Assembly: GCA_029864405.1 (NCBI GenBank)
Contig: JAOTTP010000008.1
Coordinates: forward strand, 1 to 64,000
Source: Nitrospirota bacterium
Lineage (GTDB): Bacteria > Nitrospirota > Nitrospiria > Nitrospirales > UBA8639
DNA length: 64,000 bases
Direction of reading: 5' to 3'
Of the stretch, positions 1-64,000 are shown piece after piece (positions within the stretch are counted from its first letter, which is position 1; every line of letters starts with the position of its first letter). Made by a program: the position numbers and the translations under genes. The notes under the pieces were generated by a model. It saw only the letters and a program-made list of their open reading frames with translations, did not search any database and was not told where the DNA came from.

Positions 1-150
1 CGGACTGGGCGTCACTGGTTTTGCCTACTTTTCCCGAAAGAAAAGTAGGTCGGCTGCCGGGCCGAAACCCGGCATCACCAATAATTGATTGGACATTATG
101 GTTGCGAAAAACCCAAGATGGATTCCCGATAAAAACCGTCGGGAATGACA
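1..150. repeat. Dispersed structured repeat, copy A (cut by window edge)
   Basis: This is the 3' part of an element that recurs at 33507, 53897 and 55424. It keeps the two tandem hairpins. Hairpin 1 has a perfect 10-bp stem (24-33 with 40-49) around the loop CCGAAA. Hairpin 2 has a 7-bp stem (55-61 with 68-74), again with loop CCGAAA. The tail resembles the other copies up to the AAGATGGATTCC motif, after which a separate small palindrome starts. The 5' multibranched part seen in copies C and D lies outside the window. Confidence 0.75.
122..146. repeat. Small hairpin repeat (ATTCCCGA...TCGGGAAT)
   Basis: An 8-bp perfect inverted repeat with a 9-nt loop, followed by GACAG. The same hairpin with one loop difference occurs at 39989-40013. 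It resembles the common GGATTCCC/GGGAATGAC palindromes scattered in many bacterial genomes, so a passive intergenic repeat is the simplest reading. Confidence 0.6.
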
Positions 151-168
151 GTGGGAGGAAGATAATTT

Positions 169-1095
169 CTAGAGCCCCTTGCGATCTTCTCGGGGAATAG
201 CGAGTTTCGCATCAAGAAAATCCTGGTGAGTAAGATCCATGCCTTTGGCAATGCTTCGAATTTCCTCAATTTCGTCAAACGAGGTCTGATCGGCCGCATT
301 GGCCACTTCAAATAAACAATGGAGAAATTCCTTCCGTTCAGTTCTCGTGGTTAATTCTTTGAAACGTTTCACCAATCGCACGCTATCTAACCCTCGAAAA
401 ATCCGGTGATGGCTGATTTCCGCGACAAGTTGTGCCTGGTCTTCCGTCAACGTCCAATGGCGCTGGAGCACACCGCCCATGACCGTGGTTTCTTCTGAAG
501 ACACCACATGATCCACGCCGGCCACTCGTGCCATCAGCCCCGCCGCGAGACACAGCTTGCGAATCTCGGCATCGGGCAAGTCAAAGGTGATACCTCGATC
601 TCGTAATTCCATGGTGACCTGGAAATAAATGGTGTTCTTAATGAAATCTTCCAATCGACTTTCACGATCATGTTCTTCGGTATAATGCTGCCCCCGCAGA
701 TTCAGCATTCGACGAAATGGTCGTCGAAGATGTTCTAAAAACCCGCTACTGCCCTCCTCAAGATCGGCCCTAAGCTGTTTGACCACTTCTGCTTGTTGAT
801 CGCCACCTGATGATTCTGAGGACAGAAGTTTCTCAAGTGTCTCCAAAGCCAGGGCTTTATCCGCTGCTGATCCCATACGTCCTAGCACACGATTCAAGAG
901 ACGTTGCCGCTCTTCCTCGCTGACCGGGGAAGCCATATATAACTCCAGCTCCATCCATTCCTCTCCGGAAATCTCCGGCAATTGAAACAGCAGTTCTTTT
1001 AACCCGTTCACTTCAGTGGCCGACAATGTCCCGTCAGCCCATGCGGCTCCGATCAACAGCTTACCAAGTTCAAGAATAAAGCTCTTATCTGCCAT
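169..1095 (-). CDS. TerB-like helical protein
   Basis: Predicted 308-residue soluble, mostly alpha-helical protein. The N-terminal segment (about residues 8-60, with LLIGAAWADGTLSATEV) looks like a TerB/DjlA N-terminal metal-binding helical domain, in which acidic residues follow an A-x-ADG motif. A second TerB-like segment lies in the C-terminal half (about 180-300, AAGLMARVAGVDHVVSSEE). The family is linked to tellurite and stress responses, but the biochemical role is unclear. The start at 1095 is chosen over the longer frame at 1179 because GGGAGG sits 7 nt upstream of this ATG. It stands alone between a repeat and the CBS gene. The family call is moderate and rests on the helix pattern and the ADG motif only. 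Confidence 0.6.
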   Translation of the reverse strand: MADKSFILELGKLLIGAAWADGTLSATEVNGLKELLFQLPEISGEEWMELELYMASPVSEEERQRLLNRVLGRMGSAADKALALETLEKLLSSESSGGDQQAEVVKQLRADLEEGSSGFLEHLRRPFRRMLNLRGQHYTEEHDRESRLEDFIKNTIYFQVTMELRDRGITFDLPDAEIRKLCLAAGLMARVAGVDHVVSSEETTVMGGVLQRHWTLTEDQAQLVAEISHHRIFRGLDSVRLVKRFKELTTRTERKEFLHCLFEVANAADQTSFDEIEEIRSIAKGMDLTHQDFLDAKLAIPREDRKGL

Positions 1096-1291
1096 CTCTG
1101 TCCTCCCTTTCAGCGTGAACTCAAGCTGCTGACATGCCTGTACATCCCAAGGCCCGATCGCCTTGTCAACAAAACCCATAAAGATGTAGGAAATTCTAGA
1201 GGCAGTATACCGAACGTGATCAAGAGTCTAAAGAACCCGGTGAGATCGAAACAGGCAGTACTCCCTGACACCGTCACTGGCGTGATGATAC

Positions 1292-1738
1292 TTATGGATC
1301 ACCCGTGAAACCATTGGAATCCAGAAATGCTCGCAACACATCTTTCCAAGTGAGCATCCCAAGAATCTCTCCGTGAATAGTCGTGACCGGGAGACAAGAG
1401 ACCCCTCGGGCTAACATCAGTTGAGCCGCTTCCTGCAAGGGGCAGGATGAACGAACCGTCACCGGATGATGCGACATAATTTGATGAGCACGTTTATTGA
1501 GGGTCGCTCGATCCCGAGTGGTTTCCGACATCGTTCCGACATACGGGCTGACGGCTTTCAACACATCCCGGTCGGAAATGATTCCCACTAGCTTTTCATT
1601 GTCCACGACGAGTAAATGATGAAATCGGACTTTCTTGAAAATATCTCGCACCACCTCAAGTGAATCATCCATCTCAATGGTGACGACTCTGACCGTCATG
1701 ATTTTGCCAATTGCCCGGGTTCTGGTCTCTGGCTCCAC
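1292..1738 (-). CDS. Tandem CBS-domain protein
   Basis: 148 residues made almost entirely of two CBS domains. The first (about 10-62) has the GIISDRDVLKA signature and the second (about 86-140) has GMLTWKDVLRAF. CBS pairs form a Bateman module that binds adenine nucleotides, AMP or SAM and usually regulates a partner protein; no catalytic domain is attached here. The start is a GTG, with a G-rich stretch about 9 nt upstream as the only possible ribosome site, so translation may begin instead at the ATG at 1699. The ligand and partner cannot be read from the sequence. Confidence 0.85.
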   Translation of the reverse strand: MEPETRTRAIGKIMTVRVVTIEMDDSLEVVRDIFKKVRFHHLLVVDNEKLVGIISDRDVLKAVSPYVGTMSETTRDRATLNKRAHQIMSHHPVTVRSSCPLQEAAQLMLARGVSCLPVTTIHGEILGMLTWKDVLRAFLDSNGFTGDP

Positions 1739-2164
1739 CTTACGAGGCCCCCATTTTATCTATGATGACTGCAGTAAAGTCCTTTCCACAAACTTTTGCC
1801 TTCAACGGCTGTGGCCGTCAACCCTCCTTTTCGGCATCCTAGAATTCAAAGTTTACATCGATTCTGTATGCCTTATTCTATCAACGTTGCCATGGGCCAC
1901 GGCTTCCAGGCCTGAGGGAATACCCTTCTATCTGTAGGATTCCACCGAGCAGTGACGGAAAGTACCGCGGGCTTTGCCTGTGAGAATCTGCTTGTCTGGA
2001 CGCACATTTTTACAAACGGATACCATATTCCTTGCCTTGCTCACCTAAGGTCGTAGAACCATTTGTCGTTCAGGTCTTCCCGGCAACCACGATACTTGAG
2101 GTCACGATGTAGGGGATTCTTCAGATCTATACCAAACGTCGCCCATGAGAGTTGAACAAGAGAT
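1739..2164. other. Intergenic, nothing recognised
   Basis: About 425 bp between the CBS gene and the response regulator operon. Both neighbours are on the minus strand. I see no convincing ORF with a ribosome site, no hairpin with a T-tract, and no repeat shared with the rest of the window. Confidence 0.5.
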
Positions 2165-2551
2165 TCATGCAGATGGATGGGGGATTGAACTCAGCAGATC
2201 TTTCACAAGGCTCACCAGGTCATCCAAGAGAAAGGGTTTAGAGAGGGTGCGGGTTGCACCAAATTCAGTCGCCTCTACCAAAAATTCCAGATCGCGGCTC
2301 CCACCTCCCGACATGGCAATAATTAAAGGAGGAGAAGGTGTTCCACAGAGAATGCGTATCACCTCCAGACCATCCATTTCAGGCATGAGCACATCCGTAA
2401 TGACCAGATCAACTGGATTCTCATAATAGAGCTTCAATCCCAGTCGGCCATCTGGAGCAGTCTGAACGTCATAGCCTTCCATACTCAAACGATCCCGCAA
2501 AGCAGAACGTAATTCGGGCTCATCATCCAAGAGTAAAATTCTTGGCTTCAC
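2165..2551 (-). CDS. Single-domain response regulator
   Basis: 128-residue stand-alone REC domain. The acidic pocket is D9/D10, the phosphoacceptor D53 lies in LVITDVLMPEMDG, the switch residue is S81 and the conserved lysine is K105 in SKPF. There is no output domain, so it should work as a phosphorelay intermediate or by protein contact (CheY/Spo0F type). The start is a GTG preceded by GGGAGG at good spacing, and it overlaps the stop of the upstream small ORF in a GTGA junction, which suggests translational coupling. It forms an operon with another REC protein (2694-3065). No histidine kinase is nearby. Confidence 0.9.
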   Translation of the reverse strand: MKPRILLLDDEPELRSALRDRLSMEGYDVQTAPDGRLGLKLYYENPVDLVITDVLMPEMDGLEVIRILCGTPSPPLIIAMSGGGSRDLEFLVEATEFGATRTLSKPFLLDDLVSLVKDLLSSIPHPSA

Positions 2552-2706
2552 ACATCCACCTCCCTAGTTTCTACAAACCGTTTACACCCGACACACACAC
2601 AACAATCCACGTTTTCGTTTTGGGGTTTCTTGTCGGTCTTCACGGCCAAGAACCCCATGCAGCCCTCCTTACAGAAGACGACTTTGAGGAGCCTTATTTT
2701 TGGCAT
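2548..2706 (-). CDS. Small Cys-rich (zinc-ribbon-like) ORF between two response regulators
   Basis: A 52-codon frame starting MPKIRLLKVVFCKEGC. It has a C-x3-C pair near residues 12-16 and a CCVCVGCK cluster near residue 39, spacing that could bind zinc or a metal cluster. It begins inside the last codons of the upstream REC gene and its TGA overlaps the GTG start of the downstream REC gene by four bases. That is the arrangement expected of a real coupled cistron. Evidence against: there is no strong ribosome site, and the frame extends upstream to 2745 in overlap with the REC gene. The family is not recognised. Confidence 0.45.
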   Translation of the reverse strand: MPKIRLLKVVFCKEGCMGFLAVKTDKKPQNENVDCCVCVGCKRFVETREVDV

Positions 2707-3065
2707 GCACGAGACACCAACGCCAGAAGTTCCTGGTGATCGCACGGCTTCGCGATCACCTCAAAGGCCCCGGCTTGCTTCGCTTCATGTTCTATTTCTT
2801 TTGTCATATTACCACTCATGAGAATCACCCGAACCTCCTGTCCCTTGACACGGTAGGACAGGGATTTGAGGAAATTGAGCCCATTGATAACCGGCATATG
2901 ATAATCTGATATGATGAGATCGACGTCGAGCCCTCCATCCAACAGGACCAGGGCCTCCCGGCCATCATCGGCTTCCTTACAGGTAAACCCGTAATTCTCC
3001 AAATACAGGCGCAAGGCCTGCCTGAAAGGTCGGTCGTCGTCAATTAACAGAATAGGTTTACTCAT
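2694..3065 (-). CDS. Single-domain response regulator
   Basis: Stand-alone REC domain of 123 residues from the ATG at 3065. The acidic triad is D9-D11, the phosphoacceptor D54 sits in IISDYHMPVING, S84 is the switch residue and K106 lies in AKPCD. The frame extends to an ATG at 3146, which would add 27 residues without domain character. Neither start has a clear ribosome site, so the shorter, domain-fitting one is given. It is first in a three-gene minus-strand operon with a small Cys-rich ORF and a second REC protein. A two-regulator relay is possible, but that is inference. Confidence 0.85.
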   Translation of the reverse strand: MSKPILLIDDDRPFRQALRLYLENYGFTCKEADDGREALVLLDGGLDVDLIISDYHMPVINGLNFLKSLSYRVKGQEVRVILMSGNMTKEIEHEAKQAGAFEVIAKPCDHQELLALVSRACQK

Positions 3066-3665
3066 ATGGTACAACACTGGAATAGCCACATGGTTTTCTG
3101 GAGCCTCCCGTCCGCTTGCGACCCCACTTTTCGTTTCCACGTTCATCGACCGCTTGTCTAATTTGGATGGCTTTGAATCGTCAAGCCCCTCTTCATCATT
3201 TCACACGTGAATGAAGCGAGTTCAAACCCTCATTAAGCAAAAGGATTGCCAAGTCTTTTTCATTGAAGAAATTTCCGAATTATTTACCATAACCCATTGA
3301 ATTTCAGCCTGAAACTCATTTGACGCCATATCCAATCATGCAATATTTGAGGACGCAATCGCGGGGAATCAGATATCCAAATGGATAACGGACGTATCCG
3401 GTTGGTTGGTTGCAGGAAGGAAAAGTTTGAGAAGGTTATTCTCCTAAACCGAACCTATCATATTCCCAGAAGCAGACAGGCTTGTCTAAAAAAAAGAGGG
3501 AAGACGTCTCAAACGAAGGGAAGGAGCATAGGCCTTTCACGTAAGTAAACCCAGAAATTGCTGTGATGCAGAACACCCTGACCCATTTGATACCCTGGGG
3601 GAAACTTGCTAAAAGAATCCTCGGGGCTTTTGAATCCAATTATCTCGCTTGTTGGCAAGCTACTT
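3066..3665. other. Divergent intergenic region
   Basis: About 600 bp between the minus-strand regulator operon and the plus-strand oxygenase gene, moderately AT-rich. It must hold the promoters of both sides, but no confident -35/-10 pair or operator stands out. An antisense frame at 3436-3639 has no supporting features. Confidence 0.4.
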
Positions 3666-4316
3666 ATGATCCTTCCCTTCTCTCAATTTAATCCTGACCG
3701 ATTTTCGTTTGCCGACGATCCGGTGTTGGTCCTGGAAAATTTTTGGAGTCCGGAAGAACAGAAAATGTTTCGGGAAGCGATGGCCCGATTGAAATGGATT
3801 TCCCTGTCCGATATGCCACCCGTGGCTCAAGCCTTTCCCTCCTGCGGAAACTGGCTGAAAGCAGAGATTGGTCCTTCTGAAGCTACGCACTTCATCCAAC
3901 GGGTCGGTATGCCCTGCATTGCCGCCTACGTTGAATCTTTCCCGAACATCAAAGGGCGGCATGTCAATTTCAACTTTTATTCGTATGGCGCGGGTGACTG
4001 TCTTTCAACCCACGACGATACCGACGACGTCTATAGTTATGCACAGGGCCGTCGGCCTCCAACTCGTCGTCTAGCACTGGCCACCTATTTCCACGAGGAG
4101 TGGCATCCGGACTGGGGAGGAGAACTCATCATGTATGGCCCTCCCACAGACTCCAAGAAGAATACGTCATTACAGGTGACACATTGCATTCCTCCATTGC
4201 CTGGATCTTTGGCCATTTTTGCGGTGCCTCGACAACACCGAGTGTGCCGGGTAGATGCCTTGGCGGGTGAGCATAAGCGACTCTCCATCGCCGGCTGGTT
4301 CATGACGGAACATTAG
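3666..4316 (+). CDS. 2OG-Fe(II) oxygenase, prolyl-hydroxylase-like
   Basis: 216-residue double-stranded beta-helix dioxygenase. With this start the iron ligands are H116 and D118 (STHDD, an HxD motif) and distal H191 (RQHRV), with R205 (HKRLSIAG) as the likely 2-oxoglutarate anchor. The family couples 2OG decarboxylation to hydroxylation of a protein or small-molecule substrate; the C-terminal GELIMYGPP...GSLAIFAVP pattern is typical of the Tpa1/Ofd1-like P4H branch. An in-frame TTG at 3606, preceded by GGGGG, could add 20 residues. A second, dissimilar oxygenase of the same superfamily follows at 4594. The substrate is unknown. Confidence 0.75.
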   Translation: MILPFSQFNPDRFSFADDPVLVLENFWSPEEQKMFREAMARLKWISLSDMPPVAQAFPSCGNWLKAEIGPSEATHFIQRVGMPCIAAYVESFPNIKGRHVNFNFYSYGAGDCLSTHDDTDDVYSYAQGRRPPTRRLALATYFHEEWHPDWGGELIMYGPPTDSKKNTSLQVTHCIPPLPGSLAIFAVPRQHRVCRVDALAGEHKRLSIAGWFMTEH

Positions 4317-4593
4317 CCGAACAGATTCTATGGCTTTTCCTTAATCTTTGGTGATGATTTGAAAAGCCTTGCTGACGGGTTCTTCCCTTAACCTGAGTTC
4401 TGATGATCATTGGAAGTTAGCGGCGGTATCATGAAGGCTGGCCAGACTGTCTACCCGGAGATTACAATCCAGCCACGGCTTATCTCAGCAATCTGGTGGA
4501 CTAGCATCCCTGGTAATTGACGTGACTGAAGAATGATGACAGCTCAAGGCAGTACCGGCAATGTCGTACATCTGAATTTCAAGGAGATGGGCA

Positions 4594-5163
4594 ATGGATA
4601 AAGTGTCCGATTATATTTTTGTCACCAACGTGATCCCTCAACATATTTGCCAGAATGTACTTCAGGAAATTAAAGGCAAAGAGTGGAAGCCGCATGCCTG
4701 GTATAACTATTCAGCAGATAATTTTAAATCTGAACCTGAAAAGGAATTAGATACCCAAAATACGACGCAAGCCTTACAAGAAACGTTAGCCCCGTTCATT
4801 TGCCAAGCGGTCGAAGAGTATATGATGAAATTTGCGAAGCAAGAAGATGAACGCATTAAGAGTTTCATTCAAACATTTACGCCCATACGATTTAATCGCT
4901 ACCGCACCGGCACAATGATGAGAAAGCACTATGACCATATTCATTCAATTTTTGATGGGAAATATAAAGGCATCCCCATATTATCCTTATTAGGTGTGTT
5001 GAACGAGGGCTATGAAGGTGGAGAGTTTTTGTTCTCATCCAACTATGAGGTGAAACTCAAAGCCGGGGACATGCTCGTCTTCCCTTCTAACTTTATGTAT
5101 CCGCACGAAGTCAAAGAACTCACGAAAGGCGAGCGATACACGTTTGTGGCCTGGGCTTTTTAA
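4594..5163 (+). CDS. 2OG-Fe(II) oxygenase, P4Hc type
   Basis: 189-residue prolyl-4-hydroxylase-type dioxygenase. Iron ligands are H112 and D114 in KHYDHIH and H171 in YPHEV; R181 in GERYTFVAWAF should bind 2-oxoglutarate. The layout fits PKHD/P4Hc hydroxylases. A strong AAGGAG lies 8 nt before the ATG. The coding sequence is visibly more AT-rich than its flanks (many AAA, AAT and TTT codons), so it may be a later acquisition than its neighbour. The protein or peptide substrate is unknown. Confidence 0.85.
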   Translation: MDKVSDYIFVTNVIPQHICQNVLQEIKGKEWKPHAWYNYSADNFKSEPEKELDTQNTTQALQETLAPFICQAVEEYMMKFAKQEDERIKSFIQTFTPIRFNRYRTGTMMRKHYDHIHSIFDGKYKGIPILSLLGVLNEGYEGGEFLFSSNYEVKLKAGDMLVFPSNFMYPHEVKELTKGERYTFVAWAF

Positions 5164-5228
5164 ATTGTGCAACTTAGGGAGATAGCAACCCTCATGATTC
5201 ACTCTATCGCCTCAATGACTCGATTCAG

Positions 5229-6062
5229 GTGACCCACTCCACTCTCCTCTTTGGCGCGACCTCCATTCTTGGCTTCAATCTGGCCAGATTATTTCCGGAA
5301 ACTATTGTTCCATTTATCTCACCAGGCAATACCTCTCAACCCGTCAGACATTGGCCTGCCCTTCATTTGGAAAATCCCGATTGGCCTGAACGGATCTTTG
5401 CTCAATACCCATCGAACGTCCTGTTGTATTGCCATGCGGTGTGTGATGTGCCCAAGTGTGAAGCCGACCCCGAGTGGGCCCATGAGATCAATGTCCGACA
5501 TCTCCGTCGAGTGATGGAGAAGCTGCCAGACCATACACGATTGGTCTATGTGTCTTCAGACCATGTCTTTGGTGGGGATGGTGAGTACAATGAACACTCC
5601 TGCCCGTGCCCCATTAGTGTGTATGGCCACACCCGTGTCGACGCAGAAAAGCTGGTCTTGGGACGAAACGGGTCGTTGGTAATTCGCACAGGTCTGGCGA
5701 TTGGCGCTTCGCCGAATGGTCGCACCGGTCATTTGGATTGGCTTCGTTACCGCACGCAACGCAATCTTCCCATTACGATCGTGGAAGATGAATATCGCTC
5801 GGTTGTCTGGGTAACAGATCTCTCTGGACGCGTCATGAAGTTAGCACAGAGCCGCGAGACGGGAATCCGACATGTTTCAGCCACACGGGCTGTGTCGAGA
5901 GTGGAGTTGGCCAATCATCTGATGTCTGTTTTGGGAGAACCTCCAACCTTCCGGTGCGAGAGCCGGCATCAACGGCCGGCTCCGCATTTGGGACGGGTGG
6001 AATTAACCAGTGTGTATGCAGATATCCTTTCTCGACCCTTAGCAAGCGTCCTGGACGGATGA
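5229..6062 (+). CDS. RmlD-like extended SDR (dTDP-4-dehydrorhamnose reductase family)
   Basis: 277-residue NAD(P)-dependent SDR. The Rossmann start is FGATSILGFN (G9 and G15 frame the dinucleotide loop). The family signature VYVSSDHVFGGDGEYNE (about 107-122) matches RmlD-type reductases of nucleotide sugars. The active-site YxxxK is altered: Y132-G-H-T-R136 replaces the usual lysine with arginine. The start is a GTG with no clear ribosome site. A 12-codon ATG frame beginning at 5194 ends in TGA overlapping this GTG, which could couple translation. It might make a surface-sugar precursor, but no other rhamnose genes are present. Confidence 0.7.
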   Translation: MTHSTLLFGATSILGFNLARLFPETIVPFISPGNTSQPVRHWPALHLENPDWPERIFAQYPSNVLLYCHAVCDVPKCEADPEWAHEINVRHLRRVMEKLPDHTRLVYVSSDHVFGGDGEYNEHSCPCPISVYGHTRVDAEKLVLGRNGSLVIRTGLAIGASPNGRTGHLDWLRYRTQRNLPITIVEDEYRSVVWVTDLSGRVMKLAQSRETGIRHVSATRAVSRVELANHLMSVLGEPPTFRCESRHQRPAPHLGRVELTSVYADILSRPLASVLDG

Positions 6063-6296
6063 ACAATCCAGTCCCCAACACGCCGTCCTCTAGATTTTCT
6101 GACAGATTGAGCCCATGGCATTCCAACCGCTCTTGCTGGATTATTAAAAATCCTGCCAAAGCACAGATGCCTGGTTTTGGAAAAATCTAACTGTGGGATA
6201 AAACTGCGTTCCGGAATTTTCTTAATGTTGCGTGGCAGGTGTACCCAACGTGAGGAGTCTGGACGCCTCCAATTGTTCCGCAACTGGATGGACCGC

Positions 6297-6812
6297 TTAA
6301 GAATGGGAGGCTAGAAACACGAGCTGCAAACCGATGATCGTTTTGGCATCACGAATGGTGCCGTCCTGAATTCCGGCCATAGCCTTTTCGAGGGGCCATT
6401 CCACCACTTCCAACACTTCATCGTGGTCCAACTGTTGACGGCCTGGCTGCAGACCCGTCCCGCGATAAATATGGATGACTTCATCCGTAAATCCTGGGGC
6501 GGTCCAAATACTGGTGAGTAACTCCAACTGACCCGCCCGATAGCCAACTTCTTCTTCCAGCTCGCGTGCTGCGCAGATCTTGGGATCTTCTTGCGGATGA
6601 AGCTTGCCCGCTGGGATTTCATAAATGAATCCCCCCGCCGCATGCCGGAATTGCCGAATGAGCACGACGGTGCCGTCATCTTTGATCGGCACGACGGCCG
6701 AGGCACCAGGATGCCGGATGATTTCCAGCTCGGTGGACTGCCCATTGGGCAACGTCACCGTCTCTCGGTTGAGAACTAAGACTTTTCCGGCATAGATGTG
6801 TTCAGTCGACAA
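6297..6812 (-). CDS. NUDIX hydrolase, ADP-ribose pyrophosphatase-like
   Basis: 171 residues with a complete Nudix box from G69 to about residue 91: G, five residues, E75, then seven residues and RELEEEVG. The N-terminal beta-strands and the GFIYEIPAGKL lead-in are typical of the ADP-ribose/NDP-sugar pyrophosphatase (NudF-like) branch. It would hydrolyse a nucleoside diphosphate-X bond in the cytoplasm with Mg2+. The start is a TTG with GAGGAA 4 nt upstream. It is the last gene of a minus-strand run, about 40 bp after gcvT. Confidence 0.88.
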   Translation of the reverse strand: MSTEHIYAGKVLVLNRETVTLPNGQSTELEIIRHPGASAVVPIKDDGTVVLIRQFRHAAGGFIYEIPAGKLHPQEDPKICAARELEEEVGYRAGQLELLTSIWTAPGFTDEVIHIYRGTGLQPGRQQLDHDEVLEVVEWPLEKAMAGIQDGTIRDAKTIIGLQLVFLASHS

Positions 6813-6854
6813 GGGATTCCTCGTTTCACTCAGTCATAACCAAGCCGTTGACTG

Positions 6855-7955
6855 TTAGGATTTTGGACGTTTGTAAAACGGGAGTGTGACAATCTTGGCT
6901 TGTACGCGTTTTCCACGAATATCAATTTCGAGCGACAGGCCTTCCTTGCACAGCGCAGGGGGCAGATAGCCCAATCCAATCCCTTTCTGCAAAATTGGTG
7001 AAAAGTTTCCGCTGGTGACTCTTCCCACAGACTGCCCATTACTGAAAATGATCATGTCGTGGCGTGGAATCCCGCGTTCCACCATTTCAAAGGCTGCAAG
7101 CTGACGAGTGAGGCCATCCTCTTGTTGTTTGCGTAACGCGAGGTGCCCTTGAAACTCGCCTTTATCCCAGGCCACCACCCACTCGGCACTGGCTTCCAGC
7201 GGCGAGGTGTTCTCATCCATATCGTTACCATAAAGCAAGTAGCCCACGTCCAACCGCAAAAGATCTCGCGCCCCTAGCCCTGCGGGTTTGGCTTCGAATT
7301 CTTCACCGGCCTTCAGTAGTCGATCCCACGCCAGGGCCGCTTGCGCCGCAGGCAAATACCATTCATATCCAAGTTCTCCGGTATATCCCGTTCGACTGAG
7401 CAAACCGGAAAACTCCATTCCCTCTACCGCCAAACAATTCCGGGGCTTCAGGGTTTCGATCTGTGCCCCCATGAGTTTTTGCATGATGGCTTTTGATGCC
7501 GGCCCTTGGATTGCAATTTGTGCCAGTTCTACTGATCGATCACGAATGATCGCTCCTGGAAATTTTCCGGACTGGTGCTTCAAGAACCACTGGAGCATCT
7601 TTTCCCGATTGGAGGCATTGACGCACACCAAAAACGTGGAGGACCCGGTTCTATAAACAAACACGTCATCGAGAATGCCCCCTGAGGCTTGGCAGACCAT
7701 GCCATATTGCGCTTGCCCTACCTGGAGCCGACTGACATCGTTGGTACTGATCCATTGCAGAAAGGCTTCGGCCTGATCTCCTGATATCTCGATTCGTCCC
7801 ATGTGACTGACATCGAAGAGACCGGCCGCTTTCCTGACAGCATAGTACTCCTCAAGGACACCCGTATTATATTGGATGGGCATGAGCCAACCGGCGAAAT
7901 CCACCAGCTTGGCATTGCGAGCGCGATGAGCGTGAACGAGCGGGGTTTCGTCCAT
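6855..7955 (-). CDS. gcvT: Aminomethyltransferase, glycine cleavage T-protein
   Basis: 366 residues, full length for GcvT. It transfers the methylene group from the H-protein lipoyl arm to tetrahydrofolate. Recognisable blocks are LVDFAGWLMPIQY near the N-terminus, GLFDVSHMGRIEISG, the SRTGYTGELGYE block in the middle (folate site) and a C-terminal barrel with VTSGNFSP. The ATG start at 7955 overlaps the FKBP stop in a TGATG junction, so the pair is translationally coupled; an extra upstream TTG is not needed. The P- and H-proteins are not in the window. The folate-binding fold also occurs in YgfZ, but length and motifs favour GcvT. Confidence 0.93.
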   Translation of the reverse strand: MDETPLVHAHRARNAKLVDFAGWLMPIQYNTGVLEEYYAVRKAAGLFDVSHMGRIEISGDQAEAFLQWISTNDVSRLQVGQAQYGMVCQASGGILDDVFVYRTGSSTFLVCVNASNREKMLQWFLKHQSGKFPGAIIRDRSVELAQIAIQGPASKAIMQKLMGAQIETLKPRNCLAVEGMEFSGLLSRTGYTGELGYEWYLPAAQAALAWDRLLKAGEEFEAKPAGLGARDLLRLDVGYLLYGNDMDENTSPLEASAEWVVAWDKGEFQGHLALRKQQEDGLTRQLAAFEMVERGIPRHDMIIFSNGQSVGRVTSGNFSPILQKGIGLGYLPPALCKEGLSLEIDIRGKRVQAKIVTLPFYKRPKS

Positions 7956-8416
7956 CAACGAAGATCAAGCAGTTCGACTTCAAAGATGAGGGTGGCATTG
8001 GGGGGAACAGCAGATCCGGCCCCTCGGGAACCGTATCCCAACTGAGGCGGGATCACCAATTTGCGGATTCCACCGATTTTCATACCTTTGACGCCCTCAT
8101 CCCAACCCTTAATCACGCGGCCAGCACCTAATGGAAAGGAAAAGGGTGTATTGCGATCTTTCGAGCTATCGAATTTGGTTCCGTCGGTGAGTGTCCCCGT
8201 GTAATGGACTATCGCGGTTTCTCCGACATGAGCTTCCCGCCCGGAGCCAACAACGAGATCAACATACTGCAATCCTGACGTCGTGGTCACCATTGCTTCT
8301 TCCGCGGCTTTTCCAGAAAGCGGGTTGAGGGCAAATATAATGAGGAGGATGATCCAACACCCTATAAGGAATACGGGTAATCGAAAACCTGATTGTAACG
8401 CCATACCGTTTTTCAT
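7955..8416 (-). CDS. FKBP-type peptidyl-prolyl isomerase, exported
   Basis: 153 residues. A hydrophobic N-terminal segment (about 14-34) ending near the AEEA stretch acts as a signal peptide or anchor, placing the domain outside the cytoplasm. Residues 45-153 form one FKBP domain with [16 protein letters not shown], the core [13 protein letters not shown] and the C-terminal GYGSRGAG...LIFEVELL. It would speed proline cis-trans isomerisation of periplasmic proteins. Its stop overlaps the gcvT start. No extra dimerisation domain is present, so it is a small FKBP rather than an FkpA-type protein. Confidence 0.92.
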
Positions 8417-8466
8417 GAACCTCTCTCTTTGCTAGTGTGGAACGTATCCGATGTCATGTCCATTTT

Positions 8467-9654
8467 TCATGGGCGCGACACTTCTTCATAAAACAGGGCC
8501 ATACTGGCCGTATAGCCATGCAAAAAATTCTTCCCGCTCACGGGGCCAATTTCTCCACCTGCAAAGAATCCCGCTATCGGAATGGCCCCCATTTGTTGTT
8601 GCAGAGTGGCCACATCATGGTGGGGAGTTTCGAAAAATCTCCGCCCACGCCCATTACAACTAAATAACAAAGCGCCCTTAGGCAGACTGTCCGGATGGGT
8701 TACCCGCTCTTTGGATAAGAGTAACTGGAAGTCTTCACTCGCTGCATGAGCATCACGCACATGGAACTGAATCGTCTGGCCCTCTTGGACAAAATCCGCG
8801 ATGGCGAGACTCCCAGATTGTCGATCGGCTCCTAACAGCCCGCGGATCAAAAAGTCCCCCTGGCCGAATTCCGGTCGATGTTCATCCATGGCAATGCCCA
8901 CTTGCAGCCCGTGCGCCGCTTGTTGTTGTTCGTGTTCACCCAACGCTTTTAAGGTGGTTTCCAACCGCTCCAACGGCGGGATTCCCCCCAGCTCCTGAAT
9001 GACATTCCGATCGACCTTGGTCACAACATAGCGTTCGCCAATAGGTTGACACCCTTGGGACACCACCGTCCGGATTTCCACTCCACCCTGGACCGCGACC
9101 CCTACTACCCCAGATCCGATAATTTCCCGATTGAAGACCAAGCGGCTTTCCCCGACATCCATGCCTCCGCTGGCAATGCCTCCAATAGCCGTCGATCCTG
9201 GAGTATGATGATCCAACAGGGAAAACAATTCATCTATGGGGGTGGAAAACGGATCGGCAAAGAGGAAAAATGTGTGAGAATGTGCCGTGGATTCTAATCC
9301 GGGCGGCCAGCCCTCTAGTGAGGTAACCTCACCCTCTGTCTTCGGCGTTAACATGAATGGCACCACTTGCATGTCCGAATTCCTGATACCCCAGAGCACC
9401 AGACCCGGATGTTCTTCTATTTCTTTATCGCCCCCAATAACTCCTTCCCCCATACATCCCACTAATGCCTGAGGACGAAGGTTCTCGTGGATGATTTCGA
9501 CCATGCGCTGTATTTCTGAGGAGAAATGCGGAGAAAAAAAGACAAAAGCGAGATGGCACTCCGTTTCGCCTAACGCCTCATGCACTGATTTTGACACCGC
9601 GTGAGCGGCCATTTCAGGATGAGTTTCTTGGGAAAGGGCAACATGACACTGCAT
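8467..9654 (-). CDS. FIST-domain sensory protein
   Basis: 395 residues with a FIST N domain (about 20-210: LVGCMGEGVIGG and AIGGIASGG) followed by FIST C (about 225-375, ending AGFFAGGEIGPV). FIST domains are proposed ligand sensors, probably for amino acids or their derivatives, usually linked to a kinase or cyclase; here the domain stands alone. The start at 9654 is used because AAGGGA precedes it; the frame runs 13 codons further to a non-ATG start. It belongs to the same minus-strand run as DmpA and FKBP. Confidence 0.88.
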   Translation of the reverse strand: MQCHVALSQETHPEMAAHAVSKSVHEALGETECHLAFVFFSPHFSSEIQRMVEIIHENLRPQALVGCMGEGVIGGDKEIEEHPGLVLWGIRNSDMQVVPFMLTPKTEGEVTSLEGWPPGLESTAHSHTFFLFADPFSTPIDELFSLLDHHTPGSTAIGGIASGGMDVGESRLVFNREIIGSGVVGVAVQGGVEIRTVVSQGCQPIGERYVVTKVDRNVIQELGGIPPLERLETTLKALGEHEQQQAAHGLQVGIAMDEHRPEFGQGDFLIRGLLGADRQSGSLAIADFVQEGQTIQFHVRDAHAASEDFQLLLSKERVTHPDSLPKGALLFSCNGRGRRFFETPHHDVATLQQQMGAIPIAGFFAGGEIGPVSGKNFLHGYTASMALFYEEVSRP

Positions 9655-9756
9655 CGTGATTGAATTCCCTTCAAGTCTAGCAATCCCCGCCAAACGATGT
9701 CTACGGAAGAAGTTTTGAGAATTGACTTGAGATCCCTAATATGCCTGGGCTGGCGC

Positions 9757-11043
9757 TTATTGAGTTGAGGCACGGTAGGAATTCAAAATCGAACGAAGCT
9801 TTTGGATAGAGATCGCCTCAAAGCGTCGTCCATCTCTCCCGGTCACGGTAGTGGCTTGCAGTAAGGCATTAAGAATGGCCTCTTCCGTGGCCTCCACGGT
9901 GGCTTGAAACAAGGGGTTTATATGCGTATCAGCAAGATGGGCCATAAAAAATGTCCGTTCTTCCGGATAATGAGGAATGACATTACCGGTGGAAAACGCC
10001 AAGACAAAATCTCCACTCCCATTATGGGAGATGGACCCGGTGCGCGCCAATCCTATGGTAGCCCGGCGCGAGAGTCTAGACAGTTGTCGTGCATCAAGGG
10101 GAGCATCCGTCGCAATAATGATAATGATGGATCCGCTGTCCTGCCGTCTTTGAGGGAACTCTGCCGGGAGTTCGCCCAGAGCCGCGACGGTCGACTCTTC
10201 GGAGTCTTTGGGGGAAACGGTTGCCATATCCGTATTATAGACTTGGCCCACCGGCACTCCCGCTATCGTCAATTCATGCCGACGGCCATGGTTGGCATTC
10301 ACCAACACGCCAACACGATATCCTCCTTCTTCGGAAGGAAGCACTCGAGAGGCGGTACCAATTCCACCTTTAAATTGATAGGACACCATCCCCGTCCCTG
10401 CACCCACCGACCCCTCTGGGACAGGACCTATTGTTGCCGTCTCCAGGGCGCGGATCACATCTTCCGGGGACACATGCCGTCCCTGACTATCATTCAGCCG
10501 ACTATCGTCGCATTCGGCCACGACAGGCGTGAGCGTATCATCAGATATCCCGATGTCGGGATAGCGTTGAATCATCCAGCTCATGACGCCATCTGCCACA
10601 CGAGGGACATTCAACGTATTCGTTAACGCGATGGGGTATTCCAAAAACCCTGATTCCGCGACCCAGGCTAACCCGGTCATTTCCCCTGTCCCATTTAATA
10701 CAAATGCTCCAGCCGGAACTTTGTGATGCCAGACATCTTCACGCGGGATAATGACGGTCACACCAGTACGAACCGGTCCTTGACCTGCCTGCAAGGCCCC
10801 TTCGCCTTCATGAATGGTGACATGCCCCACTTTCACGCCTTGTACGTCCGTGATGGCATTCATGACGCCAGGAGAATACCGGCCGATGGTGATCCCAAGA
10901 TCTTTCACATGTGGACGGGTCTCTACTGGCATGAGGGTGGCAGAGGGATTGGCCGATACAACAGAGGCATTCCATGCCCAGCCCATTCCTAACACGCTGA
11001 AAAGACAGACCTGTAAGCCCTGCCTCATTCTGAGAAAATGCAT
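9757..11043 (-). CDS. P1-family (DmpA-type) aminopeptidase, exported
   Basis: 428 residues. An N-terminal hydrophobic signal sequence (about 8-32) precedes a DmpA/BapA-type Ntn-hydrolase. The self-cleavage site is G211-S212 in PEGSVGAGTGM; after autoproteolysis S212 becomes the nucleophile of the beta chain. Other family blocks are ITDVQGVKVGH, FVLNGTGEMTG and LVNANHGRRHELTI. Family members cleave N-terminal D- or beta-amino acids from peptides. The start at 11043 is chosen because it opens the signal peptide and has AGGA 8 nt upstream; the longer frame to 11136 would run into the promoter-proximal spacer. Confidence 0.9.
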   Translation of the reverse strand: MHFLRMRQGLQVCLFSVLGMGWAWNASVVSANPSATLMPVETRPHVKDLGITIGRYSPGVMNAITDVQGVKVGHVTIHEGEGALQAGQGPVRTGVTVIIPREDVWHHKVPAGAFVLNGTGEMTGLAWVAESGFLEYPIALTNTLNVPRVADGVMSWMIQRYPDIGISDDTLTPVVAECDDSRLNDSQGRHVSPEDVIRALETATIGPVPEGSVGAGTGMVSYQFKGGIGTASRVLPSEEGGYRVGVLVNANHGRRHELTIAGVPVGQVYNTDMATVSPKDSEESTVAALGELPAEFPQRRQDSGSIIIIIATDAPLDARQLSRLSRRATIGLARTGSISHNGSGDFVLAFSTGNVIPHYPEERTFFMAHLADTHINPLFQATVEATEEAILNALLQATTVTGRDGRRFEAISIQKLRSILNSYRASTQ

Positions 11044-11099
11044 GTTGCCAGTCCTAACTTTTCCCTCAAGCCCAGTCGCCCATAACAGTGAATACGCAT

Positions 11100-11618
11100 T
11101 TACACGATTGATTGGGGAAAGGACGGAGGCGTCCAAGGAAATTCTTTCTCATACATATGGTAGGCGGTTTCTTGAAATCCCAGGTTGGCATAGGCCTGGT
11201 GGGCCTGATGGTTTTTCTCTTCCACATAGAGACGAAACCCGCAAATGGCCTCCTGGTTCAAATGGGCTTGGCCTTGCACATACTCATAAAGCTGCCGAAA
11301 GATCCGCTGTTGGCGATAATCTGGATGCACGTACACACTTTGAAGCCACCAAAAATTTCCGTTCCGCCAATCGCTCCACTCAAAGGTGACCAGTATCTGC
11401 CCAACTACTATGCGTTGGCCACCGTCAAGAGACTTTTCTGCAACCGCATACCATCCCTTACCAGAATTTTTCAGAAGTGTCTCTACACCCGACTCAAGAA
11501 CCCGGATATCCAAGCCTCGATTTTCAGTTTCTCTTGCTAAAGCCATATTAAAACTTACAATAGTTTTCAGGTCAGACATGGTCGCCTGCCTGATGACTAC
11601 CGGGGATGACTTATTCAT
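11100..11618 (-). CDS. GNAT family N-acetyltransferase
   Basis: 172 residues with the GNAT order: N-terminal VVIRQATMSDL strand-helix, a central WLQSVYVHPDYRQQRIFRQL motif A, and C-terminal LYVEEKNHQAHQAYANLGFQET. The pyrophosphate-binding loop reads R-Q-Q-R-I-F instead of the usual Q/R-x-x-G-x-G/A, as in a subset of GNATs. It would transfer acetyl from acetyl-CoA to an amine; the substrate is unknown. It lies 13 bp after the DUF502 gene and 56 bp before dmpA, so probably in one transcript. Confidence 0.88.
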   Translation of the reverse strand: MNKSSPVVIRQATMSDLKTIVSFNMALARETENRGLDIRVLESGVETLLKNSGKGWYAVAEKSLDGGQRIVVGQILVTFEWSDWRNGNFWWLQSVYVHPDYRQQRIFRQLYEYVQGQAHLNQEAICGFRLYVEEKNHQAHQAYANLGFQETAYHMYEKEFPWTPPSFPQSIV

Positions 11619-11631
11619 TACAGTTGGCAGC

Positions 11632-12270
11632 TCAACTGTCCTTCGTTGGATTTCTTGCTGGTGACAACCACCCCGGTTGCGGGCGGTAGAGTCCGGCCGA
11701 GAACTCCATTTTCATTGCCTCTTCTGGCCGTAGCTGAATCCGATTCACACTTCCCTCTGGGACAAACGCCAGATAGCCGGTAAACGGATGAATAGCTGTC
11801 GGGACAAAGACCATCATCAGAGGTCCTTCGGGAGCAACTTGTAGCCTCCGAGGAGGTAGTCCCATGTCAAAACCTAAAGCCCAGAGCCCGTCACGGGGAA
11901 ACGGAAATGCGACGACCTTGCTCTGACCAAACCGATCACGAAACTTGAGGACATCGGCCATACTTTTAAGGGTATAGTAAATACTACGCACAAAGGGAAT
12001 GCGCTCTAAAGAATCTTCCAATTTTCGATGGATCTGCTGGCCAAGTAAATGGGTCACTCCCATTCCCACCCAGAGGACCAGGAGACAAAAAAAGGTGATA
12101 CCCGAACCTGGAATCCTCACCCCATATAAAGCCCATACAATACCTACCGTCATATTTTCTAAAGCTTCAAGTAGCGTATAGAGGATTAATAATGTTCCCC
12201 AGGCCGGAATAATAAGAAATAAACCAGTCAGGAAGTATCGCTTGAAGGTATGATCAGAAATTGTATTCAT
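11632..12270 (-). CDS. DUF502 family membrane protein
   Basis: 212 residues with two transmembrane segments (about 10-34 and 57-78), followed by a cytoplasmic domain containing RIPFVRSIYYTLKSMADVLKF and VFVPTAIHPFTGYLAFVPEG, the hallmark stretches of the DUF502 family. The function of that family is not established. It opens the long minus-strand run that ends with the NUDIX gene. The ATG start has no strong ribosome site. Confidence 0.85.
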   Translation of the reverse strand: MNTISDHTFKRYFLTGLFLIIPAWGTLLILYTLLEALENMTVGIVWALYGVRIPGSGITFFCLLVLWVGMGVTHLLGQQIHRKLEDSLERIPFVRSIYYTLKSMADVLKFRDRFGQSKVVAFPFPRDGLWALGFDMGLPPRRLQVAPEGPLMMVFVPTAIHPFTGYLAFVPEGSVNRIQLRPEEAMKMEFSAGLYRPQPGWLSPARNPTKDS

Positions 12271-12460
12271 GAAATAGGTGCAGCATTGAAATGCGAGCAG
12301 TCTAGCAAAAGCTTACTCCCTCCGCAGCACAAGCTCAACAGTGGCTTTGGTGCTCACTATCCTGAATTTCAGGGGAATTTCTTGCTACGAAAGAAGGGCA
12401 ATGCTACATTTATGGGAAGAGTTGATTAATTTAATGGCACGTATTGAAAGGAGTCAAATA

Positions 12461-12763
12461 GTGCGACCCGAAATCACGTCTAGAGAAAAAGGTGAGATTG
12501 CTACTGACCTTTTAGCAATACTCTGTTGCCCGGAGACCAAGCAAGAGGTGTGTCTGTTGGACCAAGCGGTCGTTGAACGACTGAATCAACGAATTTCAAA
12601 AGGAGAATTAAAGACGAAGGGAGGCTCGCCCGTCACTGAAAAGATCGACGGAGCACTTCTTCGAAAAGATAAGAAAGTGGCCTATCCTATCCGTGATCAA
12701 ATTCCTATTATGCTTATTGAAGAAGGCATTTCTATAGAGGAATCTGATCTTTCATCAACCTGA
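12461..12763 (+). CDS. Trm112-like zinc-ribbon protein (UPF0434 type)
   Basis: 100 residues. The core LLAILCCPETKQEV...IRDQIPIMLIEEG matches bacterial Trm112/YcaR-like proteins, small partners that in other systems activate methyltransferases. Only the N-terminal cysteines (CCP) are present; the downstream CxxC pair of classical zinc ribbons is absent. The frame stays open to 12341, but a GTG at 12461 has AAAGGAG exactly 7 nt upstream and gives the size expected of the family, so that start is preferred. It is flanked by unrelated genes on the other strand. Confidence 0.75.
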   Translation: MRPEITSREKGEIATDLLAILCCPETKQEVCLLDQAVVERLNQRISKGELKTKGGSPVTEKIDGALLRKDKKVAYPIRDQIPIMLIEEGISIEESDLSST

Positions 12764-12822
12764 ATGGCCACGCCCCACCAATTTCGGAAAGAAAAAACGG
12801 CTGCTATTGTGGAAGGTCCTGG

Positions 12823-13053
12823 TTATAAGCCTTGCGTGCTACGCCCTCCCTTTCTAACCCACCATAATGATCGACCAATCTGTACCACGACATAGATGAA
12901 CACACCAAAAAAAATCCCATAATATCCATACGATTCAATCGGCCAATCCTGCCCTCCATGCAAGAGGAATCCCAAGGCCACATGGCCCCCCACCCCTAAA
13001 CATAGGGCTAAGATAATCCACTCACGGACCATTGTTTTTCTAGACAACCCCAT
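12823..13053 (-). CDS. Small two-helix membrane protein
   Basis: 76 residues from the ATG at 13053. Two hydrophobic helices (about residues 10-30 and 43-62) are separated by a short HGGQDWPIESYG loop, with a basic C-terminus (WWVRKGGRSTQGL). The frame extends to an ATG at 13089, but that would overlap a terminator-like hairpin (13081-13106), so the inner start is chosen. No family recognised. Confidence 0.55.
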   Translation of the reverse strand: MGLSRKTMVREWIILALCLGVGGHVALGFLLHGGQDWPIESYGYYGIFFGVFIYVVVQIGRSLWWVRKGGRSTQGL

Positions 13054-13080
13054 GTTAATTCCGGGTACAAAGAATAAAAC

Positions 13081-13106
13081 TTGGACCATTCTACCGAATG
13101 GTCCAA
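13081..13106 (-). terminator. Hairpin terminator after 13124-13492
   Basis: Perfect 10-bp inverted repeat TTGGACCATT/AATGGTCCAA with a 6-nt loop. On the minus strand it is followed by GTTTTATTCTTT. It lies 17 bp past the stop of the upstream minus-strand gene. The AT content of the stem and the interrupted T-tract make it a moderate terminator. Confidence 0.55.
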
Positions 13107-13123
13107 CACTAATAGGCAGGCAA

Positions 13124-13492
13124 TTACACAGGGCTTTTCGCTGATTCGATTTCCGTAGCAGTAATCAAGCTGATGAGATAATCAGTTACAAAAATCAAAG
13201 CTTCTTCTCTCCCATCCGCACGGCGCCCTTTTTCCCTACGTTGTATGGAGAGTTCGTGTTCCAGATCTGACTTGACGTCCCCCAATAACTTCTGAAGAGA
13301 GGCTGTGGTCAGGTTCATATCCACATCCTCTAATTCTTGACACCGGTCTAAGACCCAGTTGAGCCCTTCTACCCGACCAAAATACCTTTCCTGTTCAGCC
13401 GCATCGATTCGGCCCATGGTTGAGGCAAATGCCTGCCCTTCATAAATGAGATTGTAAAAACTCGCTACAGCTCGATGTAGAATTGAATTCAT
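13124..13492 (-). CDS. Hypothetical helical protein
   Basis: 122 residues, predicted largely helical and charged, without membrane segments. It has a basic stretch (QRREKGRRADGREEA) near the middle. The ATG at 13492 has GAGG 9 nt upstream, which favours it over the GTG at 13507. Family not recognised. It is followed by a hairpin terminator, so it is probably monocistronic. Confidence 0.6.
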   Translation of the reverse strand: MNSILHRAVASFYNLIYEGQAFASTMGRIDAAEQERYFGRVEGLNWVLDRCQELEDVDMNLTTASLQKLLGDVKSDLEHELSIQRREKGRRADGREEALIFVTDYLISLITATEIESAKSPV

Positions 13493-13618
13493 TATCCATT
13501 TCCTCACAAAAAAATTGTTGTTGGCTCTAATCGATTATATACTGCTACTCGTAATCCTTCTAGGATTTTTTAATTTTTATTGTCCAATAAGGTTACCTTG
13601 TAATTGATCATGATATTT

Positions 13619-13954
13619 TCAGGTAAATAATAAAGGATGAAATTCTGCCATAAACCCATAATATAATGGGGCAAATTGCTTCAAGCTGTTTGGACTATTT
13701 TCTTTAAGCCTTTTAAAGAAGAAAACTTGGTGGATTGGCTCCATTTTTTCCAAAAGTTTTCCCAATTCCGACATCGAAAATTTGCCATGTGGAACACTCA
13801 AGATATAATGCACCAGTCGTTCAACAAATTGATGCATAATATAATCACTATCCAAATACTGTTTCGGAATTTCCCCATTTTTAATAATTTCGCCAAATAA
13901 AACAGCCTGGGCAGAAAAAGGAAGATCTTCAATAGTTTTGGAGAGTTTCGTCAC
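13619..13954 (-). CDS. Hypothetical small helical protein
   Basis: 111 residues from a GTG, AT-rich, predicted alpha-helical (LPFSAQAVLFGEIIKNGEIP...KLLEKMEPIHQVFFFKRL). No domain recognised and no strong ribosome site. The amino-acid pattern is coherent, with amphipathic helices and few rare residues, so it is more likely real than random. It borders the AT-rich desert downstream of nxrB. Confidence 0.5.
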   Translation of the reverse strand: MTKLSKTIEDLPFSAQAVLFGEIIKNGEIPKQYLDSDYIMHQFVERLVHYILSVPHGKFSMSELGKLLEKMEPIHQVFFFKRLKENSPNSLKQFAPLYYGFMAEFHPLLFT

Positions 13955-14715
13955 GCTTCTTGATAACCCAGCCCTGAATTAATCGTCAAAGAAATCAACA
14001 TTTTCAAGTAGTTAATATATGATTGTATCAGGGGTTCCTCCGATTTCAAAACATTTTAGGAATTTTATTACCCCAATATTTCCTAAAATGCCTAAAACGG
14101 CAAAAATAAAATTAAAGGATTTATTTGTTTTCAAACCCTCCAAACTACCCCTTTCCATGCAAATTCTATTGGTAGGATTAAGTCGATTGAAACCACCCAA
14201 TACTTTTATCCTTTATCAGTGCCATAACCATCACGCCCAACTATATTTCTCTCAAATTTCAAGCTAACCCTGGATTAAAAAAGGACGAGATTAAAACCCC
14301 CATCACAGAAAAACCCAAACAAAGAAGTCTCTTTCCCTTCCCAAGGCTATTGCCTATTTACCACAAAAACACTCAGTTGAAATTACCCCTTTAAATAAAA
14401 ACTACAATTTAAGGCCTGAATAAAAATCTCTGGAGTAAAAGAGAAATGCTATTAAGGGAAGGTCAAGCCAACACCTTCAAAAGATGAAAAAAAGAGAATC
14501 TTAAAGGAGTTAGAAAAAACTTCCGTCAAGGAATATCCTTCCGAATTATCTCTGACTAAAGGAATTTCTTAAAAAACAAATAAATTAAATCCTTGTTTAA
14601 TTTTCAAATGAATCACAAAGTCTACCCTACCAAAGAAGGATTCGGGACCTCACAAAAAAAGCAGGGGGCGACAGATGTCGCCCCCTGCTCTTCGGTCCAC
14701 CCTGTGGTCGACGGT
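13955..14715. other. AT-rich gene-poor stretch downstream of nxrB
   Basis: About 760 bp of strongly AT-rich sequence with no supported gene. It contains an 11-bp inverted repeat CATTTTAGGAA (14052-14062) / TTCCTAAAATG (14080-14090) with a 17-nt spacer. The nxrB terminator lies at its right end. Two opposed frames at 14012-14200 and 14019-14267 mirror each other and lack ribosome sites. Confidence 0.5.
14653..14689 (-). terminator. Strong intrinsic terminator of nxrAB
   Basis: A 14-bp perfect inverted repeat (14660-14673 with 14676-14689, core GCAGGGGGCGACA). On the minus strand it is followed directly by seven to eight T residues (14653-14660). It begins 27 bp after the nxrB stop. The GC-rich stem, tight loop and uninterrupted T-tract are textbook for a rho-independent terminator. 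Confidence 0.93.
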
Positions 14716-16005
14716 TTACAGCCAGTTCACCCGCTCCGCTGGGCGGATGTAAATTGGCTCTTCCACTTGCTGCCGGACGGCTTCCTTGCCTGATTTGTTG
14801 AAGCCCAACACCGTGTCGTTGTACATCTCAAACTTCCGACCATGGATTTGGGTTTCAAACACTTTCGGTCCCGGAATGACGTCATACCGGAAGATGATCT
14901 GTTGGCTGGCTCTCCACAACTGCAACACGGCCAACAATTCCCGGCTCGGCACCAGATACTTTTCAATCGCATTATCCACGCCCGGCCCAAACATCTGCCG
15001 GATGTAGCCTCGCGGCGCCTGCCGCGGGGGAATATAAAACCCGTTGGGTTCCGTGCCCCATTGCGGATACAACGGCAGGGCCACTTGTTCCACCCGGATG
15101 GCATAGTACAACGGATTCCAGCGATCCTCGGCCCATAACCCGTCATCGCCCACTTTGACGAGCCCTTGCAGCCGAATTTTCCCCACACAGGCCGCCATAC
15201 ACCGCGTTTCCATCGGCTCGCCCCCCGTTAAGGGGTCTTTGCCTTCGACCCGCGGATAGCAGGCAATACACTTCTCCGACACCCGGGTGGTGCCCCGGTA
15301 CATCGGTTTTTTAAACGGACATTGCTCCACACACTTCTTATACCCTCGGCACCGGTTCTGGTCGATCAGGACGATCCCGTCTTCCGGCCTCTTATAAATG
15401 GCCTTCCGAGGACACGCCGCTAAACAGCCTGGGTAGGTACAGTGGTTACAGATTCGTTGCAGATAGAAGAAGTAGGTTTCATGCTCCGGCAAGCTGCTGC
15501 CTTGCATCTTCCACGGCTCTTCCTTCGTAAACCCGGTCTTATCCACCCCTTCCACGATGGCGCGCATCGAGGTCGCGGTATCTTCATAGATGTTCACAAA
15601 CCGCCATTCCTGGTCGGTGGGGATGTACCCAATGGCCGCCTGCCCAATTTTGGCGCCCGCGTCAAAAATCGTCATCCCTTCAAACACGCCATAGGGAGCG
15701 TGGTGCTTCCGACCAACCCGGACGTTCCAGACTTGGCCGCCCGGATTAACCTGTTCAATCAACTGCGTGATCTTCACGTCGTAGAACTGTGGATACCCGC
15801 CGTACGGCTTCGTCTCCACGTTGTTCCACCACATGTACTCCTGCCCTTTGCTGAACAGCCACGTCGACTTATCCGCCATCGAACAGGTTTGACACGCCAA
15901 ACACCGGTTGATGTTAAAGACAAACGCAAACTGCCATTTCGGATGCCGCTCCTCATACGGATACAGCATCTTTCTTCCGAGTTGCCAATTATACACTTCA
16001 GGCAT
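14716..16005 (-). CDS. nxrB: Nitrite oxidoreductase beta subunit
   Basis: 429-residue iron-sulfur electron-transfer subunit that passes electrons from the NxrA molybdenum site towards the gamma subunit or cytochromes. Four cysteine groups are visible: NRCLACQTCSMAD near 35-45 (C-x2-C-x2-C-x3-D, aspartate in the fourth place); CNHCTYPGCLAACP; CRGYKKCVEQCPF, where Y replaces a cysteine as expected of a 3Fe-4S type site; and CIACYPRV...RCMAACVGK. There is no signal peptide, so it should be exported as a complex with Tat-signalled NxrA. GGAGG precedes the ATG. It is second in the nxrAB unit and ends at a strong terminator. The sequence is that of the Nitrospira type, not the cytoplasmic Nitrobacter type. 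Confidence 0.97.
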   Translation of the reverse strand: MPEVYNWQLGRKMLYPYEERHPKWQFAFVFNINRCLACQTCSMADKSTWLFSKGQEYMWWNNVETKPYGGYPQFYDVKITQLIEQVNPGGQVWNVRVGRKHHAPYGVFEGMTIFDAGAKIGQAAIGYIPTDQEWRFVNIYEDTATSMRAIVEGVDKTGFTKEEPWKMQGSSLPEHETYFFYLQRICNHCTYPGCLAACPRKAIYKRPEDGIVLIDQNRCRGYKKCVEQCPFKKPMYRGTTRVSEKCIACYPRVEGKDPLTGGEPMETRCMAACVGKIRLQGLVKVGDDGLWAEDRWNPLYYAIRVEQVALPLYPQWGTEPNGFYIPPRQAPRGYIRQMFGPGVDNAIEKYLVPSRELLAVLQLWRASQQIIFRYDVIPGPKVFETQIHGRKFEMYNDTVLGFNKSGKEAVRQQVEEPIYIRPAERVNWL

Positions 16006-16049
16006 TGTCGTCCTCCGTTTCTATTGTTTGATTTACCAAGTGAACGAGG

Positions 16050-16085
16050 GGGAAACCCAAAGAATTAATTTTCTTTGGGTTTCCC
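16050..16085 (-). promoter_or_regulatory. 13-bp hairpin between nxrA and nxrB
   Basis: Perfect 13-bp inverted repeat GGGAAACCCAAAG/CTTTGGGTTTCCC with a 10-nt AT loop, 11 nt after the nxrA stop. On the transcript strand it is followed by CCTCG, not by a T-run, so it is unlikely to end transcription. A 3' mRNA-stability or processing structure that sets the NxrA:NxrB ratio is the likeliest role. The TTACCAAG motif of the nxrA upstream region also occurs here at 16033-16040. Confidence 0.65.
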
Positions 16086-16096
16086 TAAACCCGTTC

Positions 16097-19000
16097 TTAG
16101 ACCTTAATCTTAATATGGTCACCCTTCAGCCATTTGATCATGAACTCATTCTCCTGGCCTGGAGTAAACCCGGTCCTGACTGGCTCCCAAGGTCCACGAC
16201 CGCCGATGCCGCCATCTTCGGCCTTGGTGATCCGGATAAGACATTCCTTCGGCACCGTATTGACCGCATGGTTGTCCACTTGATAACCAAATTTAAACTT
16301 CCATCCTACAGCATGCTTACCAGGCAGCGAGTCTAACTGCTGCATGGGCATCAACCAGTCCCGAGTAAAGGACTGTTGAGCCCCATACCGGAAGTTTGAT
16401 TGATAGCCGGTGTCCATAGCAATCGCCCGTCCGTCCGGGCGGGTTTCATGCCCTTTCACCGACTTCGCGGTCGACACGTAAGGCGCATGCTTGGCCATCG
16501 TAACATGGTACGGGAAGGCCGGGTTGTATTTCGCCCGGATCATCAAACGTGCCACCTTATAATAGGGGTCACTGGGCTTCCATCCACGATACGGCCTGTC
16601 CACCGGATTTCCATCGACGTAGACGTAGTCGCCGTCGTTGATACCACGGTCTTTGGCTGCTTGCGGATTGATATGAATTTGATGTTCACCCACACCCGGT
16701 GTCCGCTTATCCATCCGATAGGCATCTCCGAAGTTGGATTCATACATCTGCACCCAGTCGTTCACCGACCATTGGCTATGCACCCGATGTCGGGTTTTCG
16801 GCGTGACGCAGTAGAACTGATACCCCTTTTCCCACAACGGGTTAGAGTACCGTTTAATTTCCGCCCACGGCAGCTTAATGTTCCTGACGGTTTTGTCGTC
16901 ATGATGTTGCGCCGTGATTGGAATTCCGTAGTCATCAGGTCTGACGTACGGATTGGAAGACATAATTGCATTCGGCAAATATGGGGTCGCTTCAGTTCCC
17001 TCACGATGCGAGATGAAGTTTTCCCCGTACTCAATGCACTCCGGCTCAACCCGGTAATTCTCATACCGGCCCGTCCGCGTCCACTGGGGTTTCGATTCAT
17101 TGGTCTCTTCCCAGAAAGGATGCCGAGGATAGGTTCGGCACATCACCATCCAGCCCTTTTCTGACTTCAACATGGTATCCGCGTTGTAGCCATAAGCGGT
17201 GCTGCTGGCGTCCAACAGCCGTTGCAAGTAGACATCAACCCGGTTGTCATACACAAACTTGAAGTAATCGCGGAAACGACCATCACCGGTCATTTCAGTG
17301 AGCTTGGCCGCGACTCCCGCAACGGTATCCAAATCGTTCCGCGTGTCATACAAGGGGCGGATGCCACCTTTCCAGACCTGGAACCATGGATTCGACACTG
17401 TTGCTGTATGCTCAGGATACGTGAACTCCATCCAGGTATTGACGGCAAATGATATGTCATTGTGGTTCACATCTGACGTCATTTCCACGTCCTGATTCAC
17501 CAACGTTTCAATGTGCGGATCAACGTTTTTCACCATGTCATAATGGTGCTTTGCGTTGTTCAACACGTTCACGTTGGCGACCCATCTGAATTTACTTGGG
17601 GTTGGCATGTGCGTTTTCCCCGTAAATACCCGACGGCCGTATTTTGGCGTATTGACGATCAAGGCTGTATCACCATGATTCCAGTAAGCCACCTCTTCCC
17701 CGTAATAGTACCCCTTGACATGAATTTCTTTGCCATGGGCATTAGGGTCCGTCGTGATTTTGAATGGATTCTCTCCAGTGTGCGTACCTAAACCACCGCC
17801 ACCCCATGGCGTAGCATTCCAAATCCCCGCCTTGTAGTTGCCGGCCCAGGTATGTTGACCCGTCCCAAACTTCCCGACGTTTCCGGTCACAATCAACACC
17901 ATCGCCGCGCCGCGCGCGATAATAGTTTGATGGAAGTAATGGTTCGTTCCTTCCCCGTTGTGAATCGCCGCAGGCTTAATTGTCCCTGAATCCCGCGCCC
18001 ATCGCACAATGAGGTCTTTCGGACATCGGTTGATCTGATGAACCGTATCCAAATCATAGTCCTGAAGATGCACTTGATACATTTGGAAAATCGGCATCAC
18101 GTCCACTTCCCGACCGTTAAGCAGGGTCACGCGATATGTTCCTGTCAAGGCCGAGTCAATACCACTCTTCCTGTAATGCCAACCAACCAATTCTCTATGC
18201 AGAGGCACTGCCTGGTTCTTGTTAAGATCCCAAACCATAAATCCGCCCAAGCGCGCAATGACATCGGGCTTCATAGTCTGCACTTTGCCGGAATACGATT
18301 TTGAAAAATCCGGGAATGCATAATCTTTAATCACTTCCCGTGGATCCAGGTATTGGAGCGTATCGGTTCGAACCAACAAGGGCATGTCCGTATACGCCTG
18401 GCAGAAGTCATAATCGTACATGTTCTCGTCGAAAATAATCTTCAAGGCACCCAAGAATAACGCTCCATCAGTTGCCGGTCGTACCGGCATCCAATAGTCG
18501 GCCCTGTAGGCTGTTGGGTTATATTCCGGAGTGATGACTACCAACCTGGCGCCCCGCTCAATACTCTCCAGCTTCCAGTGGGCTTCTGGCATTTTATTTT
18601 CAACGAAGTTTTTGCCCCAACTGGTGTTTAATTTCGAAAAACGCATGTCGTTCATATCGACATCCGATGCCTGGACACCATTCCAGAACGGATGGGCAGG
18701 GTTTTGGTCCCCGTGCCAGGTGTAGTTCGACCAGTACCGACCACCTTGCGCCTGATCCGGCTGAACTTTTCTGATGTAGGTATCTAATAAGGCTCCGCAG
18801 CCTCCATTCATCCGGGTAATACCCATTTTCCCAATTACCCCAAGAATAGGCATGCCGGCCCGGAACTTAAAGGCTCGAATGGCTGACCCTTTGGTCATTT
18901 CGATCATTTCCGGTGGATAGCCTTGCTCACGGAATCGCCTGGCGCCTGCTTCTCCGCTATACCGCTCAGCAATGATGATCATGGCTTTAGCCAGATAGGT

Positions 19001-19534
19001 AAACGCTGTATCCCAGGACACCCGCAACATGTCATCTAAATAACGCGCATTAAATTTATACTTCGTCATGACCGACGGGGTAAATTCAGGACTCCCGTCA
19101 TCCATCCAGGCTTTCCAGCCCCGACGCATCAATGGTCCCTTCAACCGGTAAGGGCCATACACCCGACGATGCATGGTATACCCCTTCAAACACATCCGCG
19201 GATTGTGCGCGAACGTCCCACGATTGCCGTAGAGGTCCTCATACGTTTGATGATCATAGTTCTGCTCCACCCGCATGACGACACCATTCCGGACAAACGC
19301 ACGGATCCGGCAAGCATGGGTATCGTTGGGCGAACATACCCAGGTAAAAGAACTGTCATATCGATATTGATCGTGATAGACCCGCTCCCATGAACGGTCT
19401 GGATATTCCCCGAGAGGATTACCCACTTCGATGACTGGCTGCAATGCCGTTAAGGCCAAAGCCTTATCGGCGAGTGCGACCGCAGCCACGGTGCCTGCGG
19501 AAACTTTTAAAAATTGCCGTCTAGAAAGAAACAT
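16097..19534 (-). CDS. nxrA: Nitrite oxidoreductase alpha (catalytic) subunit
   Basis: 1145-residue molybdopterin enzyme of the DMSO-reductase type II group, which oxidises nitrite to nitrate with water as the oxygen donor. The N-terminal SRRQFLKVSAG is a Tat motif followed by a hydrophobic stretch and an ALA cleavage region, so the active site faces the periplasm. Candidate ligands of the first Fe-S cluster are C67, C75 and C115 (WVCSPNDTHACRI and PRMCLKG). Cofactor-binding stretches include MNGGCGALLDTY, HNGEGTNHYFHQ and GNVGKFGTGQHTWAGNYKAG; C-terminal cofactor-cap blocks include VGEHQIHINPQAAKDRGINDGD. Start: AGGAGGTG lies 6 nt before the ATG. Followed 91 bp later by nxrB. Length and sequence match the Nitrospira periplasmic type. 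No gamma subunit gene is adjacent. Confidence 0.97.
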   Translation of the reverse strand: MFLSRRQFLKVSAGTVAAVALADKALALTALQPVIEVGNPLGEYPDRSWERVYHDQYRYDSSFTWVCSPNDTHACRIRAFVRNGVVMRVEQNYDHQTYEDLYGNRGTFAHNPRMCLKGYTMHRRVYGPYRLKGPLMRRGWKAWMDDGSPEFTPSVMTKYKFNARYLDDMLRVSWDTAFTYLAKAMIIIAERYSGEAGARRFREQGYPPEMIEMTKGSAIRAFKFRAGMPILGVIGKMGITRMNGGCGALLDTYIRKVQPDQAQGGRYWSNYTWHGDQNPAHPFWNGVQASDVDMNDMRFSKLNTSWGKNFVENKMPEAHWKLESIERGARLVVITPEYNPTAYRADYWMPVRPATDGALFLGALKIIFDENMYDYDFCQAYTDMPLLVRTDTLQYLDPREVIKDYAFPDFSKSYSGKVQTMKPDVIARLGGFMVWDLNKNQAVPLHRELVGWHYRKSGIDSALTGTYRVTLLNGREVDVMPIFQMYQVHLQDYDLDTVHQINRCPKDLIVRWARDSGTIKPAAIHNGEGTNHYFHQTIIARGAAMVLIVTGNVGKFGTGQHTWAGNYKAGIWNATPWGGGGLGTHTGENPFKITTDPNAHGKEIHVKGYYYGEEVAYWNHGDTALIVNTPKYGRRVFTGKTHMPTPSKFRWVANVNVLNNAKHHYDMVKNVDPHIETLVNQDVEMTSDVNHNDISFAVNTWMEFTYPEHTATVSNPWFQVWKGGIRPLYDTRNDLDTVAGVAAKLTEMTGDGRFRDYFKFVYDNRVDVYLQRLLDASSTAYGYNADTMLKSEKGWMVMCRTYPRHPFWEETNESKPQWTRTGRYENYRVEPECIEYGENFISHREGTEATPYLPNAIMSSNPYVRPDDYGIPITAQHHDDKTVRNIKLPWAEIKRYSNPLWEKGYQFYCVTPKTRHRVHSQWSVNDWVQMYESNFGDAYRMDKRTPGVGEHQIHINPQAAKDRGINDGDYVYVDGNPVDRPYRGWKPSDPYYKVARLMIRAKYNPAFPYHVTMAKHAPYVSTAKSVKGHETRPDGRAIAMDTGYQSNFRYGAQQSFTRDWLMPMQQLDSLPGKHAVGWKFKFGYQVDNHAVNTVPKECLIRITKAEDGGIGGRGPWEPVRTGFTPGQENEFMIKWLKGDHIKIKV

Positions 19535-19598
19535 TGCTTACACCTCCTAAGTAAGTGCAGGACATTAAGTCCATGATTTCATTCATAAAACCAAACAT
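19521..19598 (-). CDS. Possible upstream ORF / leader peptide overlapping nxrA start
   Basis: A 25-codon frame starting MFGFMNEIMDLM and ending TAG 14 nt inside nxrA in another frame. A GGGGAGGTGA sequence (full anti-SD complement) lies 11 nt before its ATG. The nxrA ribosome site is embedded in its last codons, so ribosomes on this frame would expose or occupy the nxrA site. It may be translated or only mark a duplicated ribosome-site segment. Confidence 0.35.
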   Translation of the reverse strand: MFGFMNEIMDLMSCTYLGGVSNVSF

Positions 19599-19673
19599 TA
19601 AATTTCCTATCACCTCCCCTTCCTAAGTATTTTTTTGAATTAACAATACTTAAATTAATTTTAATGGCTAAAA

Positions 19674-19682
19674 ATTATAGCA
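19674..19682 (-). promoter_or_regulatory. Extended -10 promoter element for nxrA
   Basis: On the minus strand the sequence reads TGCTATAAT, an exact extended -10, about 140 nt before the nxrA ATG. No good -35 is present 17 nt upstream, as is usual for extended -10 promoters, which often need an activator. The surrounding AT-richness makes chance matches fairly likely. Confidence 0.4.
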
Positions 19683-19798
19683 ATAGTTAAATGAGCAAGA
19701 ATCGATCCTTTTTTTATTATCCTGTAAATTTTATAAACCATTGTTTAAATTGAATTAAAATTAGCCAATAGCTATAACAAAAAATGGAATGATTCTCA

Positions 19799-19957
19799 AT
19801 GGTAACGTTGTATATACTTAACAAATAGTAAGTTTTTACCAAGTAATTTCATGAAATTATCCATAACAGCATGAAATAATTGGTAAAATAAAAACTCACC
19901 GTTTAATTCTTACCAAGAAGATACCAATTGGTAACAATTGATTGAATGGTAACATTG
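19799..19957. promoter_or_regulatory. Cluster of TTACCAA/TTGGTAA motifs upstream of nxrA
   Basis: Within 160 bp there are TTACCAAG at 19836 and 19910, TTGGTAA at 19880, the palindrome TACCAATTGGTA at 19922-19933, and the 12-mer ATGGTAAC(A/G)TTG at 19799 and 19946. A 16-bp palindrome TAATTTCATGAAATTA lies at 19844-19859. The density of one half-site in both orientations suggests a multi-site operator or activator platform for nxrA. The flanking 19535-20205 region holds no other gene. Confidence 0.55.
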
Positions 19958-20205
19958 GTTTCCTTCATTAAGGCATTCACCAAGAATAAACAAGAAATTT
20001 CATGGGAAGCCAATGGAATTTAAAGTCCGCTTACTCCTGACTTTAACTGAACCTCTTTCCATTACTAAGCCCCCTTCCTTGCTTCATTTCCATCTCTAAA
20101 TTCTTTTCAATGCATTCACCTGATTAGTCTGGACTCCCAGAATTGGTTACTCCCAATCACTCTCATATATAAAACAAATTCACTTTCTGTAATTTCCCCA
20201 AAATC

Positions 20206-20871
20206 TTAACGCCTGGATAAAACGCCTACTTTTGGACAAAATTCACTCAGGCCACACGTGCTACACCACGGCGAGAGGGGGGTGCATATATTTTGGCCAA
20301 ATGGCACCAATAACCCATTCAAAGGAATCCACCACATCCGAGGGAGCTTCTCTCGAAGAGCCTGCTCTGTTGTATCAGCGGTTTTGGTAAAGACATAACC
20401 CCATCGATTACAAATTCGATGGACATGGGTATCCACGCAAATTCCCGGCTTTTTATAGGCTAAAGTAACGACTAAATTAGCTGTTTTTCGTCCGACACCT
20501 GGCAAGGATAACAGATTTTCAATAGTATCAGGAGTCTTCCCATTAAAATTGTTACAAATCTTTTGACTCATCGCCTGAATTTGCTTAGCTTTTATGCGAA
20601 AAAACCCTACTGGAAAAATCGCCTTTTCTATTTTCTTTAGGTCCATTTCTGATATTGAATATGGGTCAGAAGAAATGGCAAACAACCGCTCGCTGGCTTC
20701 GGCGGTCGTTTGATCACGAGTTCGCAAGCTCAAAATACAGGCAATCAGAATTTTAAAAGGATCGGAGCCTTGTTCGGCAAGGTGAGCAACGACAGGTACA
20801 GGCGATTCTTTAATGGCCTTCTTGACCAAGCGAAGGAAGACGTGGATGTCGTCCTCCTTCATATTCTTCAT
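20206..20871 (-). CDS. nth: Endonuclease III
   Basis: 221-residue base-excision repair DNA glycosylase/AP lyase for oxidised pyrimidines. The helix-hairpin-helix motif LPGVGRKTANLVV carries the catalytic lysine K129, and the catalytic aspartate is D147 in VDTHVHRICNRWG. The 4Fe-4S cluster cysteines are C196, C203, C206 and C212 (C-x6-C-x2-C-x5-C). Full length for the family. It lies 77 bp downstream of rpsU on the same strand and could be co-transcribed. Confidence 0.96.
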   Translation of the reverse strand: MKNMKEDDIHVFLRLVKKAIKESPVPVVAHLAEQGSDPFKILIACILSLRTRDQTTAEASERLFAISSDPYSISEMDLKKIEKAIFPVGFFRIKAKQIQAMSQKICNNFNGKTPDTIENLLSLPGVGRKTANLVVTLAYKKPGICVDTHVHRICNRWGYVFTKTADTTEQALREKLPRMWWIPLNGLLVPFGQNICTPLSPWCSTCGLSEFCPKVGVLSRR

Positions 20872-20947
20872 TTGATTAGGCTGATTAGGCGGGCGGAAAA
20901 TAAGGAAAGGGAAAATGCGATGATTGATTTAGCAAGTTATTAGAAAA

Positions 20948-21142
20948 CTAAAACATTCTATTTTTTGAAAGCCATTTTTGGCGGCGACGGGCGGCTTCAC
21001 GTTCTTTCCCTTTTTTCTTTACGCTAGGCTTTTCATAGAATCTCCGCCGTTTCAATTCCCGAAATAAACCCTCTGCCGCTAATTTTTTCTTGGCGACTTT
21101 CAAAGCTTTTTCTACGTTGTTATTGATAACTCGTACTTCCAC
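20948..21142 (-). CDS. rpsU: 30S ribosomal protein S21
   Basis: 64 residues with the S21 signature: N-terminal VRVINNNVEKALKVAKKKLA, the central FRELKRRRFYEKPS and a basic C-terminus. It binds the small subunit near the anti-Shine-Dalgarno and assists initiation. The start is a GTG with GAGGGA 3 nt upstream. Typical length. Confidence 0.97.
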   Translation of the reverse strand: MEVRVINNNVEKALKVAKKKLAAEGLFRELKRRRFYEKPSVKKKGKEREAARRRQKWLSKNRMF

Positions 21143-21335
21143 GTTTCCCTCAAACTTAAAGATTAAATCGACATTTATAATTTAGAAGCCAATACCCTGT
21201 TTCCAAGGTTGTTACTTTATCACGGGCGCAAAGCCTATGCAAGACGAAAATGATACACAGATTTATTAATTTCCATTTAAAATCAACAAATTATAAGTTT
21301 TACAATAGCGCAGCTTAAAAAGACCAACTCTCGCC

Positions 21336-22727
21336 TTACGAGTCTTTTAATGCCGCAATAATATCCAATACCATCTTCTTACCATCCCCAAATAACATCA
21401 AGGAATTATCCAAGGCGAATAAGGGATTAGGAATTCCAGCAAACCCAGGACTCAAGCTGCGCTTAATCACCACTACTATTTTTGCCTTATCGACATCAAT
21501 GATGGGCATTCCCGCAATCGGACTACTTGGATCAGTTCTAGCCAATGGGTTCACCACGTCGTTGGCACCAATAACTAGGACCACATCCACCTGATCAATG
21601 GTTTGATTAATCTCATCCATGTCCTTCAACGCATCATAGGGAACATCTGCTTCAGCCATCAGCACATTCATATGGCCAGGCATTCTTCCGGCCACAGGAT
21701 GAATACCATATTCCACCGTTGTCCCACGACTCTCTAGAAGGGCGGCCAGGCTTGCGACCGGATGCTGAGCTTGGGATACGGCCATTCCATAACCCGGAAC
21801 AATCACCACCCGCCGCGCCGCATCAAACAGCAAAGCGACTTCTTCCGGAGATGCCGACTTAACTTTTCCACCATACACTTCATCTGCAGTTTGGCCACCC
21901 TCGCCTGAAGGCCCCATCACCCCAAACAAGACATTGGTCAACGAGCGGTTCATGGATTTACACATAATATGCGTCAGGATTATCCCAGACGCACCAACCA
22001 ATGAACCGGTAATGATGAGGACATTATTGGAAAGCACAAAACCTGTCGCGGCCGCCGCTAACCCCGAATAGGAATTTAATAACGCCACCACCACAGGCAT
22101 ATCCGCACCACCAATAGGCAACACAAGCAGAATTCCCAGCACGGATGCCACCCCGACTAACAGCCAGTATAGGGAGAAGCTCTCAGGATTTGTGACTACC
22201 CCAATGCTCAACCCGAGCACCAATAAAGCTAAAATAGAATTAATCACTTGTTGCCCGGAAAACAAAACTGCGTTTTCGGAAATCAATCCCTTCAGCTTTC
22301 CAAAGGCCACCAGACTACCCCAAAACGTCACAGCCCCGATTAATCCTGATGCAGCCGTGGCAATCGTCAATTGAAGAATGGGTGAATCAGTTAATGAAGA
22401 ACCTTCAATCAAAGCGGCCCCAGCCACAAAGATCGAGGCAGCGCCACCAAATCCATTCAAGAGTGCGACCATCTCTGGCATAGAGGTCATCTCTATGCGT
22501 ATCGCCAACACTGCACCAATAGCGCCACCCACTACCAATCCCAAAATAATGTACTCATAACTAACAATATGTCGATCGGTAAGAGTCACCACCACAGCCA
22601 GCAACATTCCGCAGGCACCCAGGAGATTCCCTCGAACTGCCGTTCGAGGATGGGTGAGCCCCTTCAGACCAAAAATAAATAGGACAGAGGCGATGAGGTA
22701 TGAAAAACTAATGATAAAATCGTACAT
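21336..22727 (-). CDS. pntB: NAD(P) transhydrogenase subunit beta
   Basis: 463 residues. The N-terminal half carries about eight to nine transmembrane helices (proton channel, domain II). The C-terminal third (about 280-463) is the NADP-binding domain III with [34 protein letters not shown]-like and GANDVVNP motifs. It couples hydride transfer from NADH to NADP+ to proton entry. It is last in the pntAA-pntAB-pntB operon, 4 bp after pntAB. In a nitrite oxidiser it would help supply NADPH for carbon fixation; that role is inference. Confidence 0.96.
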   Translation of the reverse strand: [463 protein letters not shown]

Positions 22728-22731
22728 AGGC

Positions 22732-23010
22732 TTAGGATTTCTTTTTAAACATGGCCAACATTCTGTTCGTCACCATAAAACCGCCGATCACGTTGATGGT
22801 CGCCAAGACCACAGAAAGAAAACCCAAAACCGTGGTAATCCACAGTTCGGTCCCTGTAGAAACAATGGCCCCCACTAAGGTGATACCTGAAATGGCGTTA
22901 GAACCTGACATCAACGGAGTATGAAGGGTGGGCGGTATCTTCGTGATGACCTCGAAGCCCACGAAGATCGCGAGCACAAAAACCGTAAACGACATGAGAA
23001 ACATTTCCAT
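22732..23010 (-). CDS. pntAB: NAD(P) transhydrogenase alpha subunit, membrane part
   Basis: 92 residues with three hydrophobic helices (SFTVFVLAIFVGFEVI, AISGITLVGAIV and VLGFLSVVLATINVIGGFMV), ending in FKKKS. This is the split membrane part of the alpha subunit found in three-gene transhydrogenases. The ATG at 23010, with GAGGGA 6 nt upstream, is the family-like start; the open frame to 23088 overlaps pntAA and is not needed. Confidence 0.93.
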   Translation of the reverse strand: MEMFLMSFTVFVLAIFVGFEVITKIPPTLHTPLMSGSNAISGITLVGAIVSTGTELWITTVLGFLSVVLATINVIGGFMVTNRMLAMFKKKS

Positions 23011-23026
23011 AACAATTCCCTCGTTC

Positions 23027-24193
23027 TTACGCCGAATGAGCCGGGAGCCCCAACACTTCTCGAATTCGCGGCTGAACGACTTCCCCATTTCGCGTCAGCA
23101 TGGTTTCTTTCGTGATTTCGTCGTTCATATCAAGTTGAACCTCCCCTTTTTTCACTAAATGAAGTAGAAAGGTCGCCACATTTTTGGCATACATTTGACT
23201 GGCATGAAACGGCACAGTTGAGGACAAGTTTTCAGGACCATGAATCGTCACACCATGAGCCACGATAGTATGGCCAGGTTTGGTCAGTTCACAATTCCCG
23301 CCACGTTCTGCGGCCAAATCCACAATAACCGATCCTGGCGCCATACCCGCAACCATGTCCGCCGTAATCAGAATCGGGGCTTTTTTCCCAGGCACAGCCG
23401 CCGTGGAAATCACCACATCACTGGTGGCAATAACTTGCCCCAACAACTCTCGCTGTTTTTTGTAAAAGGTTTCATCCTGGGCTTTGGCATACCCCCCTTT
23501 ATCTTCGGCAGCGCCCGTTTCCAATGGCAGCTCAACAAATTTGGCGCCTAAACTTAAAATCTGCTCTTTGACGGCAGGGCGAATATCATATGCCTCTACG
23601 GCAGCTCCTAATCGCTTCGCCACAGAAATGGCTTGCAATCCTGCAACACCGGCGCCAATGATCAAAACCTTCGCAGGAGTGACTGTTCCGGCCGCCGTCA
23701 TGAGCATGGGAAACATTTTTGGCAGGGAACTGGCGGCAATAAGCACCGCTTTATAGCCAGCTACTGTTCCCATGGAGGAAAGAATATCCATGCTTTGTGC
23801 ACGGGTAATGCGAGGCATCAGTTCTAGAGCAAAGGCCGTCACTTCACGAGAAGCAAGGGCTTGAACCGATTGAGGGGCGCTTAAGGCCTCAGCCATTCCA
23901 ATCAGCATCTGTCCTTTGCGGAAACCTGCTAAGTCTGCTTGGCCTTCCGTAGGATTAGCCCCCAACAACCGCACCTGAACAAGGCAATCAGCCTCTTCAA
24001 ACACTTGTGCCCGAGAGGAAGCAATGGTCGCCCCTTTTTCGATATAGGCGGAGTCAGGGTAACCCGCTTGCTCACCAGCCTTGGATTCCACAATGACATC
24101 CATTCCCCCTTTCTTCAGGGAGGGAAGCACGGCTGGAACTAGCGCGACTCGGTGTTCACCAGGATACGTTTCTTGAATGACGCCAACAATCAT
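23027..24193 (-). CDS. pntAA: NAD(P) transhydrogenase alpha subunit, NAD-binding part
   Basis: 388-residue cytoplasmic domain I, which binds NAD(H). The N-terminus GVIQETYPGEHRVALVP is shared with alanine dehydrogenase. The Rossmann segment VLIIGAGVAGLQAISVAKRLGA (about 168-190) is followed by VEAYDIRP, and the RQD-type loop region follows. It starts the pntAA-pntAB-pntB operon, with 16 bp to pntAB. The ~260-bp region upstream (24194-24452) holds no gene. Confidence 0.96.
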   Translation of the reverse strand: MIVGVIQETYPGEHRVALVPAVLPSLKKGGMDVIVESKAGEQAGYPDSAYIEKGATIASSRAQVFEEADCLVQVRLLGANPTEGQADLAGFRKGQMLIGMAEALSAPQSVQALASREVTAFALELMPRITRAQSMDILSSMGTVAGYKAVLIAASSLPKMFPMLMTAAGTVTPAKVLIIGAGVAGLQAISVAKRLGAAVEAYDIRPAVKEQILSLGAKFVELPLETGAAEDKGGYAKAQDETFYKKQRELLGQVIATSDVVISTAAVPGKKAPILITADMVAGMAPGSVIVDLAAERGGNCELTKPGHTIVAHGVTIHGPENLSSTVPFHASQMYAKNVATFLLHLVKKGEVQLDMNDEITKETMLTRNGEVVQPRIREVLGLPAHSA

Positions 24194-24452
24194 AAGGGTT
24201 ATCTCTATAAAAGGGTTGAGGGAACTTTACAAAATTGATTAAGGCAACGGAACCTCTTCAGCCTTCTTAGCAAACCCTGTGTTGATATCACACGGATTCA
24301 AAGAGAATCAATGTGTCTTTGGATCTATAAGGAGTGAGACGAATGGCCCAGAGTTATAGGCGGAACAGAGGCAACACGATTCATAACCCATCGACTGAAA
24401 AATTCCAGAATTTTGCCGCTGCGGCTGCAACCAAAATGATCTTTACCCTAAA

Positions 24453-25793
24453 CTACCCTACTGGTGAATAGAAAGCCTGTGCGATTTCAGTCGCCAGAAA
24501 CAACATGGCACGGCTCTGGGTATAGCATGAATGGCCGAACAAATGCTGACGAGGAGATTCTTCTGCTTGTACCCCATATTCCACTAATAAACATTGTCCG
24601 TCATTAGCACATCGGGTCGTGCGCCGGGTACATTCCAGCCACCGCTCAAAGCCGTCATACGGTTCAAAAATTTCTCGAAAATCAACATTGGCCTGTACAG
24701 CCTCCGGACTATCCGGAAGAGCATCCGTGCCAGCCACCGCCAATTGTTGTACGTAATCGCCTCCCGTTTGATAGGGCATTTCCCACGCAATTTGAGGTAA
24801 TTCCATTTTAGCCAACCAACGCTTCCCATCGGCTCGAATCACACGGTGATTTACGAAATGAAGCAAATGACCAACCCCCTCGGTATCCCAGCCATAGCGG
24901 ACGGGGGTTCCCAACGTCACGACATCGACTGTCGAGCCGTTCAACACCGATTGATCCATGATAAACCGATACAGGCGTTCAAGTTGTTCTACAGACCGAT
25001 CCACTGAAGGGCACGCTTGCCAATATTTGGCCAAAATCTCAAAAACACGCCCCCTCCCCTCCGATTCCCCGCGGGTCAGAATATTCGACAATAAGGCTAA
25101 GACCTGACCGGCATGACCATGGCCAACGATGAGAAGCCGATCTTCCTTTGTCAGGGCAAGCCCCGAACTCCATTCTTGAAGATATAATAAGAGGTGTATT
25201 GCGGCTTCAACCCGGCCAACATGATGATTCATCGAGGACCAGACATATCGACCACAAGGAATCGATTGGCCGCTCCCTTGAGTCAGGGCATGCTCAAATT
25301 TCCTTACATACGCAGAGGAAAAATTTCCTACTTCCTGGGCGAGCACGTCCAACTTTTTGTGAGTTGGCGCATCGTTCGCTATAGGAGGCTGAAGGGAATC
25401 ATCCCGGAGACAAATGCCGTTTGTCGCAGGGCGAAGGAGTGCCAACAACGACTCTAAGCCTGATATTCCTCTGGAATATCCTCGCTTTAAACCTCCGACC
25501 TCATCTAATCTGGCAACCCCGAAGAGATCCATAAACGGATGGCCATTAAGGAAAAGGATTCCCTTCACTCGGGATTTGACCATGTGTTGGCCAATGCCAG
25601 CCATCGCTTGACCCCACGCAGGAGAATCCGGAGCCGCTCCCGGCTGAAAGGACCGGTAGTCCACCCGTGCACCAGGATCCAACTTGGAATAAGTGGAATG
25701 TTGGAAATTATTTTCGTGAGGCATTGGGAACCATCTGTGCGTGAGGACCCCATTACATAATGGATACCCTAGCCCTAGGGCAAGAGAAGCCAA
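24453..25793 (-). CDS. Unknown protein with hydrolase-like elbow
   Basis: 446 residues from a TTG (AGGAGG lies 11 nt upstream); the ATG at 25724 is an alternative. The stretch DRLLIVGHGHAGQVLALLS (about 217-235) looks like the beta-strand/nucleophile-elbow/helix of alpha/beta hydrolases, but the position of the catalytic serine is histidine (G-H-G-H-A-G). A later VDVVTLGTPVRYGWD resembles the LGTP strand of lipase-type hydrolases. A serine-hydrolase relative without its serine is the best guess; an unrelated fold is possible. No signal peptide is evident. It is divergent from the gene at 25982. Confidence 0.6.
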   Translation of the reverse strand: MASLALGLGYPLCNGVLTHRWFPMPHENNFQHSTYSKLDPGARVDYRSFQPGAAPDSPAWGQAMAGIGQHMVKSRVKGILFLNGHPFMDLFGVARLDEVGGLKRGYSRGISGLESLLALLRPATNGICLRDDSLQPPIANDAPTHKKLDVLAQEVGNFSSAYVRKFEHALTQGSGQSIPCGRYVWSSMNHHVGRVEAAIHLLLYLQEWSSGLALTKEDRLLIVGHGHAGQVLALLSNILTRGESEGRGRVFEILAKYWQACPSVDRSVEQLERLYRFIMDQSVLNGSTVDVVTLGTPVRYGWDTEGVGHLLHFVNHRVIRADGKRWLAKMELPQIAWEMPYQTGGDYVQQLAVAGTDALPDSPEAVQANVDFREIFEPYDGFERWLECTRRTTRCANDGQCLLVEYGVQAEESPRQHLFGHSCYTQSRAMLFLATEIAQAFYSPVG

Positions 25794-25981
25794 AAAATTC
25801 TTGGCCTCCTGAAATGGAAAAAAAACGACCGCCCCTTTCAGTTGGTTGACCGCCTGAAAATCTGCATGATAAGTTCAGATCCGATCATTCGTCTCACTAG
25901 TGAGGGAGAGATCTAATCCAATACAATAAGGTTTATTCCTAATTTCATCTATATTTTTTGACGTGGAGCAGGGCAGAAATC

Positions 25982-27034
25982 ATGAGCACTTCCAGAGTAC
26001 ACCACCACCGACATCATCGTGGTCACCTCATCCGGCATTTCCTCCTAGGCTTTAGCCTGACCTGGCTTGCGCTGATTGCCGGAACACCCTCGATTGCTTC
26101 AGCCACACAAACCGAACACATCATTCTGGTCGTGTTGGAAGGAATCAAATCATCATCTCTTCAAGGCGACGCTACTCCAACCATGGCTCGGTTGGCCAAG
26201 GACGGAGTCGTAACTTGGTCCGCACAATCCATTACACCACCCCTCACGGTGTCGGCGATGGCCTCTCTGCTCACCGGCCTTCCGGTCAAAAAGCATCGGG
26301 TGACAGCCGAGTGGGAAACGTACGATTTTGCACGCGCATTTATGCGCTCCCCCACCGTCTTTGATTATATGGATCTGGCTGGAGGAAAAGACACCGGGGT
26401 CTTTCTTATGGATGAACGGCTCTATCAATTGGTCCGACCGGAAATTTACGTCGACTCGCAAGTCTGTGGCTATTCCAAACCCCAATGCACACCTGAAACG
26501 GCAGCGATATACATCAAAGACTTTTTAGAAAAAATCACCAGCGAGAAAGGCTATGGGTTCCGGCTATTTGGAATGCCAAACCTGTTATTGGTGCATCTGC
26601 CTACGGCAGCCAAGGTTGGACAGAAATACGGTTGGGACTCCCAAAAATATTCCGCAGCCTTAACATCTATCGACACCGCTGTGGACCAAATCATCCAAAC
26701 GTATAAAGAACATGGAGTATTGGACAAAACGATGGTGATTATCACTGGGCTGAATAGCGGCCCTCTTCGTACGACTCAAGATGGTGCGAAACCAGTTTCT
26801 GCCGGCGTGCCCCCAACTGATTTAGATGCCACGATTCCCTGGATTGCCTGGGGCGCGAACATCAAGCGTAATTACCCCATCACACAACCAGTTTCCTTAT
26901 TAGATACGGGGGCGACCATCATGTATGCCCTCGGGTTAGAGACGCATACCGAATGGGACAGCCACGCTATTGATGATATTTTCCAGGCAGTTCCAGAACG
27001 ACAAACCACTGGAAATGAACCCCTAAAAAAGTAA
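25982..27034 (+). CDS. Alkaline-phosphatase-fold protein, probably exported and catalytically degenerate
   Basis: 350 residues. A His/Arg-rich N-terminus (RVHHHRHHRGH) precedes a hydrophobic export signal (about 19-41). The body follows the phosphodiesterase/sulfatase branch of the alkaline phosphatase superfamily: ILVVLEGIKSSSL, TPTMARLAKDGV, then the nucleophile-region ITPPLTVSAMASLLTGLP. The metal ligands are eroded: E53 replaces the first Asp, the usual D-x3-H-x3-H block near 207-216 reads T-A-A-K-V-G-Q-K-Y-G, and the late D-H pair is replaced in ITGLNSG. It may bind rather than hydrolyse a phosphate or sulfate ester. Start: ATG with AGGG 8 nt upstream. Confidence 0.65.
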   Translation: MSTSRVHHHRHHRGHLIRHFLLGFSLTWLALIAGTPSIASATQTEHIILVVLEGIKSSSLQGDATPTMARLAKDGVVTWSAQSITPPLTVSAMASLLTGLPVKKHRVTAEWETYDFARAFMRSPTVFDYMDLAGGKDTGVFLMDERLYQLVRPEIYVDSQVCGYSKPQCTPETAAIYIKDFLEKITSEKGYGFRLFGMPNLLLVHLPTAAKVGQKYGWDSQKYSAALTSIDTAVDQIIQTYKEHGVLDKTMVIITGLNSGPLRTTQDGAKPVSAGVPPTDLDATIPWIAWGANIKRNYPITQPVSLLDTGATIMYALGLETHTEWDSHAIDDIFQAVPERQTTGNEPLKK

Positions 27035-27041
27035 GAAGACC

Positions 27042-27488
27042 ATGAATCGAACACCATTTCACCGGCAATTCGGACATAGCATCTTCTGCCTGTTCCTCAT
27101 CGGTGTATTCCCTTTGCTTGTTCAACCAGGACATGCCACAGATCCAGTTAATCCTCTGTTGCGAGAGTTTCCCATTACCGTAAATCCGAGTGCGCTCACC
27201 CCCACCACTTGGTGGCATGTGCCAGGCATCACTCCGTTAATCTGGACAAAAGATCCCATCAATATGGACGCATACAAAACCTCTGAGTCCAGAACACTGA
27301 ACCTCAAGCCTGGAGAATATCGTTTTGGGACTTTTACCTTTGATTTCTTATTCAAAGTGACCTTATCCGGAACCTTGGAATTCGCGCCCACACTTGACCA
27401 ATGTATTGATGGACGAGGGACACAAGTCCTGACCATTCGTTGTACCCATACGCAACCCTATCCCCAAGAACCGGACTATCCGAAGTAA
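27042..27488 (+). CDS. Secreted hypothetical protein
   Basis: 148 residues. Signal peptide about 1-32 (IFCLFLIGVFPLLVQPGHA), then a beta-rich domain with LNLKPGEYRFGTFTFDF and two C-terminal cysteines (QCIDGRG and IRCTH) that could form a disulfide outside the cytoplasm. It starts 7 bp after the phosphatase-fold gene, so the two are probably one operon and may act together in the periplasm. No family recognised. Confidence 0.7.
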   Translation: MNRTPFHRQFGHSIFCLFLIGVFPLLVQPGHATDPVNPLLREFPITVNPSALTPTTWWHVPGITPLIWTKDPINMDAYKTSESRTLNLKPGEYRFGTFTFDFLFKVTLSGTLEFAPTLDQCIDGRGTQVLTIRCTHTQPYPQEPDYPK

Positions 27489-27512
27489 TCCGACGGGATA
27501 AAAAGGAAGATC

Positions 27513-28901
27513 ATGTCGAATTCGGTGCAAGATTGGCTTGATGCCCTAGAAGATGTCGATGATGCCACCCGCGAGGAAGCGGCGAAGGCCCTTGCAGAAA
27601 AAGGTGACCCAAGCACCCTAGAACCTCTCTTAGTGGCCATCGAAGATGACTATTGGTCGGTCCGATCTCACGTGGGATGGGGACTAGCCAAAATCGGCGG
27701 AGAGAAAGCCATTGAAGGCCTCATTGCACTCTTCAACGACAGCATGATGGAAGTCCAAGCTGAAGCCGTTCAGGCAATGGCTTCCATGGGGAAAGGTGTC
27801 ATCCCCCAATTACTGAATGCCTTAAAAGACAAGCGGTGGCGAGTGCGCGAACAGGCTGCCAAAACCTTGGGAGAATTGCGTGACCCTCAAGCGGTCCAAG
27901 GATTGGCTCTTGTGTGTCGAGACCGGGATGGTGCAGTCAAGAGTGCCGCGGCAGAAGCCTTAGGCAAAATTGGAGACGCAAAGGCCATTCCAACACTGAT
28001 TAAACTCTTTAAAGATACGTCCAAGATCGTGCGGGAAACCGCAGGAACCGCGTTGATGTATGTTGGAAAAGAATCGGTCGATGCCTTACTTGAGTCCCTC
28101 AAAGATCCCCATTTCGTCGTGCGCTGTCACGCCGTTCGGACCTTAGGGGGCATGACGACGGACTATCAAATGGGGCGAGTGTGGGTACGTGAGGCTCGTG
28201 TCGTCGATGCCCTCATCGACATGGTAAAAGACCCCGATCGAGCTGTTCGCGAAGATGCCACAATTGCCTTGGGCAATATTGGAGATGCCCGTGCAGTGGA
28301 TGCCCTCATGGAAGCCATGAAAGATGGGGCAGTCAAACGCCACGCCATCGCTTCCTTAGGCATGATCGGAGATCCTCGCGCCTACCCTCCCGTCCTGGAC
28401 GCGTTAAAGGGCAAAGGCATCCATCAAGAAGGGAAGCCAACCCCTGGCTGCATTATCAGCGAAGAACTCTTAATTAAAGAAGCCGCGGCGACCGCCCTGG
28501 GTCATTTCCGACATCCCAAAGTCATTCCGGATTTGGTGCTGTTACTCAAAGACCTGGTCCTTCGGGATTATGCCGCCAATTCCTTGGTGTTAATTGGAGA
28601 CGCCGCCATTGAGCCACTCGTGTGGTTCCTCCATGACCCGGACTTATCTAAGGTCCAGCAAGAAAGCGAGCGGGTTCTCGCGTTTGCTACCACTCGAATG
28701 ACGGCAGGAGGTGCCCTCAAAAAAACGGTCTTAGACACCCTGGATAAACTCGGGTGGAAACCAACAGAAGGCGTCAGCAAAGAGACCAGAGAGATTGAAT
28801 ATACCGATACCTCGAATGTGTTAGGTGAGGGAGGGGAAGGCCGCTTTGGCAAGAGCGGTGACTTCGCCATGCCGGCCAAACCCCCGAAAATCGAACGGTA
28901 A
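27513..28901 (+). CDS. HEAT-repeat protein 1
   Basis: 462-residue soluble solenoid of about eleven to twelve HEAT/PBS-lyase-type repeats. Each is around 31 residues, with the pattern D-x-x-A-V-x-x-L-I-x-A-L-x-D...V-R-x-x-A-A-x-A-L-G-x-I-G-D. The C-terminal 55 residues (from about 405) break the pattern into a Gly-rich charged tail (LGEGGEGRFGKSGD). Such solenoids bind other proteins; no enzymatic residues are visible. A GGAAG site precedes the ATG, and the gene is 24 bp after the secreted protein. Four more HEAT genes lie at 34524-38236, beyond the betaine block. Confidence 0.88.
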   Translation: MSNSVQDWLDALEDVDDATREEAAKALAEKGDPSTLEPLLVAIEDDYWSVRSHVGWGLAKIGGEKAIEGLIALFNDSMMEVQAEAVQAMASMGKGVIPQLLNALKDKRWRVREQAAKTLGELRDPQAVQGLALVCRDRDGAVKSAAAEALGKIGDAKAIPTLIKLFKDTSKIVRETAGTALMYVGKESVDALLESLKDPHFVVRCHAVRTLGGMTTDYQMGRVWVREARVVDALIDMVKDPDRAVREDATIALGNIGDARAVDALMEAMKDGAVKRHAIASLGMIGDPRAYPPVLDALKGKGIHQEGKPTPGCIISEELLIKEAAATALGHFRHPKVIPDLVLLLKDLVLRDYAANSLVLIGDAAIEPLVWFLHDPDLSKVQQESERVLAFATTRMTAGGALKKTVLDTLDKLGWKPTEGVSKETREIEYTDTSNVLGEGGEGRFGKSGDFAMPAKPPKIER

Positions 28902-28916
28902 TACTTTCCAATTCCC

Positions 28917-28945
28917 GGGGTGGGGCGGGGCCAACCCCAATTTTT
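28917..28945 (+). terminator. Possible terminator of HEAT-repeat gene 1
   Basis: A GGGGT/ACCCC (or TGGGG/CCCCA) short stem followed by AATTTTT on the plus strand, 15 bp after the stop. The stem is short, so this is a weak call. It lies between convergent genes. Confidence 0.4.
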
Positions 28946-28952
28946 CCCTCTG

Positions 28953-30635
28953 TCAGTCCCGCTGAAAGTGCAAAATTCCCCATGTGAGATGCCCTGCCAT
29001 TCCGGCATCGATCCAGTACTGCAACCCAACCTTCATACTGGCAAGATATTCCTCGGTACAGACACGAATGAGCGTGTGGTGTTGCGCAACAAGTTCTTGG
29101 AGCACCCGACTATAGTGCGCTGGTAAATTTTTGGATAAATTCACAATCTGTACTTCTTTAAATCCAAGATCGTTGGCCAATTGTTGATAATATTCAATAG
29201 ATCCCAAGGAATCTAAATGGATTCGGTCCAGAATTGGTTTCAACACATCAGGCGGACACTTCGCACTTTGCATAGGATCGGTGAACATGAACTGCCCACC
29301 TTTGGCCAACACCCTGAACACTTCTTCAAAGACTTTTTTACGGTCACCACTATGCAGAATGGCATCCTGCGACCACACGAGATCAACGCTGCCATCCGGC
29401 ATCGGAATATCCTCAAAACTCCCGTCAATGACATTAACCGCTAAACTCATTCGCTCTTTCTGATTGAGTTCTCGATTCCGCTTATTTTGGATTTCACTCA
29501 AATTCAGGCATCCAACCTGACACCCATATTGTCTCACGAGATAACGCGCTGAGCCTCCGTACCCCGACCCAATATCCAACACCCGGGTCTTCGAATTAAG
29601 ATTCTTGACAGAAGCCGCCATTTTCTCCACGGTCCGTCGGCTGGCATCAAAAATCGAATCCTTGTCAGATGTGTACAGTCCAATGTGGATATCTTCGCCA
29701 CCCCAAATCGTGGCATAAAACCGGTCAGCATCAGAACTGTTGTAATAGTCCCGAGCCGTGTCCACAGTGGTGGAATAATTGAGATTTCCAAATTTTCCCA
29801 TGATGGTGGTCGGGCGTTCCTCATTTTTATAGAGTTTTTCCGCCACATGAACATAAAAATCAGGATCCTCAACTTTATGGGTTTCTTGGAAGTCCGCATA
29901 GGTTTTCACTTGCTGAAAACCAACCTCATTCATGAGCCGACGTGTATATTCTTTCCGCAGCGGAAACATATTTAAATGAAACGCTTCGCCATCGGGAAAA
30001 GTATATTTGAACCTGGCGAGCCCTTCATCGACATGTTCCGGCTCCGCGCTGACATTGTCCCCGCAATAGTAATACACATGCTTCGAGGAAAACCCCTGAT
30101 CTAAAATTCCATCGTAATTCCTTTGATCCAGAATCAGAATCCCGTCATGTCTCAGCGCGGTGTAAAATTCGGCCAAGGCTTTTCGCCGGTCTTGCTCGGA
30201 AAAAAGATGGGTCAGAGAGTTCCCCAGACAAATCACCGCATCGTATTTATTGTGAATATCCCGGCTCAGCCAGCGCCAATCGGCATGAATGGTCCGCATA
30301 ATAAAGCCGGCTCGTCGAGCATTCTCAAAGGCTTGGGCTAACATTTCCGGACTGCCATCCGCACTGGTGACATCGAACCCGGCACGCAAGAGCCGAATGG
30401 AATGAAACCCGGTTCCCGTCGCGACATCCAATATGCGTTTGACGCCCCGCTCCTTCAAAAGCCGGATAAAAAAATCACCTTCACTGGAGGCACGGGCCTC
30501 CCAGTCAATCAAGGCGTCCCATTTTTGCACAAAACTCTGGACATACTCCTGCTTGTACAAATCCGTTTTTCTTTGAGCAATGGGGTTATCTCCATACATT
30601 TGCTCGCGACCGGTTATCGTGGCTTTCTCAGTCAT
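28953..30635 (-). CDS. Glycine/sarcosine and sarcosine/dimethylglycine N-methyltransferase fusion
   Basis: 560 residues with two SAM-methyltransferase domains. Domain 1 (about 15-270) resembles glycine-sarcosine methyltransferase, with the SAM motif LDVATGTGFHSIRLL and EMLAQAFENARRAGF. Domain 2 (about 290-560) resembles sarcosine-dimethylglycine methyltransferase, starting ARDYYNSSDADRFYATIWGGEDIHIGLY with SAM motif LDIGSGYGGSARYL. Together they would methylate glycine three times to glycine betaine, an osmoprotectant. Fused versions are known in halophiles. AGGAGG precedes the ATG. A BCCT transporter gene is divergent upstream, consistent with one osmoadaptation locus. Confidence 0.92.
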   Translation of the reverse strand: MTEKATITGREQMYGDNPIAQRKTDLYKQEYVQSFVQKWDALIDWEARASSEGDFFIRLLKERGVKRILDVATGTGFHSIRLLRAGFDVTSADGSPEMLAQAFENARRAGFIMRTIHADWRWLSRDIHNKYDAVICLGNSLTHLFSEQDRRKALAEFYTALRHDGILILDQRNYDGILDQGFSSKHVYYYCGDNVSAEPEHVDEGLARFKYTFPDGEAFHLNMFPLRKEYTRRLMNEVGFQQVKTYADFQETHKVEDPDFYVHVAEKLYKNEERPTTIMGKFGNLNYSTTVDTARDYYNSSDADRFYATIWGGEDIHIGLYTSDKDSIFDASRRTVEKMAASVKNLNSKTRVLDIGSGYGGSARYLVRQYGCQVGCLNLSEIQNKRNRELNQKERMSLAVNVIDGSFEDIPMPDGSVDLVWSQDAILHSGDRKKVFEEVFRVLAKGGQFMFTDPMQSAKCPPDVLKPILDRIHLDSLGSIEYYQQLANDLGFKEVQIVNLSKNLPAHYSRVLQELVAQHHTLIRVCTEEYLASMKVGLQYWIDAGMAGHLTWGILHFQRD

Positions 30636-31102
30636 TATGGGAACACCTCCTGGAGGGCCGCTGCCCTCACCACCTTCTTGAGTGATGGGTACAAGTGAGT
30701 AAAGGTCATGCGATTTCCACTTCTCATTAACCGTATTCGATTGGCAAATCCCGCAAAGGAAGAGCTGCGCTCTGTCTCAATGGACCAGAAATAAAAAAGG
30801 CCTCCGAACTTCTCCTGCGAGCGTAAGGAAGGCCCGATTGTTGCGTCAGAGGTTCAATCTAACCCGTGAGGTCCCTCTTAGCAACCCCTTTCGACCATTT
30901 ACCCGTCATTGAGCAAATCCAACATGCCTCATGTAATCAAAAGGTCTTAAAGGCTTATGACTACACACGTCATACACCGCCACCTACGCAAAAATTTACA
31001 CATCACCATAATTCTTTTCGGCTTGGCATGATCTGAGTTTTCCTTGTTCATCAACGCCAATTATGGTAAGGCCTAGCCTTCCCCATTCAATTCTATCGCT
31101 CC
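30636..31102. other. Divergent region between betaine synthesis and BCCT genes
   Basis: 467 bp with both promoters expected inside. The minus strand has a hairpin with a T-tract (separate entry). No ORF supported, and no known riboswitch consensus recognised. Confidence 0.45.
30793..30834 (-). terminator. Terminator-like hairpin in leader of methyltransferase gene
   Basis: On the minus strand GGCCTTCC pairs with GGAGGCC (one bulge) across about 21 nt, followed by six T residues. It lies about 160 nt upstream of the methyltransferase start, inside its likely leader. It could be an attenuator, or the end of a short upstream transcript. Confidence 0.45.
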
Positions 31103-32611
31103 ATGAACCCACTGAAATCCACCACCCTTGTCTTCAACATCTCCTGCGCCCTCGCACTCCTCTTCTTATTGTGGGGCGGGATAGCCCCGGAACATTTGGC
31201 CAAAATCACCGGCGCATTCCAAACGTCTCTTCTCGATTCGTTTGGCTGGCTGTATGTCCTGGCAGCAACGGGTTTTCTTGTTTGCGCTCTCTGTCTCATA
31301 TTTTCCCGATGGGGTGATATTCCGCTTGGACCGGATGGGGCCAAACCTGAATTTCCTCTGCTCAGCTGGTTTGCCATGCTGTTTTGCGCAGGCATGGGCA
31401 TCGGACTAGTGTTTTGGGGAGTCGCCGAACCCACCTCCCATTTTCACGATCCACCCATCGGCGAAGGAGGAACGCCTCAAGCCGCCCGCTTGGCGCTGCA
31501 ATATTCATTTTTCCATTGGGGGCTTCACCCTTGGGGCATCTACACCATGGTGGGGATGGCCCTCGCCTATTTTCAATTTCGAAAAGGCACACCGGGTCTG
31601 TTTAGTGCTGCCTGCCAGCCGGTTCTAGGCAGGCATGCCACCGGGCCACTGGGCACCACCGTGGATATCATCGCCGTCTTTGCCACAGTCTTCGGCGTGG
31701 CGACCTCTCTGGGATTTGGAGCCGTGCAGATCAGCGGAGGATTATTTTATGTGTTTGACGTGCCCAATACCCTCACTACTCAATTAGTCGTGATCGCCAT
31801 TGTCACAGTGCTCTTCATGCTGTCCGCTCAAACCGGACTCCATCGCGGCATCAAATACCTCAGTAATCTGAATATGATTCTGGCGCTGACTCTCCTGTTT
31901 TTCCTTCTGTTTCTCGGCCCGACCCACTTCATCATGACCGTGTTTCCCTCGACTTTCGGCCACTACATCCAAAACCTGCCCACGATGAGCCTCAATCTGG
32001 CGCCCTTCCGAGATTCCACCTGGATTCATAACTGGACGTTGTTTTATTGGGCCTGGTGGATCGCCTGGGCACCGTTCGTCGGCACCTTCATCGCGAGAAT
32101 TTCAAAAGGCCGGACCGTGCGCCAATTCGTGTTGGGCGTGTTGCTGGTGCCGTCGCTCTTTTGTGCCTTTTGGTTCACGGTCTTTGGGGGAACCGGGATT
32201 GCTTTAGAACTCTTTCAGGACGTCTCCTTGAAAACCGTCATGGAAACGCAGGGCATCGAGGTCTTGCTCTTTACGGTGTTGGAGCAATATCCGATGGGCA
32301 CGGTCATGTCGCTCATCGCCATCTTTCTCATCGGGACGTTTTTTATCACCTCAGCCGACTCCGCCACCTTCGTCTTGGGAACCTTAACCACCAACGGCAG
32401 CCTCAACCCGCCGAATCGCATTAAATTCACATGGGGAGTGATTCAATCCCTTTCGGCAGCCATCCTCCTGTGGTCAGGAGGACTCAAAGGCCTGCAAACC
32501 GGCGCCATCCTGGCCGCCTTTCCGTTTGTCTTTGTCATAATCATCCTCATCATCTCCCTCCTCAAATCCTTTCAAGAAGAAACAAAACAGCACAATTCTC
32601 AAAGAATCTAA
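31103..32611 (+). CDS. BCCT-family betaine/choline/carnitine transporter
   Basis: 502 residues with about twelve transmembrane helices. Signature stretches are GMGIGLVFWGVAEPTSHF (about 97-114) and the tryptophan-rich WAWWIAWAPFVGTFIARISKGRTVR (about 313-337, substrate and ion path). It imports a quaternary ammonium compound with Na+ or H+. The N- and C-termini are short, without the long regulatory tail of BetP. Placed divergently from the glycine betaine methyltransferase, it most likely scavenges betaine. A decayed copy of its 3' end lies at 33371-33430. Confidence 0.94.
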   Translation: MNPLKSTTLVFNISCALALLFLLWGGIAPEHLAKITGAFQTSLLDSFGWLYVLAATGFLVCALCLIFSRWGDIPLGPDGAKPEFPLLSWFAMLFCAGMGIGLVFWGVAEPTSHFHDPPIGEGGTPQAARLALQYSFFHWGLHPWGIYTMVGMALAYFQFRKGTPGLFSAACQPVLGRHATGPLGTTVDIIAVFATVFGVATSLGFGAVQISGGLFYVFDVPNTLTTQLVVIAIVTVLFMLSAQTGLHRGIKYLSNLNMILALTLLFFLLFLGPTHFIMTVFPSTFGHYIQNLPTMSLNLAPFRDSTWIHNWTLFYWAWWIAWAPFVGTFIARISKGRTVRQFVLGVLLVPSLFCAFWFTVFGGTGIALELFQDVSLKTVMETQGIEVLLFTVLEQYPMGTVMSLIAIFLIGTFFITSADSATFVLGTLTTNGSLNPPNRIKFTWGVIQSLSAAILLWSGGLKGLQTGAILAAFPFVFVIIILIISLLKSFQEETKQHNSQRI

Positions 32612-32673
32612 CCGAAATTCATAATTGTCTACTTCGTCTAATTTGTCTAAAATAAACAAAGGAGGAATTTTCT

Positions 32674-32925
32674 ATGCAATACGTATCCGCGAGTGATGCC
32701 AAACAACGTCTCGCAGCCATTCTTGATACGGCTCAACGAGAGCCGGTCATGATTAGGCGGCAAAAACGGGATGTGGCCGTGGTGCTTTCAGTTCAGGAGT
32801 ATGAGCGGGTCTGTGGGTTAAACCGTGAAGAATTTCAGCGATTTTGTGACCGAGTGGGAAAGGGAGCGACAGATCGCGGCCTAACAGAAAAAAAATTGGT
32901 AGAAATTCTGGCTGATGAAGGCTAG
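32674..32925 (+). CDS. Phd/YefM-type antitoxin
   Basis: 83 residues. The N-terminal half (VSASDAKQRLAAILDTAQREPVMI, then AVVLSVQEYE) is the Phd/YefM DNA-binding fold; the C-terminal half is the unstructured toxin-binding part. It would neutralise the PIN toxin encoded next and repress the operon. AAAGGAGG precedes the ATG, and the end overlaps the toxin by 11 bp. Confidence 0.9.
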   Translation: MQYVSASDAKQRLAAILDTAQREPVMIRRQKRDVAVVLSVQEYERVCGLNREEFQRFCDRVGKGATDRGLTEKKLVEILADEG

Positions 32926-33340
32926 AACACGAATCGTCCTGGACACCAACGCAATAGTCAGCCGCCTTCTTGTGCCGGATTCTATTCCTGGACAAGCCGT
33001 AAGCAAGGCCGTGAATGAAGGGGAGATCCTGATGTCAGAATCCACCTTATATGAATTGGCCGAAGTCCTAGGAAGGAAAAAATTTGATGTCTACGTCAGT
33101 ATCCAGGACCGGGAAGAATTTTTGCGAATGCTCGGACGAATCGTTGAGATGGTCCCGATTCTTCATGCCGTTCACGATTGCCGCGATGTGCGGGATAATC
33201 ACATATTAGAGGTGGCCGTAAACGGACAAGCCAAGGTCATCGTCACCGGCGATGAGGATTTACTCGTGCTGAATCCCTTCCGGGGCATTTCCATTATGAA
33301 ACCGGTCGACTATCTGAAATGGAAACCAGCCTCGCCCTGA
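32915..33340 (+). CDS. PIN-domain toxin (putative RNase)
   Basis: 141-residue PIN domain of the COG1569 type. Acidic catalytic residues are D in VLDTNAIVS near the N-terminus, E in YELAEVL, D in RDVRDNHILEVA and D in VTGDEDLLVL. It is expected to cut RNA when free of its antitoxin. Overlaps the antitoxin gene, as usual for such modules. The module sits between the BCCT gene and a remnant of BCCT 3' sequence, next to a dispersed repeat. Confidence 0.9.
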   Translation: MKARTRIVLDTNAIVSRLLVPDSIPGQAVSKAVNEGEILMSESTLYELAEVLGRKKFDVYVSIQDREEFLRMLGRIVEMVPILHAVHDCRDVRDNHILEVAVNGQAKVIVTGDEDLLVLNPFRGISIMKPVDYLKWKPASP

Positions 33341-33370
33341 AATTCGTCGTTACTAACCGATCAATAATTT

Positions 33371-33430
33371 CTTCGATTCATCCTCCTCCTCTCCCTCCTC
33401 AAATCTTTCCATGAGGAAATCCGCAAGTAG
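33371..33430 (+). pseudogene. Remnant of a BCCT transporter 3' end
   Basis: Translates as FILLLSLLKSFHEEIRK and stop, close to the end of the intact BCCT protein (IIILIISLLKSFQEETK). The DNA match covers about 45 bp at high identity and seems to continue past the stop (TCTAAC...AACC). Nothing upstream of it is BCCT-like, so it is either a decayed second copy or a duplication made when the toxin-antitoxin module arrived. Confidence 0.7.
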
Positions 33431-33506
33431 TCTAACGCTTAACCAGAATTATAGAGATTTCAAATAATTCCCATCCATGGTTCCTTGTCTTCCACCTTGA
33501 AGGCGT

Positions 33507-33705
33507 GGGCCTTTTGCCGAAACAAAAGGGCCTCGTCCGCCGGGGCGAAACCCGGCTTCACAGGACATCACATTGACATGAGAGTTGGGGACATAAGTGC
33601 GATGCGTTCACCGGCCAGCGCGTTTTCGACGTGAAAACCCCAAGATGGATTCCTCATAAATATCCTAAAGCTGTAAGGCAAAAATCATAAATTCCGTATG
33701 ATCCG
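33507..33705. repeat. Dispersed structured repeat, copy B
   Basis: Contains the tandem hairpins (GGCCTTTTG-CCGAAA-CAAAAG at 33508-33532 with one bulged G; GCCGGG-GCGAAA-CCCGGC just after), the GAGAGTTGGGGACA stretch, the CCCCAAGATGGATTCC stretch and the terminal CATAAATTCCGTATGATCC. It lacks the 5' multibranched part found in copies C and D. From 33706 to 34004 I see no gene or other structure. Confidence 0.8.
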
Positions 33706-34004
33706 ATCATTTCCCTTTGGCAACAATAGAGTTTTCTCCCTTCCTCGAAATGGATCTTTAAAACTTATGAGGGGAATTTCCCCAGGATTTCACAGCCCGA
33801 TAACGCCACCTACCCGATTCTGAGACCATCATCCCCTTTTATATCGCGTTATCCCAAACCGAGAAGGCCCGTCTCCCTCGACACATTATTCTGGACTTGC
33901 ACCATCTGACCGTTATTGACAGAATGGCGATAGGACGCCTGGTTGAAATCCAGCACTAACTTCTACATGACTCAACTAAAAGGCTCAACCTGAAAGGAAC
34001 CAGT

Positions 34005-34370
34005 ATGCCAGAATCCAAAACAGATCTCCCGCACATCACCACGACCGAAACGTTGGTAAGATTTTATGTCCTTCTCTCCCAATACATCGATCGATGCCTG
34101 GATGAGGCAACCAAACGCTCACTCCCTGAAGGAGAATTCCAAAAACATCTGACCGAGACACATACTCAGGTGACGGAGCTTCTCGCCACAAACCGGGTGG
34201 TCAAGAACAAGGCGGAGACGGAATTTCAACGGATCACCACACTGTGTGAACAATTTTTGAAAACCCCAACCAATCAAACCATAAAAGACAGCCTGCACCA
34301 GGAGCATGACGTTCTGAAAATCAAAATGTTAGCGCTGAGCGACCTATTAGCGGTGTTTCGATCGGTGTAG
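34005..34370 (+). CDS. Hypothetical helical protein upstream of HEAT cluster
   Basis: 121 residues, entirely helical and charged, without membrane or signal segments. AAAGGA precedes the ATG at good spacing. It starts 150 bp before the HEAT-repeat genes on the same strand and could be part of their operon. No family recognised. Confidence 0.65.
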   Translation: MPESKTDLPHITTTETLVRFYVLLSQYIDRCLDEATKRSLPEGEFQKHLTETHTQVTELLATNRVVKNKAETEFQRITTLCEQFLKTPTNQTIKDSLHQEHDVLKIKMLALSDLLAVFRSV

Positions 34371-34523
34371 AATCCACCAACCACCCGCACAGTCGACCTC
34401 TCCTCTTCCTCATTGACCCCCCAAAAAATCGTATGGTAACGTCGACATTCGGGTTTTCCCTAATGGTAGGGAGGACCCGCGTCTCTCGAAGGCGTGATCC
34501 CAATTCCTCAACGTGGAACAGAC

Positions 34524-35621
34524 ATGATCGACTCGGTCGCCGAACATATTTCCGCTCTGGACGATGAGGATTGGGGAGTGCGCGAAGATGCGGCGGTTGC
34601 CCTCGGACGTCTTGGCGATCCCCGCAGCGTTCAACCATTGATTCGGGCGCTTCGTGACTCGGACCGTGCCGTGCGGGAAGCCGCAACCTCTGCCCTAAAG
34701 GCGCTTGGTGAACCGGCTATTCTCTCCTTAGGATTTTGCCTCCAGGATACCAATCTTCAGGTGCAGGAATCGGCTGCCTGTATCCTAGCCACCATCGCCA
34801 ACGAGCAAGTCTTAGAACCCTTACTGTCCGCGGCATTGGGCCAAAATTGGATTGTGCGCATGTCGGCAGCCAAGGGCCTTGGTCGCATTCAGAACTCCCA
34901 AGCCATTGATACGCTGATCTTGCTTCTCCAGGATAAAGTGCCCGCCGTGCGAGAAGAAGCCGGACGGGCCATTCAAGCCATCGGCGACACCAGCATTCCC
35001 AAACTGTTGGAAAAATTAAAGGATCCAAATTGGAAAATCCGGTTGCGTGCGGTGGAAGCCTTAGCCCTCTTGAAACCACAGGAGGCGGTAGGGCATTTGA
35101 TGATTCTGGTTCTCGAAGATTCCGATACTGCCGTCCGCCAGGACGCCGTGCGAGCACTTGGACAGATTGGTGATCCCCGCGCCATTCCTCTGTTGCTATC
35201 GTCCCTCGCCCTCGATACGCCTTCACTCAAATTGCCCTCGATTGAAGCACTCGGCCAGATCCGATCCGCCGAAGCCATTCCCATGTTAATCGCTTTGGTC
35301 AACTCGCTACCTAAGGAAGCCTACGAAGATCGCATGGAAGGATGCACCGACCCTCAATACAAACAAGACCTTCCTCCACTGGAAGCCGCAGTAAAGGCCT
35401 TGGGAAAGATTCGGGACCCACAGGCTATTCCAACCCTCATTCAAGCGCTGCAAACTACGCTCTTGCGGACAGAAGCCGGTGAAGCCCTGACACAGTTTGG
35501 CCAAGCAGCCGTGAATCCACTGTTAAAGCTCTTAAAAACGACCAAGAATGACAATCTCCGTCGTCATGTGTTGGAATCTCTTTCTCACCTCGGCTGGCGG
35601 CCGGGACAGATACGCATCTAA
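34524..35621 (+). CDS. HEAT-repeat protein 2
   Basis: 365 residues of about eleven HEAT repeats from the first residues (HISALDDEDWGVREDAAVALGRLGDPRSVQPLIRALRD pattern) to the end. An irregular insertion around 255-290 (NSLPKEAYEDRMEG...YKQD) parallels a similar insertion in protein 1. It also shares the C-terminal LGWRPG ending with LGWKPT of protein 1 and LGWTPG of protein 4, so these are paralogues. The ATG at 34524 is preferred to a GTG at 34494. Expected role: protein-binding scaffold. Confidence 0.87.
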   Translation: MIDSVAEHISALDDEDWGVREDAAVALGRLGDPRSVQPLIRALRDSDRAVREAATSALKALGEPAILSLGFCLQDTNLQVQESAACILATIANEQVLEPLLSAALGQNWIVRMSAAKGLGRIQNSQAIDTLILLLQDKVPAVREEAGRAIQAIGDTSIPKLLEKLKDPNWKIRLRAVEALALLKPQEAVGHLMILVLEDSDTAVRQDAVRALGQIGDPRAIPLLLSSLALDTPSLKLPSIEALGQIRSAEAIPMLIALVNSLPKEAYEDRMEGCTDPQYKQDLPPLEAAVKALGKIRDPQAIPTLIQALQTTLLRTEAGEALTQFGQAAVNPLLKLLKTTKNDNLRRHVLESLSHLGWRPGQIRI

Positions 35622-35636
35622 CTGAAAGACCTGACC

Positions 35637-36728
35637 ATGCCGAAAGAAACATTCGAAACCATCATCTCTGAACTAGATCACGAGGAAGACTGGCGCCGAA
35701 TGCGGGCCACCTCCACCTGTATGAAGGGTGGACCCAAGGCCGTCGAAGCCGTTATTCAAGCCATAACAACCGGCACGACCCACTATAAGGTGGAGGCCGT
35801 GAAAATGTTGGCCCGCCTACGGGATCCCAGAGCCGGTTTGGCACTCGCTCAATTACTGAAGGATGAGGATGAGCAGGTCCGACAGGCGGCCGTGGATGCT
35901 TTGGAGCATATGGCTGGTATTTTGGATGAAGCCACGGCGGCTGCACTCTTAGAGCATTTACGCGACGATACGCTCCAAGAAAAAGTGGCGGCTCTCCTCG
36001 GGGTCATTCCCACGTCTATCGGCCCACTTTCGGAACGGCTCAAGGATCCCGATCGAGCCATCCGTCTCCGGGCCGCAGAAATTCTCGCCCATCTCCTTGA
36101 TCCTCGATCGGCGGATGGTTTCGTTGATGCCATGTCCGACCCCGATCTTCGTGACCTGGCCACGGATGCCTTGCGCAAATTGGGTGCGATTCGAGACCGG
36201 GTCGATCAAACCATGGACGACCTGCGGGCCGTGGAAGAATCCGAGTTGAAGGAAGGCGTGCGGCAGGAATCGGTCATACAACTGCATCGTATTGGCCGGC
36301 CCATCGTTGAAATTCTGATTGAATACCTGGAGGACGATGACTGGGTGGTTCGGGAAGCCGCCGCTGACACCCTTGGAAAAATAGGCGATATTCGAGCGGT
36401 GGAACCCCTCATGATCCGACTCCGGTCGGACAATGACACGGGCGTGAAAGAACATGCGCTGAAATCCCTGGGGCTCATCGGCGATCCCCGGCCGGTTGAG
36501 TTGTTTATTGAGGCCATTCCCATTCGGCCTCTTCGCATCCTGGCCGTCGAAGCCCTGGAGAAAGTGAAAGATGTCGAAGTCCTACGACCACATATGGAAC
36601 TATTTGCCCGATTAAAGACGGACCGGGATGGCCTGATTTCCTATAATTCAGGGGTCATCCTTGACAAACTGGAGGCCGCCACTGCACAAATGGGCATGGA
36701 TGAAGAAGCCTGGGCTGGTAAGGAGTAA
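35637..36728 (+). CDS. HEAT-repeat protein 3
   Basis: 363 residues. Repeats occupy most of the protein, interrupted around 190-215 by a charged helical linker (RDRVDQTMDDLRAVEESELKEG). The strongest repeats are near 50-115 and 225-290. The C-terminus (about 320-363) is a non-repeat acidic helix. It begins 15 bp after HEAT gene 2 and ends 14 bp before HEAT gene 4, so the operon is tight. The ribosome site is weak, suggesting dependence on upstream translation. Confidence 0.87.
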   Translation: MPKETFETIISELDHEEDWRRMRATSTCMKGGPKAVEAVIQAITTGTTHYKVEAVKMLARLRDPRAGLALAQLLKDEDEQVRQAAVDALEHMAGILDEATAAALLEHLRDDTLQEKVAALLGVIPTSIGPLSERLKDPDRAIRLRAAEILAHLLDPRSADGFVDAMSDPDLRDLATDALRKLGAIRDRVDQTMDDLRAVEESELKEGVRQESVIQLHRIGRPIVEILIEYLEDDDWVVREAAADTLGKIGDIRAVEPLMIRLRSDNDTGVKEHALKSLGLIGDPRPVELFIEAIPIRPLRILAVEALEKVKDVEVLRPHMELFARLKTDRDGLISYNSGVILDKLEAATAQMGMDEEAWAGKE

Positions 36729-36742
36729 AGGAGTAATGACCC

Positions 36743-37513
36743 ATGACGGAAGGTAACCACGTAGATCCCTTGTTGTCGGCGCTTCGCGATGACAATGAAG
36801 CCCTTCGGAATCATGCCGCCTCTCGGCTCGGAGAAGCTGGTTCAGAAGCTATTCCGAAGCTGATTAATATGTTTTTGGAAGACGATTGTGTGGTTCGTGA
36901 GGCGGCCACGAGCGCCTTGGTTCAAATTGGGGAACCGGCCGTTGATCCCCTGATTGAGGCGCTGAAAGACGATGAAGAATGGTCTGTTCGGGAACAGGCG
37001 GCCACTGCTCTCGGGAAACTCCGTGCGATCAAATCGGTGGAACCTTTAGTCCATGCCCTCCGTCATGACAAGGATGGTGGTGTGCGCACCGCCGCCATTT
37101 GGGCGTTGGAACGTATTGGTCATCCTGATGCGGTTCCCGCCTTAGTGGATGCCTTAATGGACGCGACCCTCCGGGAGGATGCCGCAAGGGTCTTGAAAAA
37201 GCTGGGAGATTCCCGCGCGACTGATGCCTTAATAGAAGGCCTGCAGGCCTCGAACTGGATTGTGCGCCGGCACGCGGCAGAAGCGTTGGGAAAAATCGGC
37301 GATCCTCGATCTTTGGATTCATTAATGCAAGCGCTCACTGATGAGGACTGGCTTGTGCGCCGGAATGCCGCAGAAGCCCTGGCTCGCTTCAAAGATGGTC
37401 GGGCCATCGATTCGTTGGTCCCGTTGCTTGAAGATGAGAATGAAATGGTTCGGGACACGGCTGAGGGTGCCTTGGCGAGCTTGGGATGGACACCCGGTCC
37501 TTCCCATTCATAA
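36743..37513 (+). CDS. HEAT-repeat protein 4
   Basis: 256 residues, eight regular HEAT repeats in direct succession, ending LGWTPGPSHS. The repeat sequences are very uniform (VREAATSALVQIGEPAVDPLIEAL and similar), indicating recent internal duplication. AAGGAG lies 9 nt upstream of the ATG. Third gene of the HEAT operon. Confidence 0.88.
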   Translation: MTEGNHVDPLLSALRDDNEALRNHAASRLGEAGSEAIPKLINMFLEDDCVVREAATSALVQIGEPAVDPLIEALKDDEEWSVREQAATALGKLRAIKSVEPLVHALRHDKDGGVRTAAIWALERIGHPDAVPALVDALMDATLREDAARVLKKLGDSRATDALIEGLQASNWIVRRHAAEALGKIGDPRSLDSLMQALTDEDWLVRRNAAEALARFKDGRAIDSLVPLLEDENEMVRDTAEGALASLGWTPGPSHS

Positions 37514-37567
37514 CACGACATGATCTTTTTGCTTTTTTAACTCAATAACGAAGGACACTACACCATC

Positions 37568-38236
37568 ATGGCAAATGAAGCACCCGCAAAACTCATTTCG
37601 ATCGGCCCCAAGAGCGGCACGAAAAAAGATGGGTTTAACCTTGTGACCGAAAACGTCACCGCGATCAATCTTGAGACAAAACAAATCGAGGTCGAACTCT
37701 TGGCGTACGATGGGAAGACCGTTCTGATGGATGTCGGTGAAGAAGCTGTCGAAGACCTGAAAAAGATCAAAATCGGTGACGGGGCCACTCTTCGCGTCGT
37801 TGAAGAAGACGGCAAACGAATCGTCAAAAGTTTTCGCATCCGATCCAAAGATCCCAATATTCAACGAGCCGATGCCGCACTCCTAGATCTGACCGATACG
37901 CACTGGCTCAATCGCAAGCATGCCATTGAAGTGCTCGGCGAACTCCGGGTGGAAGCAGCGGTGAAGCCGTTGGTGGAAATGCTCAATGATGAAGTGGGTG
38001 ATGTCCGGCAGCGTGCCTACGAAGCCTTGATCAAAATAGGAGCACCCTGTGTCGCTGATGTCGTGCCCCTTTTGGTTTCTGAAGAAGACGACATTCGGCA
38101 ATCGGCCACCGAAATTCTTCGAAAGATTGGGAAACCGGCAGTGGAGCCATTGGCCCTGGCATTAGGCGAAGCCGATGAAAAGCTTCAAAAACGCATTATG
38201 AAGGTGTTGGACCGCATGGGCTATAAACGCAAATAG
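37568..38236 (+). CDS. HEAT-repeat protein 5 with N-terminal beta domain
   Basis: 222 residues. Residues 1-95 form a distinct beta-rich domain (VTENVTAINLETKQIEVEL...GDGATLRVVEEDGKRIVKSF) like a small SH3/OB-type barrel; residues 100-222 carry three to four HEAT repeats. The fusion suggests an adaptor joining a ligand-binding barrel to the solenoid. Last gene of the HEAT operon; no clear terminator follows. Confidence 0.8.
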   Translation: MANEAPAKLISIGPKSGTKKDGFNLVTENVTAINLETKQIEVELLAYDGKTVLMDVGEEAVEDLKKIKIGDGATLRVVEEDGKRIVKSFRIRSKDPNIQRADAALLDLTDTHWLNRKHAIEVLGELRVEAAVKPLVEMLNDEVGDVRQRAYEALIKIGAPCVADVVPLLVSEEDDIRQSATEILRKIGKPAVEPLALALGEADEKLQKRIMKVLDRMGYKRK

Positions 38237-38401
38237 GGAATATCGAAAAAGCCGGTCCTGAGTCTGGCCCAATGGCCGAAGAGTCCTCCAGCAGCAATTC
38301 TCCGAACCAGTAAAAAGTGAGAAGTGAATAAGGAACGGTACTCTTTAGCATCCTACGCCTGACCCCTCACGCTTCCCGATTCCGTGCGGCCTTGCGATCC
38401 C

Positions 38402-39733
38402 TTAGCTTTTTGGGGAGGGATGGATTCCCACGGTTTTTCGTCCCACCGAGAGATAATAAAATCCCTGATCTTCCATCCGTTGCGGTTCATAGACATTGCG
38501 AAGATCGATAAAAATCGGAGAGGTCACTGCGGCCCGAACCCGGTCAAAATCCAGATTTCTAAACTGGTTCCATTCCGTGACCAAGACCACGGCATCTGCT
38601 CCTTCCATCGTGTGGTAGGCATCCTGACAGGGGACCATGGTTGGCAGCACCTTCATCGATACCTCCAAGGCCTCCGGATCATAGGTCCGCACGGTCCCCC
38701 CCGCTTTCATAATCTGCTCTGCGAGATACAACGCCGGTGAATCGCGAATATCGTCCGTGTTGGGTTTAAAGGCTAATCCGAGTAATGCAATGGTTTTCCC
38801 CCGCAACTCCCCGACCACTTCTCGAATTTTCTCCATCATCCGGACTCTCTGCTGGTCGTTCACCCGTTTGGTGGCCTTGGCGATAGTCATTTCACAATCA
38901 TTTTCGTTTCCGATATTGATCAGAGCGGCGGTATCTTTTCCAAAACACGAACCTCCATACCCTGGACCCGCATGCAGAAATTTCGACCCGATCCGTTTGT
39001 CTAATCCCATCCCTTTGGCCACCATTTGCACATCGGCGCCAACCCGTTCGCAGAGGTTGGCCATTTCATTAATAAATGAGATTTTCGTGGCCAAGAACAC
39101 GTTCGAGGCGTATTTGATCATTTCAGCGGTTGGAACATCAGTAATCACAATTGGCGCTTCAAGGATATACAAGGGGCGGTACAAATCTTTCATGATCGCC
39201 ACTGATTCCGGACTGTCGGCTCCAATAACCACACGATTGGGCCGCATGAAATCCTCAATCGCCGATCCTTCCCGAAGGAATTCAGGATTCGAGACCACGC
39301 CAAAACTACACATCGTTGTTTGGTTTGCCTGAATAATCGATCGAATGCGTTTTGCCGTTCCGACCGGCACGGTGGATTTGGTCACCACCACCTTATATCC
39401 CGTCATCCGAGTTCCCACATCTTTGGCCACTTCATCAATAAAGGACAGATCAGCGGACCCGTCCTCACGGGAAGGGGTTCCTACGGCAATAAAAATGACA
39501 AGGGCTTCATCAACGGCTTTGTGTAAATCGGTGGTAAATCGAAGACGCCCGGCCGTCAGATTTTTTGTCACCAATTCGGACAGACCTGGCTCAAAAAATG
39601 GCACCTTGCCTTTTTCCAAAGCCGCAATCCGGCTGGCATCAGTGTCCATACACAGCACATTCAAGCCAAACTCCGCAAAACAGGCCCCTGTTACCAATCC
39701 AACGTACCCGGTTCCAATGACGCTGACATACAT
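38402..39733 (-). CDS. ugd: UDP-glucose 6-dehydrogenase
   Basis: 443 residues. N-terminal Rossmann VSVIGTGYVGLVTGACFAEFG, the FFEPGLSELV substrate loop, and the active-site cysteine in GPGYGGSCFGKD. It oxidises UDP-glucose to UDP-glucuronate with two NAD+, a precursor for exopolysaccharide. GGAGG precedes the ATG. Full length. No other polysaccharide genes are next to it. Confidence 0.96.
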   Translation of the reverse strand: MYVSVIGTGYVGLVTGACFAEFGLNVLCMDTDASRIAALEKGKVPFFEPGLSELVTKNLTAGRLRFTTDLHKAVDEALVIFIAVGTPSREDGSADLSFIDEVAKDVGTRMTGYKVVVTKSTVPVGTAKRIRSIIQANQTTMCSFGVVSNPEFLREGSAIEDFMRPNRVVIGADSPESVAIMKDLYRPLYILEAPIVITDVPTAEMIKYASNVFLATKISFINEMANLCERVGADVQMVAKGMGLDKRIGSKFLHAGPGYGGSCFGKDTAALINIGNENDCEMTIAKATKRVNDQQRVRMMEKIREVVGELRGKTIALLGLAFKPNTDDIRDSPALYLAEQIMKAGGTVRTYDPEALEVSMKVLPTMVPCQDAYHTMEGADAVVLVTEWNQFRNLDFDRVRAAVTSPIFIDLRNVYEPQRMEDQGFYYLSVGRKTVGIHPSPKS

Positions 39734-39897
39734 AAACCTGTCCTCCTTGACCTCGATATACTGTATCCACTTTACTCGGTTAAAGTCTTATTGCACTTAA
39801 AAAGAACACGTTATTCTTAAAAAACCAGGACATCAATTAACGGAAACTGTCAGATAGAATTGAGCATGCGGTCTAAATAGAAAACACGCCAGCCGTC

Positions 39898-40013
39898 ATC
39901 CCCGCTAGTCGTCAGCGGGGATCCATCCGAAACGAAGCGAAGATAGATGCACGATTACAAATGCCAGGCATGACCGAGAAAAGGATAGATTCCCGATAAA
40001 AAATGTCGGGAAT
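39898..40013. repeat. Paired small-hairpin repeat
   Basis: Two palindromes about 65 bp apart: ATCCCCGCT/AGCGGGGAT (39898-39922) and ATTCCCGA/TCGGGAAT (39989-40013). Their outer flanks GTCAT and ATGAC are complementary, so the whole unit can fold as one small transposable-type palindrome. The right hairpin matches 122-146. The remainder of 39734-40205 holds the promoter side of tRNA-Gly and no gene. Confidence 0.65.
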
Positions 40014-40205
40014 GACGAGAAAAAGAGCTTCCGGTTTGCTGGAATGGCTAGTGCAGGGCCTTCCCTTTCAAAACTCAACGTATGCATTCTTCATCAGACA
40101 CTGTCTAAGAGGTCATATCTAATTTTGCAGGGCATTATACTCTATTCAATGTTGCTTGACAGCCTCCAGGGTGCCCACTAGAATCAGTTCAAAATTTCCA
40201 ACAGA

Positions 40206-40280
40206 GCGGGAATAGCTCAGTGGTAGAGCATCGCCTTGCCAAGGCGAGGGTCGGGGGTTCAAATCCCCTTTCCCGCTCCA
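40206..40280 (+). tRNA. tRNA-Gly (anticodon GCC)
   Basis: Complete cloverleaf with encoded CCA. The acceptor stem is GCGGGAA/TTCCCGC, the D-arm contains AGCTCAGTGGTAGAGC, and the anticodon stem TCGCC/GGCGA encloses TTGCCAA (GCC anticodon). The T-arm GGGGG-TTCAAAT-CCCCT has one G-T pair. Length and conserved bases are canonical. Confidence 0.97.
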
Positions 40281-40352
40281 ATTTTCCTTTCCTGTATCAT
40301 TCCTCAGGTTCAGCAAGAATTTTCTTCTTCTTTTCCCGCTACTTGGGAGATC

Positions 40353-41669
40353 TCAAAGTCTTCCATCAGGAATCAGGATTACCCACCAGGGGATCGATTC
40401 TTCTTTCATCTGGGAAAACTGTCGTGCCGTAAAACTGCTGGGGACTCCCTCCAACACTGCCCCCCGTCGAATTTCCACATACCGGAACCGGCAAGGCATC
40501 TGAACGTCCCCCTTTGTCGGAGTCACAAAAGGCATTGGATCTCGCAGGTTGGCCAATCGGGAAAGATCTTTTCTCTCTCCGACGGCCATGGAGGACAACT
40601 CCTCATACACCTTGCCAAAAACTTCAGGGAGGAGGACTGTGGTGAAAATCTGATTAGGAGGACGGTATCGATCATCAGCCAACAATTGGCTGAGCACCTC
40701 CCAAAAGACCTCGGCATCGATAGCCGACAAGATGACCACACGACTCCGTTGGACCATAAACCTTAACAGCGCTAAGGGGCCCAGTATGTCAAATTTCCAA
40801 TCGGGAAAAGTTAATGTGTGCCCCCGATGCGACACCTCTAAAACAGGTTCCCCTTTATAACAGCCTTGACGATAGTTCCCCCGACTGGACTGAAGATGCG
40901 CCTGAATAATGCCAGGAGCCAACCGATCCGGTTCATAGGCAAAGGTGGGATTAGCCGGAGCATGGCACGTACTGACGGTATAACAAGGCAACCGCCCTTT
41001 GCCCTTCGAAAATGTTTCCAGGCCCAGGCCTCCCCAAAATTTAAACCGTAATTCTTCGGACGAGAAGCTCTGTAAGTACCGCTCACGATCCAGATTTTTG
41101 TGATAGACACCGCCCACACGAGAACCCGGCATCAACCGATCAAACGCATGTAAGGTCAGCGGGGTGTGTTGAGCCCGTACATGCACGACATAGTGATCCA
41201 CCAATTCCTGTTCAAAAGATAAATCTCCAGCTCCGATATCTAACAGTGAGGGTGTGGCCGAATGCCGTAATACGTCATAGGGATTGGACGTTTTCCGCAG
41301 AATTTCCTCACATTGGACCCCGGACAGCTCTTCCGGATTTTCCCTTTTTCCACCCTCGGCTAAGAGTCCCCACACCAGAAGCGCCCGAACGCCTTTGGAA
41401 GGGGGAAACCCTGTCAATTCTTTGAAGACCTTCGCCTCCTCCCTGCTTCCCGAGGGTTTGCAAAACTGTTGCAAGGCGCCGATCAATCGTTCGCGAAGAA
41501 TCGGATCCAGAGAGGTCCCTTCAATATGCTGAATCAGGTTGGGAAGCATGGATTGAAGGGTTTCAGGAACCATCAATTTCCTACTCGCCTCCCAATGATG
41601 TGGAAAGGATTCCCGGCTGGCCTTGATTCGCTCCCGAAATGCCGCCAACCCAAGCCTCTGATCATCCAT
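40353..41669 (-). CDS. Unknown protein with SAM-methyltransferase-like motif
   Basis: 438 residues. PSLLDIGAGDLSFEQELVDHY (about 140-160) reads like methyltransferase motif I; the following LTLHAFDRL could be motif II with the acidic residue. The rest, about 130 N-terminal and 240 C-terminal residues, matches nothing I recognise. AGGGGA lies 9 nt before the ATG. It is convergent with tRNA-Gly. Methyltransferase activity is inferred from a single motif. Confidence 0.55.
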   Translation of the reverse strand: MDDQRLGLAAFRERIKASRESFPHHWEASRKLMVPETLQSMLPNLIQHIEGTSLDPILRERLIGALQQFCKPSGSREEAKVFKELTGFPPSKGVRALLVWGLLAEGGKRENPEELSGVQCEEILRKTSNPYDVLRHSATPSLLDIGAGDLSFEQELVDHYVVHVRAQHTPLTLHAFDRLMPGSRVGGVYHKNLDRERYLQSFSSEELRFKFWGGLGLETFSKGKGRLPCYTVSTCHAPANPTFAYEPDRLAPGIIQAHLQSSRGNYRQGCYKGEPVLEVSHRGHTLTFPDWKFDILGPLALLRFMVQRSRVVILSAIDAEVFWEVLSQLLADDRYRPPNQIFTTVLLPEVFGKVYEELSSMAVGERKDLSRLANLRDPMPFVTPTKGDVQMPCRFRYVEIRRGAVLEGVPSSFTARQFSQMKEESIPWWVILIPDGRL

Positions 41670-41808
41670 GACGTCTCATCCCCTATGACTGACCACCGAT
41701 CGAATTCTCCACGCACCTTAGCCGCTCTGAATATTCTGACACAACCGTATGGTTTCCAAAATATTGCCCACAGGGGAGAACTATGCTACACCTTGTTTCG
41801 TCATGGCC

Positions 41809-42768
41809 ATGCGTTATTTTCCACCTACGAAGCAACGCTTCCTCTTTCTACTCGCGTGCGTCATGGTGATGAGCGCCACCACCGGATGTGCGACATCACA
41901 AGCCAACCCGACATTTGGTGTCAACCACATCTACGATGTCTCCAGGCAGCAAGCGACCACTTTCGACGATCTTCTCCCACAACTATTAACCGCCGATGTG
42001 ATTTATATTGGGGAAGAACACTACACCCCCTCACACCTTGAGGCCGCCCAAACAATCCTGAATGCCCTCCTGGCTCATGATCGCCATCCAGCGCTGGCCA
42101 TGGAAATGTTTAGTTGGGATGGCCAACATGGGCTAGACCGGTATATCCACGAATCAGGATTTACGACAGAGCAATTGGTAAAGGATTCACAGTGGAACGC
42201 AAATTGGGGTGGAGAGTTTGCGGATTATCAACCATTGGTCACCTTTGCCAAATCCCATCAACTCCAGATTTTTGGTCTTAACCCACCCCGCCCCTTAGTT
42301 CGATTGGTCGCAACCAAGGGATTAAGGGATGCACTGCAAGACCCGGAAATGAACAATTGGCCTGTTGGAGAATTAGTGACCGACGATCCCGAGTATGAAA
42401 AACTGATTTTTGAACAAATTGAAGCCTGCCATCAAGGTTTACCGGATCACGTGTATCGCCGGATCTTCGAAGCCTCTATCTTCCGGGACGAGGGCATGGC
42501 CCAGGTCATTACCAATTACCTCAAGGATAAATTACCGACTGCTGGCCCGTTGGTGAGCTACACGGGTGGGGGCCATATTCAATTCAAGACCCCGGTCCCC
42601 AAGCGAGTTGAACGGAAACATCCCGGCGTGAAATCGATCACCATCTATCTCGAGGCATGGGATCCCTCCAAAGAAGATGAAGTTCGTTCGGAATTGAAAA
42701 CCGGCATTGCTGATTTTCTCTGGCTTACCCCTTTGGGACCCAAAGGTCTTCAGCCCCGCTGCGGCTAA
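41809..42768 (+). CDS. ChaN-family (DUF399) lipoprotein
   Basis: 319 residues. Signal sequence with a lipobox-like TTGC at about 25-28 (SATTGCATSQ), so likely membrane anchored. The domain begins with DVIYIGEEHYTPSHLEAAQTIL, the haem/iron-linked ChaN motif with the GE-H pair, followed by ALAMEMFSWDGQ and near the C-terminus VSYTGGGHIQF. Related proteins bind haem or act as TIKI-like peptidases. The start is uncertain by a few codons (an ATG also lies at 41803). Confidence 0.82.
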   Translation: MRYFPPTKQRFLFLLACVMVMSATTGCATSQANPTFGVNHIYDVSRQQATTFDDLLPQLLTADVIYIGEEHYTPSHLEAAQTILNALLAHDRHPALAMEMFSWDGQHGLDRYIHESGFTTEQLVKDSQWNANWGGEFADYQPLVTFAKSHQLQIFGLNPPRPLVRLVATKGLRDALQDPEMNNWPVGELVTDDPEYEKLIFEQIEACHQGLPDHVYRRIFEASIFRDEGMAQVITNYLKDKLPTAGPLVSYTGGGHIQFKTPVPKRVERKHPGVKSITIYLEAWDPSKEDEVRSELKTGIADFLWLTPLGPKGLQPRCG

Positions 42769-42815
42769 CCATAGTCATCACCACCAATTTTTTGCAGAAT
42801 CTGAAGGAGGATAAC

Positions 42816-43061
42816 ATGGGCGACCCAATTATCATTGCGCAACGAACCCCTTACGTCCTGGACATGGAACCAGGCACCTACCATTGGTGCCGATGTGGAC
42901 GATCACAAACTCAGCCATTTTGTGATGGGTCCCACACCGGAACCGATATCTCCCCCATGGAGGTGGAAATCAAAGATAAAAAGAAAGTGGCCTGGTGCGG
43001 GTGCAAGCACAGTAAAAAAGCCCCGTTTTGCGACGGCTCGCATGCAAGACTGGACCCATAG
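42816..43061 (+). CDS. Double CDGSH iron-sulfur protein
   Basis: 81 residues with two CDGSH motifs (CRCGRSQTQPFCDGSH and CGCKHSKKAPFCDGSH). Each has three cysteines and one histidine able to bind a 2Fe-2S cluster. No signal peptide, so cytoplasmic. AAGGAGG lies 5 nt before the ATG at 42816, preferred over the start at 42792. Role probably electron transfer or cluster handling; partner unknown. Confidence 0.93.
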   Translation: MGDPIIIAQRTPYVLDMEPGTYHWCRCGRSQTQPFCDGSHTGTDISPMEVEIKDKKKVAWCGCKHSKKAPFCDGSHARLDP

Positions 43062-43362
43062 AATCTAGCTCTCGACTTATTGAACTCAGCTAGATTTGGA
43101 AAGAACCGGTTTCGCCCTGCTTTTATCCTGCATGATGCCAGGGTGCCGTTACCTTCGCTTGCTGACAAAGTCGACACATCTCCGATATTACGTACTATAA
43201 GCTAGAAATAAATATCTAACTATCTTGTACTAGTCAGTCACTTGCATCACGGAAATGAAATTTACTACAATCCCCCACGATCATGGATGAGTGAGCCATA
43301 CTATCCAAAAAAAGTAGAGTTGTGTGAGATCTTTTTCATTGTCCGAAAGTGAGGATTTTCGT
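43062..43362. other. Intergenic region with hairpin
   Basis: An inverted repeat AATCTAGCT (43062-43070) / AGCTAGATT (43088-43096) begins right at the CDGSH stop but has no T-tract after it, so termination is doubtful. The rest is AT-rich and holds the promoter side of the small membrane protein gene. Confidence 0.4.
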
Positions 43363-43530
43363 ATGAATCGGATTACTACCTTTTTCAGTGTTCTCCTCGT
43401 GTTCGCCGCAAACCCAGCCTTTGCCAATGAGCCAGGTGGAGGATATGAAGGGATCACGGGACTGTACTATGGGACCATCGCCATTATTTTGGCTTATGGG
43501 GTGTACGACATTTTTTTCAAAAAGTCATAA
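43363..43530 (+). CDS. Small exported single-helix membrane protein
   Basis: 55 residues: cleavable signal sequence (about 1-20, ending NPAFA), a Gly-rich stretch (NEPGGGYEG), then one transmembrane helix (LYYGTIAIILAYGVYDIFF) and a KKS end. GAGG lies 8 nt before the ATG. Such short proteins often attach to respiratory or transport complexes, but no partner is evident here. Confidence 0.65.
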   Translation: MNRITTFFSVLLVFAANPAFANEPGGGYEGITGLYYGTIAIILAYGVYDIFFKKS

Positions 43531-43601
43531 CATCTCGCACATTCCCCAACACGACATTCAAAGAGAATGCCCAGCTTACCCCTCCCATTCAGGGAGGGGT
43601 G

Positions 43602-44360
43602 CTATCCCTTCTTGTCCTGACTCTTTCCTGTTTTGAGTAAAGGCTCCAGGGTGTGCAACACATTCTGAGCCACAAGGGTATAACCTTCCGCCGTAGGATG
43701 AATCCCGTCTGTCTGATTTAAGCCTGGCTGTGCCGCCACTCCTTCCAGTAAAAATGGAATCAGTGGAAGCGTCAATTCCTGCGCTAACCGTTCATACATT
43801 TCAAAAAAATCCCCCGTATAGGCTTCCCCATAATTGACCGGGATGCGCATGCCCGCCAAAATGACCATCACCCCTTCCTCCTGCAACCGTTCAATAATGC
43901 TGCGAAGATTCGTATACGTCTGTTGCAAGGGTAGCCCTCGAAGTCCATCATTGACTCCCAATTCTAATATGACAACCGTCGGCCGACTTTTTAAAATCCA
44001 CTCTACCCGTCGCACTCCGCCCGCTGAGGTTTCTCCGCTGACTCCGGCATTGACCACCTCATAGTGAAATCCACGTTCGTGCAACTGCTTTGCCAATTGA
44101 GCAGGATAAGACTCGTCCGATGACACCCCAAATCCGGCCGTTAAGCTATCGCCGAAGGCCACGATTTTAGGAAGGGATTCGTTCTTGCGCACCAACGGCT
44201 CGGCTGAGGATTGAGCGCGTGGGAATTGGGGCTGAGAGACTAACAATTCTGAACTGTGATTCATGGGTTCGGGTACACCCGTGGATGGGCTTTCCTGAGG
44301 GTCACACCCCCAGATTCCCAGACAGAAGAGCACGAGGGCTGATAGGATACACGTATGCAT
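43602..44360 (-). CDS. tesA: Arylesterase / GDSL lysophospholipase, TesA-like lipoprotein
   Basis: 252 residues. Lipoprotein signal ending LGIWGC (C about 19) with a linker, then an SGNH hydrolase: block I VAFGDSLTAG with the nucleophile serine, block II glycine in NAGVSGETS, block III GVNDGLRG and block V DGIHPTAEG with Asp-His. It hydrolyses acyl esters or thioesters in the periplasm. It is divergent from the ybbA/ybbP-type pair, the same neighbourhood tesA has in many genomes. Start at 44360 opens the lipoprotein signal. Confidence 0.88.
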   Translation of the reverse strand: MHTCILSALVLFCLGIWGCDPQESPSTGVPEPMNHSSELLVSQPQFPRAQSSAEPLVRKNESLPKIVAFGDSLTAGFGVSSDESYPAQLAKQLHERGFHYEVVNAGVSGETSAGGVRRVEWILKSRPTVVILELGVNDGLRGLPLQQTYTNLRSIIERLQEEGVMVILAGMRIPVNYGEAYTGDFFEMYERLAQELTLPLIPFLLEGVAAQPGLNQTDGIHPTAEGYTLVAQNVLHTLEPLLKTGKSQDKKG

Positions 44361-44422
44361 ATTACCTGGGTGGTGTCTCTCCATCCTATTATCTACCATA
44401 TGAGTCTATTTGTGTAATCAAC

Positions 44423-45181
44423 GTGAATGTTCCCGCATCGTCTTCACCATCTTTGCTCCCACTGACTCCATCATCTCAGCTTCTCATTTCTGTCAATCAT
44501 CTTGGGATGCAGCTTCGGGCAGGCAGTCAATCCGTCAAGATTTTACAGGACATTTCCTTCGAGGTCTTCACCAATCAGGTGGTCGCTATTGTCGGTCCAT
44601 CGGGAAGCGGGAAATCAACTCTTCTGGGTCTGCTTGCAGGCCTTGATCGACCAACAGAGGGATCCATCCGCATTCATCAGACCAACATCACGACCTTAAC
44701 CGAAACCGAAATGGCACACTTTCGACGGAAACACATCGGCTATGTGTTTCAAGCCTTTCATCTCATTCCCACCCTGACGGCTCTGGAAAATGTGGCTCTC
44801 CCGTTGGAATTGCAAGGAATATCCACAGGTACATCACGAGCCAAAGCCCTTTTACAATCCGTAGGGCTGGAACATCGTCTCCAGCATTATCCCGTTCAAC
44901 TCTCTGGAGGCGAACAGCAGCGAGTCGCTTTGGCCCGAGCCTTTATTGTCCAGCCTCCCCTCCTACTTGCCGACGAACCCACCGGCAATCTGGATAGCTC
45001 AACCGGGGCGATGGTCATTGATCTGCTGTGGGAACTTCATCAACAACATGGCAGCACGCTGATCTTAGTCACCCACGACATGTCATTGGCCGCTCGCGCA
45101 CAACGTATCCTGACATTGCGGGATGGAACGATGGTGAACGAGACGACACATCCGTTGCCATCCTCTGGCCCAGAGGCATGA
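44423..45181 (+). CDS. ABC exporter ATPase (YbbA/LolD type)
   Basis: 252 residues from a GTG. Walker [10 protein letters not shown], signature [14 protein letters not shown], Walker [15 protein letters not shown] and the H-loop VTHD are all present; Q-loop in GYVFQAFHL. It powers the permease encoded next. The frame is open further upstream to 44219, but that would overlap tesA, and residues before NVPASS have no domain character. Its TGA overlaps the permease ATG in an ATGA junction. Confidence 0.92.
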
Positions 45182-47835
45182 TCCCCATATCCGTTAAACT
45201 CGCCTGGCGGGAAATCAACAGCGCCTGGTCTCGTTTCCTATTTTTATTTCTCTGCATTGCGCTCGGGGTCGGCGCCATTGTGGCCGTGGACCTGTTTGCC
45301 GTCAATGTCGAACAGGTCATTCTGGGAGATACCCGTGCCCTGTTAGGTGGTGATGTCGAATTATCATGGCGGAGGGCGATCTCCGACAAGAGCCGTAGCA
45401 TGCTGGACTCCCTCACTGACCGTGACATCGTCCTCTCACACGTGACTGAACTCGCCGCGATGGCGATGGTCAACAGCCCCAACTCTCAAACGCCCCTTAC
45501 GAAAGGGGCTTCTCAATTGGTAGAACTCAAGGCCATAGATTCGGCCTATCCCCTCTACGGTCGGTTGGTGGTGGAACCCGACCTCCAGACGGCACAGCTT
45601 CTGGATCCTCTTCAATCCGGTTGCGGTGGCTCGCCATGTTTTGGTGCACTTGCCCAGGAATCCTTGCTGATCCGGCTCAATCTGACCGTTGGCAGCGAGC
45701 TCCGAATTGGCCAAGCAAGCTTCCTTATCACCGCCGTGCTCAAAAAAGAACCGGACCGGATTGCCAATGGGTTTAGTTTAGGGCCCCGAGTCATGATTTC
45801 CCGCGAAGCGCTTGAGGCCACCGCCTTGGTCCAAACCGGAAGTCGGATTCAGGAACGATATCGTCTGTCCATATCCGACTCCACCTCTCTTGAGCCTCTG
45901 ATGGGTGAGTTACGCGGGCGCCTCAGCCAGGAAGGGGCCCAGGTCAGCTCATTTCGCGATGCTCAGCCACGACTTCGCCGGTTTCTTGACCAATTGAATC
46001 TGTATCTTGGCCTGATCGGGTTTACTATCTTATTGGTCGGTGGGATCGGAGTGGCCTGCACGATTCAAGGTTTCCTCACACAAAAAATCTCCATTATTGC
46101 CACACTCAAAACCCTGGGGGCGGATTCGTCACAAATCATCCGCCTCTACCTCACGCAAAGCCTATTCCTGGGAGGGATCGGCAGTCTTCTCGGAGCCATA
46201 GTCGGCATAGCACTCCACCAGGTTTTGCCCCTGTTGCTTCAAGGCATAATTCCTGAAACCATGCCCATGAATCCCACTGCAGTTCCCATTATTCGGGGAA
46301 TCGTTCTGGGCATCCTCGCCACACTTGCCTTTTCACTCTGGCCTCTGTTGGCCATCCGTCATGTCTCGCCGGCATTAGTGTATCGACAAGCCGTGGACCA
46401 CTCCCAGGCCATGGACAACACCCAATCCAGGCTAAACCGATGTCGGGCCATCCTCACGCATTGGTTGAATGACCGGGCACAGGTCATGGTCAGCATCAGC
46501 ATGATGGTGGGCGTAACGGGCCTGGCCATGTGGCAAGCCCACTCACTGACCCTCGGTTTATTTTTTTCCGGTGCATGTGCGGTAGCGGTTCTCCTCTTAT
46601 TAGGGGGCACTGGAATACTATATAGAATTCTCCGGCATGTGCCGATTCCTCAGCGGTATTTACTGCGTCATGCGGTGAAGAACCTTCAACGGCCTGGAAA
46701 CTTTACCAAAGCCATGACGTTGGCCATTGGGATTGGCGTCATGCTCATGACGACGCTGACCATTGTGCAACGGTCCTTACTTGACCTGATAGGAAATCAG
46801 ATCCCCTCTCAGGCTCCCTCATTTTTTTTCATTGACATCCAACCCGACCAATACCCCCAATTCGTGCGCGTCCTCGAAAAGGAGTTCCCCGACTCACCAT
46901 ATGATTTAGTTCCAGTCGTGCGGTCTCGCCTCACAGCCATCAACGGACAACCCATCAATCCTGAAGAGCATAAAGGCCAACGAAACGGATGGTATTTCAC
47001 CAGAGAATACGTATTGACGACATCACGGGACCTTCCAAAAGATAACGTCCTCACTCAGGGACAATGGTGGGATCACACCAAGGAATCGGACTCGGACGGA
47101 GCGACCAAGACGCCATCAGATTTTCCCTTGGTCTCTGTGGAAGAAGACGCCGCAAAAAATCTGGGACTCACGCTCGGATCAATCCTGACGTTGGATATCC
47201 AAGGGGTGCCATTTGTCGCGAAAGTGAGCAGTCTTCGACAGGTCGACTGGAGCAGTTTTTCCATAAACTTTTTCATGATTGTTGAACCTGGCTCTTTTGA
47301 CGGTGCCCCTTTCACCTACATCGCCACAACCAGAGTTCCACCAACCCTCGAAGTCCCCCTACAACAAGCCATGGTGGCCGTCATGCCCAATGTGACAGCC
47401 ATTAACGTAGGAGATGTGCTGGAGAATATTGGGCGGATCTTTCGGCAATTGGCCCTAGGGATTCAGGCCTTGGCCCTGCTCTGTCTCGTGACCGGAGCCG
47501 TGGTCATGATTGCGGCGATTTCTATCAACCGGTACCGGCGTCTGCATGAGTTGGCGATTGTGAAAGCCCTGGGAGGAAGTCGCAGACTACTTGTATTTTC
47601 CCTGGGAGTGGAATTCGGTATCATAGGAGCGTTTGCAGGCCTGGTGGGACTTGGATTGGGATGTCTCCTCTCCTGGTCCCTCTTGTACTTCTTTTTTGAT
47701 TTGACCTGGACGTTCGATCTGGTCGTGTTGAGCACAGGTTTGCTTTTGACAATTCTGCTAACCCTCATGACTGGCTTCCTCGGGACTTACCGCTTGCTTG
47801 GGTTCCCTCCCTTGTCCGTCCTCCGTCAAGAATAG
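45178..47835 (+). CDS. FtsX-like ABC permease (YbbP type)
   Basis: 885 residues, about ten transmembrane segments, with two FtsX/MacB-like cores (around 270-400 and 760-880) separated by large periplasmic loops. This duplicated layout is that of YbbP. With the ATPase it likely moves a lipid or lipophilic compound or handles envelope proteins; the tesA neighbour points to lipid substrates. The start at 45178 fits the ATGA overlap and the SVKLAWREINSAWSRFLFLFLC N-terminus. Confidence 0.92.
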   Translation: MIPISVKLAWREINSAWSRFLFLFLCIALGVGAIVAVDLFAVNVEQVILGDTRALLGGDVELSWRRAISDKSRSMLDSLTDRDIVLSHVTELAAMAMVNSPNSQTPLTKGASQLVELKAIDSAYPLYGRLVVEPDLQTAQLLDPLQSGCGGSPCFGALAQESLLIRLNLTVGSELRIGQASFLITAVLKKEPDRIANGFSLGPRVMISREALEATALVQTGSRIQERYRLSISDSTSLEPLMGELRGRLSQEGAQVSSFRDAQPRLRRFLDQLNLYLGLIGFTILLVGGIGVACTIQGFLTQKISIIATLKTLGADSSQIIRLYLTQSLFLGGIGSLLGAIVGIALHQVLPLLLQGIIPETMPMNPTAVPIIRGIVLGILATLAFSLWPLLAIRHVSPALVYRQAVDHSQAMDNTQSRLNRCRAILTHWLNDRAQVMVSISMMVGVTGLAMWQAHSLTLGLFFSGACAVAVLLLLGGTGILYRILRHVPIPQRYLLRHAVKNLQRPGNFTKAMTLAIGIGVMLMTTLTIVQRSLLDLIGNQIPSQAPSFFFIDIQPDQYPQFVRVLEKEFPDSPYDLVPVVRSRLTAINGQPINPEEHKGQRNGWYFTREYVLTTSRDLPKDNVLTQGQWWDHTKESDSDGATKTPSDFPLVSVEEDAAKNLGLTLGSILTLDIQGVPFVAKVSSLRQVDWSSFSINFFMIVEPGSFDGAPFTYIATTRVPPTLEVPLQQAMVAVMPNVTAINVGDVLENIGRIFRQLALGIQALALLCLVTGAVVMIAAISINRYRRLHELAIVKALGGSRRLLVFSLGVEFGIIGAFAGLVGLGLGCLLSWSLLYFFFDLTWTFDLVVLSTGLLLTILLTLMTGFLGTYRLLGFPPLSVLRQE

Positions 47836-48172
47836 CGTGAGGGAACGCTCAACGACGCCGTGCGTGGCATTCTCCTCCCAAAACAGCACTCATGACTCTT
47901 GCCGTTCCTTTCCCTAAGCCTCACTCCCTGAGTTATCCATTTTGATACGGACTGTATGCTGTTGGATAACAACCTATCCCACAACTGAGGCCCTTATCCT
48001 TCACCTTCTTTTAAACTTTTAAAAATTTCACAACTCATTTTAAAAATTCAGTTCTCCATTCATCGGTATTTCAATGAGTTATACCCAAAAAACCCTTAAA
48101 ATGACTCTCGCTCTCCCTTTGGTACATTCTTTGCTTTGTAAAATGGCAAGCACGAAACGTTTGAGGGAAGCC
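47836..48172. other. Intergenic region
   Basis: AT-rich, with an imperfect direct repeat of TTTTAAAAATT at about 48017-48050. No terminator with a clean T-tract and no promoter pair could be assigned with confidence. Confidence 0.35.
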
Positions 48173-48436
48173 ATGGAAATCATTTTAGCCATATGTGTCA
48201 CGGGCCTTGGAATCTTCGGAGGAATGCTCATCATTTGGAATGGGCAGAACCGTTCATCTTCAAAGGCACCCGACGATTCACGCACAGGGTACAGCGATGC
48301 CTGCAACAACACAGACCTATACGTGCATGACAGTTGTCTAGTGATCAGAAGGCATCCCTTCGGTGATTATCACCAACGGAGAGTCGGCGCTCAGCCAGCT
48401 CGATCCACCAGGATGGTGGATTCAGTCCTTGGGTAA
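48173..48436 (+). CDS. Possible small membrane protein before response regulator
   Basis: 87 residues with an N-terminal transmembrane helix (IILAICVTGLGIFGGMLII). The polar tail has two cysteines, and its last 25 residues look atypical (Arg-rich, HQRRVGAQPARSTRM). GAGGGA lies 4 nt before the ATG at 48173. It ends 14 bp before the regulator gene. The tail may reflect a frameshift or a non-coding end, so only moderate trust. Confidence 0.4.
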   Translation: MEIILAICVTGLGIFGGMLIIWNGQNRSSSKAPDDSRTGYSDACNNTDLYVHDSCLVIRRHPFGDYHQRRVGAQPARSTRMVDSVLG

Positions 48437-48450
48437 GAAAGGAGACCTTG

Positions 48451-48888
48451 ATGTCCAAAAACATACTCATTATTGATGATGATGAAATGAGTCGCGGATT
48501 GCTCCGGATGGTCTTGGAATATGATGGATGTCAGTGCGTGGAAGCCGAAAATGGAGCCAGAGGGTTATCTCTTCTTGAATCGAAACCCTTTGACGTCGTG
48601 ATTCTTGATAACACCATGCCCGTCATGACCGGCATGGAGTTTCTGGATCGGTTACAGCATATCCCACACAAGCCCGACATCCCCATCATTATGGTGACTG
48701 GGTTCCTCAACGCCGTCATCCGCGAAAACGCCACCCGCTTAGGAGCCTATGCGATTATTGGCAAACCGTATGATTTTTGGGAGTTACGGGCCATAGTCGC
48801 TCAACTGTGCCCTTCAACCGATTCACCACAACCCCATTCCTTCATCATTGCCAACATGAGTCAAGCCTATAGTCCCCCTCCGGCTTGA
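48451..48888 (+). CDS. Single-domain response regulator
   Basis: 145 residues: a REC domain with D9-D11, phosphoacceptor D53 (VILDNTMPVMTG), T83 and K105 (GKPYD), followed by a 20-residue proline-rich tail. AAAGGAG lies 6 nt before the ATG. The third stand-alone REC protein in the window. No kinase nearby. Confidence 0.9.
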   Translation: MSKNILIIDDDEMSRGLLRMVLEYDGCQCVEAENGARGLSLLESKPFDVVILDNTMPVMTGMEFLDRLQHIPHKPDIPIIMVTGFLNAVIRENATRLGAYAIIGKPYDFWELRAIVAQLCPSTDSPQPHSFIIANMSQAYSPPPA

Positions 48889-48937
48889 GACAGGGATGAA
48901 GGAATCATTCAGTCCCAAGGAGCGTTTCCCCTTATTG

Positions 48938-50806
48938 CTATTGTCCAAACAACTGTTTCAGCACATCCGCTCCGTCTTGTAAGAGTTGCTGTAATTCCTG
49001 TTCATCCCCCTGCAAGACTTTCTCAATTCTTCGTTCCACATTCGTTCTGACCTGATCCCCAAAGGATTGCGTATCCAATTGCAGAACCGGGTCCTGGACG
49101 GTTCCGTTCACTGTAAAAGGCAACACCAACTGTCCCTGATGTCGCGCTACTTTAGCCATCGGAAACCGTTGAATAATCCGGTCGCCGATTGCCGGGGATA
49201 TGGCGAGGTTGCCTTGGAGTTTCAATGATCGATCAAACCCAAGGCTTCCCACCCCTGTCAGCGAAAAATCCGGTGCCTCGAGAGTCAATTGCCGAATGCG
49301 CAAGCCCCTGTCTTCCAGTTCCGCTTTGGTGTCAATCAAAGAAAATTTCGTGGCCCCGGTGGATTCTTCCATGAGGCCCGGTAGCTGAAGGGCATCTTCA
49401 ATCGCCTGCACCACATCAAATCCGACTAATTGCCCATCCCTGATCCTCAACCGGACTGGTCCGTTCAGATTTGGATGCCTAGACGGTAACCATGCTCCCG
49501 CGACGCTCCAATGCAATTCTCCCATTCCGGTCAAGCTGAGCGAGGAAGACCGAACCGCTTGCATCATTGGTTCAACAGCAAAATTCGTGAAATTTCCCTG
49601 GAGTGACAGCATGGGCACAGGGAGGGTCCCATCCCATATCCCATGCGCCTCAAGATTTCCCTTAAACGCCTGGGCATTGAGAGAGACCAGGTCTACCCTG
49701 GCCCCTTGGATCACCGTTTCAAAACGGATCTGCTCCAGTGGAAACGGGTGTTGAACGGAAAGAGTCAGGGGAAAGTCCTGTGAGGACAGGATAGGGGCCT
49801 CACCCGACAGATTGAGACGTCCAGGCGTACCTTGACCTGAAAGGTGAATGGTCGACCCACCCAATTGGAGATCAAAGGTCAACGGACCAATCCTCACGGC
49901 TCCCGAGGGAGCCGATGGCTCCTTGGGGATCAGGGATGCCCTCAGATAAGCCTGAATGTGGCTGAAGACCATAGGCTTGGCCAACGCCACATTCATGGGC
50001 ATGTCATCAGTCGACACGTTTGGGATCTGCACATCCAACTCCAGCCTTCCATCCAGAACCTTACCCTGTGCGGTTCCCTCCACCTTGCCTATTCTGCCCA
50101 CGATATCGATCATCGGAAGATCAAAGCTGGGTTGAAGGGGGCCAAATCGCCCGTTCATCTCCAAGGGGAGCTGATAGGGCATCACCATGCCCTTCATGTG
50201 CAGACTCGCCGTCTGTCCAAATTGAACGGAATTCGTCACAAACTCCAGGCGCTCGAGATGATACGAACGGGATGGTTCCTGAGAACGATCCTCATACTGC
50301 AAGTTTCCTCCGGTCATAGAAAACCGCTCCACCGCAAACACCCCAAATAAGGGCTTGAGAGCATTGGCCGGGTTCGCCGCGGCCGCCGCAGGGGGCTGAA
50401 GAGCAGGATCTTTTCCGATGGTGGCCATATTAAGCACCCCATCCTGAGTGCGGATGACGTGCACCGTCGGATCATGAAGACGAACATGTTCAACCTGAAT
50501 GTGCCGGTGCAGAAGTGGGAGCCACTGAATCTCCACCTCAGCAGAAGGAATTGTGACAAAAGCCATGGGACTGAACGCCGGGTCATCGGCAATCGTCAGA
50601 CCCTGGACCCGAACACCGAGCTTGGGAAATAGAGTTAGGCGGACATTCTGAACATCCACCGGTCGATGAAGGGCCTGTTCCAAAACGGGGAGATACCGAT
50701 CCCGATACCGATTCAAATCCAGCAAAACTGGAAGAAAGAGGATGACCACAATCACCAGGCCAATGACAATGGCGAGACCCACCATAATATTGCTTTTCAC
50801 AAGCAC
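48938..50806 (-). CDS. AsmA-family protein
   Basis: 622 residues. One N-terminal transmembrane helix (about 8-30) followed by the AsmA N-domain (LDLNRYRDRYLPVLEQALHRPVDVQNVRLTLFPKLGVRVQGLTIADDP) and a long beta-rich periplasmic body ending in the AsmA C-terminal region with SLTGVGSLGFDRSLKLQG. The family is now linked to phospholipid transport across the periplasm. GTG start with AGGGAG upstream; a second in-frame GTG two codons later fits the spacing better. Confidence 0.88.
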   Translation of the reverse strand: MLVKSNIMVGLAIVIGLVIVVILFLPVLLDLNRYRDRYLPVLEQALHRPVDVQNVRLTLFPKLGVRVQGLTIADDPAFSPMAFVTIPSAEVEIQWLPLLHRHIQVEHVRLHDPTVHVIRTQDGVLNMATIGKDPALQPPAAAAANPANALKPLFGVFAVERFSMTGGNLQYEDRSQEPSRSYHLERLEFVTNSVQFGQTASLHMKGMVMPYQLPLEMNGRFGPLQPSFDLPMIDIVGRIGKVEGTAQGKVLDGRLELDVQIPNVSTDDMPMNVALAKPMVFSHIQAYLRASLIPKEPSAPSGAVRIGPLTFDLQLGGSTIHLSGQGTPGRLNLSGEAPILSSQDFPLTLSVQHPFPLEQIRFETVIQGARVDLVSLNAQAFKGNLEAHGIWDGTLPVPMLSLQGNFTNFAVEPMMQAVRSSSLSLTGMGELHWSVAGAWLPSRHPNLNGPVRLRIRDGQLVGFDVVQAIEDALQLPGLMEESTGATKFSLIDTKAELEDRGLRIRQLTLEAPDFSLTGVGSLGFDRSLKLQGNLAISPAIGDRIIQRFPMAKVARHQGQLVLPFTVNGTVQDPVLQLDTQSFGDQVRTNVERRIEKVLQGDEQELQQLLQDGADVLKQLFGQ

Positions 50807-50951
50807 GTGCTCCCTTCATAAAGTCGGAGGATTGAGCAGTTTACCATGCCCCATCTCTCTCCGTGGACAAACCATCCTGAGATATCGACACCTCCAGGCC
50901 TATCAGGTATCTTCCATAGACCAATAATCACAAGAATGAGGCTATTTTCCC

Positions 50952-53810
50952 GTGAACACCGTGAGTGAACCGCCTACCGCTCTTCCGATTCGTCATGTCG
51001 TGTTAGTCGACGCCTCAGGTTTTATTTTTCGGGCATTTCATGCCATCAAGATACTGACCAGCCCGAATGGCACCCCCGTCAACGCCGTCTATGGATTCAT
51101 CACAATGCTGATGAAGCTATTGGACGAGATGCAGCCGGACCATATCGCGATCATTTTTGACTCTGCACGCAAAACCTTTCGAAACGATCTTGACCCCAAC
51201 TATAAAGCCAACCGCAGCGAGCCCCCTGATGAGTTAGTGCCTCAATTCCCACTTGTCCGCGAAGCTGCACGGGCCTTTAATTTTGATTGCATTGAGCTGA
51301 ACGGGTTCGAGGCGGACGATCTGATCGCCACCTACACCAAGGAAGCGTTGGAAGCAGGCGCGGACGTGACCATTGTGTCGTCGGACAAAGATCTGATGCA
51401 GTTGGTCTCGGACCAGGTCAGTATGTTCGATTCCCTCAAAAACCGCCGGATCGGTCCCTCGCAGGTTCTAGAAAAATTCGGCGTGCCGCCCGAGAAAGTT
51501 GTCGATGTCCAAGCATTGGCGGGAGATTCGACGGACAATGTGCCTGGGGTCCCTGGTATCGGCGTGAAAACAGCCGCACAACTCATTCAGGAATATGGGG
51601 ACCTGGACACCCTCCTGGCTCGCGCCTCCGAAATCAAGCAGAACAAGCGGCGCGAAAGCCTCATTGAACATGCCGATAAAGCCCGCCTCTCGCGGGAATT
51701 GGTTCAGCTTCGATCCGATGTGCCCCTGGCGATCCCCTTGGCACAACTAGAGCGACGTCAGCCCAACATGGAATTATTAGCAAAATTTCTGAATGAACAA
51801 GGCTTTAAATCGATTCTGGCTCGCATACAAAGCCGCGTGAAGGGTGACCAGGATCCAGGGACCACACTTCCAGCAAAAGCAGTAACTCACACACCAACAA
51901 CCACAGAGCCCGGAACAAGGACGCTGCCGACCAAAGCCCACTACGAGTTAATCCAAACGGTGTCGGCCCTTCAAGGCTGGGTAGAAGAGGCGACTCGTCG
52001 CGGGATCGTCGCCGTCGACACCGAAACCACCTCGCTCGATCAAACCCGGGCTGAATTGGTTGGAGTCTCCTTGAGTCTGGAACCCGGTCATGCGTGTTAT
52101 GTGCCCGTGGGTCATGTGGCCCTAGGATCCACGTCTCATCTGGATTTGCTCTCACACGATACATTCGTTTCCTTGCCGGAAAGACCGGAACAAATTCCAC
52201 TCCAACAAGCCCTCGACATCCTTAAGCCGCTGCTGGCCGACCGCGGTGTGCTCAAGATCGGGCACAATATCAAATACGACCTCGTCGTATTACGCCGGTA
52301 TGGCCTCGACGTGTCCCCCGTGGACGATACCATGCTGCTCTCATACGTCTTAGAAGGGGGCATGCATGGCCATGGCATGGACGAACTGGCCGAACACTTT
52401 TTGGGCCATACGACGATCAAATTTAAAGAGGTCACGGGCACCGGAAAATCTCAGATCACGTTCGATCAGGTTCCCTTAGAGAAAGCGCTGGAATATGCTG
52501 CGGAAGATGCCGATGTCACCCTTAGGCTGCATCAGGTCCTCAAGCCCCGGCTTATCAGTGAACACATGACCACCGTGTACGAAACGCTCGAGCGTCACTT
52601 AATTCCCGTGCTGGCAACCATGGAGCAAACGGGCATTAAAGTCGATGTATCCCAACTGAAGCAGGTCAGCCAGGATTTTTCTCTCCGCCTCCGGGATCTG
52701 GAACAAGATATTCATCAACTGGCGGGAAAAGTCTTCAATGTCGGTTCTCCCAAACAACTTGGAGAAGTCCTGTTTGACGAACTCGCCTTGGGAGGAGGTC
52801 AAAAAGGCAAGGCAGGAAGCTATGGAACCGGGGTCGACATTCTCGAATCCTTAGCGGCTCAAGGCCATGAACTCCCCTCACGTGTGTTGGAATGGCGGCA
52901 TTTGGAAAAACTCCGCAGCACCTATGCTGATGCGCTCATCCGTCAAATCAATCCCGACACAAACCGGGTGCATACGTCCTATGCCATGGCATCGGCCGCA
53001 ACGGGAAGACTGTCATCCACCGATCCCAATCTCCAGAACATTCCTATTCGCACCGAAGAGGGCCGAAGAATCCGGCGCGCTTTTGTCGCGGAGCCTGGTT
53101 GGACACTGCTCTCTCTCGATTATTCACAGATTGAACTTCGTTTGCTCGCCCACGTTGCCGATATTCCCGTTCTCAAAAAGGCCTTTTGGGAAGGCCAGGA
53201 CATTCATGCGCTCACCGCCAGCCAGGTCTTCGGCCTCCCCATAGAACAGATGGATGCGGGAATTCGACGAAAAGCCAAGGCCATTAATTTCGGCATCATT
53301 TATGGAATCAGCGCCTTCGGATTGGCCCGCCAATTGAGCGTGGAACCGGGAGAGGCTGCAGCCTATATCAAAACCTATTTCGAACAATATCCCGGCATCC
53401 AGGATTACATGGAACGCACCAAACAGTTTTGTCGGCAACACGGATACGTCCAGACCCTGTTTGGGCGTCGGTGCCATGTCCCAGGCATTCACGATAAAAA
53501 TCCCGCACGACGAAATTTCTCTGAGCGAGCCGCCATTAATGCCCCGCTGCAAGGCACGGCCGCCGATATTTTGAAGCGGGCCATGATCCGCGTGCCAGCC
53601 GCATTGGCAGAGCATGGTTTAACGGCACAGGCGAAAATGCTGTTGACCGTCCACGATGAGTTGTTATTCGAGGTAGAAGAAGCAGCGGTCGCCCAAACAA
53701 CTGCCGTCATCAAACAAGTGATGGAAGCCGCCACACTGCCTGCCCTACAATTGTCGATCCCGCTCACGGTCGAAGCCGGACATGGCCCATCCTGGGACGA
53801 AGCACATTAA
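50952..53810 (+). CDS. polA: DNA polymerase I
   Basis: 952 residues with all three domains: 5'-3' exonuclease/flap (about 15-300, FRAFHAI, FEADDLIATY, ALAGDSTDNVPGVPGIG), 3'-5' exonuclease (about 330-540, with intact IVAVDTETTSLD, IGHNIKYD and YAAEDADVT acidic residues) and polymerase (about 560-952: LLSLDYSQIELR, RRKAKAINFGIIYG and LLTVHDEL). Proofreading should be active because the exonuclease acids are kept. GTG start. Functions in repair and Okazaki-fragment processing. Confidence 0.97.
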   Translation: MNTVSEPPTALPIRHVVLVDASGFIFRAFHAIKILTSPNGTPVNAVYGFITMLMKLLDEMQPDHIAIIFDSARKTFRNDLDPNYKANRSEPPDELVPQFPLVREAARAFNFDCIELNGFEADDLIATYTKEALEAGADVTIVSSDKDLMQLVSDQVSMFDSLKNRRIGPSQVLEKFGVPPEKVVDVQALAGDSTDNVPGVPGIGVKTAAQLIQEYGDLDTLLARASEIKQNKRRESLIEHADKARLSRELVQLRSDVPLAIPLAQLERRQPNMELLAKFLNEQGFKSILARIQSRVKGDQDPGTTLPAKAVTHTPTTTEPGTRTLPTKAHYELIQTVSALQGWVEEATRRGIVAVDTETTSLDQTRAELVGVSLSLEPGHACYVPVGHVALGSTSHLDLLSHDTFVSLPERPEQIPLQQALDILKPLLADRGVLKIGHNIKYDLVVLRRYGLDVSPVDDTMLLSYVLEGGMHGHGMDELAEHFLGHTTIKFKEVTGTGKSQITFDQVPLEKALEYAAEDADVTLRLHQVLKPRLISEHMTTVYETLERHLIPVLATMEQTGIKVDVSQLKQVSQDFSLRLRDLEQDIHQLAGKVFNVGSPKQLGEVLFDELALGGGQKGKAGSYGTGVDILESLAAQGHELPSRVLEWRHLEKLRSTYADALIRQINPDTNRVHTSYAMASAATGRLSSTDPNLQNIPIRTEEGRRIRRAFVAEPGWTLLSLDYSQIELRLLAHVADIPVLKKAFWEGQDIHALTASQVFGLPIEQMDAGIRRKAKAINFGIIYGISAFGLARQLSVEPGEAAAYIKTYFEQYPGIQDYMERTKQFCRQHGYVQTLFGRRCHVPGIHDKNPARRNFSERAAINAPLQGTAADILKRAMIRVPAALAEHGLTAQAKMLLTVHDELLFEVEEAAVAQTTAVIKQVMEAATLPALQLSIPLTVEAGHGPSWDEAH

Positions 53811-53896
53811 AGGAGAAGTGAAACGTAAGTTGTAAGGCGACCGGAGGATTTTTCGCCTCAGGTCTTTGTCGTTAATTCTCACTTTTCTAACGCCTT

Positions 53897-54222
53897 CCGT
53901 CTGGCCCAAGGGAGGGACGCTCTGATCAGCTGGCGGGCCTTGTTTGAGCGGAGCGAGTTGGTCCGCCCTCCGCAAGCTAGCGTCCGTCCTCTCTAATGAG
54001 GCCAGACGGGGCGTCAATGATTTTGGGCCCTTTTGCCGAAACAAAAGGGCCTCGCCTGCCGGGGCGAAACCCGGCACCGCTGAAAATCACGTTGACACGA
54101 GAGTTGGGGACACCAGTGCAATGCGTTCGCCTCTCAACACGTTTTTACTGGCAACCCCCAAGATAGATTCCCAATACACATCGTCAAGCTGTAAGGCCAG
54201 AACCATAAATTCTGTATGAACC
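53897..54222. repeat. Dispersed structured repeat, copy C (most complete)
   Basis: 326 bp. Outer stem CCGTCTGGCC/GGCCAGACGG (53897-53906 with 54000-54009) encloses GGACGCT/AGCGTCC (53915-53921 with 53979-53985) and GGCGGGCC/GGTCCGCC (53932-53939 with 53960-53967). Tandem hairpins follow: GGCCCTTTTG-CCGAAA-CAAAAGGGCC (54026-54051) and TGCCGGG-GCGAAA-CCCGGCA (54057-54076). Then a 145-bp less structured tail ending CATAAATTCTGTATGAACC. It fills the gap between polA and a toxin-antitoxin module. Confidence 0.85.
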
Positions 54223-54325
54223 ACAAACTCTTCCCACTTCACGTCTTCAAGACGATATGGAGAATCTTTTCGCCGAACTCCTTACGTTTCACTTCTCCCG
54301 CGCGGGTTCACTTTTCAAGAATGAT

Positions 54326-54347
54326 GGTATATACTTTTGGTAATACC
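54326..54347. promoter_or_regulatory. Inverted repeat overlapping toxin-antitoxin promoter
   Basis: GGTAT...ATACC with 12 nt between, just upstream of the AAAGGAGG ribosome site of the antitoxin. Position and symmetry suit an autoregulatory operator for a ribbon-helix-helix antitoxin. Confidence 0.45.
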
Positions 54348-54364
54348 TAAAAGGAGGCAGAGAG

Positions 54365-54607
54365 ATGAGTAAAGTGTTATCCCTGAAACTCGACGAAAAC
54401 GCCTACCAAGAAACTGAAGCCATTCGAAAACGTTTGAACATGCCTCGAAACCTGTATATCAGAAAAGCTCTGGCTCACTTTAACGCCCTCTACGCGAGAA
54501 AAGCGTTGGCTCAGGACTATCAAAAAGCCTCCCAGCATGTATCCGCCGCCCACCTCGCCTATTTGAAAGAAACCGAACTTCTAGACGATCTGCCGAACGA
54601 CCTATGA
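54365..54607 (+). CDS. Ribbon-helix-helix-type antitoxin
   Basis: 80 residues. The N-terminus VLSLKLDENAYQETEAIRKRLNMPRNLYIRKAL has the strand-helix-helix pattern of CopG/RHH repressors; the C-terminal half should wrap the toxin. Strong ribosome site. Its TGA overlaps the toxin ATG by four bases. It would repress its own operon. Confidence 0.85.
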   Translation: MSKVLSLKLDENAYQETEAIRKRLNMPRNLYIRKALAHFNALYARKALAQDYQKASQHVSAAHLAYLKETELLDDLPNDL

Positions 54608-54978
54608 CCCCCCGTTACGGCCATGTGTATTTAGCGGACCTGAATCCACGATTTGGAACCGAACCCGGAAAGGTTCGACCGGTTGTCGTCGTTCAAACTG
54701 ATGCCTTGAATCCCTATCACCTTTCCACGCTCATTTGTCCATTGACCACACAAGTGATTGATGTCCACACTCCCCTTCGAGTATCAATTCCTCAGGGTGT
54801 CTCAGGGCTGACCGCCACCTCTGACATTTTAGTGGATCAAATCAAGGCCATCGATAATCAACGCTTTCGCAAAGAACTCGGGGCGTTACCCGATCCCTAT
54901 CTTGCAGAGCTTCGGAAAAAACTATTGCAAATTTTGGACTTCGTCGAAGAAAGTCTCTCTTTGGCACCGCCCACTTGA
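54604..54978 (+). CDS. PemK/MazF-type toxin endoribonuclease
   Basis: 124 residues with the MazF fold pattern: RYGHVYLADLNPRFGTEPGKVRPVVVVQTD, then LICPLTTQV, and LTATSDILVDQIKAIDNQRF, which carries the usual T/S-D and R-type catalytic surroundings. It would cleave mRNA when unbound. Coupled to the antitoxin by ATGA overlap. Flanked on both sides by copies of the dispersed structured repeat. Confidence 0.92.
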   Translation: MTPRYGHVYLADLNPRFGTEPGKVRPVVVVQTDALNPYHLSTLICPLTTQVIDVHTPLRVSIPQGVSGLTATSDILVDQIKAIDNQRFRKELGALPDPYLAELRKKLLQILDFVEESLSLAPPT

Positions 54979-55053
54979 GTCATGTCCCTATCGGATTTAG
55001 GAGATCTACTAAAACTGTTACCCGCTGGAAGACTGCGCTGACGAAGGAGTCGT

Positions 55054-55341
55054 ATGGAAATACCAACATATAAAGAACTGTTGAAATTGATGTGGTTTTT
55101 GGTGTGGCGACACGTGGTGATTCTGATGTTTGTGAGTATGACAATCGGATGGGCAGTTCCTGTGATCTTCAATAGTACGGTCTCTGAAGACTCTCAGTAT
55201 ATTTTAGAAATCTGCATTTATGGCGTTTTATTCTTTGGCATTACGCCATTTATTTTGAAGACCCTGTTTCAAAAACAATTTCAAGGCTTTCAAATAATTT
55301 TCCAACGTGATTCGGACTCACCACCACTTTCCTCATCATAA
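55054..55341 (+). CDS. Small two-helix membrane protein
   Basis: 95 residues with two hydrophobic helices (VVILMFVSMTIGWAVPVIF about 21-39, and ILEICIYGVLFFGITPFIL about 49-67) and a polar tail. GAAGGAG lies 5 nt before the ATG. No family recognised. It lies 75 bp after the PemK toxin and may be part of the same cargo segment. Confidence 0.65.
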   Translation: MEIPTYKELLKLMWFLVWRHVVILMFVSMTIGWAVPVIFNSTVSEDSQYILEICIYGVLFFGITPFILKTLFQKQFQGFQIIFQRDSDSPPLSSS

Positions 55342-55423
55342 TACTGGGATCACACAGAATAGATGATTCCCTTCTCTTTCATCTGGGTCACTGATATGTT
55401 CGTCTCCTATATTCCGACGCCTG

Positions 55424-55772
55424 CTGTCTGGCCCAAGGGAGGGACGCTCGCATCAACCGGCGGGCCTTGTTTGAGTGGAGCGAGTTGGCCCGCTCTCCTC
55501 AGATTCGCGTCCGTCCCATTGAATGAGGCAGACTGGGCGTCAATGGTTTTGCGTCCTTTTTCCGAAAGAAAAGGCCTGTCCTGAGCCACGCCGAAGGAAC
55601 CTCGGCTGCCGGGCCGAAACCCGGCAATACAGAAAACCCTGTTCACACGATAATTGGTGGCACCAGTGGGATTGGTTTACCTGGCAAAATTTGTTCATGG
55701 CCAAACCCGAAAATAGATATCCGATACACACCCCAAAACTGTGAAACCAGAATCATAAATTCTCTATGATCC
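55424..55772. repeat. Dispersed structured repeat, copy D
   Basis: Same order as copy C: outer TGTCTGGCC/AGGCAGAC stem (imperfect), inner GCGGGCC/GGCCCGC (55460-55466 with 55487-55493), CCTTTTT-CCGAAA-GAAAAGG (55555-55574) and TGCCGGG-CCGAAA-CCCGGCA (55607-55626), then the tail ending CATAAATTCTCTATGATCC. An extra ~28 bp with CCTGTCCTGAGCC sits between the two tandem hairpins; a related CCTCAGGACAGG occurs inside the palindromic element at 58451-58466. Confidence 0.85.
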
Positions 55773-55806
55773 TAATTATTGCTTATTACACATTCTGAAA
55801 CTCATC

Positions 55807-56580
55807 ATGAAAATTGCCACCTGGAATGTCAATTCCATAAAAATGCGAATCCCCCATTTAATGGAATGGGTCAAACAGGCCGACCCGGATATTGTCTTGC
55901 TCCAAGAACTCAAAACCACTGAGGACCAGTTCCCCAAAATGGCGATCGAAGAGCTTGGCTATAATATGGCGATCGTCGGGCAAAAAACGTACAACGGAGT
56001 CGCCATTCTCTCAAAAGCCCCGATCGAGGTGGAACACACCGCCCTGCCGGGCGACCCTTCTGACGAACAAGCCCGCTACGTGGAAGCGGTGATGGCCAAC
56101 GTTCGTGTGGCCTCGATTTATTTACCCAATGGAAATCCACTGGGGACAGAAAAATTTGCGTATAAGCTCGCCTGGATGGATCGACTCATCACTCATGCGC
56201 AGTCACTCTTAGCCCTGGAAGAAACTGTGGTGTTAGGAGGGGACTTTAACGTGTGTCCCACGGACCACGACGTCTACGATCCGAAGGGGTTTGCCGACGA
56301 CGCCCTGTGCCGTCAGGAGTCCCGTGCCCGCTTTCGCGCCCTCTGCCATCTGGGGTACACCGATGCCCTTCGAGCCTTGCACGCCGAGATAGGCCTCTAC
56401 ACCTATTGGGATTACCAGGCCGGCCGATGGAATCGGGACGAAGGGCTGCGCATTGACCATCTCCTGCTCTCTCCCCAGGCGACGGATCGGTTAGTCGCAG
56501 CAGATGTGGATCGGGATCCGCGCGGGATGGACAAACCTTCCGATCACACCCCCGTCTGGTGTGAACTGTCCCCCTCGTAA
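55807..56580 (+). CDS. xthA: Exodeoxyribonuclease III
   Basis: 257-residue AP endonuclease/3'-5' exonuclease of the exonuclease-endonuclease-phosphatase fold. Catalytic blocks: ATWNVNSIKMR, LLQELKTT (E34, metal), VLGGDFNVCPTDHDVYD and C-terminal PSDHTPVWCEL with the Asp-His pair; RNRDEGLRIDHLL-like region present as WNRDEGLRIDHLLLS. Full length. Acts in base-excision repair together with nth and polA in this window. Confidence 0.96.
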   Translation: MKIATWNVNSIKMRIPHLMEWVKQADPDIVLLQELKTTEDQFPKMAIEELGYNMAIVGQKTYNGVAILSKAPIEVEHTALPGDPSDEQARYVEAVMANVRVASIYLPNGNPLGTEKFAYKLAWMDRLITHAQSLLALEETVVLGGDFNVCPTDHDVYDPKGFADDALCRQESRARFRALCHLGYTDALRALHAEIGLYTYWDYQAGRWNRDEGLRIDHLLLSPQATDRLVAADVDRDPRGMDKPSDHTPVWCELSPS

Positions 56581-56842
56581 ACGCGACATCGTCTAAACTC
56601 GCGATTGGATCAATCCATGAAGCCCAACAGCTTCTTCCCCGGCTATCTTTTTGTGTCCTCCTCACCGAGATCATAGCCCGTTAAGGAAATTCCCCAGATA
56701 TCCATAAAAAACTCACGCTACCCGATTGGCAAATGAGGGAAAATCTTCTATTCTGTAACACTTTTGGGAACTAAGGCCCCATATCGTGTATTGACTATGT
56801 TCTGCTGAGAAATTCCTGCTCCATTTCGAGTATTCATCGCAC

Positions 56843-58270
56843 ATGGACTCCATTAAATTCGGAACTTCAGGGTGGCGGGCCATTATGGCCGAAGATTTTA
56901 CGGTCCGGAACATTCGGATCGTATGTCAGGGTATCGCTCAATTTCTGCGGCAACAGAAGCTGGGCCAGCAAGGTATTCTGATTGGCTACGACGCACGATT
57001 TTTAGGGGAACATTTTGCCAAAGTGGCCGCAGAAGTCATGGCGGCCCATGGTATCCCTTGCCTCATTTGCGAGCGGGATACCCCGACTCCGGCCATCTCC
57101 TACCACGTCATCAATCGCAAGCTGGCAGGGGGCATCAACATCTCAGCCAGCCACAATCCTCCTGAATGGAATGGGATCAAATTTACACCGGACTGGGGAG
57201 GGCCGGCGCTGCCTGAAACCACCAAAGCCATTGAACTGCGCATCCTACCCCTGTTGCACGGGGAATACATCAAATGGCTCCCCTGGGAACGTGCCACGCA
57301 TGATGGCATGGTGCGACATTTTGATCCCCAACCCGACTACCTCAAATCGCTGGAATCACTCGTGGATCGCGACCGCATCCGGAACGGCCGGATACGGGTG
57401 ATTTTTGACCCCCTATTTGGAACCTCCAGGCATTATCTGGACGAATTCCTCCGGCAAGCCGGTGCAAAAATGGCCGTCTTACATCATTGGCGAGATCCCT
57501 ATTTTGGAGGATTTCGACCGGAACCGACCGACGAGACCCTTCAGGACCTGAAAGAGACCGTTTGCCGCGAAGGCGCGCACCTCGGACTGGCTACCGACGG
57601 AGACGGAGGCGGGTTTGGTATCGTGGATGCCGACGGCACCTTCATTCAAGCCAACTATATCTTGGCCGTCTTGTTGGATTATCTCATTCGCAGTCGGCAA
57701 TGGACCGGTGGGGTTGCCCGCTCCGTCGCCACCACCCATCTCATTGATGCCGTGGCAGCACACCATGGGCTCACCGTTCACGAAACCCCGGTCGGATTCA
57801 AATACATCGGCGAATTACTCGCGAAGGGGGAAGCAGTCTTTGGCGGGGAGGAAAGCGCCGGGATGTCCATCAAGGGCCACGTGCCGGAAAAAGATGGCAT
57901 ATTGGCTTGTGCGTTGATCGCGGAGATGGTGGCCTTTACCGGACAGACTATTCAGGAGTTACTGAAAAACCTCTTTGAGCGAGTGGGGGCCACATTCACG
58001 ACACGACAAGATCTGCCAACCAGCGAACACCTCGGGGCACAGGTCAAGCAGGTGCTCGATCATCCACCTTCCACGTTTGCGGGAGTGGATGTCATCCATG
58101 TGAATAAACTGGATGGCTGCAAACTCATCTTGCCGGATGACGCATGGTATCTCATTCGACTATCTGGAACCGAATCCATGGTCCGATGCTACGGCGAAGC
58201 CAAAACCCCTGATCGCCTGGAAGAAATCATGCAGACCGGACGGGAACTACTGCATTCTCCTCACAATTGA
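56843..58270 (+). CDS. Phosphoglucomutase/phosphomannomutase family protein with altered metal loop
   Basis: 475 residues. Domain 1 begins KFGTSGWRAIMAEDF and carries the phosphoserine loop ISASHNPPEWNG (S103). The sugar-recognition loop FGGEESAGMS and the C-terminal phosphate loop RLSGTESMVRCYGEA are intact. The metal loop is unusual: D252-G-D254-G-G256-G257 replaces the family D-x-D-x-D-R, so the third metal aspartate and the following arginine are both glycine. It would interconvert hexose 1- and 6-phosphates if active. The change could be a natural loss or a sequencing error of a few bases. Confidence 0.88.
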   Translation: MDSIKFGTSGWRAIMAEDFTVRNIRIVCQGIAQFLRQQKLGQQGILIGYDARFLGEHFAKVAAEVMAAHGIPCLICERDTPTPAISYHVINRKLAGGINISASHNPPEWNGIKFTPDWGGPALPETTKAIELRILPLLHGEYIKWLPWERATHDGMVRHFDPQPDYLKSLESLVDRDRIRNGRIRVIFDPLFGTSRHYLDEFLRQAGAKMAVLHHWRDPYFGGFRPEPTDETLQDLKETVCREGAHLGLATDGDGGGFGIVDADGTFIQANYILAVLLDYLIRSRQWTGGVARSVATTHLIDAVAAHHGLTVHETPVGFKYIGELLAKGEAVFGGEESAGMSIKGHVPEKDGILACALIAEMVAFTGQTIQELLKNLFERVGATFTTRQDLPTSEHLGAQVKQVLDHPPSTFAGVDVIHVNKLDGCKLILPDDAWYLIRLSGTESMVRCYGEAKTPDRLEEIMQTGRELLHSPHN

Positions 58271-58345
58271 ATGTTCACGGGCTTACACCCATGGACCTTT
58301 CCTCCTCGATACACTGGGTCATGTTTAGTGAACCAACTTTATGGG

Positions 58346-58490
58346 GGAGTGTTGAAAAAGGCCGCCAGCAGCGTTCTCGCCTCTTGGCCGTGCTCACGTA
58401 CTCCTCCGTACGCTCCGCTCGCCCAAGCGGCTGCGGCCTTCCCTTCGCGAAGCCTCAGGACAGGACTGGACGAGCCTTTTTGAACACTCC
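58346..58490. repeat. Palindromic mobile-type element (about 145 bp)
   Basis: Terminal inverted repeats GGAGTGTTGAAAAAGGC (58346-58362) and GCCTTTTTGAACACTCC (58474-58490) differ at one position. The interior is GC-rich, with internal palindromes (GTACTCCTCCGTAC, TTCGCGAA) and the CCTCAGGACAGG motif. There is no coding capacity. It has the form of a non-autonomous MITE or REP-type element. The rest of 58271-58682 contains no gene. Confidence 0.75.
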
Positions 58491-58682
58491 ACTATTTTTC
58501 TCTCGTAAGCCTCGGCTACTCATATGCTGATGAAATGGCCAAAGATTGGAATTATTCAACAGTCCCTATGGACAGGTTAGGGCCTGTAGCATGAGTTAGG
58601 TTTGGTAAAGGGAGAAAGAAGGAGGGCAGGCAATAGACCCGGGGAAAACCAGACAAAGGAGAAGAATTTCCTTTTCAACTGC

Positions 58683-59090
58683 CTATGGAGAGGGATCAAT
58701 AATTTTCAGCTTGGGCATTCCGGATCGATAAAACCCTCGGTCTCGAGTCAACAACGCATCCGCATGGTGTAGAGCGTGAGCCCCAATGAGAAAGTCAGCC
58801 ACCATACGGTCTCGCCGTCCGCCCTTTTGCCGATAATCCTTCCACAATCGCCCGGCAAACAATGAAGCATCAATCCCTAAGGGGGAAAACTGCACTCCCA
58901 AAGTTTGCAAAACCTCCTGGGCATTGCTCTCAGAAGGAAAAACGGCCGACACCTCGGCCCACACGACCTCACAAGCTACTAAAGATCCTTGATTAATGCA
59001 CGAACGAATAGCCTCTTTTGAGTGAACCCCATGAATCGGATCGGCCCCAAAAAGATCAATAAGGACGTTCGTATCAATGGCCGTAATCAC
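58683..59090 (-). CDS. VapC-type PIN-domain toxin
   Basis: 135 residues with PIN acids: D in TAIDTNVLIDLFGAD, E in VVWAEVSAVF, D in RDRMVADFLIGAHAL and D in LLTRDRGFY. It is expected to be a ribonuclease toxin. The GTG start overlaps the antitoxin TGA in a GTGA junction. Second PIN toxin of the window, of a different subtype from that at 32915. Confidence 0.92.
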   Translation of the reverse strand: MITAIDTNVLIDLFGADPIHGVHSKEAIRSCINQGSLVACEVVWAEVSAVFPSESNAQEVLQTLGVQFSPLGIDASLFAGRLWKDYRQKGGRRDRMVADFLIGAHALHHADALLTRDRGFYRSGMPKLKIIDPSP

Positions 59091-59317
59091 TTGGGATCAG
59101 GCTTCCCGCGTAGTGCCGTCATTGTTTGGTCAGTGCGTTGCTTGGTTTTTAATATGCCAAACAATTCTCCTACCGGATCAGACGTTTGAGCCTTTGTGGC
59201 TACCAGCCTCCCTTTCTCTTCTCGGAAATCCAACACTTGTCCGGGGAGAAGACCTAAACGGTCTCGAAGAGGTTTGGGGATCGTCACTTGTCCTTTTTCA
59301 GAGATGGTTGTTTTCAT
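59087..59317 (-). CDS. AbrB/MazE-type antitoxin
   Basis: 76 residues. The N-terminal swapped-hairpin DNA-binding domain reads TISEKGQVTIPKPLRDRLGLLPGQVLDF, the standard AbrB/SpoVT signature; the C-terminal 30 residues are the toxin-binding tail. It pairs with the VapC-like toxin downstream. Confidence 0.93.
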   Translation of the reverse strand: MKTTISEKGQVTIPKPLRDRLGLLPGQVLDFREEKGRLVATKAQTSDPVGELFGILKTKQRTDQTMTALRGKPDPK

Positions 59318-59643
59318 ACTTTCATTGTAAGAATTCCTACTGATTTCGTCAAATTACATACAGTTACCTGTAGCATATACACCACAATCACTCTTCAAAG
59401 GTCATATGCTTCTTCGTTCCTCCAAAGAGGTGGTACCGTACCTCACGAATAAAATCGGAGTTTTTTCATAAAAATAGCGCAGAATACCCCCCTAAGCTTG
59501 TTGAGGCGAGCTTCACTTCCTTTCAGCTATTGGAAAGATATTGTTTCGAGTGGGAAGGAGTTTAATAGCGGGTGGGCGGACGCCCACCCGCTACGACCCG
59601 TTGCGAAGAAGAGAAAAAGAATAGAGATGAAGATCTTACCCCA
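59318..59643. other. Intergenic region with strong hairpin
   Basis: Holds a perfect 12-bp inverted repeat AGCGGGTGGGCG/CGCCCACCCGCT at 59567-59592 with a 2-nt spacer, about 50 bp after the stop of the minus-strand HPF-like gene. No T-tract follows on either strand, so it is either a weak terminator, an mRNA 3'-end protector or a REP-like repeat. Confidence 0.5.
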
Positions 59644-60021
59644 TCAGACAGCGGTCAGCGCCATCGCTTTTTCGACCTTTTTAGCTGTGGCCTTGGCATT
59701 TCTGGCCAACCGCTTTTCTTCAACTTTATCCAGTTCATGCTCCATCGCCTGAAAAGCTGAACGAATGGCTTCTTCAAAGGTTTTCGATTCTTTTCTGGCC
59801 GTCACCGTTCGACGCCGGGGAAGCGTCATGACGACCAGCGCCTCCGCGTTATCGGCACCTTTTTTATGGTGGGCATTTTTGGTGAGGGTGACACGGGCAT
59901 GAATGATGCGAATAGTATCCGTCTGCAACGCCTCAGTCCGTCGCTCAATTTCCATTTTCCACCGAGGAGTCATGCCCACGTTCCGGCTCTCAATTTTTAC
60001 ATCCAGCATGTGTTCATCCAT
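59644..60021 (-). CDS. HPF/RaiA-like ribosome-associated protein
   Basis: 125 residues: a beta-alpha-beta-beta-beta-alpha domain (about 1-100) with VKIESRNVGMTPRWKMEIERRTEAL, ARVTLTKN, ALVVMTLPRRRTVTARKESKTFEEAIRSAFQAMEHELDKVEEKR, then an Ala/Lys-rich tail. The fold fits the sigma-54 modulation/hibernation factor family that binds the 30S decoding region in resting cells. AAGGAG lies 5 nt before the ATG at 60021. It lacks the long-form C-terminal dimerisation domain. Confidence 0.8.
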   Translation of the reverse strand: MDEHMLDVKIESRNVGMTPRWKMEIERRTEALQTDTIRIIHARVTLTKNAHHKKGADNAEALVVMTLPRRRTVTARKESKTFEEAIRSAFQAMEHELDKVEEKRLARNAKATAKKVEKAMALTAV

Positions 60022-60191
60022 AGACACTCCTTCTTTGGTAGTTCGTTAAAACTGTGAAATACCCAACACGTTCCGGCTTGTTTTTCGGATGACGCAATCC
60101 TCTGTAAATCCTCCTTTTCTTTGCGTTTTCTACAGTGTAAAAATTTCCCTTCCTTCAGTCAAAGGCTTCATCCCCAAATCTGTAATTTTTT

Positions 60192-60220
60192 TTACTGTTG
60201 CAAGACTGGTACAGTATAAC
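60192..60220 (+). promoter_or_regulatory. Sigma-70-like promoter and operator-like repeat for msrB
   Basis: TTACTG and TATAAC separated by 17 bp, about 57 bp before the msrB start. An inverted repeat TACTGT...ACAGTA (60193-60198 with 60211-60216, 12 nt between) covers the core promoter and may be an operator. Confidence 0.5.
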
Positions 60221-60276
60221 AGGCCGGGTGGAGCCTTAGAGGATTTCATTGTCTCAAATCAGAGGAGGGGCACGAG

Positions 60277-60798
60277 ATGTCTATAAACGTGAATGTAAAT
60301 AGGAGAAATCTTATGAAAATCGGCGTGGCATTGGGCTTCGGAGTTCTCGCCAAAACCCTCGGCGTGGCATTGGCCGCTCCCAACCCCTCAACCGGGGAGT
60401 CGGATATCACCAAAATAACGAAAACGGATGAAGAGTGGAAGGCGCTCTTAACCCCCATGCAATATCGCGTATTACGCCATGAAGATACCGAACCGCCCTT
60501 CACCAATGAATTTCACCAAAGTAAGGCAAAAGGCATCTACCAATGTGCGGGATGCGCGTTGCCGCTCTTTTCTTCGGACACGAAATTCGACAGCGGAACC
60601 GGATGGCCCAGTTTTTGGCAACCGATTTCGGAAAAGGTTGTCGAAACTCGAACCGATTGGAAAATCATTTATCCTCGGACGGAAGTTCACTGTGCCCGAT
60701 GCGGCGGCCACCAAGGACACATCTTTGACGACGGCCCACAGCCAACTGGATTACGCTATTGCATTAATTCGGCTGCGTTGAAATTTGTTCCGGCGTAG
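60277..60798 (+). CDS. msrB: Peptide-methionine (R)-S-oxide reductase, Tat-exported
   Basis: 173 residues. The N-terminus NRRNLMKIGVALGFGVLAKTL is a Tat-like twin-arginine signal, so the enzyme should act in the periplasm. The MsrB domain (about 50-173) has zinc cysteines C90, C93, C139 and C142 and the catalytic C162 in [11 protein letters not shown]. No second recycling cysteine is obvious. It repairs oxidised methionine and would protect exported enzymes such as NXR; that link is inference. The 3' end overlaps the convergent regulator gene by 35 bp. Confidence 0.94.
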   Translation: MSINVNVNRRNLMKIGVALGFGVLAKTLGVALAAPNPSTGESDITKITKTDEEWKALLTPMQYRVLRHEDTEPPFTNEFHQSKAKGIYQCAGCALPLFSSDTKFDSGTGWPSFWQPISEKVVETRTDWKIIYPRTEVHCARCGGHQGHIFDDGPQPTGLRYCINSAALKFVPA

Positions 60799-63385
60799 CA
60801 AATCGCTGCTGCACTAATTGCTCCACTGCCGGAAAATGCCGGTCCGGGAGATTGCGAAACCGTTTTCGGCAGTCAGCAATCGCTTCTTCAACAGACGAAT
60901 AGTGTTTGGAAGAAGGGAGTAAATTTTTTGAATACTCTCGTAACCGTCCCTCAACCACCCGCGTTAAGGTGACATCCCCGGCCAACGACTGCGCCGCCGC
61001 CTTAATATTCCCATGATAGGCGACCAGCGCCTGAAACCCGAGACCTTTCAAGCGCTGGGTGACGGTGCTGCGATCCCACGCTAGGACCTTGGCTGTCGCT
61101 TGCATATCGAACCCATGACTGCGCAGGCATTCCAACACCATGGCATCCTCCAATCGCTCCAATTCCACCTGACCATGTCCCTCATCCCTCACGAACGGGA
61201 TGACCGTGCTACTGAGATGCAAATCCGCTTCGGTAATGAGGGAACCGCTGGCCAAGGCGACCGCTTGAGCCACGGTTTGTCGAAGTTCTCGAATATTGCC
61301 AGGCCATGGATAAGCCATAATCGCCTCCAGCGCACCTTGCGTAAACGCCAGATCCGTTCGATCCTGTTGCCGGGAAAAATACTCCAAGAAGGATTGAGCC
61401 AACAGCAGGCAGTCTTCCTGCCCCCGCTGCCTGAGAGGAGGCAGAGTCAACACAATACTCCGTAACCGGTAATAGAGATCTTCCCGGTATCGGCCTGCCT
61501 CCACATCTTGTTGAAGGTTGCAATTCGTCGCCGCGATAATTCGCACATCCACCTGAGTCAGCCGACTTTCTCCAACCCGGTGAAATGACCCGTCCTCCAA
61601 AAATCGCAGTAGCTTGGCTTGCAGGTCGGATGGAAGTTCCCCCACTTCATCTAAAAAGAGCGTTCCGCCATTCGCCGTTTCGATATATCCCTCACGGCCA
61701 ACCGCTCCGGTAAAAGCTCCCTTCACATGGCCGAACAATTCCCCTTCAAATAACTCCGACCGGATGGCCGCCATATTCACCGACACAAATGGCCCATGAT
61801 GCCGGGGGCTCAACACGTGTGCCGCTTGAGCAAACACCTCTTTACCCGTTCCCGTCTCTCCCAGCAGGAGAATGGGGCTCTGCGTAACCGCCGCTTTTTT
61901 TAGATCCTGAAAGACGCGAAGTACCGAAGGATCACGAGTCAGAATATGAAGCGACTCACATTCTTGATGTAATGCCTGACTGTCGCGAGAAACGGGTGTC
62001 TGATGAACAGCCCGCTGAGAGGCCGGCACCTGCTGACGAAGATCCTCCAATTCCCGATGCAATCGGTCAATCTGTCGCCGGGTTTCTTCTATCTCGGATT
62101 GAGAAATCTTCAATTGGCGAGACACCCCACCCTGCAAGGTTTCTAATCCCTCAATAACCGTCGCCGACTGATGTACATGATCTTGTGCCACATGTAAGTG
62201 AGTCTCAAGTTCCCGAACATGCTGCTGTCTCTCCGCCAGTTCTGTTTCCAATTGCTGTAGCTGCTGTCGCCCCTGAGTGATCCGCCGTTGAATACTCGAC
62301 CGGGAGCTGGACATCCGCCAAGCAAGCGTTCCCCCTATTGTCATTCCTAAAGCCAGTCCTGTACTCAAGATCGGCCACACCCAACCAGAGTGAAGTCCCC
62401 ACAACAGAGCGAGCCCCGCAAGAAGAATACCCGCTAGGCCCACCAAACCAAGGCGTGCCGGCTTGATTTCACAAAGAAGAAAAAAGACGAGGAGCATGCC
62501 GACACCACCCGTCACAAGAAACGCGATCCACGCAGGAGGCACGGAGACCCACCCGTTGGTCAAAACCGCGTTGCTCAATACGGCATGAAGAAATTCTCCA
62601 GGCACAGCCAATTCCCACGGTGTCGAAAAAGTTGGTGTCTTTGACCCGAGAGAAAAAAGGATCACTACTTTTCCTCGAAACTTATTCGCTAATTGATCGC
62701 GATCCCTGTTCTGGATGGCGTCCCATACGTCGGCAAAGACATGAGTGGGAAATGGAGAATTGTTCCAGCGTCCAACGAACCGAGGCTGACTGCCGATGAT
62801 CCCCTGCTTGATTGCCGTTGCCGTCTTCAACGCGAACGAGGCGATTGACAGACCGATCGGAGAATGCGGCGAAGAACCAACAGAGGGGGAAGAGGACCTC
62901 ACACGTCGAAACACCCCATCGTCATCTGGTATCAAGGCCAGCGTCCCTAACGCGGCTGCCGCATCCGCCAAGGCGGGAGGAACCGAGTCAGGGTAGACCA
63001 CAGACCCAACTCGTTTGGTCGCTTCAGCCAGTCGAACCAGCCCCGGCAGCCCGCCACATTCAGAGGCTATCGGCGAGGAAACATCAATTGAGGGAACGAT
63101 GACAGCGGCTCCAGCCTCCTGAAGAGCCAGCATTGTGGCCTCCAACACGGAAAGGTTCCATCGTCCTTCCCCACACAACGCCGGACTCGTGCTCTCCGAT
63201 ACGGTCACCAACACCATGGAAGGGTCGACAGGTCCGGGAGCCATGTGAGCCAGTTGCCAATCGGTCAACCATCGTTCTCCTTGGGGAAGAAGGTGCGAGA
63301 AGCCAAAGGCCAACACCGTGCTCAATAGTGAAAGGGTAAGAGCCAACGCTGTTCTCGATCGATCTGTCATAGCTGTTCTACTCAT
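60764..63385 (-). CDS. CHASE2-domain membrane-bound sigma-54 transcription activator
   Basis: 873 residues. TM1 about 12-33, an extracytoplasmic CHASE2 sensor (about 35-275), three more TM helices (about 283-352), a long coiled coil (about 370-455), then an AAA+ sigma-54 activator domain with GETGTGKE (Walker A), the complete GAFTGA loop that contacts sigma-54, and [13 protein letters not shown] (Walker B). A Fis-type helix-turn-helix ([21 protein letters not shown]) is followed by a ~100-residue extension. The sensor and activator are fused, so no kinase or receiver is needed. Start at 63385 or 63367; neither has a clear ribosome site. Confidence 0.92.
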
Positions 63386-63432
63386 GTAGGATTAAGGAAG
63401 TGTCCACTCAATACGTGACACATGGTTCGGAA

Positions 63433-64000
63433 TTACAATCCCGGTATTATTGTCTCGTCCAAACACCCCTTTGCCGCCAATTGCCAGTCTGCAATAAAGA
63501 GGTCAGAGGAATCGGTGGCAATGGTTCGAACCACCTGACAGGAAAAAGGATCTCCTTCGTTCGCCGTTTGAAGAAAATAATTTCGGATCTGATGATCTGC
63601 TGGAACCAACCGACCACGCTCTCCATTCACATACCAGGCATGAAGTTTGTGCTGGGCAGACTGATCCCCGGCCAAGGCATGGTCGATCACCCATGCGACA
63701 ACCGGCTCAGTCGGAGTCACGTGATCCCAGGTCACTTCTTCATTGCCCACCTGTGTGGACACGCGATGGAGAGGAGCGGAACGGTAAAGATCTTCTCGAA
63801 TGAGACCAAAGCCGGTTAACACCTCCTGCCGGTCATTGGGCGAAAAGAGGTGTCGATGAAGACCGCGACGGAATTGCGAGAGCTGTTCCTTAGCCGTCTG
63901 CGTGAGCGAATCAGCCATCGACGCATGACTACTCCGAAACCACCACAACATCGCCAAGGATACGTTGCGATCCACGCCACTGCCATTGGCATACATCGAA
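63433..64000 (-). CDS. Sel1-repeat-type protein (5' part outside window)
   Basis: Partial: at least 187 residues with the reading frame open at the right edge. The visible start MYANGSGVDRNVSLAMLWWFRSS matches the Sel1 repeat (GxMYxxGxGVxxDxxxAxxWxxxAA), and a second degenerate repeat may lie near DHALAGDQSAQHKLHAWY. Such solenoids mediate protein contacts. It ends 48 bp upstream of the CHASE2 regulator on the same strand, so the two may be co-transcribed. Confidence 0.6.
   Translation of the reverse strand, partial: SMYANGSGVDRNVSLAMLWWFRSSHASMADSLTQTAKEQLSQFRRGLHRHLFSPNDRQEVLTGFGLIREDLYRSAPLHRVSTQVGNEEVTWDHVTPTEPVVAWVIDHALAGDQSAQHKLHAWYVNGERGRLVPADHQIRNYFLQTANEGDPFSCQVVRTIATDSSDLFIADWQLAAKGCLDETIIPGL

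Follow-up and report, generated by a model that had tools for sequence, protein, structure and literature searches.

The locus raises the question of what an apparently exported, phosphodiesterase-like protein is kept for when the residues expected to hold its metals have gone. The window, by which we mean the whole stretch of 64,000 nucleotides that was analysed, carries the gene for such a protein on the forward strand, and its stop is separated by 7 bp from the start of a second open reading frame.

25982–27034, + strand: ORF1, 350 amino acids from its ATG, a putative pseudo-phosphodiesterase of NPP fold (from Pfam, an AlphaFold model with fold search, and ligand columns)
27042–27488, + strand: ORF2, 148 amino acids, a secreted-looking beta protein and constant downstream partner

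ORF1 passes the cut-offs of two Pfam models, Phosphodiest (PF01663; 4e-19) and Sulfatase (PF00884; 1.9e-10). Its AlphaFold model, obtained from the 59 rows of alignment A1 (mean pLDDT 85.5), matched the Xac NPP entries (PDB 2gsn and 7n1s; Pfam PF01663) in a fold search with Z of 28.6–29.1 across 263–275 residues. By fold and descent, therefore, ORF1 is a member of the NPP/alkaline-phosphatase superfamily, and it has in common with Xac NPP the order of the motifs, a GH motif near position 105 and, presumably, export. The latter is suggested by residues 1 to about 41, which look by eye like a signal peptide; inspection of the model showed a single N-terminal hydrophobic helix (residues 14–32). 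The comparison with NPP structures had been proposed as a check in the preliminary description, and its outcome agrees with the exported alkaline-phosphatase-fold protein described there. A conserved pair of cysteines was also found in A1.

26465–26488, + strand: Cys162 to Cys169, conserved cysteine pair of ORF1

Both are present in all 59 rows, including those with an intact metal site, and may form a disulphide.

Positions of the site were taken from a phmmer alignment of ORF1 to Xac NPP (2gsn), whose D-E-A-G-H block and D-H pair we take to have their metal-binding roles in NPP. The corresponding columns were compared in 63 relatives, 56 of them with an eroded site (from the window's own family, f1, and a second family, f2) and seven with an intact one (family f3). 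Thr89 was located in these ligand columns, and the other three features from the 2gsn alignment as well.

26138–26140, + strand: Glu53, where NPP has its first metal Asp
26246–26248, + strand: Thr89, nucleophile position, Thr here and Arg in f2
26609–26623, + strand: A210-K-V-G-Q214, eroded D-x3-H block
26750–26755, + strand: L257-N258, eroded D-H pair

The erosion of the two ligand blocks, claimed earlier from the window alone, was evident on alignment to 2gsn: ORF1 reads A210-K-V-G-Q214 for D-E-A-G-H and L257-N258 for D-H. The altered residues, the conservation of which had been another proposed check, proved to be a property of all the eroded rows. Neither Asp210 nor Asp257 occurs in any of the 56, and His214 and His258 are found in one and three rows, respectively, so that both the D-x3-H metal block and the D-H metal pair are absent. 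The later His of NPP is also gone. Column 214 holds 11 different residues, which argues that no replacement ligand has been fixed there. When six site positions were scored, 25 eroded rows kept none, 27 kept one and four kept two. The f3 rows, on the other hand, retain Asp210, His214, Asp257, His258 and Thr89 in 7/7 cases, and two more His within the 258–285 interval are invariant as well.

Position 53 behaves differently from these. Glu is found here in 54/56 eroded rows (Asp in one, a gap in one), and Asp in six of the seven intact rows (Glu in the seventh). In an excerpt of PMC7576196, a Glu is given as a metal-site residue of EptA, LtaS and MCR-1; it is probably equivalent to position 53, and the change from Asp to Glu alone is therefore not counted as erosion. 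As for the nucleophile, the preliminary description had the surrounding region retained. The residue itself is Thr in the window's ORF1, one of 30/56 eroded rows with Thr89, and Arg in 23/23 rows of f2; three f1 rows have Pro or Ala. A catalytic function shared by all these proteins is unlikely in view of the Arg in f2.

A canonical active NPP, phosphatase or sulfatase as the identity of ORF1 was ruled out by the ligand columns: unlike ORF1, NPP has the D-x3-H block, the D-H pair and the later His. An automatic annotation as phosphodiesterase or sulfatase would be misleading.

The intact homologues of f3 (L104–L106, L149–L151 and L153) share 27 invariant residues with the eroded rows, including Cys162 and Cys169. 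The three included in A1 are 29–32% identical to the window's ORF1, and the eroded relatives in A1 37–81%. In a maximum-likelihood tree, the intact rows lie together behind one fully supported branch and the f1 rows behind another; f2 does not resolve as one group.

The loss of its catalytic residues might suggest that ORF1 is a decaying enzyme gene. We calculated dN/dS after excluding the N-terminal 42 residues of ORF1 and 30 of ORF2. The median was 0.157 for ORF1 (79 pairs with dS of 0.05–1.2; highest value, 0.64) and 0.192 for ORF2 (107 pairs; highest, 0.61); purifying selection acts on both genes. Moreover, 25 residues of ORF1 have been newly fixed, i.e. they are present in at least 95% of the eroded rows and absent from the intact rows, and ORF1 is found in 27/28 f1 and 108/109 f2 genomes. 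The decay reading, which we consider hardly credible, was rejected on dN/dS and distribution.

The newly fixed residues are concentrated in one segment.

26327–26470, + strand: residues 116–163 of ORF1, which hold 15 of these 25

As these 15 lie within 48 of 301 positions, the hypergeometric probability is 1.4e-7, a figure that overstates the case as the segment was picked post hoc. Asp128, Asp131, Asp137 and Asp144 are among the newly fixed residues, each in at least 95% of the eroded rows. With Glu53, and Thr89 where present, these Asp residues could make up a rebuilt single-metal or metal-free site, in which case ORF1 would still be an enzyme. The retention of Glu53 and Thr89 (54/56 and 30/56 eroded rows) and the fixation of the new Asp residues are in favour of this, and there is a precedent in YejM/PbgA (LapC), the periplasmic domain of which belongs to the same superfamily and is related in fold to ORF1 (Foldseek, 6vat, E 7e-14). 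According to an excerpt of PMC7576196, YejM is periplasmic and a reported regulator of outer-membrane properties; it is an inner membrane protein for which Mg binding and phosphatase activity are reported, with a different set of residues at its site (Asp268, Thr302, Asn403, Arg451 and His468). The inner-membrane domain of YejM/LapC has several transmembrane helices, unlike ORF1 with its one hydrophobic helix. The same excerpt gives Glu255, Thr300, Asp475 and His476 as the single-metal set of LtaS. With Asp257 in 0/56 eroded rows, ORF1 has neither the two-metal set of NPP nor the Glu-Thr-Asp-His set of the LtaS/EptA type, provided that the positions are matched as we infer, and the Arg at the nucleophile of f2 also argues against catalysis. 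An enzyme with a rebuilt site is therefore improbable, and a pseudoenzyme is the preferred reading.

We examined the distribution of both genes. In the window's own family, ORF1 was matched in 42/48 genomes and ORF2 in 43/48; five of the six genomes without ORF1 also lack ORF2, of which the remaining one carries a partial copy. When 395 genomes were drawn evenly from the phylum, ORF1 was matched in 138, and the matches listed were all in one order (f1, 27/28; f2, 108/109; f3, 3/3; f4, 0/3). ORF2 was also matched in 138/395, these being the ORF1-bearing genomes of the order minus G384 (f3) and plus G164, a genome of another order with weak matches. Profile searches found ORF1 in 7/8 and ORF2 in 6/8 f3 genomes, on separate contigs in all five genomes with both, and neither gene in four f4 genomes. 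When 146 genomes of the class were searched with a profile, full-length eroded copies of ORF1 scored above 460 bits and the f3 members 366 and 376 bits; the remainder were at or below 35 bits, except for a broken copy in G311 (172 bits). This partial ORF1-like copy (G311:C43:44189-44578), which has an internal stop, precedes the second pair of L142 by ∼2 kb.

From these counts and their kinship, f1 is probably UBA8639, f2 Nitrospiraceae, f3 NS-4 and f4 UBA2166. As stated in a part of PMC12342949, nitrite oxidoreductase is carried by Nitrospiraceae, UBA8639 and NS-4 and not by UBA2166, and NS-4 is the most deep-branching clade having it. The nitrite oxidoreductase marker TIGR03479 matched 235/235 genomes of the order, 0 of them above the cut-off, and so this marker alone cannot separate the nitrite oxidisers. 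A scan of contigs for relatives outside Nitrospirota, which reaches close relatives only, gave one contig titled Nitrospinaceae (L076; JAJDBD010000189.1) with the same gene cluster. In the tree, the ORF1 of this contig falls with L014 within the genus of the window, and the contig is probably mis-binned.

ORF2 was described earlier as a secreted, beta-rich partner of unknown family starting 7 bp on, and we came to the same view. Its N-terminus is an apparent signal peptide by eye, and it matched no Pfam or NCBIfam model and nothing significant in a profile search of the PDB. The beta core was modelled with confidence (mean pLDDT 80.2). The best match in the fold search (Z 7.0, a value also given by common arrangements) was to FbaB, which we take to be a CnaB domain, and the best in Foldseek was weak (E 0.09). 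The CnaB fold is a beta-sandwich with an isopeptide triad. The resemblance of ORF2 to CnaB/SpyCatcher-type beta domains is thus a weak one of fold, with no sequence relation found by profile searches, and may reflect merely a common beta-sandwich in the model. G164 has several stretches similar to ORF2 in its large reading frames (L166; G164:C2:165000-173000), and one weak ORF2-like stretch was observed in a 3828-residue frame in the window's family (G028:C1:506543-506698). ORF2 may therefore be a secreted beta module used elsewhere too.

Next to the pair are two further conserved genes.

27513–28901, + strand: HEAT-repeat gene, third of the run, no apparent signal peptide, starting 24 bp past ORF2
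24453–25724, − strand: c2, upstream of ORF1 and divergent from it, a strongly conserved protein, family unknown

Neighbourhoods were counted for 77 ORF1 places distinct by sequence, with the places having enough sequence as the denominators. ORF2 lies at most 1 kb downstream of ORF1 in 68/68 eroded and 0/7 intact places; conservation of the gene pair, the remaining check proposed in the preliminary description, is thus complete among the eroded forms. The HEAT-repeat gene follows in 41/47 eroded places, and c2 is upstream in 40/45. The six places without the HEAT-repeat gene are second copies of the pair, found in both families (L068 and L070 in f1; L111, L135, L137 and L142 in f2), and the places that lack c2 number five, namely L130 and four of the same second copies. 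A gene for about 780–830 amino acids, c19 (no Pfam match in the one member scanned), comes after ORF2 in every second copy but L137, where it is upstream instead. Many f2 loci (e.g. L138 and L109) have several more HEAT-repeat genes after the first. Between 25600 and 29100, promoter and terminator predictions (zero and three, respectively) were not above those for shuffled sequence.

Other observations concern the surroundings. A GHGHAG stretch in c2 is lipase-like, but Gly stands at the expected nucleophilic Ser (Gly in 28/29 aligned rows, Ser in L118), and judged from this motif c2 may be a second pseudoenzyme. As an alpha/beta-hydrolase it found no significant match: the best PDB profile hit was a lipase with E of 0.22, and Pfam gave nothing consistent over 29 members. 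At 28953–32611 of the window, translations read by eye point to a long methyltransferase-like protein (− strand) and then a BCCT-like transporter (+ strand), resembling a set for osmoprotectant methylation and uptake.

Constant adjacency does not by itself make ORF2 the binding partner of ORF1. ORF1 could be a binding pseudoenzyme with a different partner, the two genes being merely co-transcribed and having separate roles in the envelope. In a mirror-tree analysis of 54 loci, the partial correlation of ORF1 with ORF2 given c2 and HEAT was 0.05, compared to 0.77 for ORF1–HEAT and 0.46 for ORF1–c2. Co-evolution of the pair is thus not in excess, and the analysis lends no support to direct contact with ORF2 in particular. 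The separate contigs of the five f3 genomes with both genes also indicate that ORF2 can serve without an adjacent ORF1. The adjacency in all 68 eroded places and the occurrence of both genes in the second copies speak against separate roles, and we consider this alternative rather unlikely, though the most serious of those weighed here.

Our preferred reading, with a probability of roughly 0.55, is that ORF1 is an exported pseudo-phosphodiesterase kept for binding, which forms a module with ORF2 outside the cytoplasm. The ancestor in the order would have been an enzyme of NPP type whose two-metal site was intact, a state still seen in the deep-branching f3. On the branch to f1 and f2, the metal site would have been lost, the gene fixed immediately 5′ of ORF2 and the conserved segment 116–163 newly arisen, such that a new surface came under selection and the scaffold was kept. 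The present role of ORF1 would most likely be binding, not hydrolysis, and the module may serve to hold an anionic ligand, or else a protein, within the cell envelope. Of the periplasmic binding or signalling pseudo-enzyme proposed earlier, the pseudo-enzyme part stands on the fold, the lost blocks and the constant partner; binding or signalling, or a role as a scaffold, would be its putative function.

Nitrospira-type bacteria are major nitrite oxidisers. More speculatively, the pair could be an envelope module specific to the nitrite oxidoreductase-bearing Nitrospirales, in which the former phosphodiesterase is now a structural or sensing subunit, e.g. of the periplasmic apparatus that oxidises nitrite, or of the redox partners of that apparatus. 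Co-distribution is what suggests this tie, and we regard the reading as unlikely. A part of a 2025 comparison lists 140 genes typical of Nitrospira-type nitrite oxidisers, many of unknown function (PMC12342949). Our literature search, covering only the leading results of the larger result sets, gave no paper that we recognised as treating the ORF1–ORF2 pair. A keyword look-up in portions of PMC6606698 and PMC8115632 returned no phosphodiesterase, sulfatase or alkaline phosphatase, and the parts of PMC8387239 on nitrite oxidoreductase hold nothing on a phosphodiesterase-like protein or the pair.

The picture is one of a probable order-wide pseudoenzyme of NPP fold that has a sister with its site intact and a partner that stays the same, and nearly every genome drawn from f1 and f2 has the pair. 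With f3 as a living sister, lost catalysis and shifted constraint can be examined by comparing the two forms directly. If our reading is true, f3 keeps the state before the switch, and the change from enzyme to pseudoenzyme would be traceable within one order.
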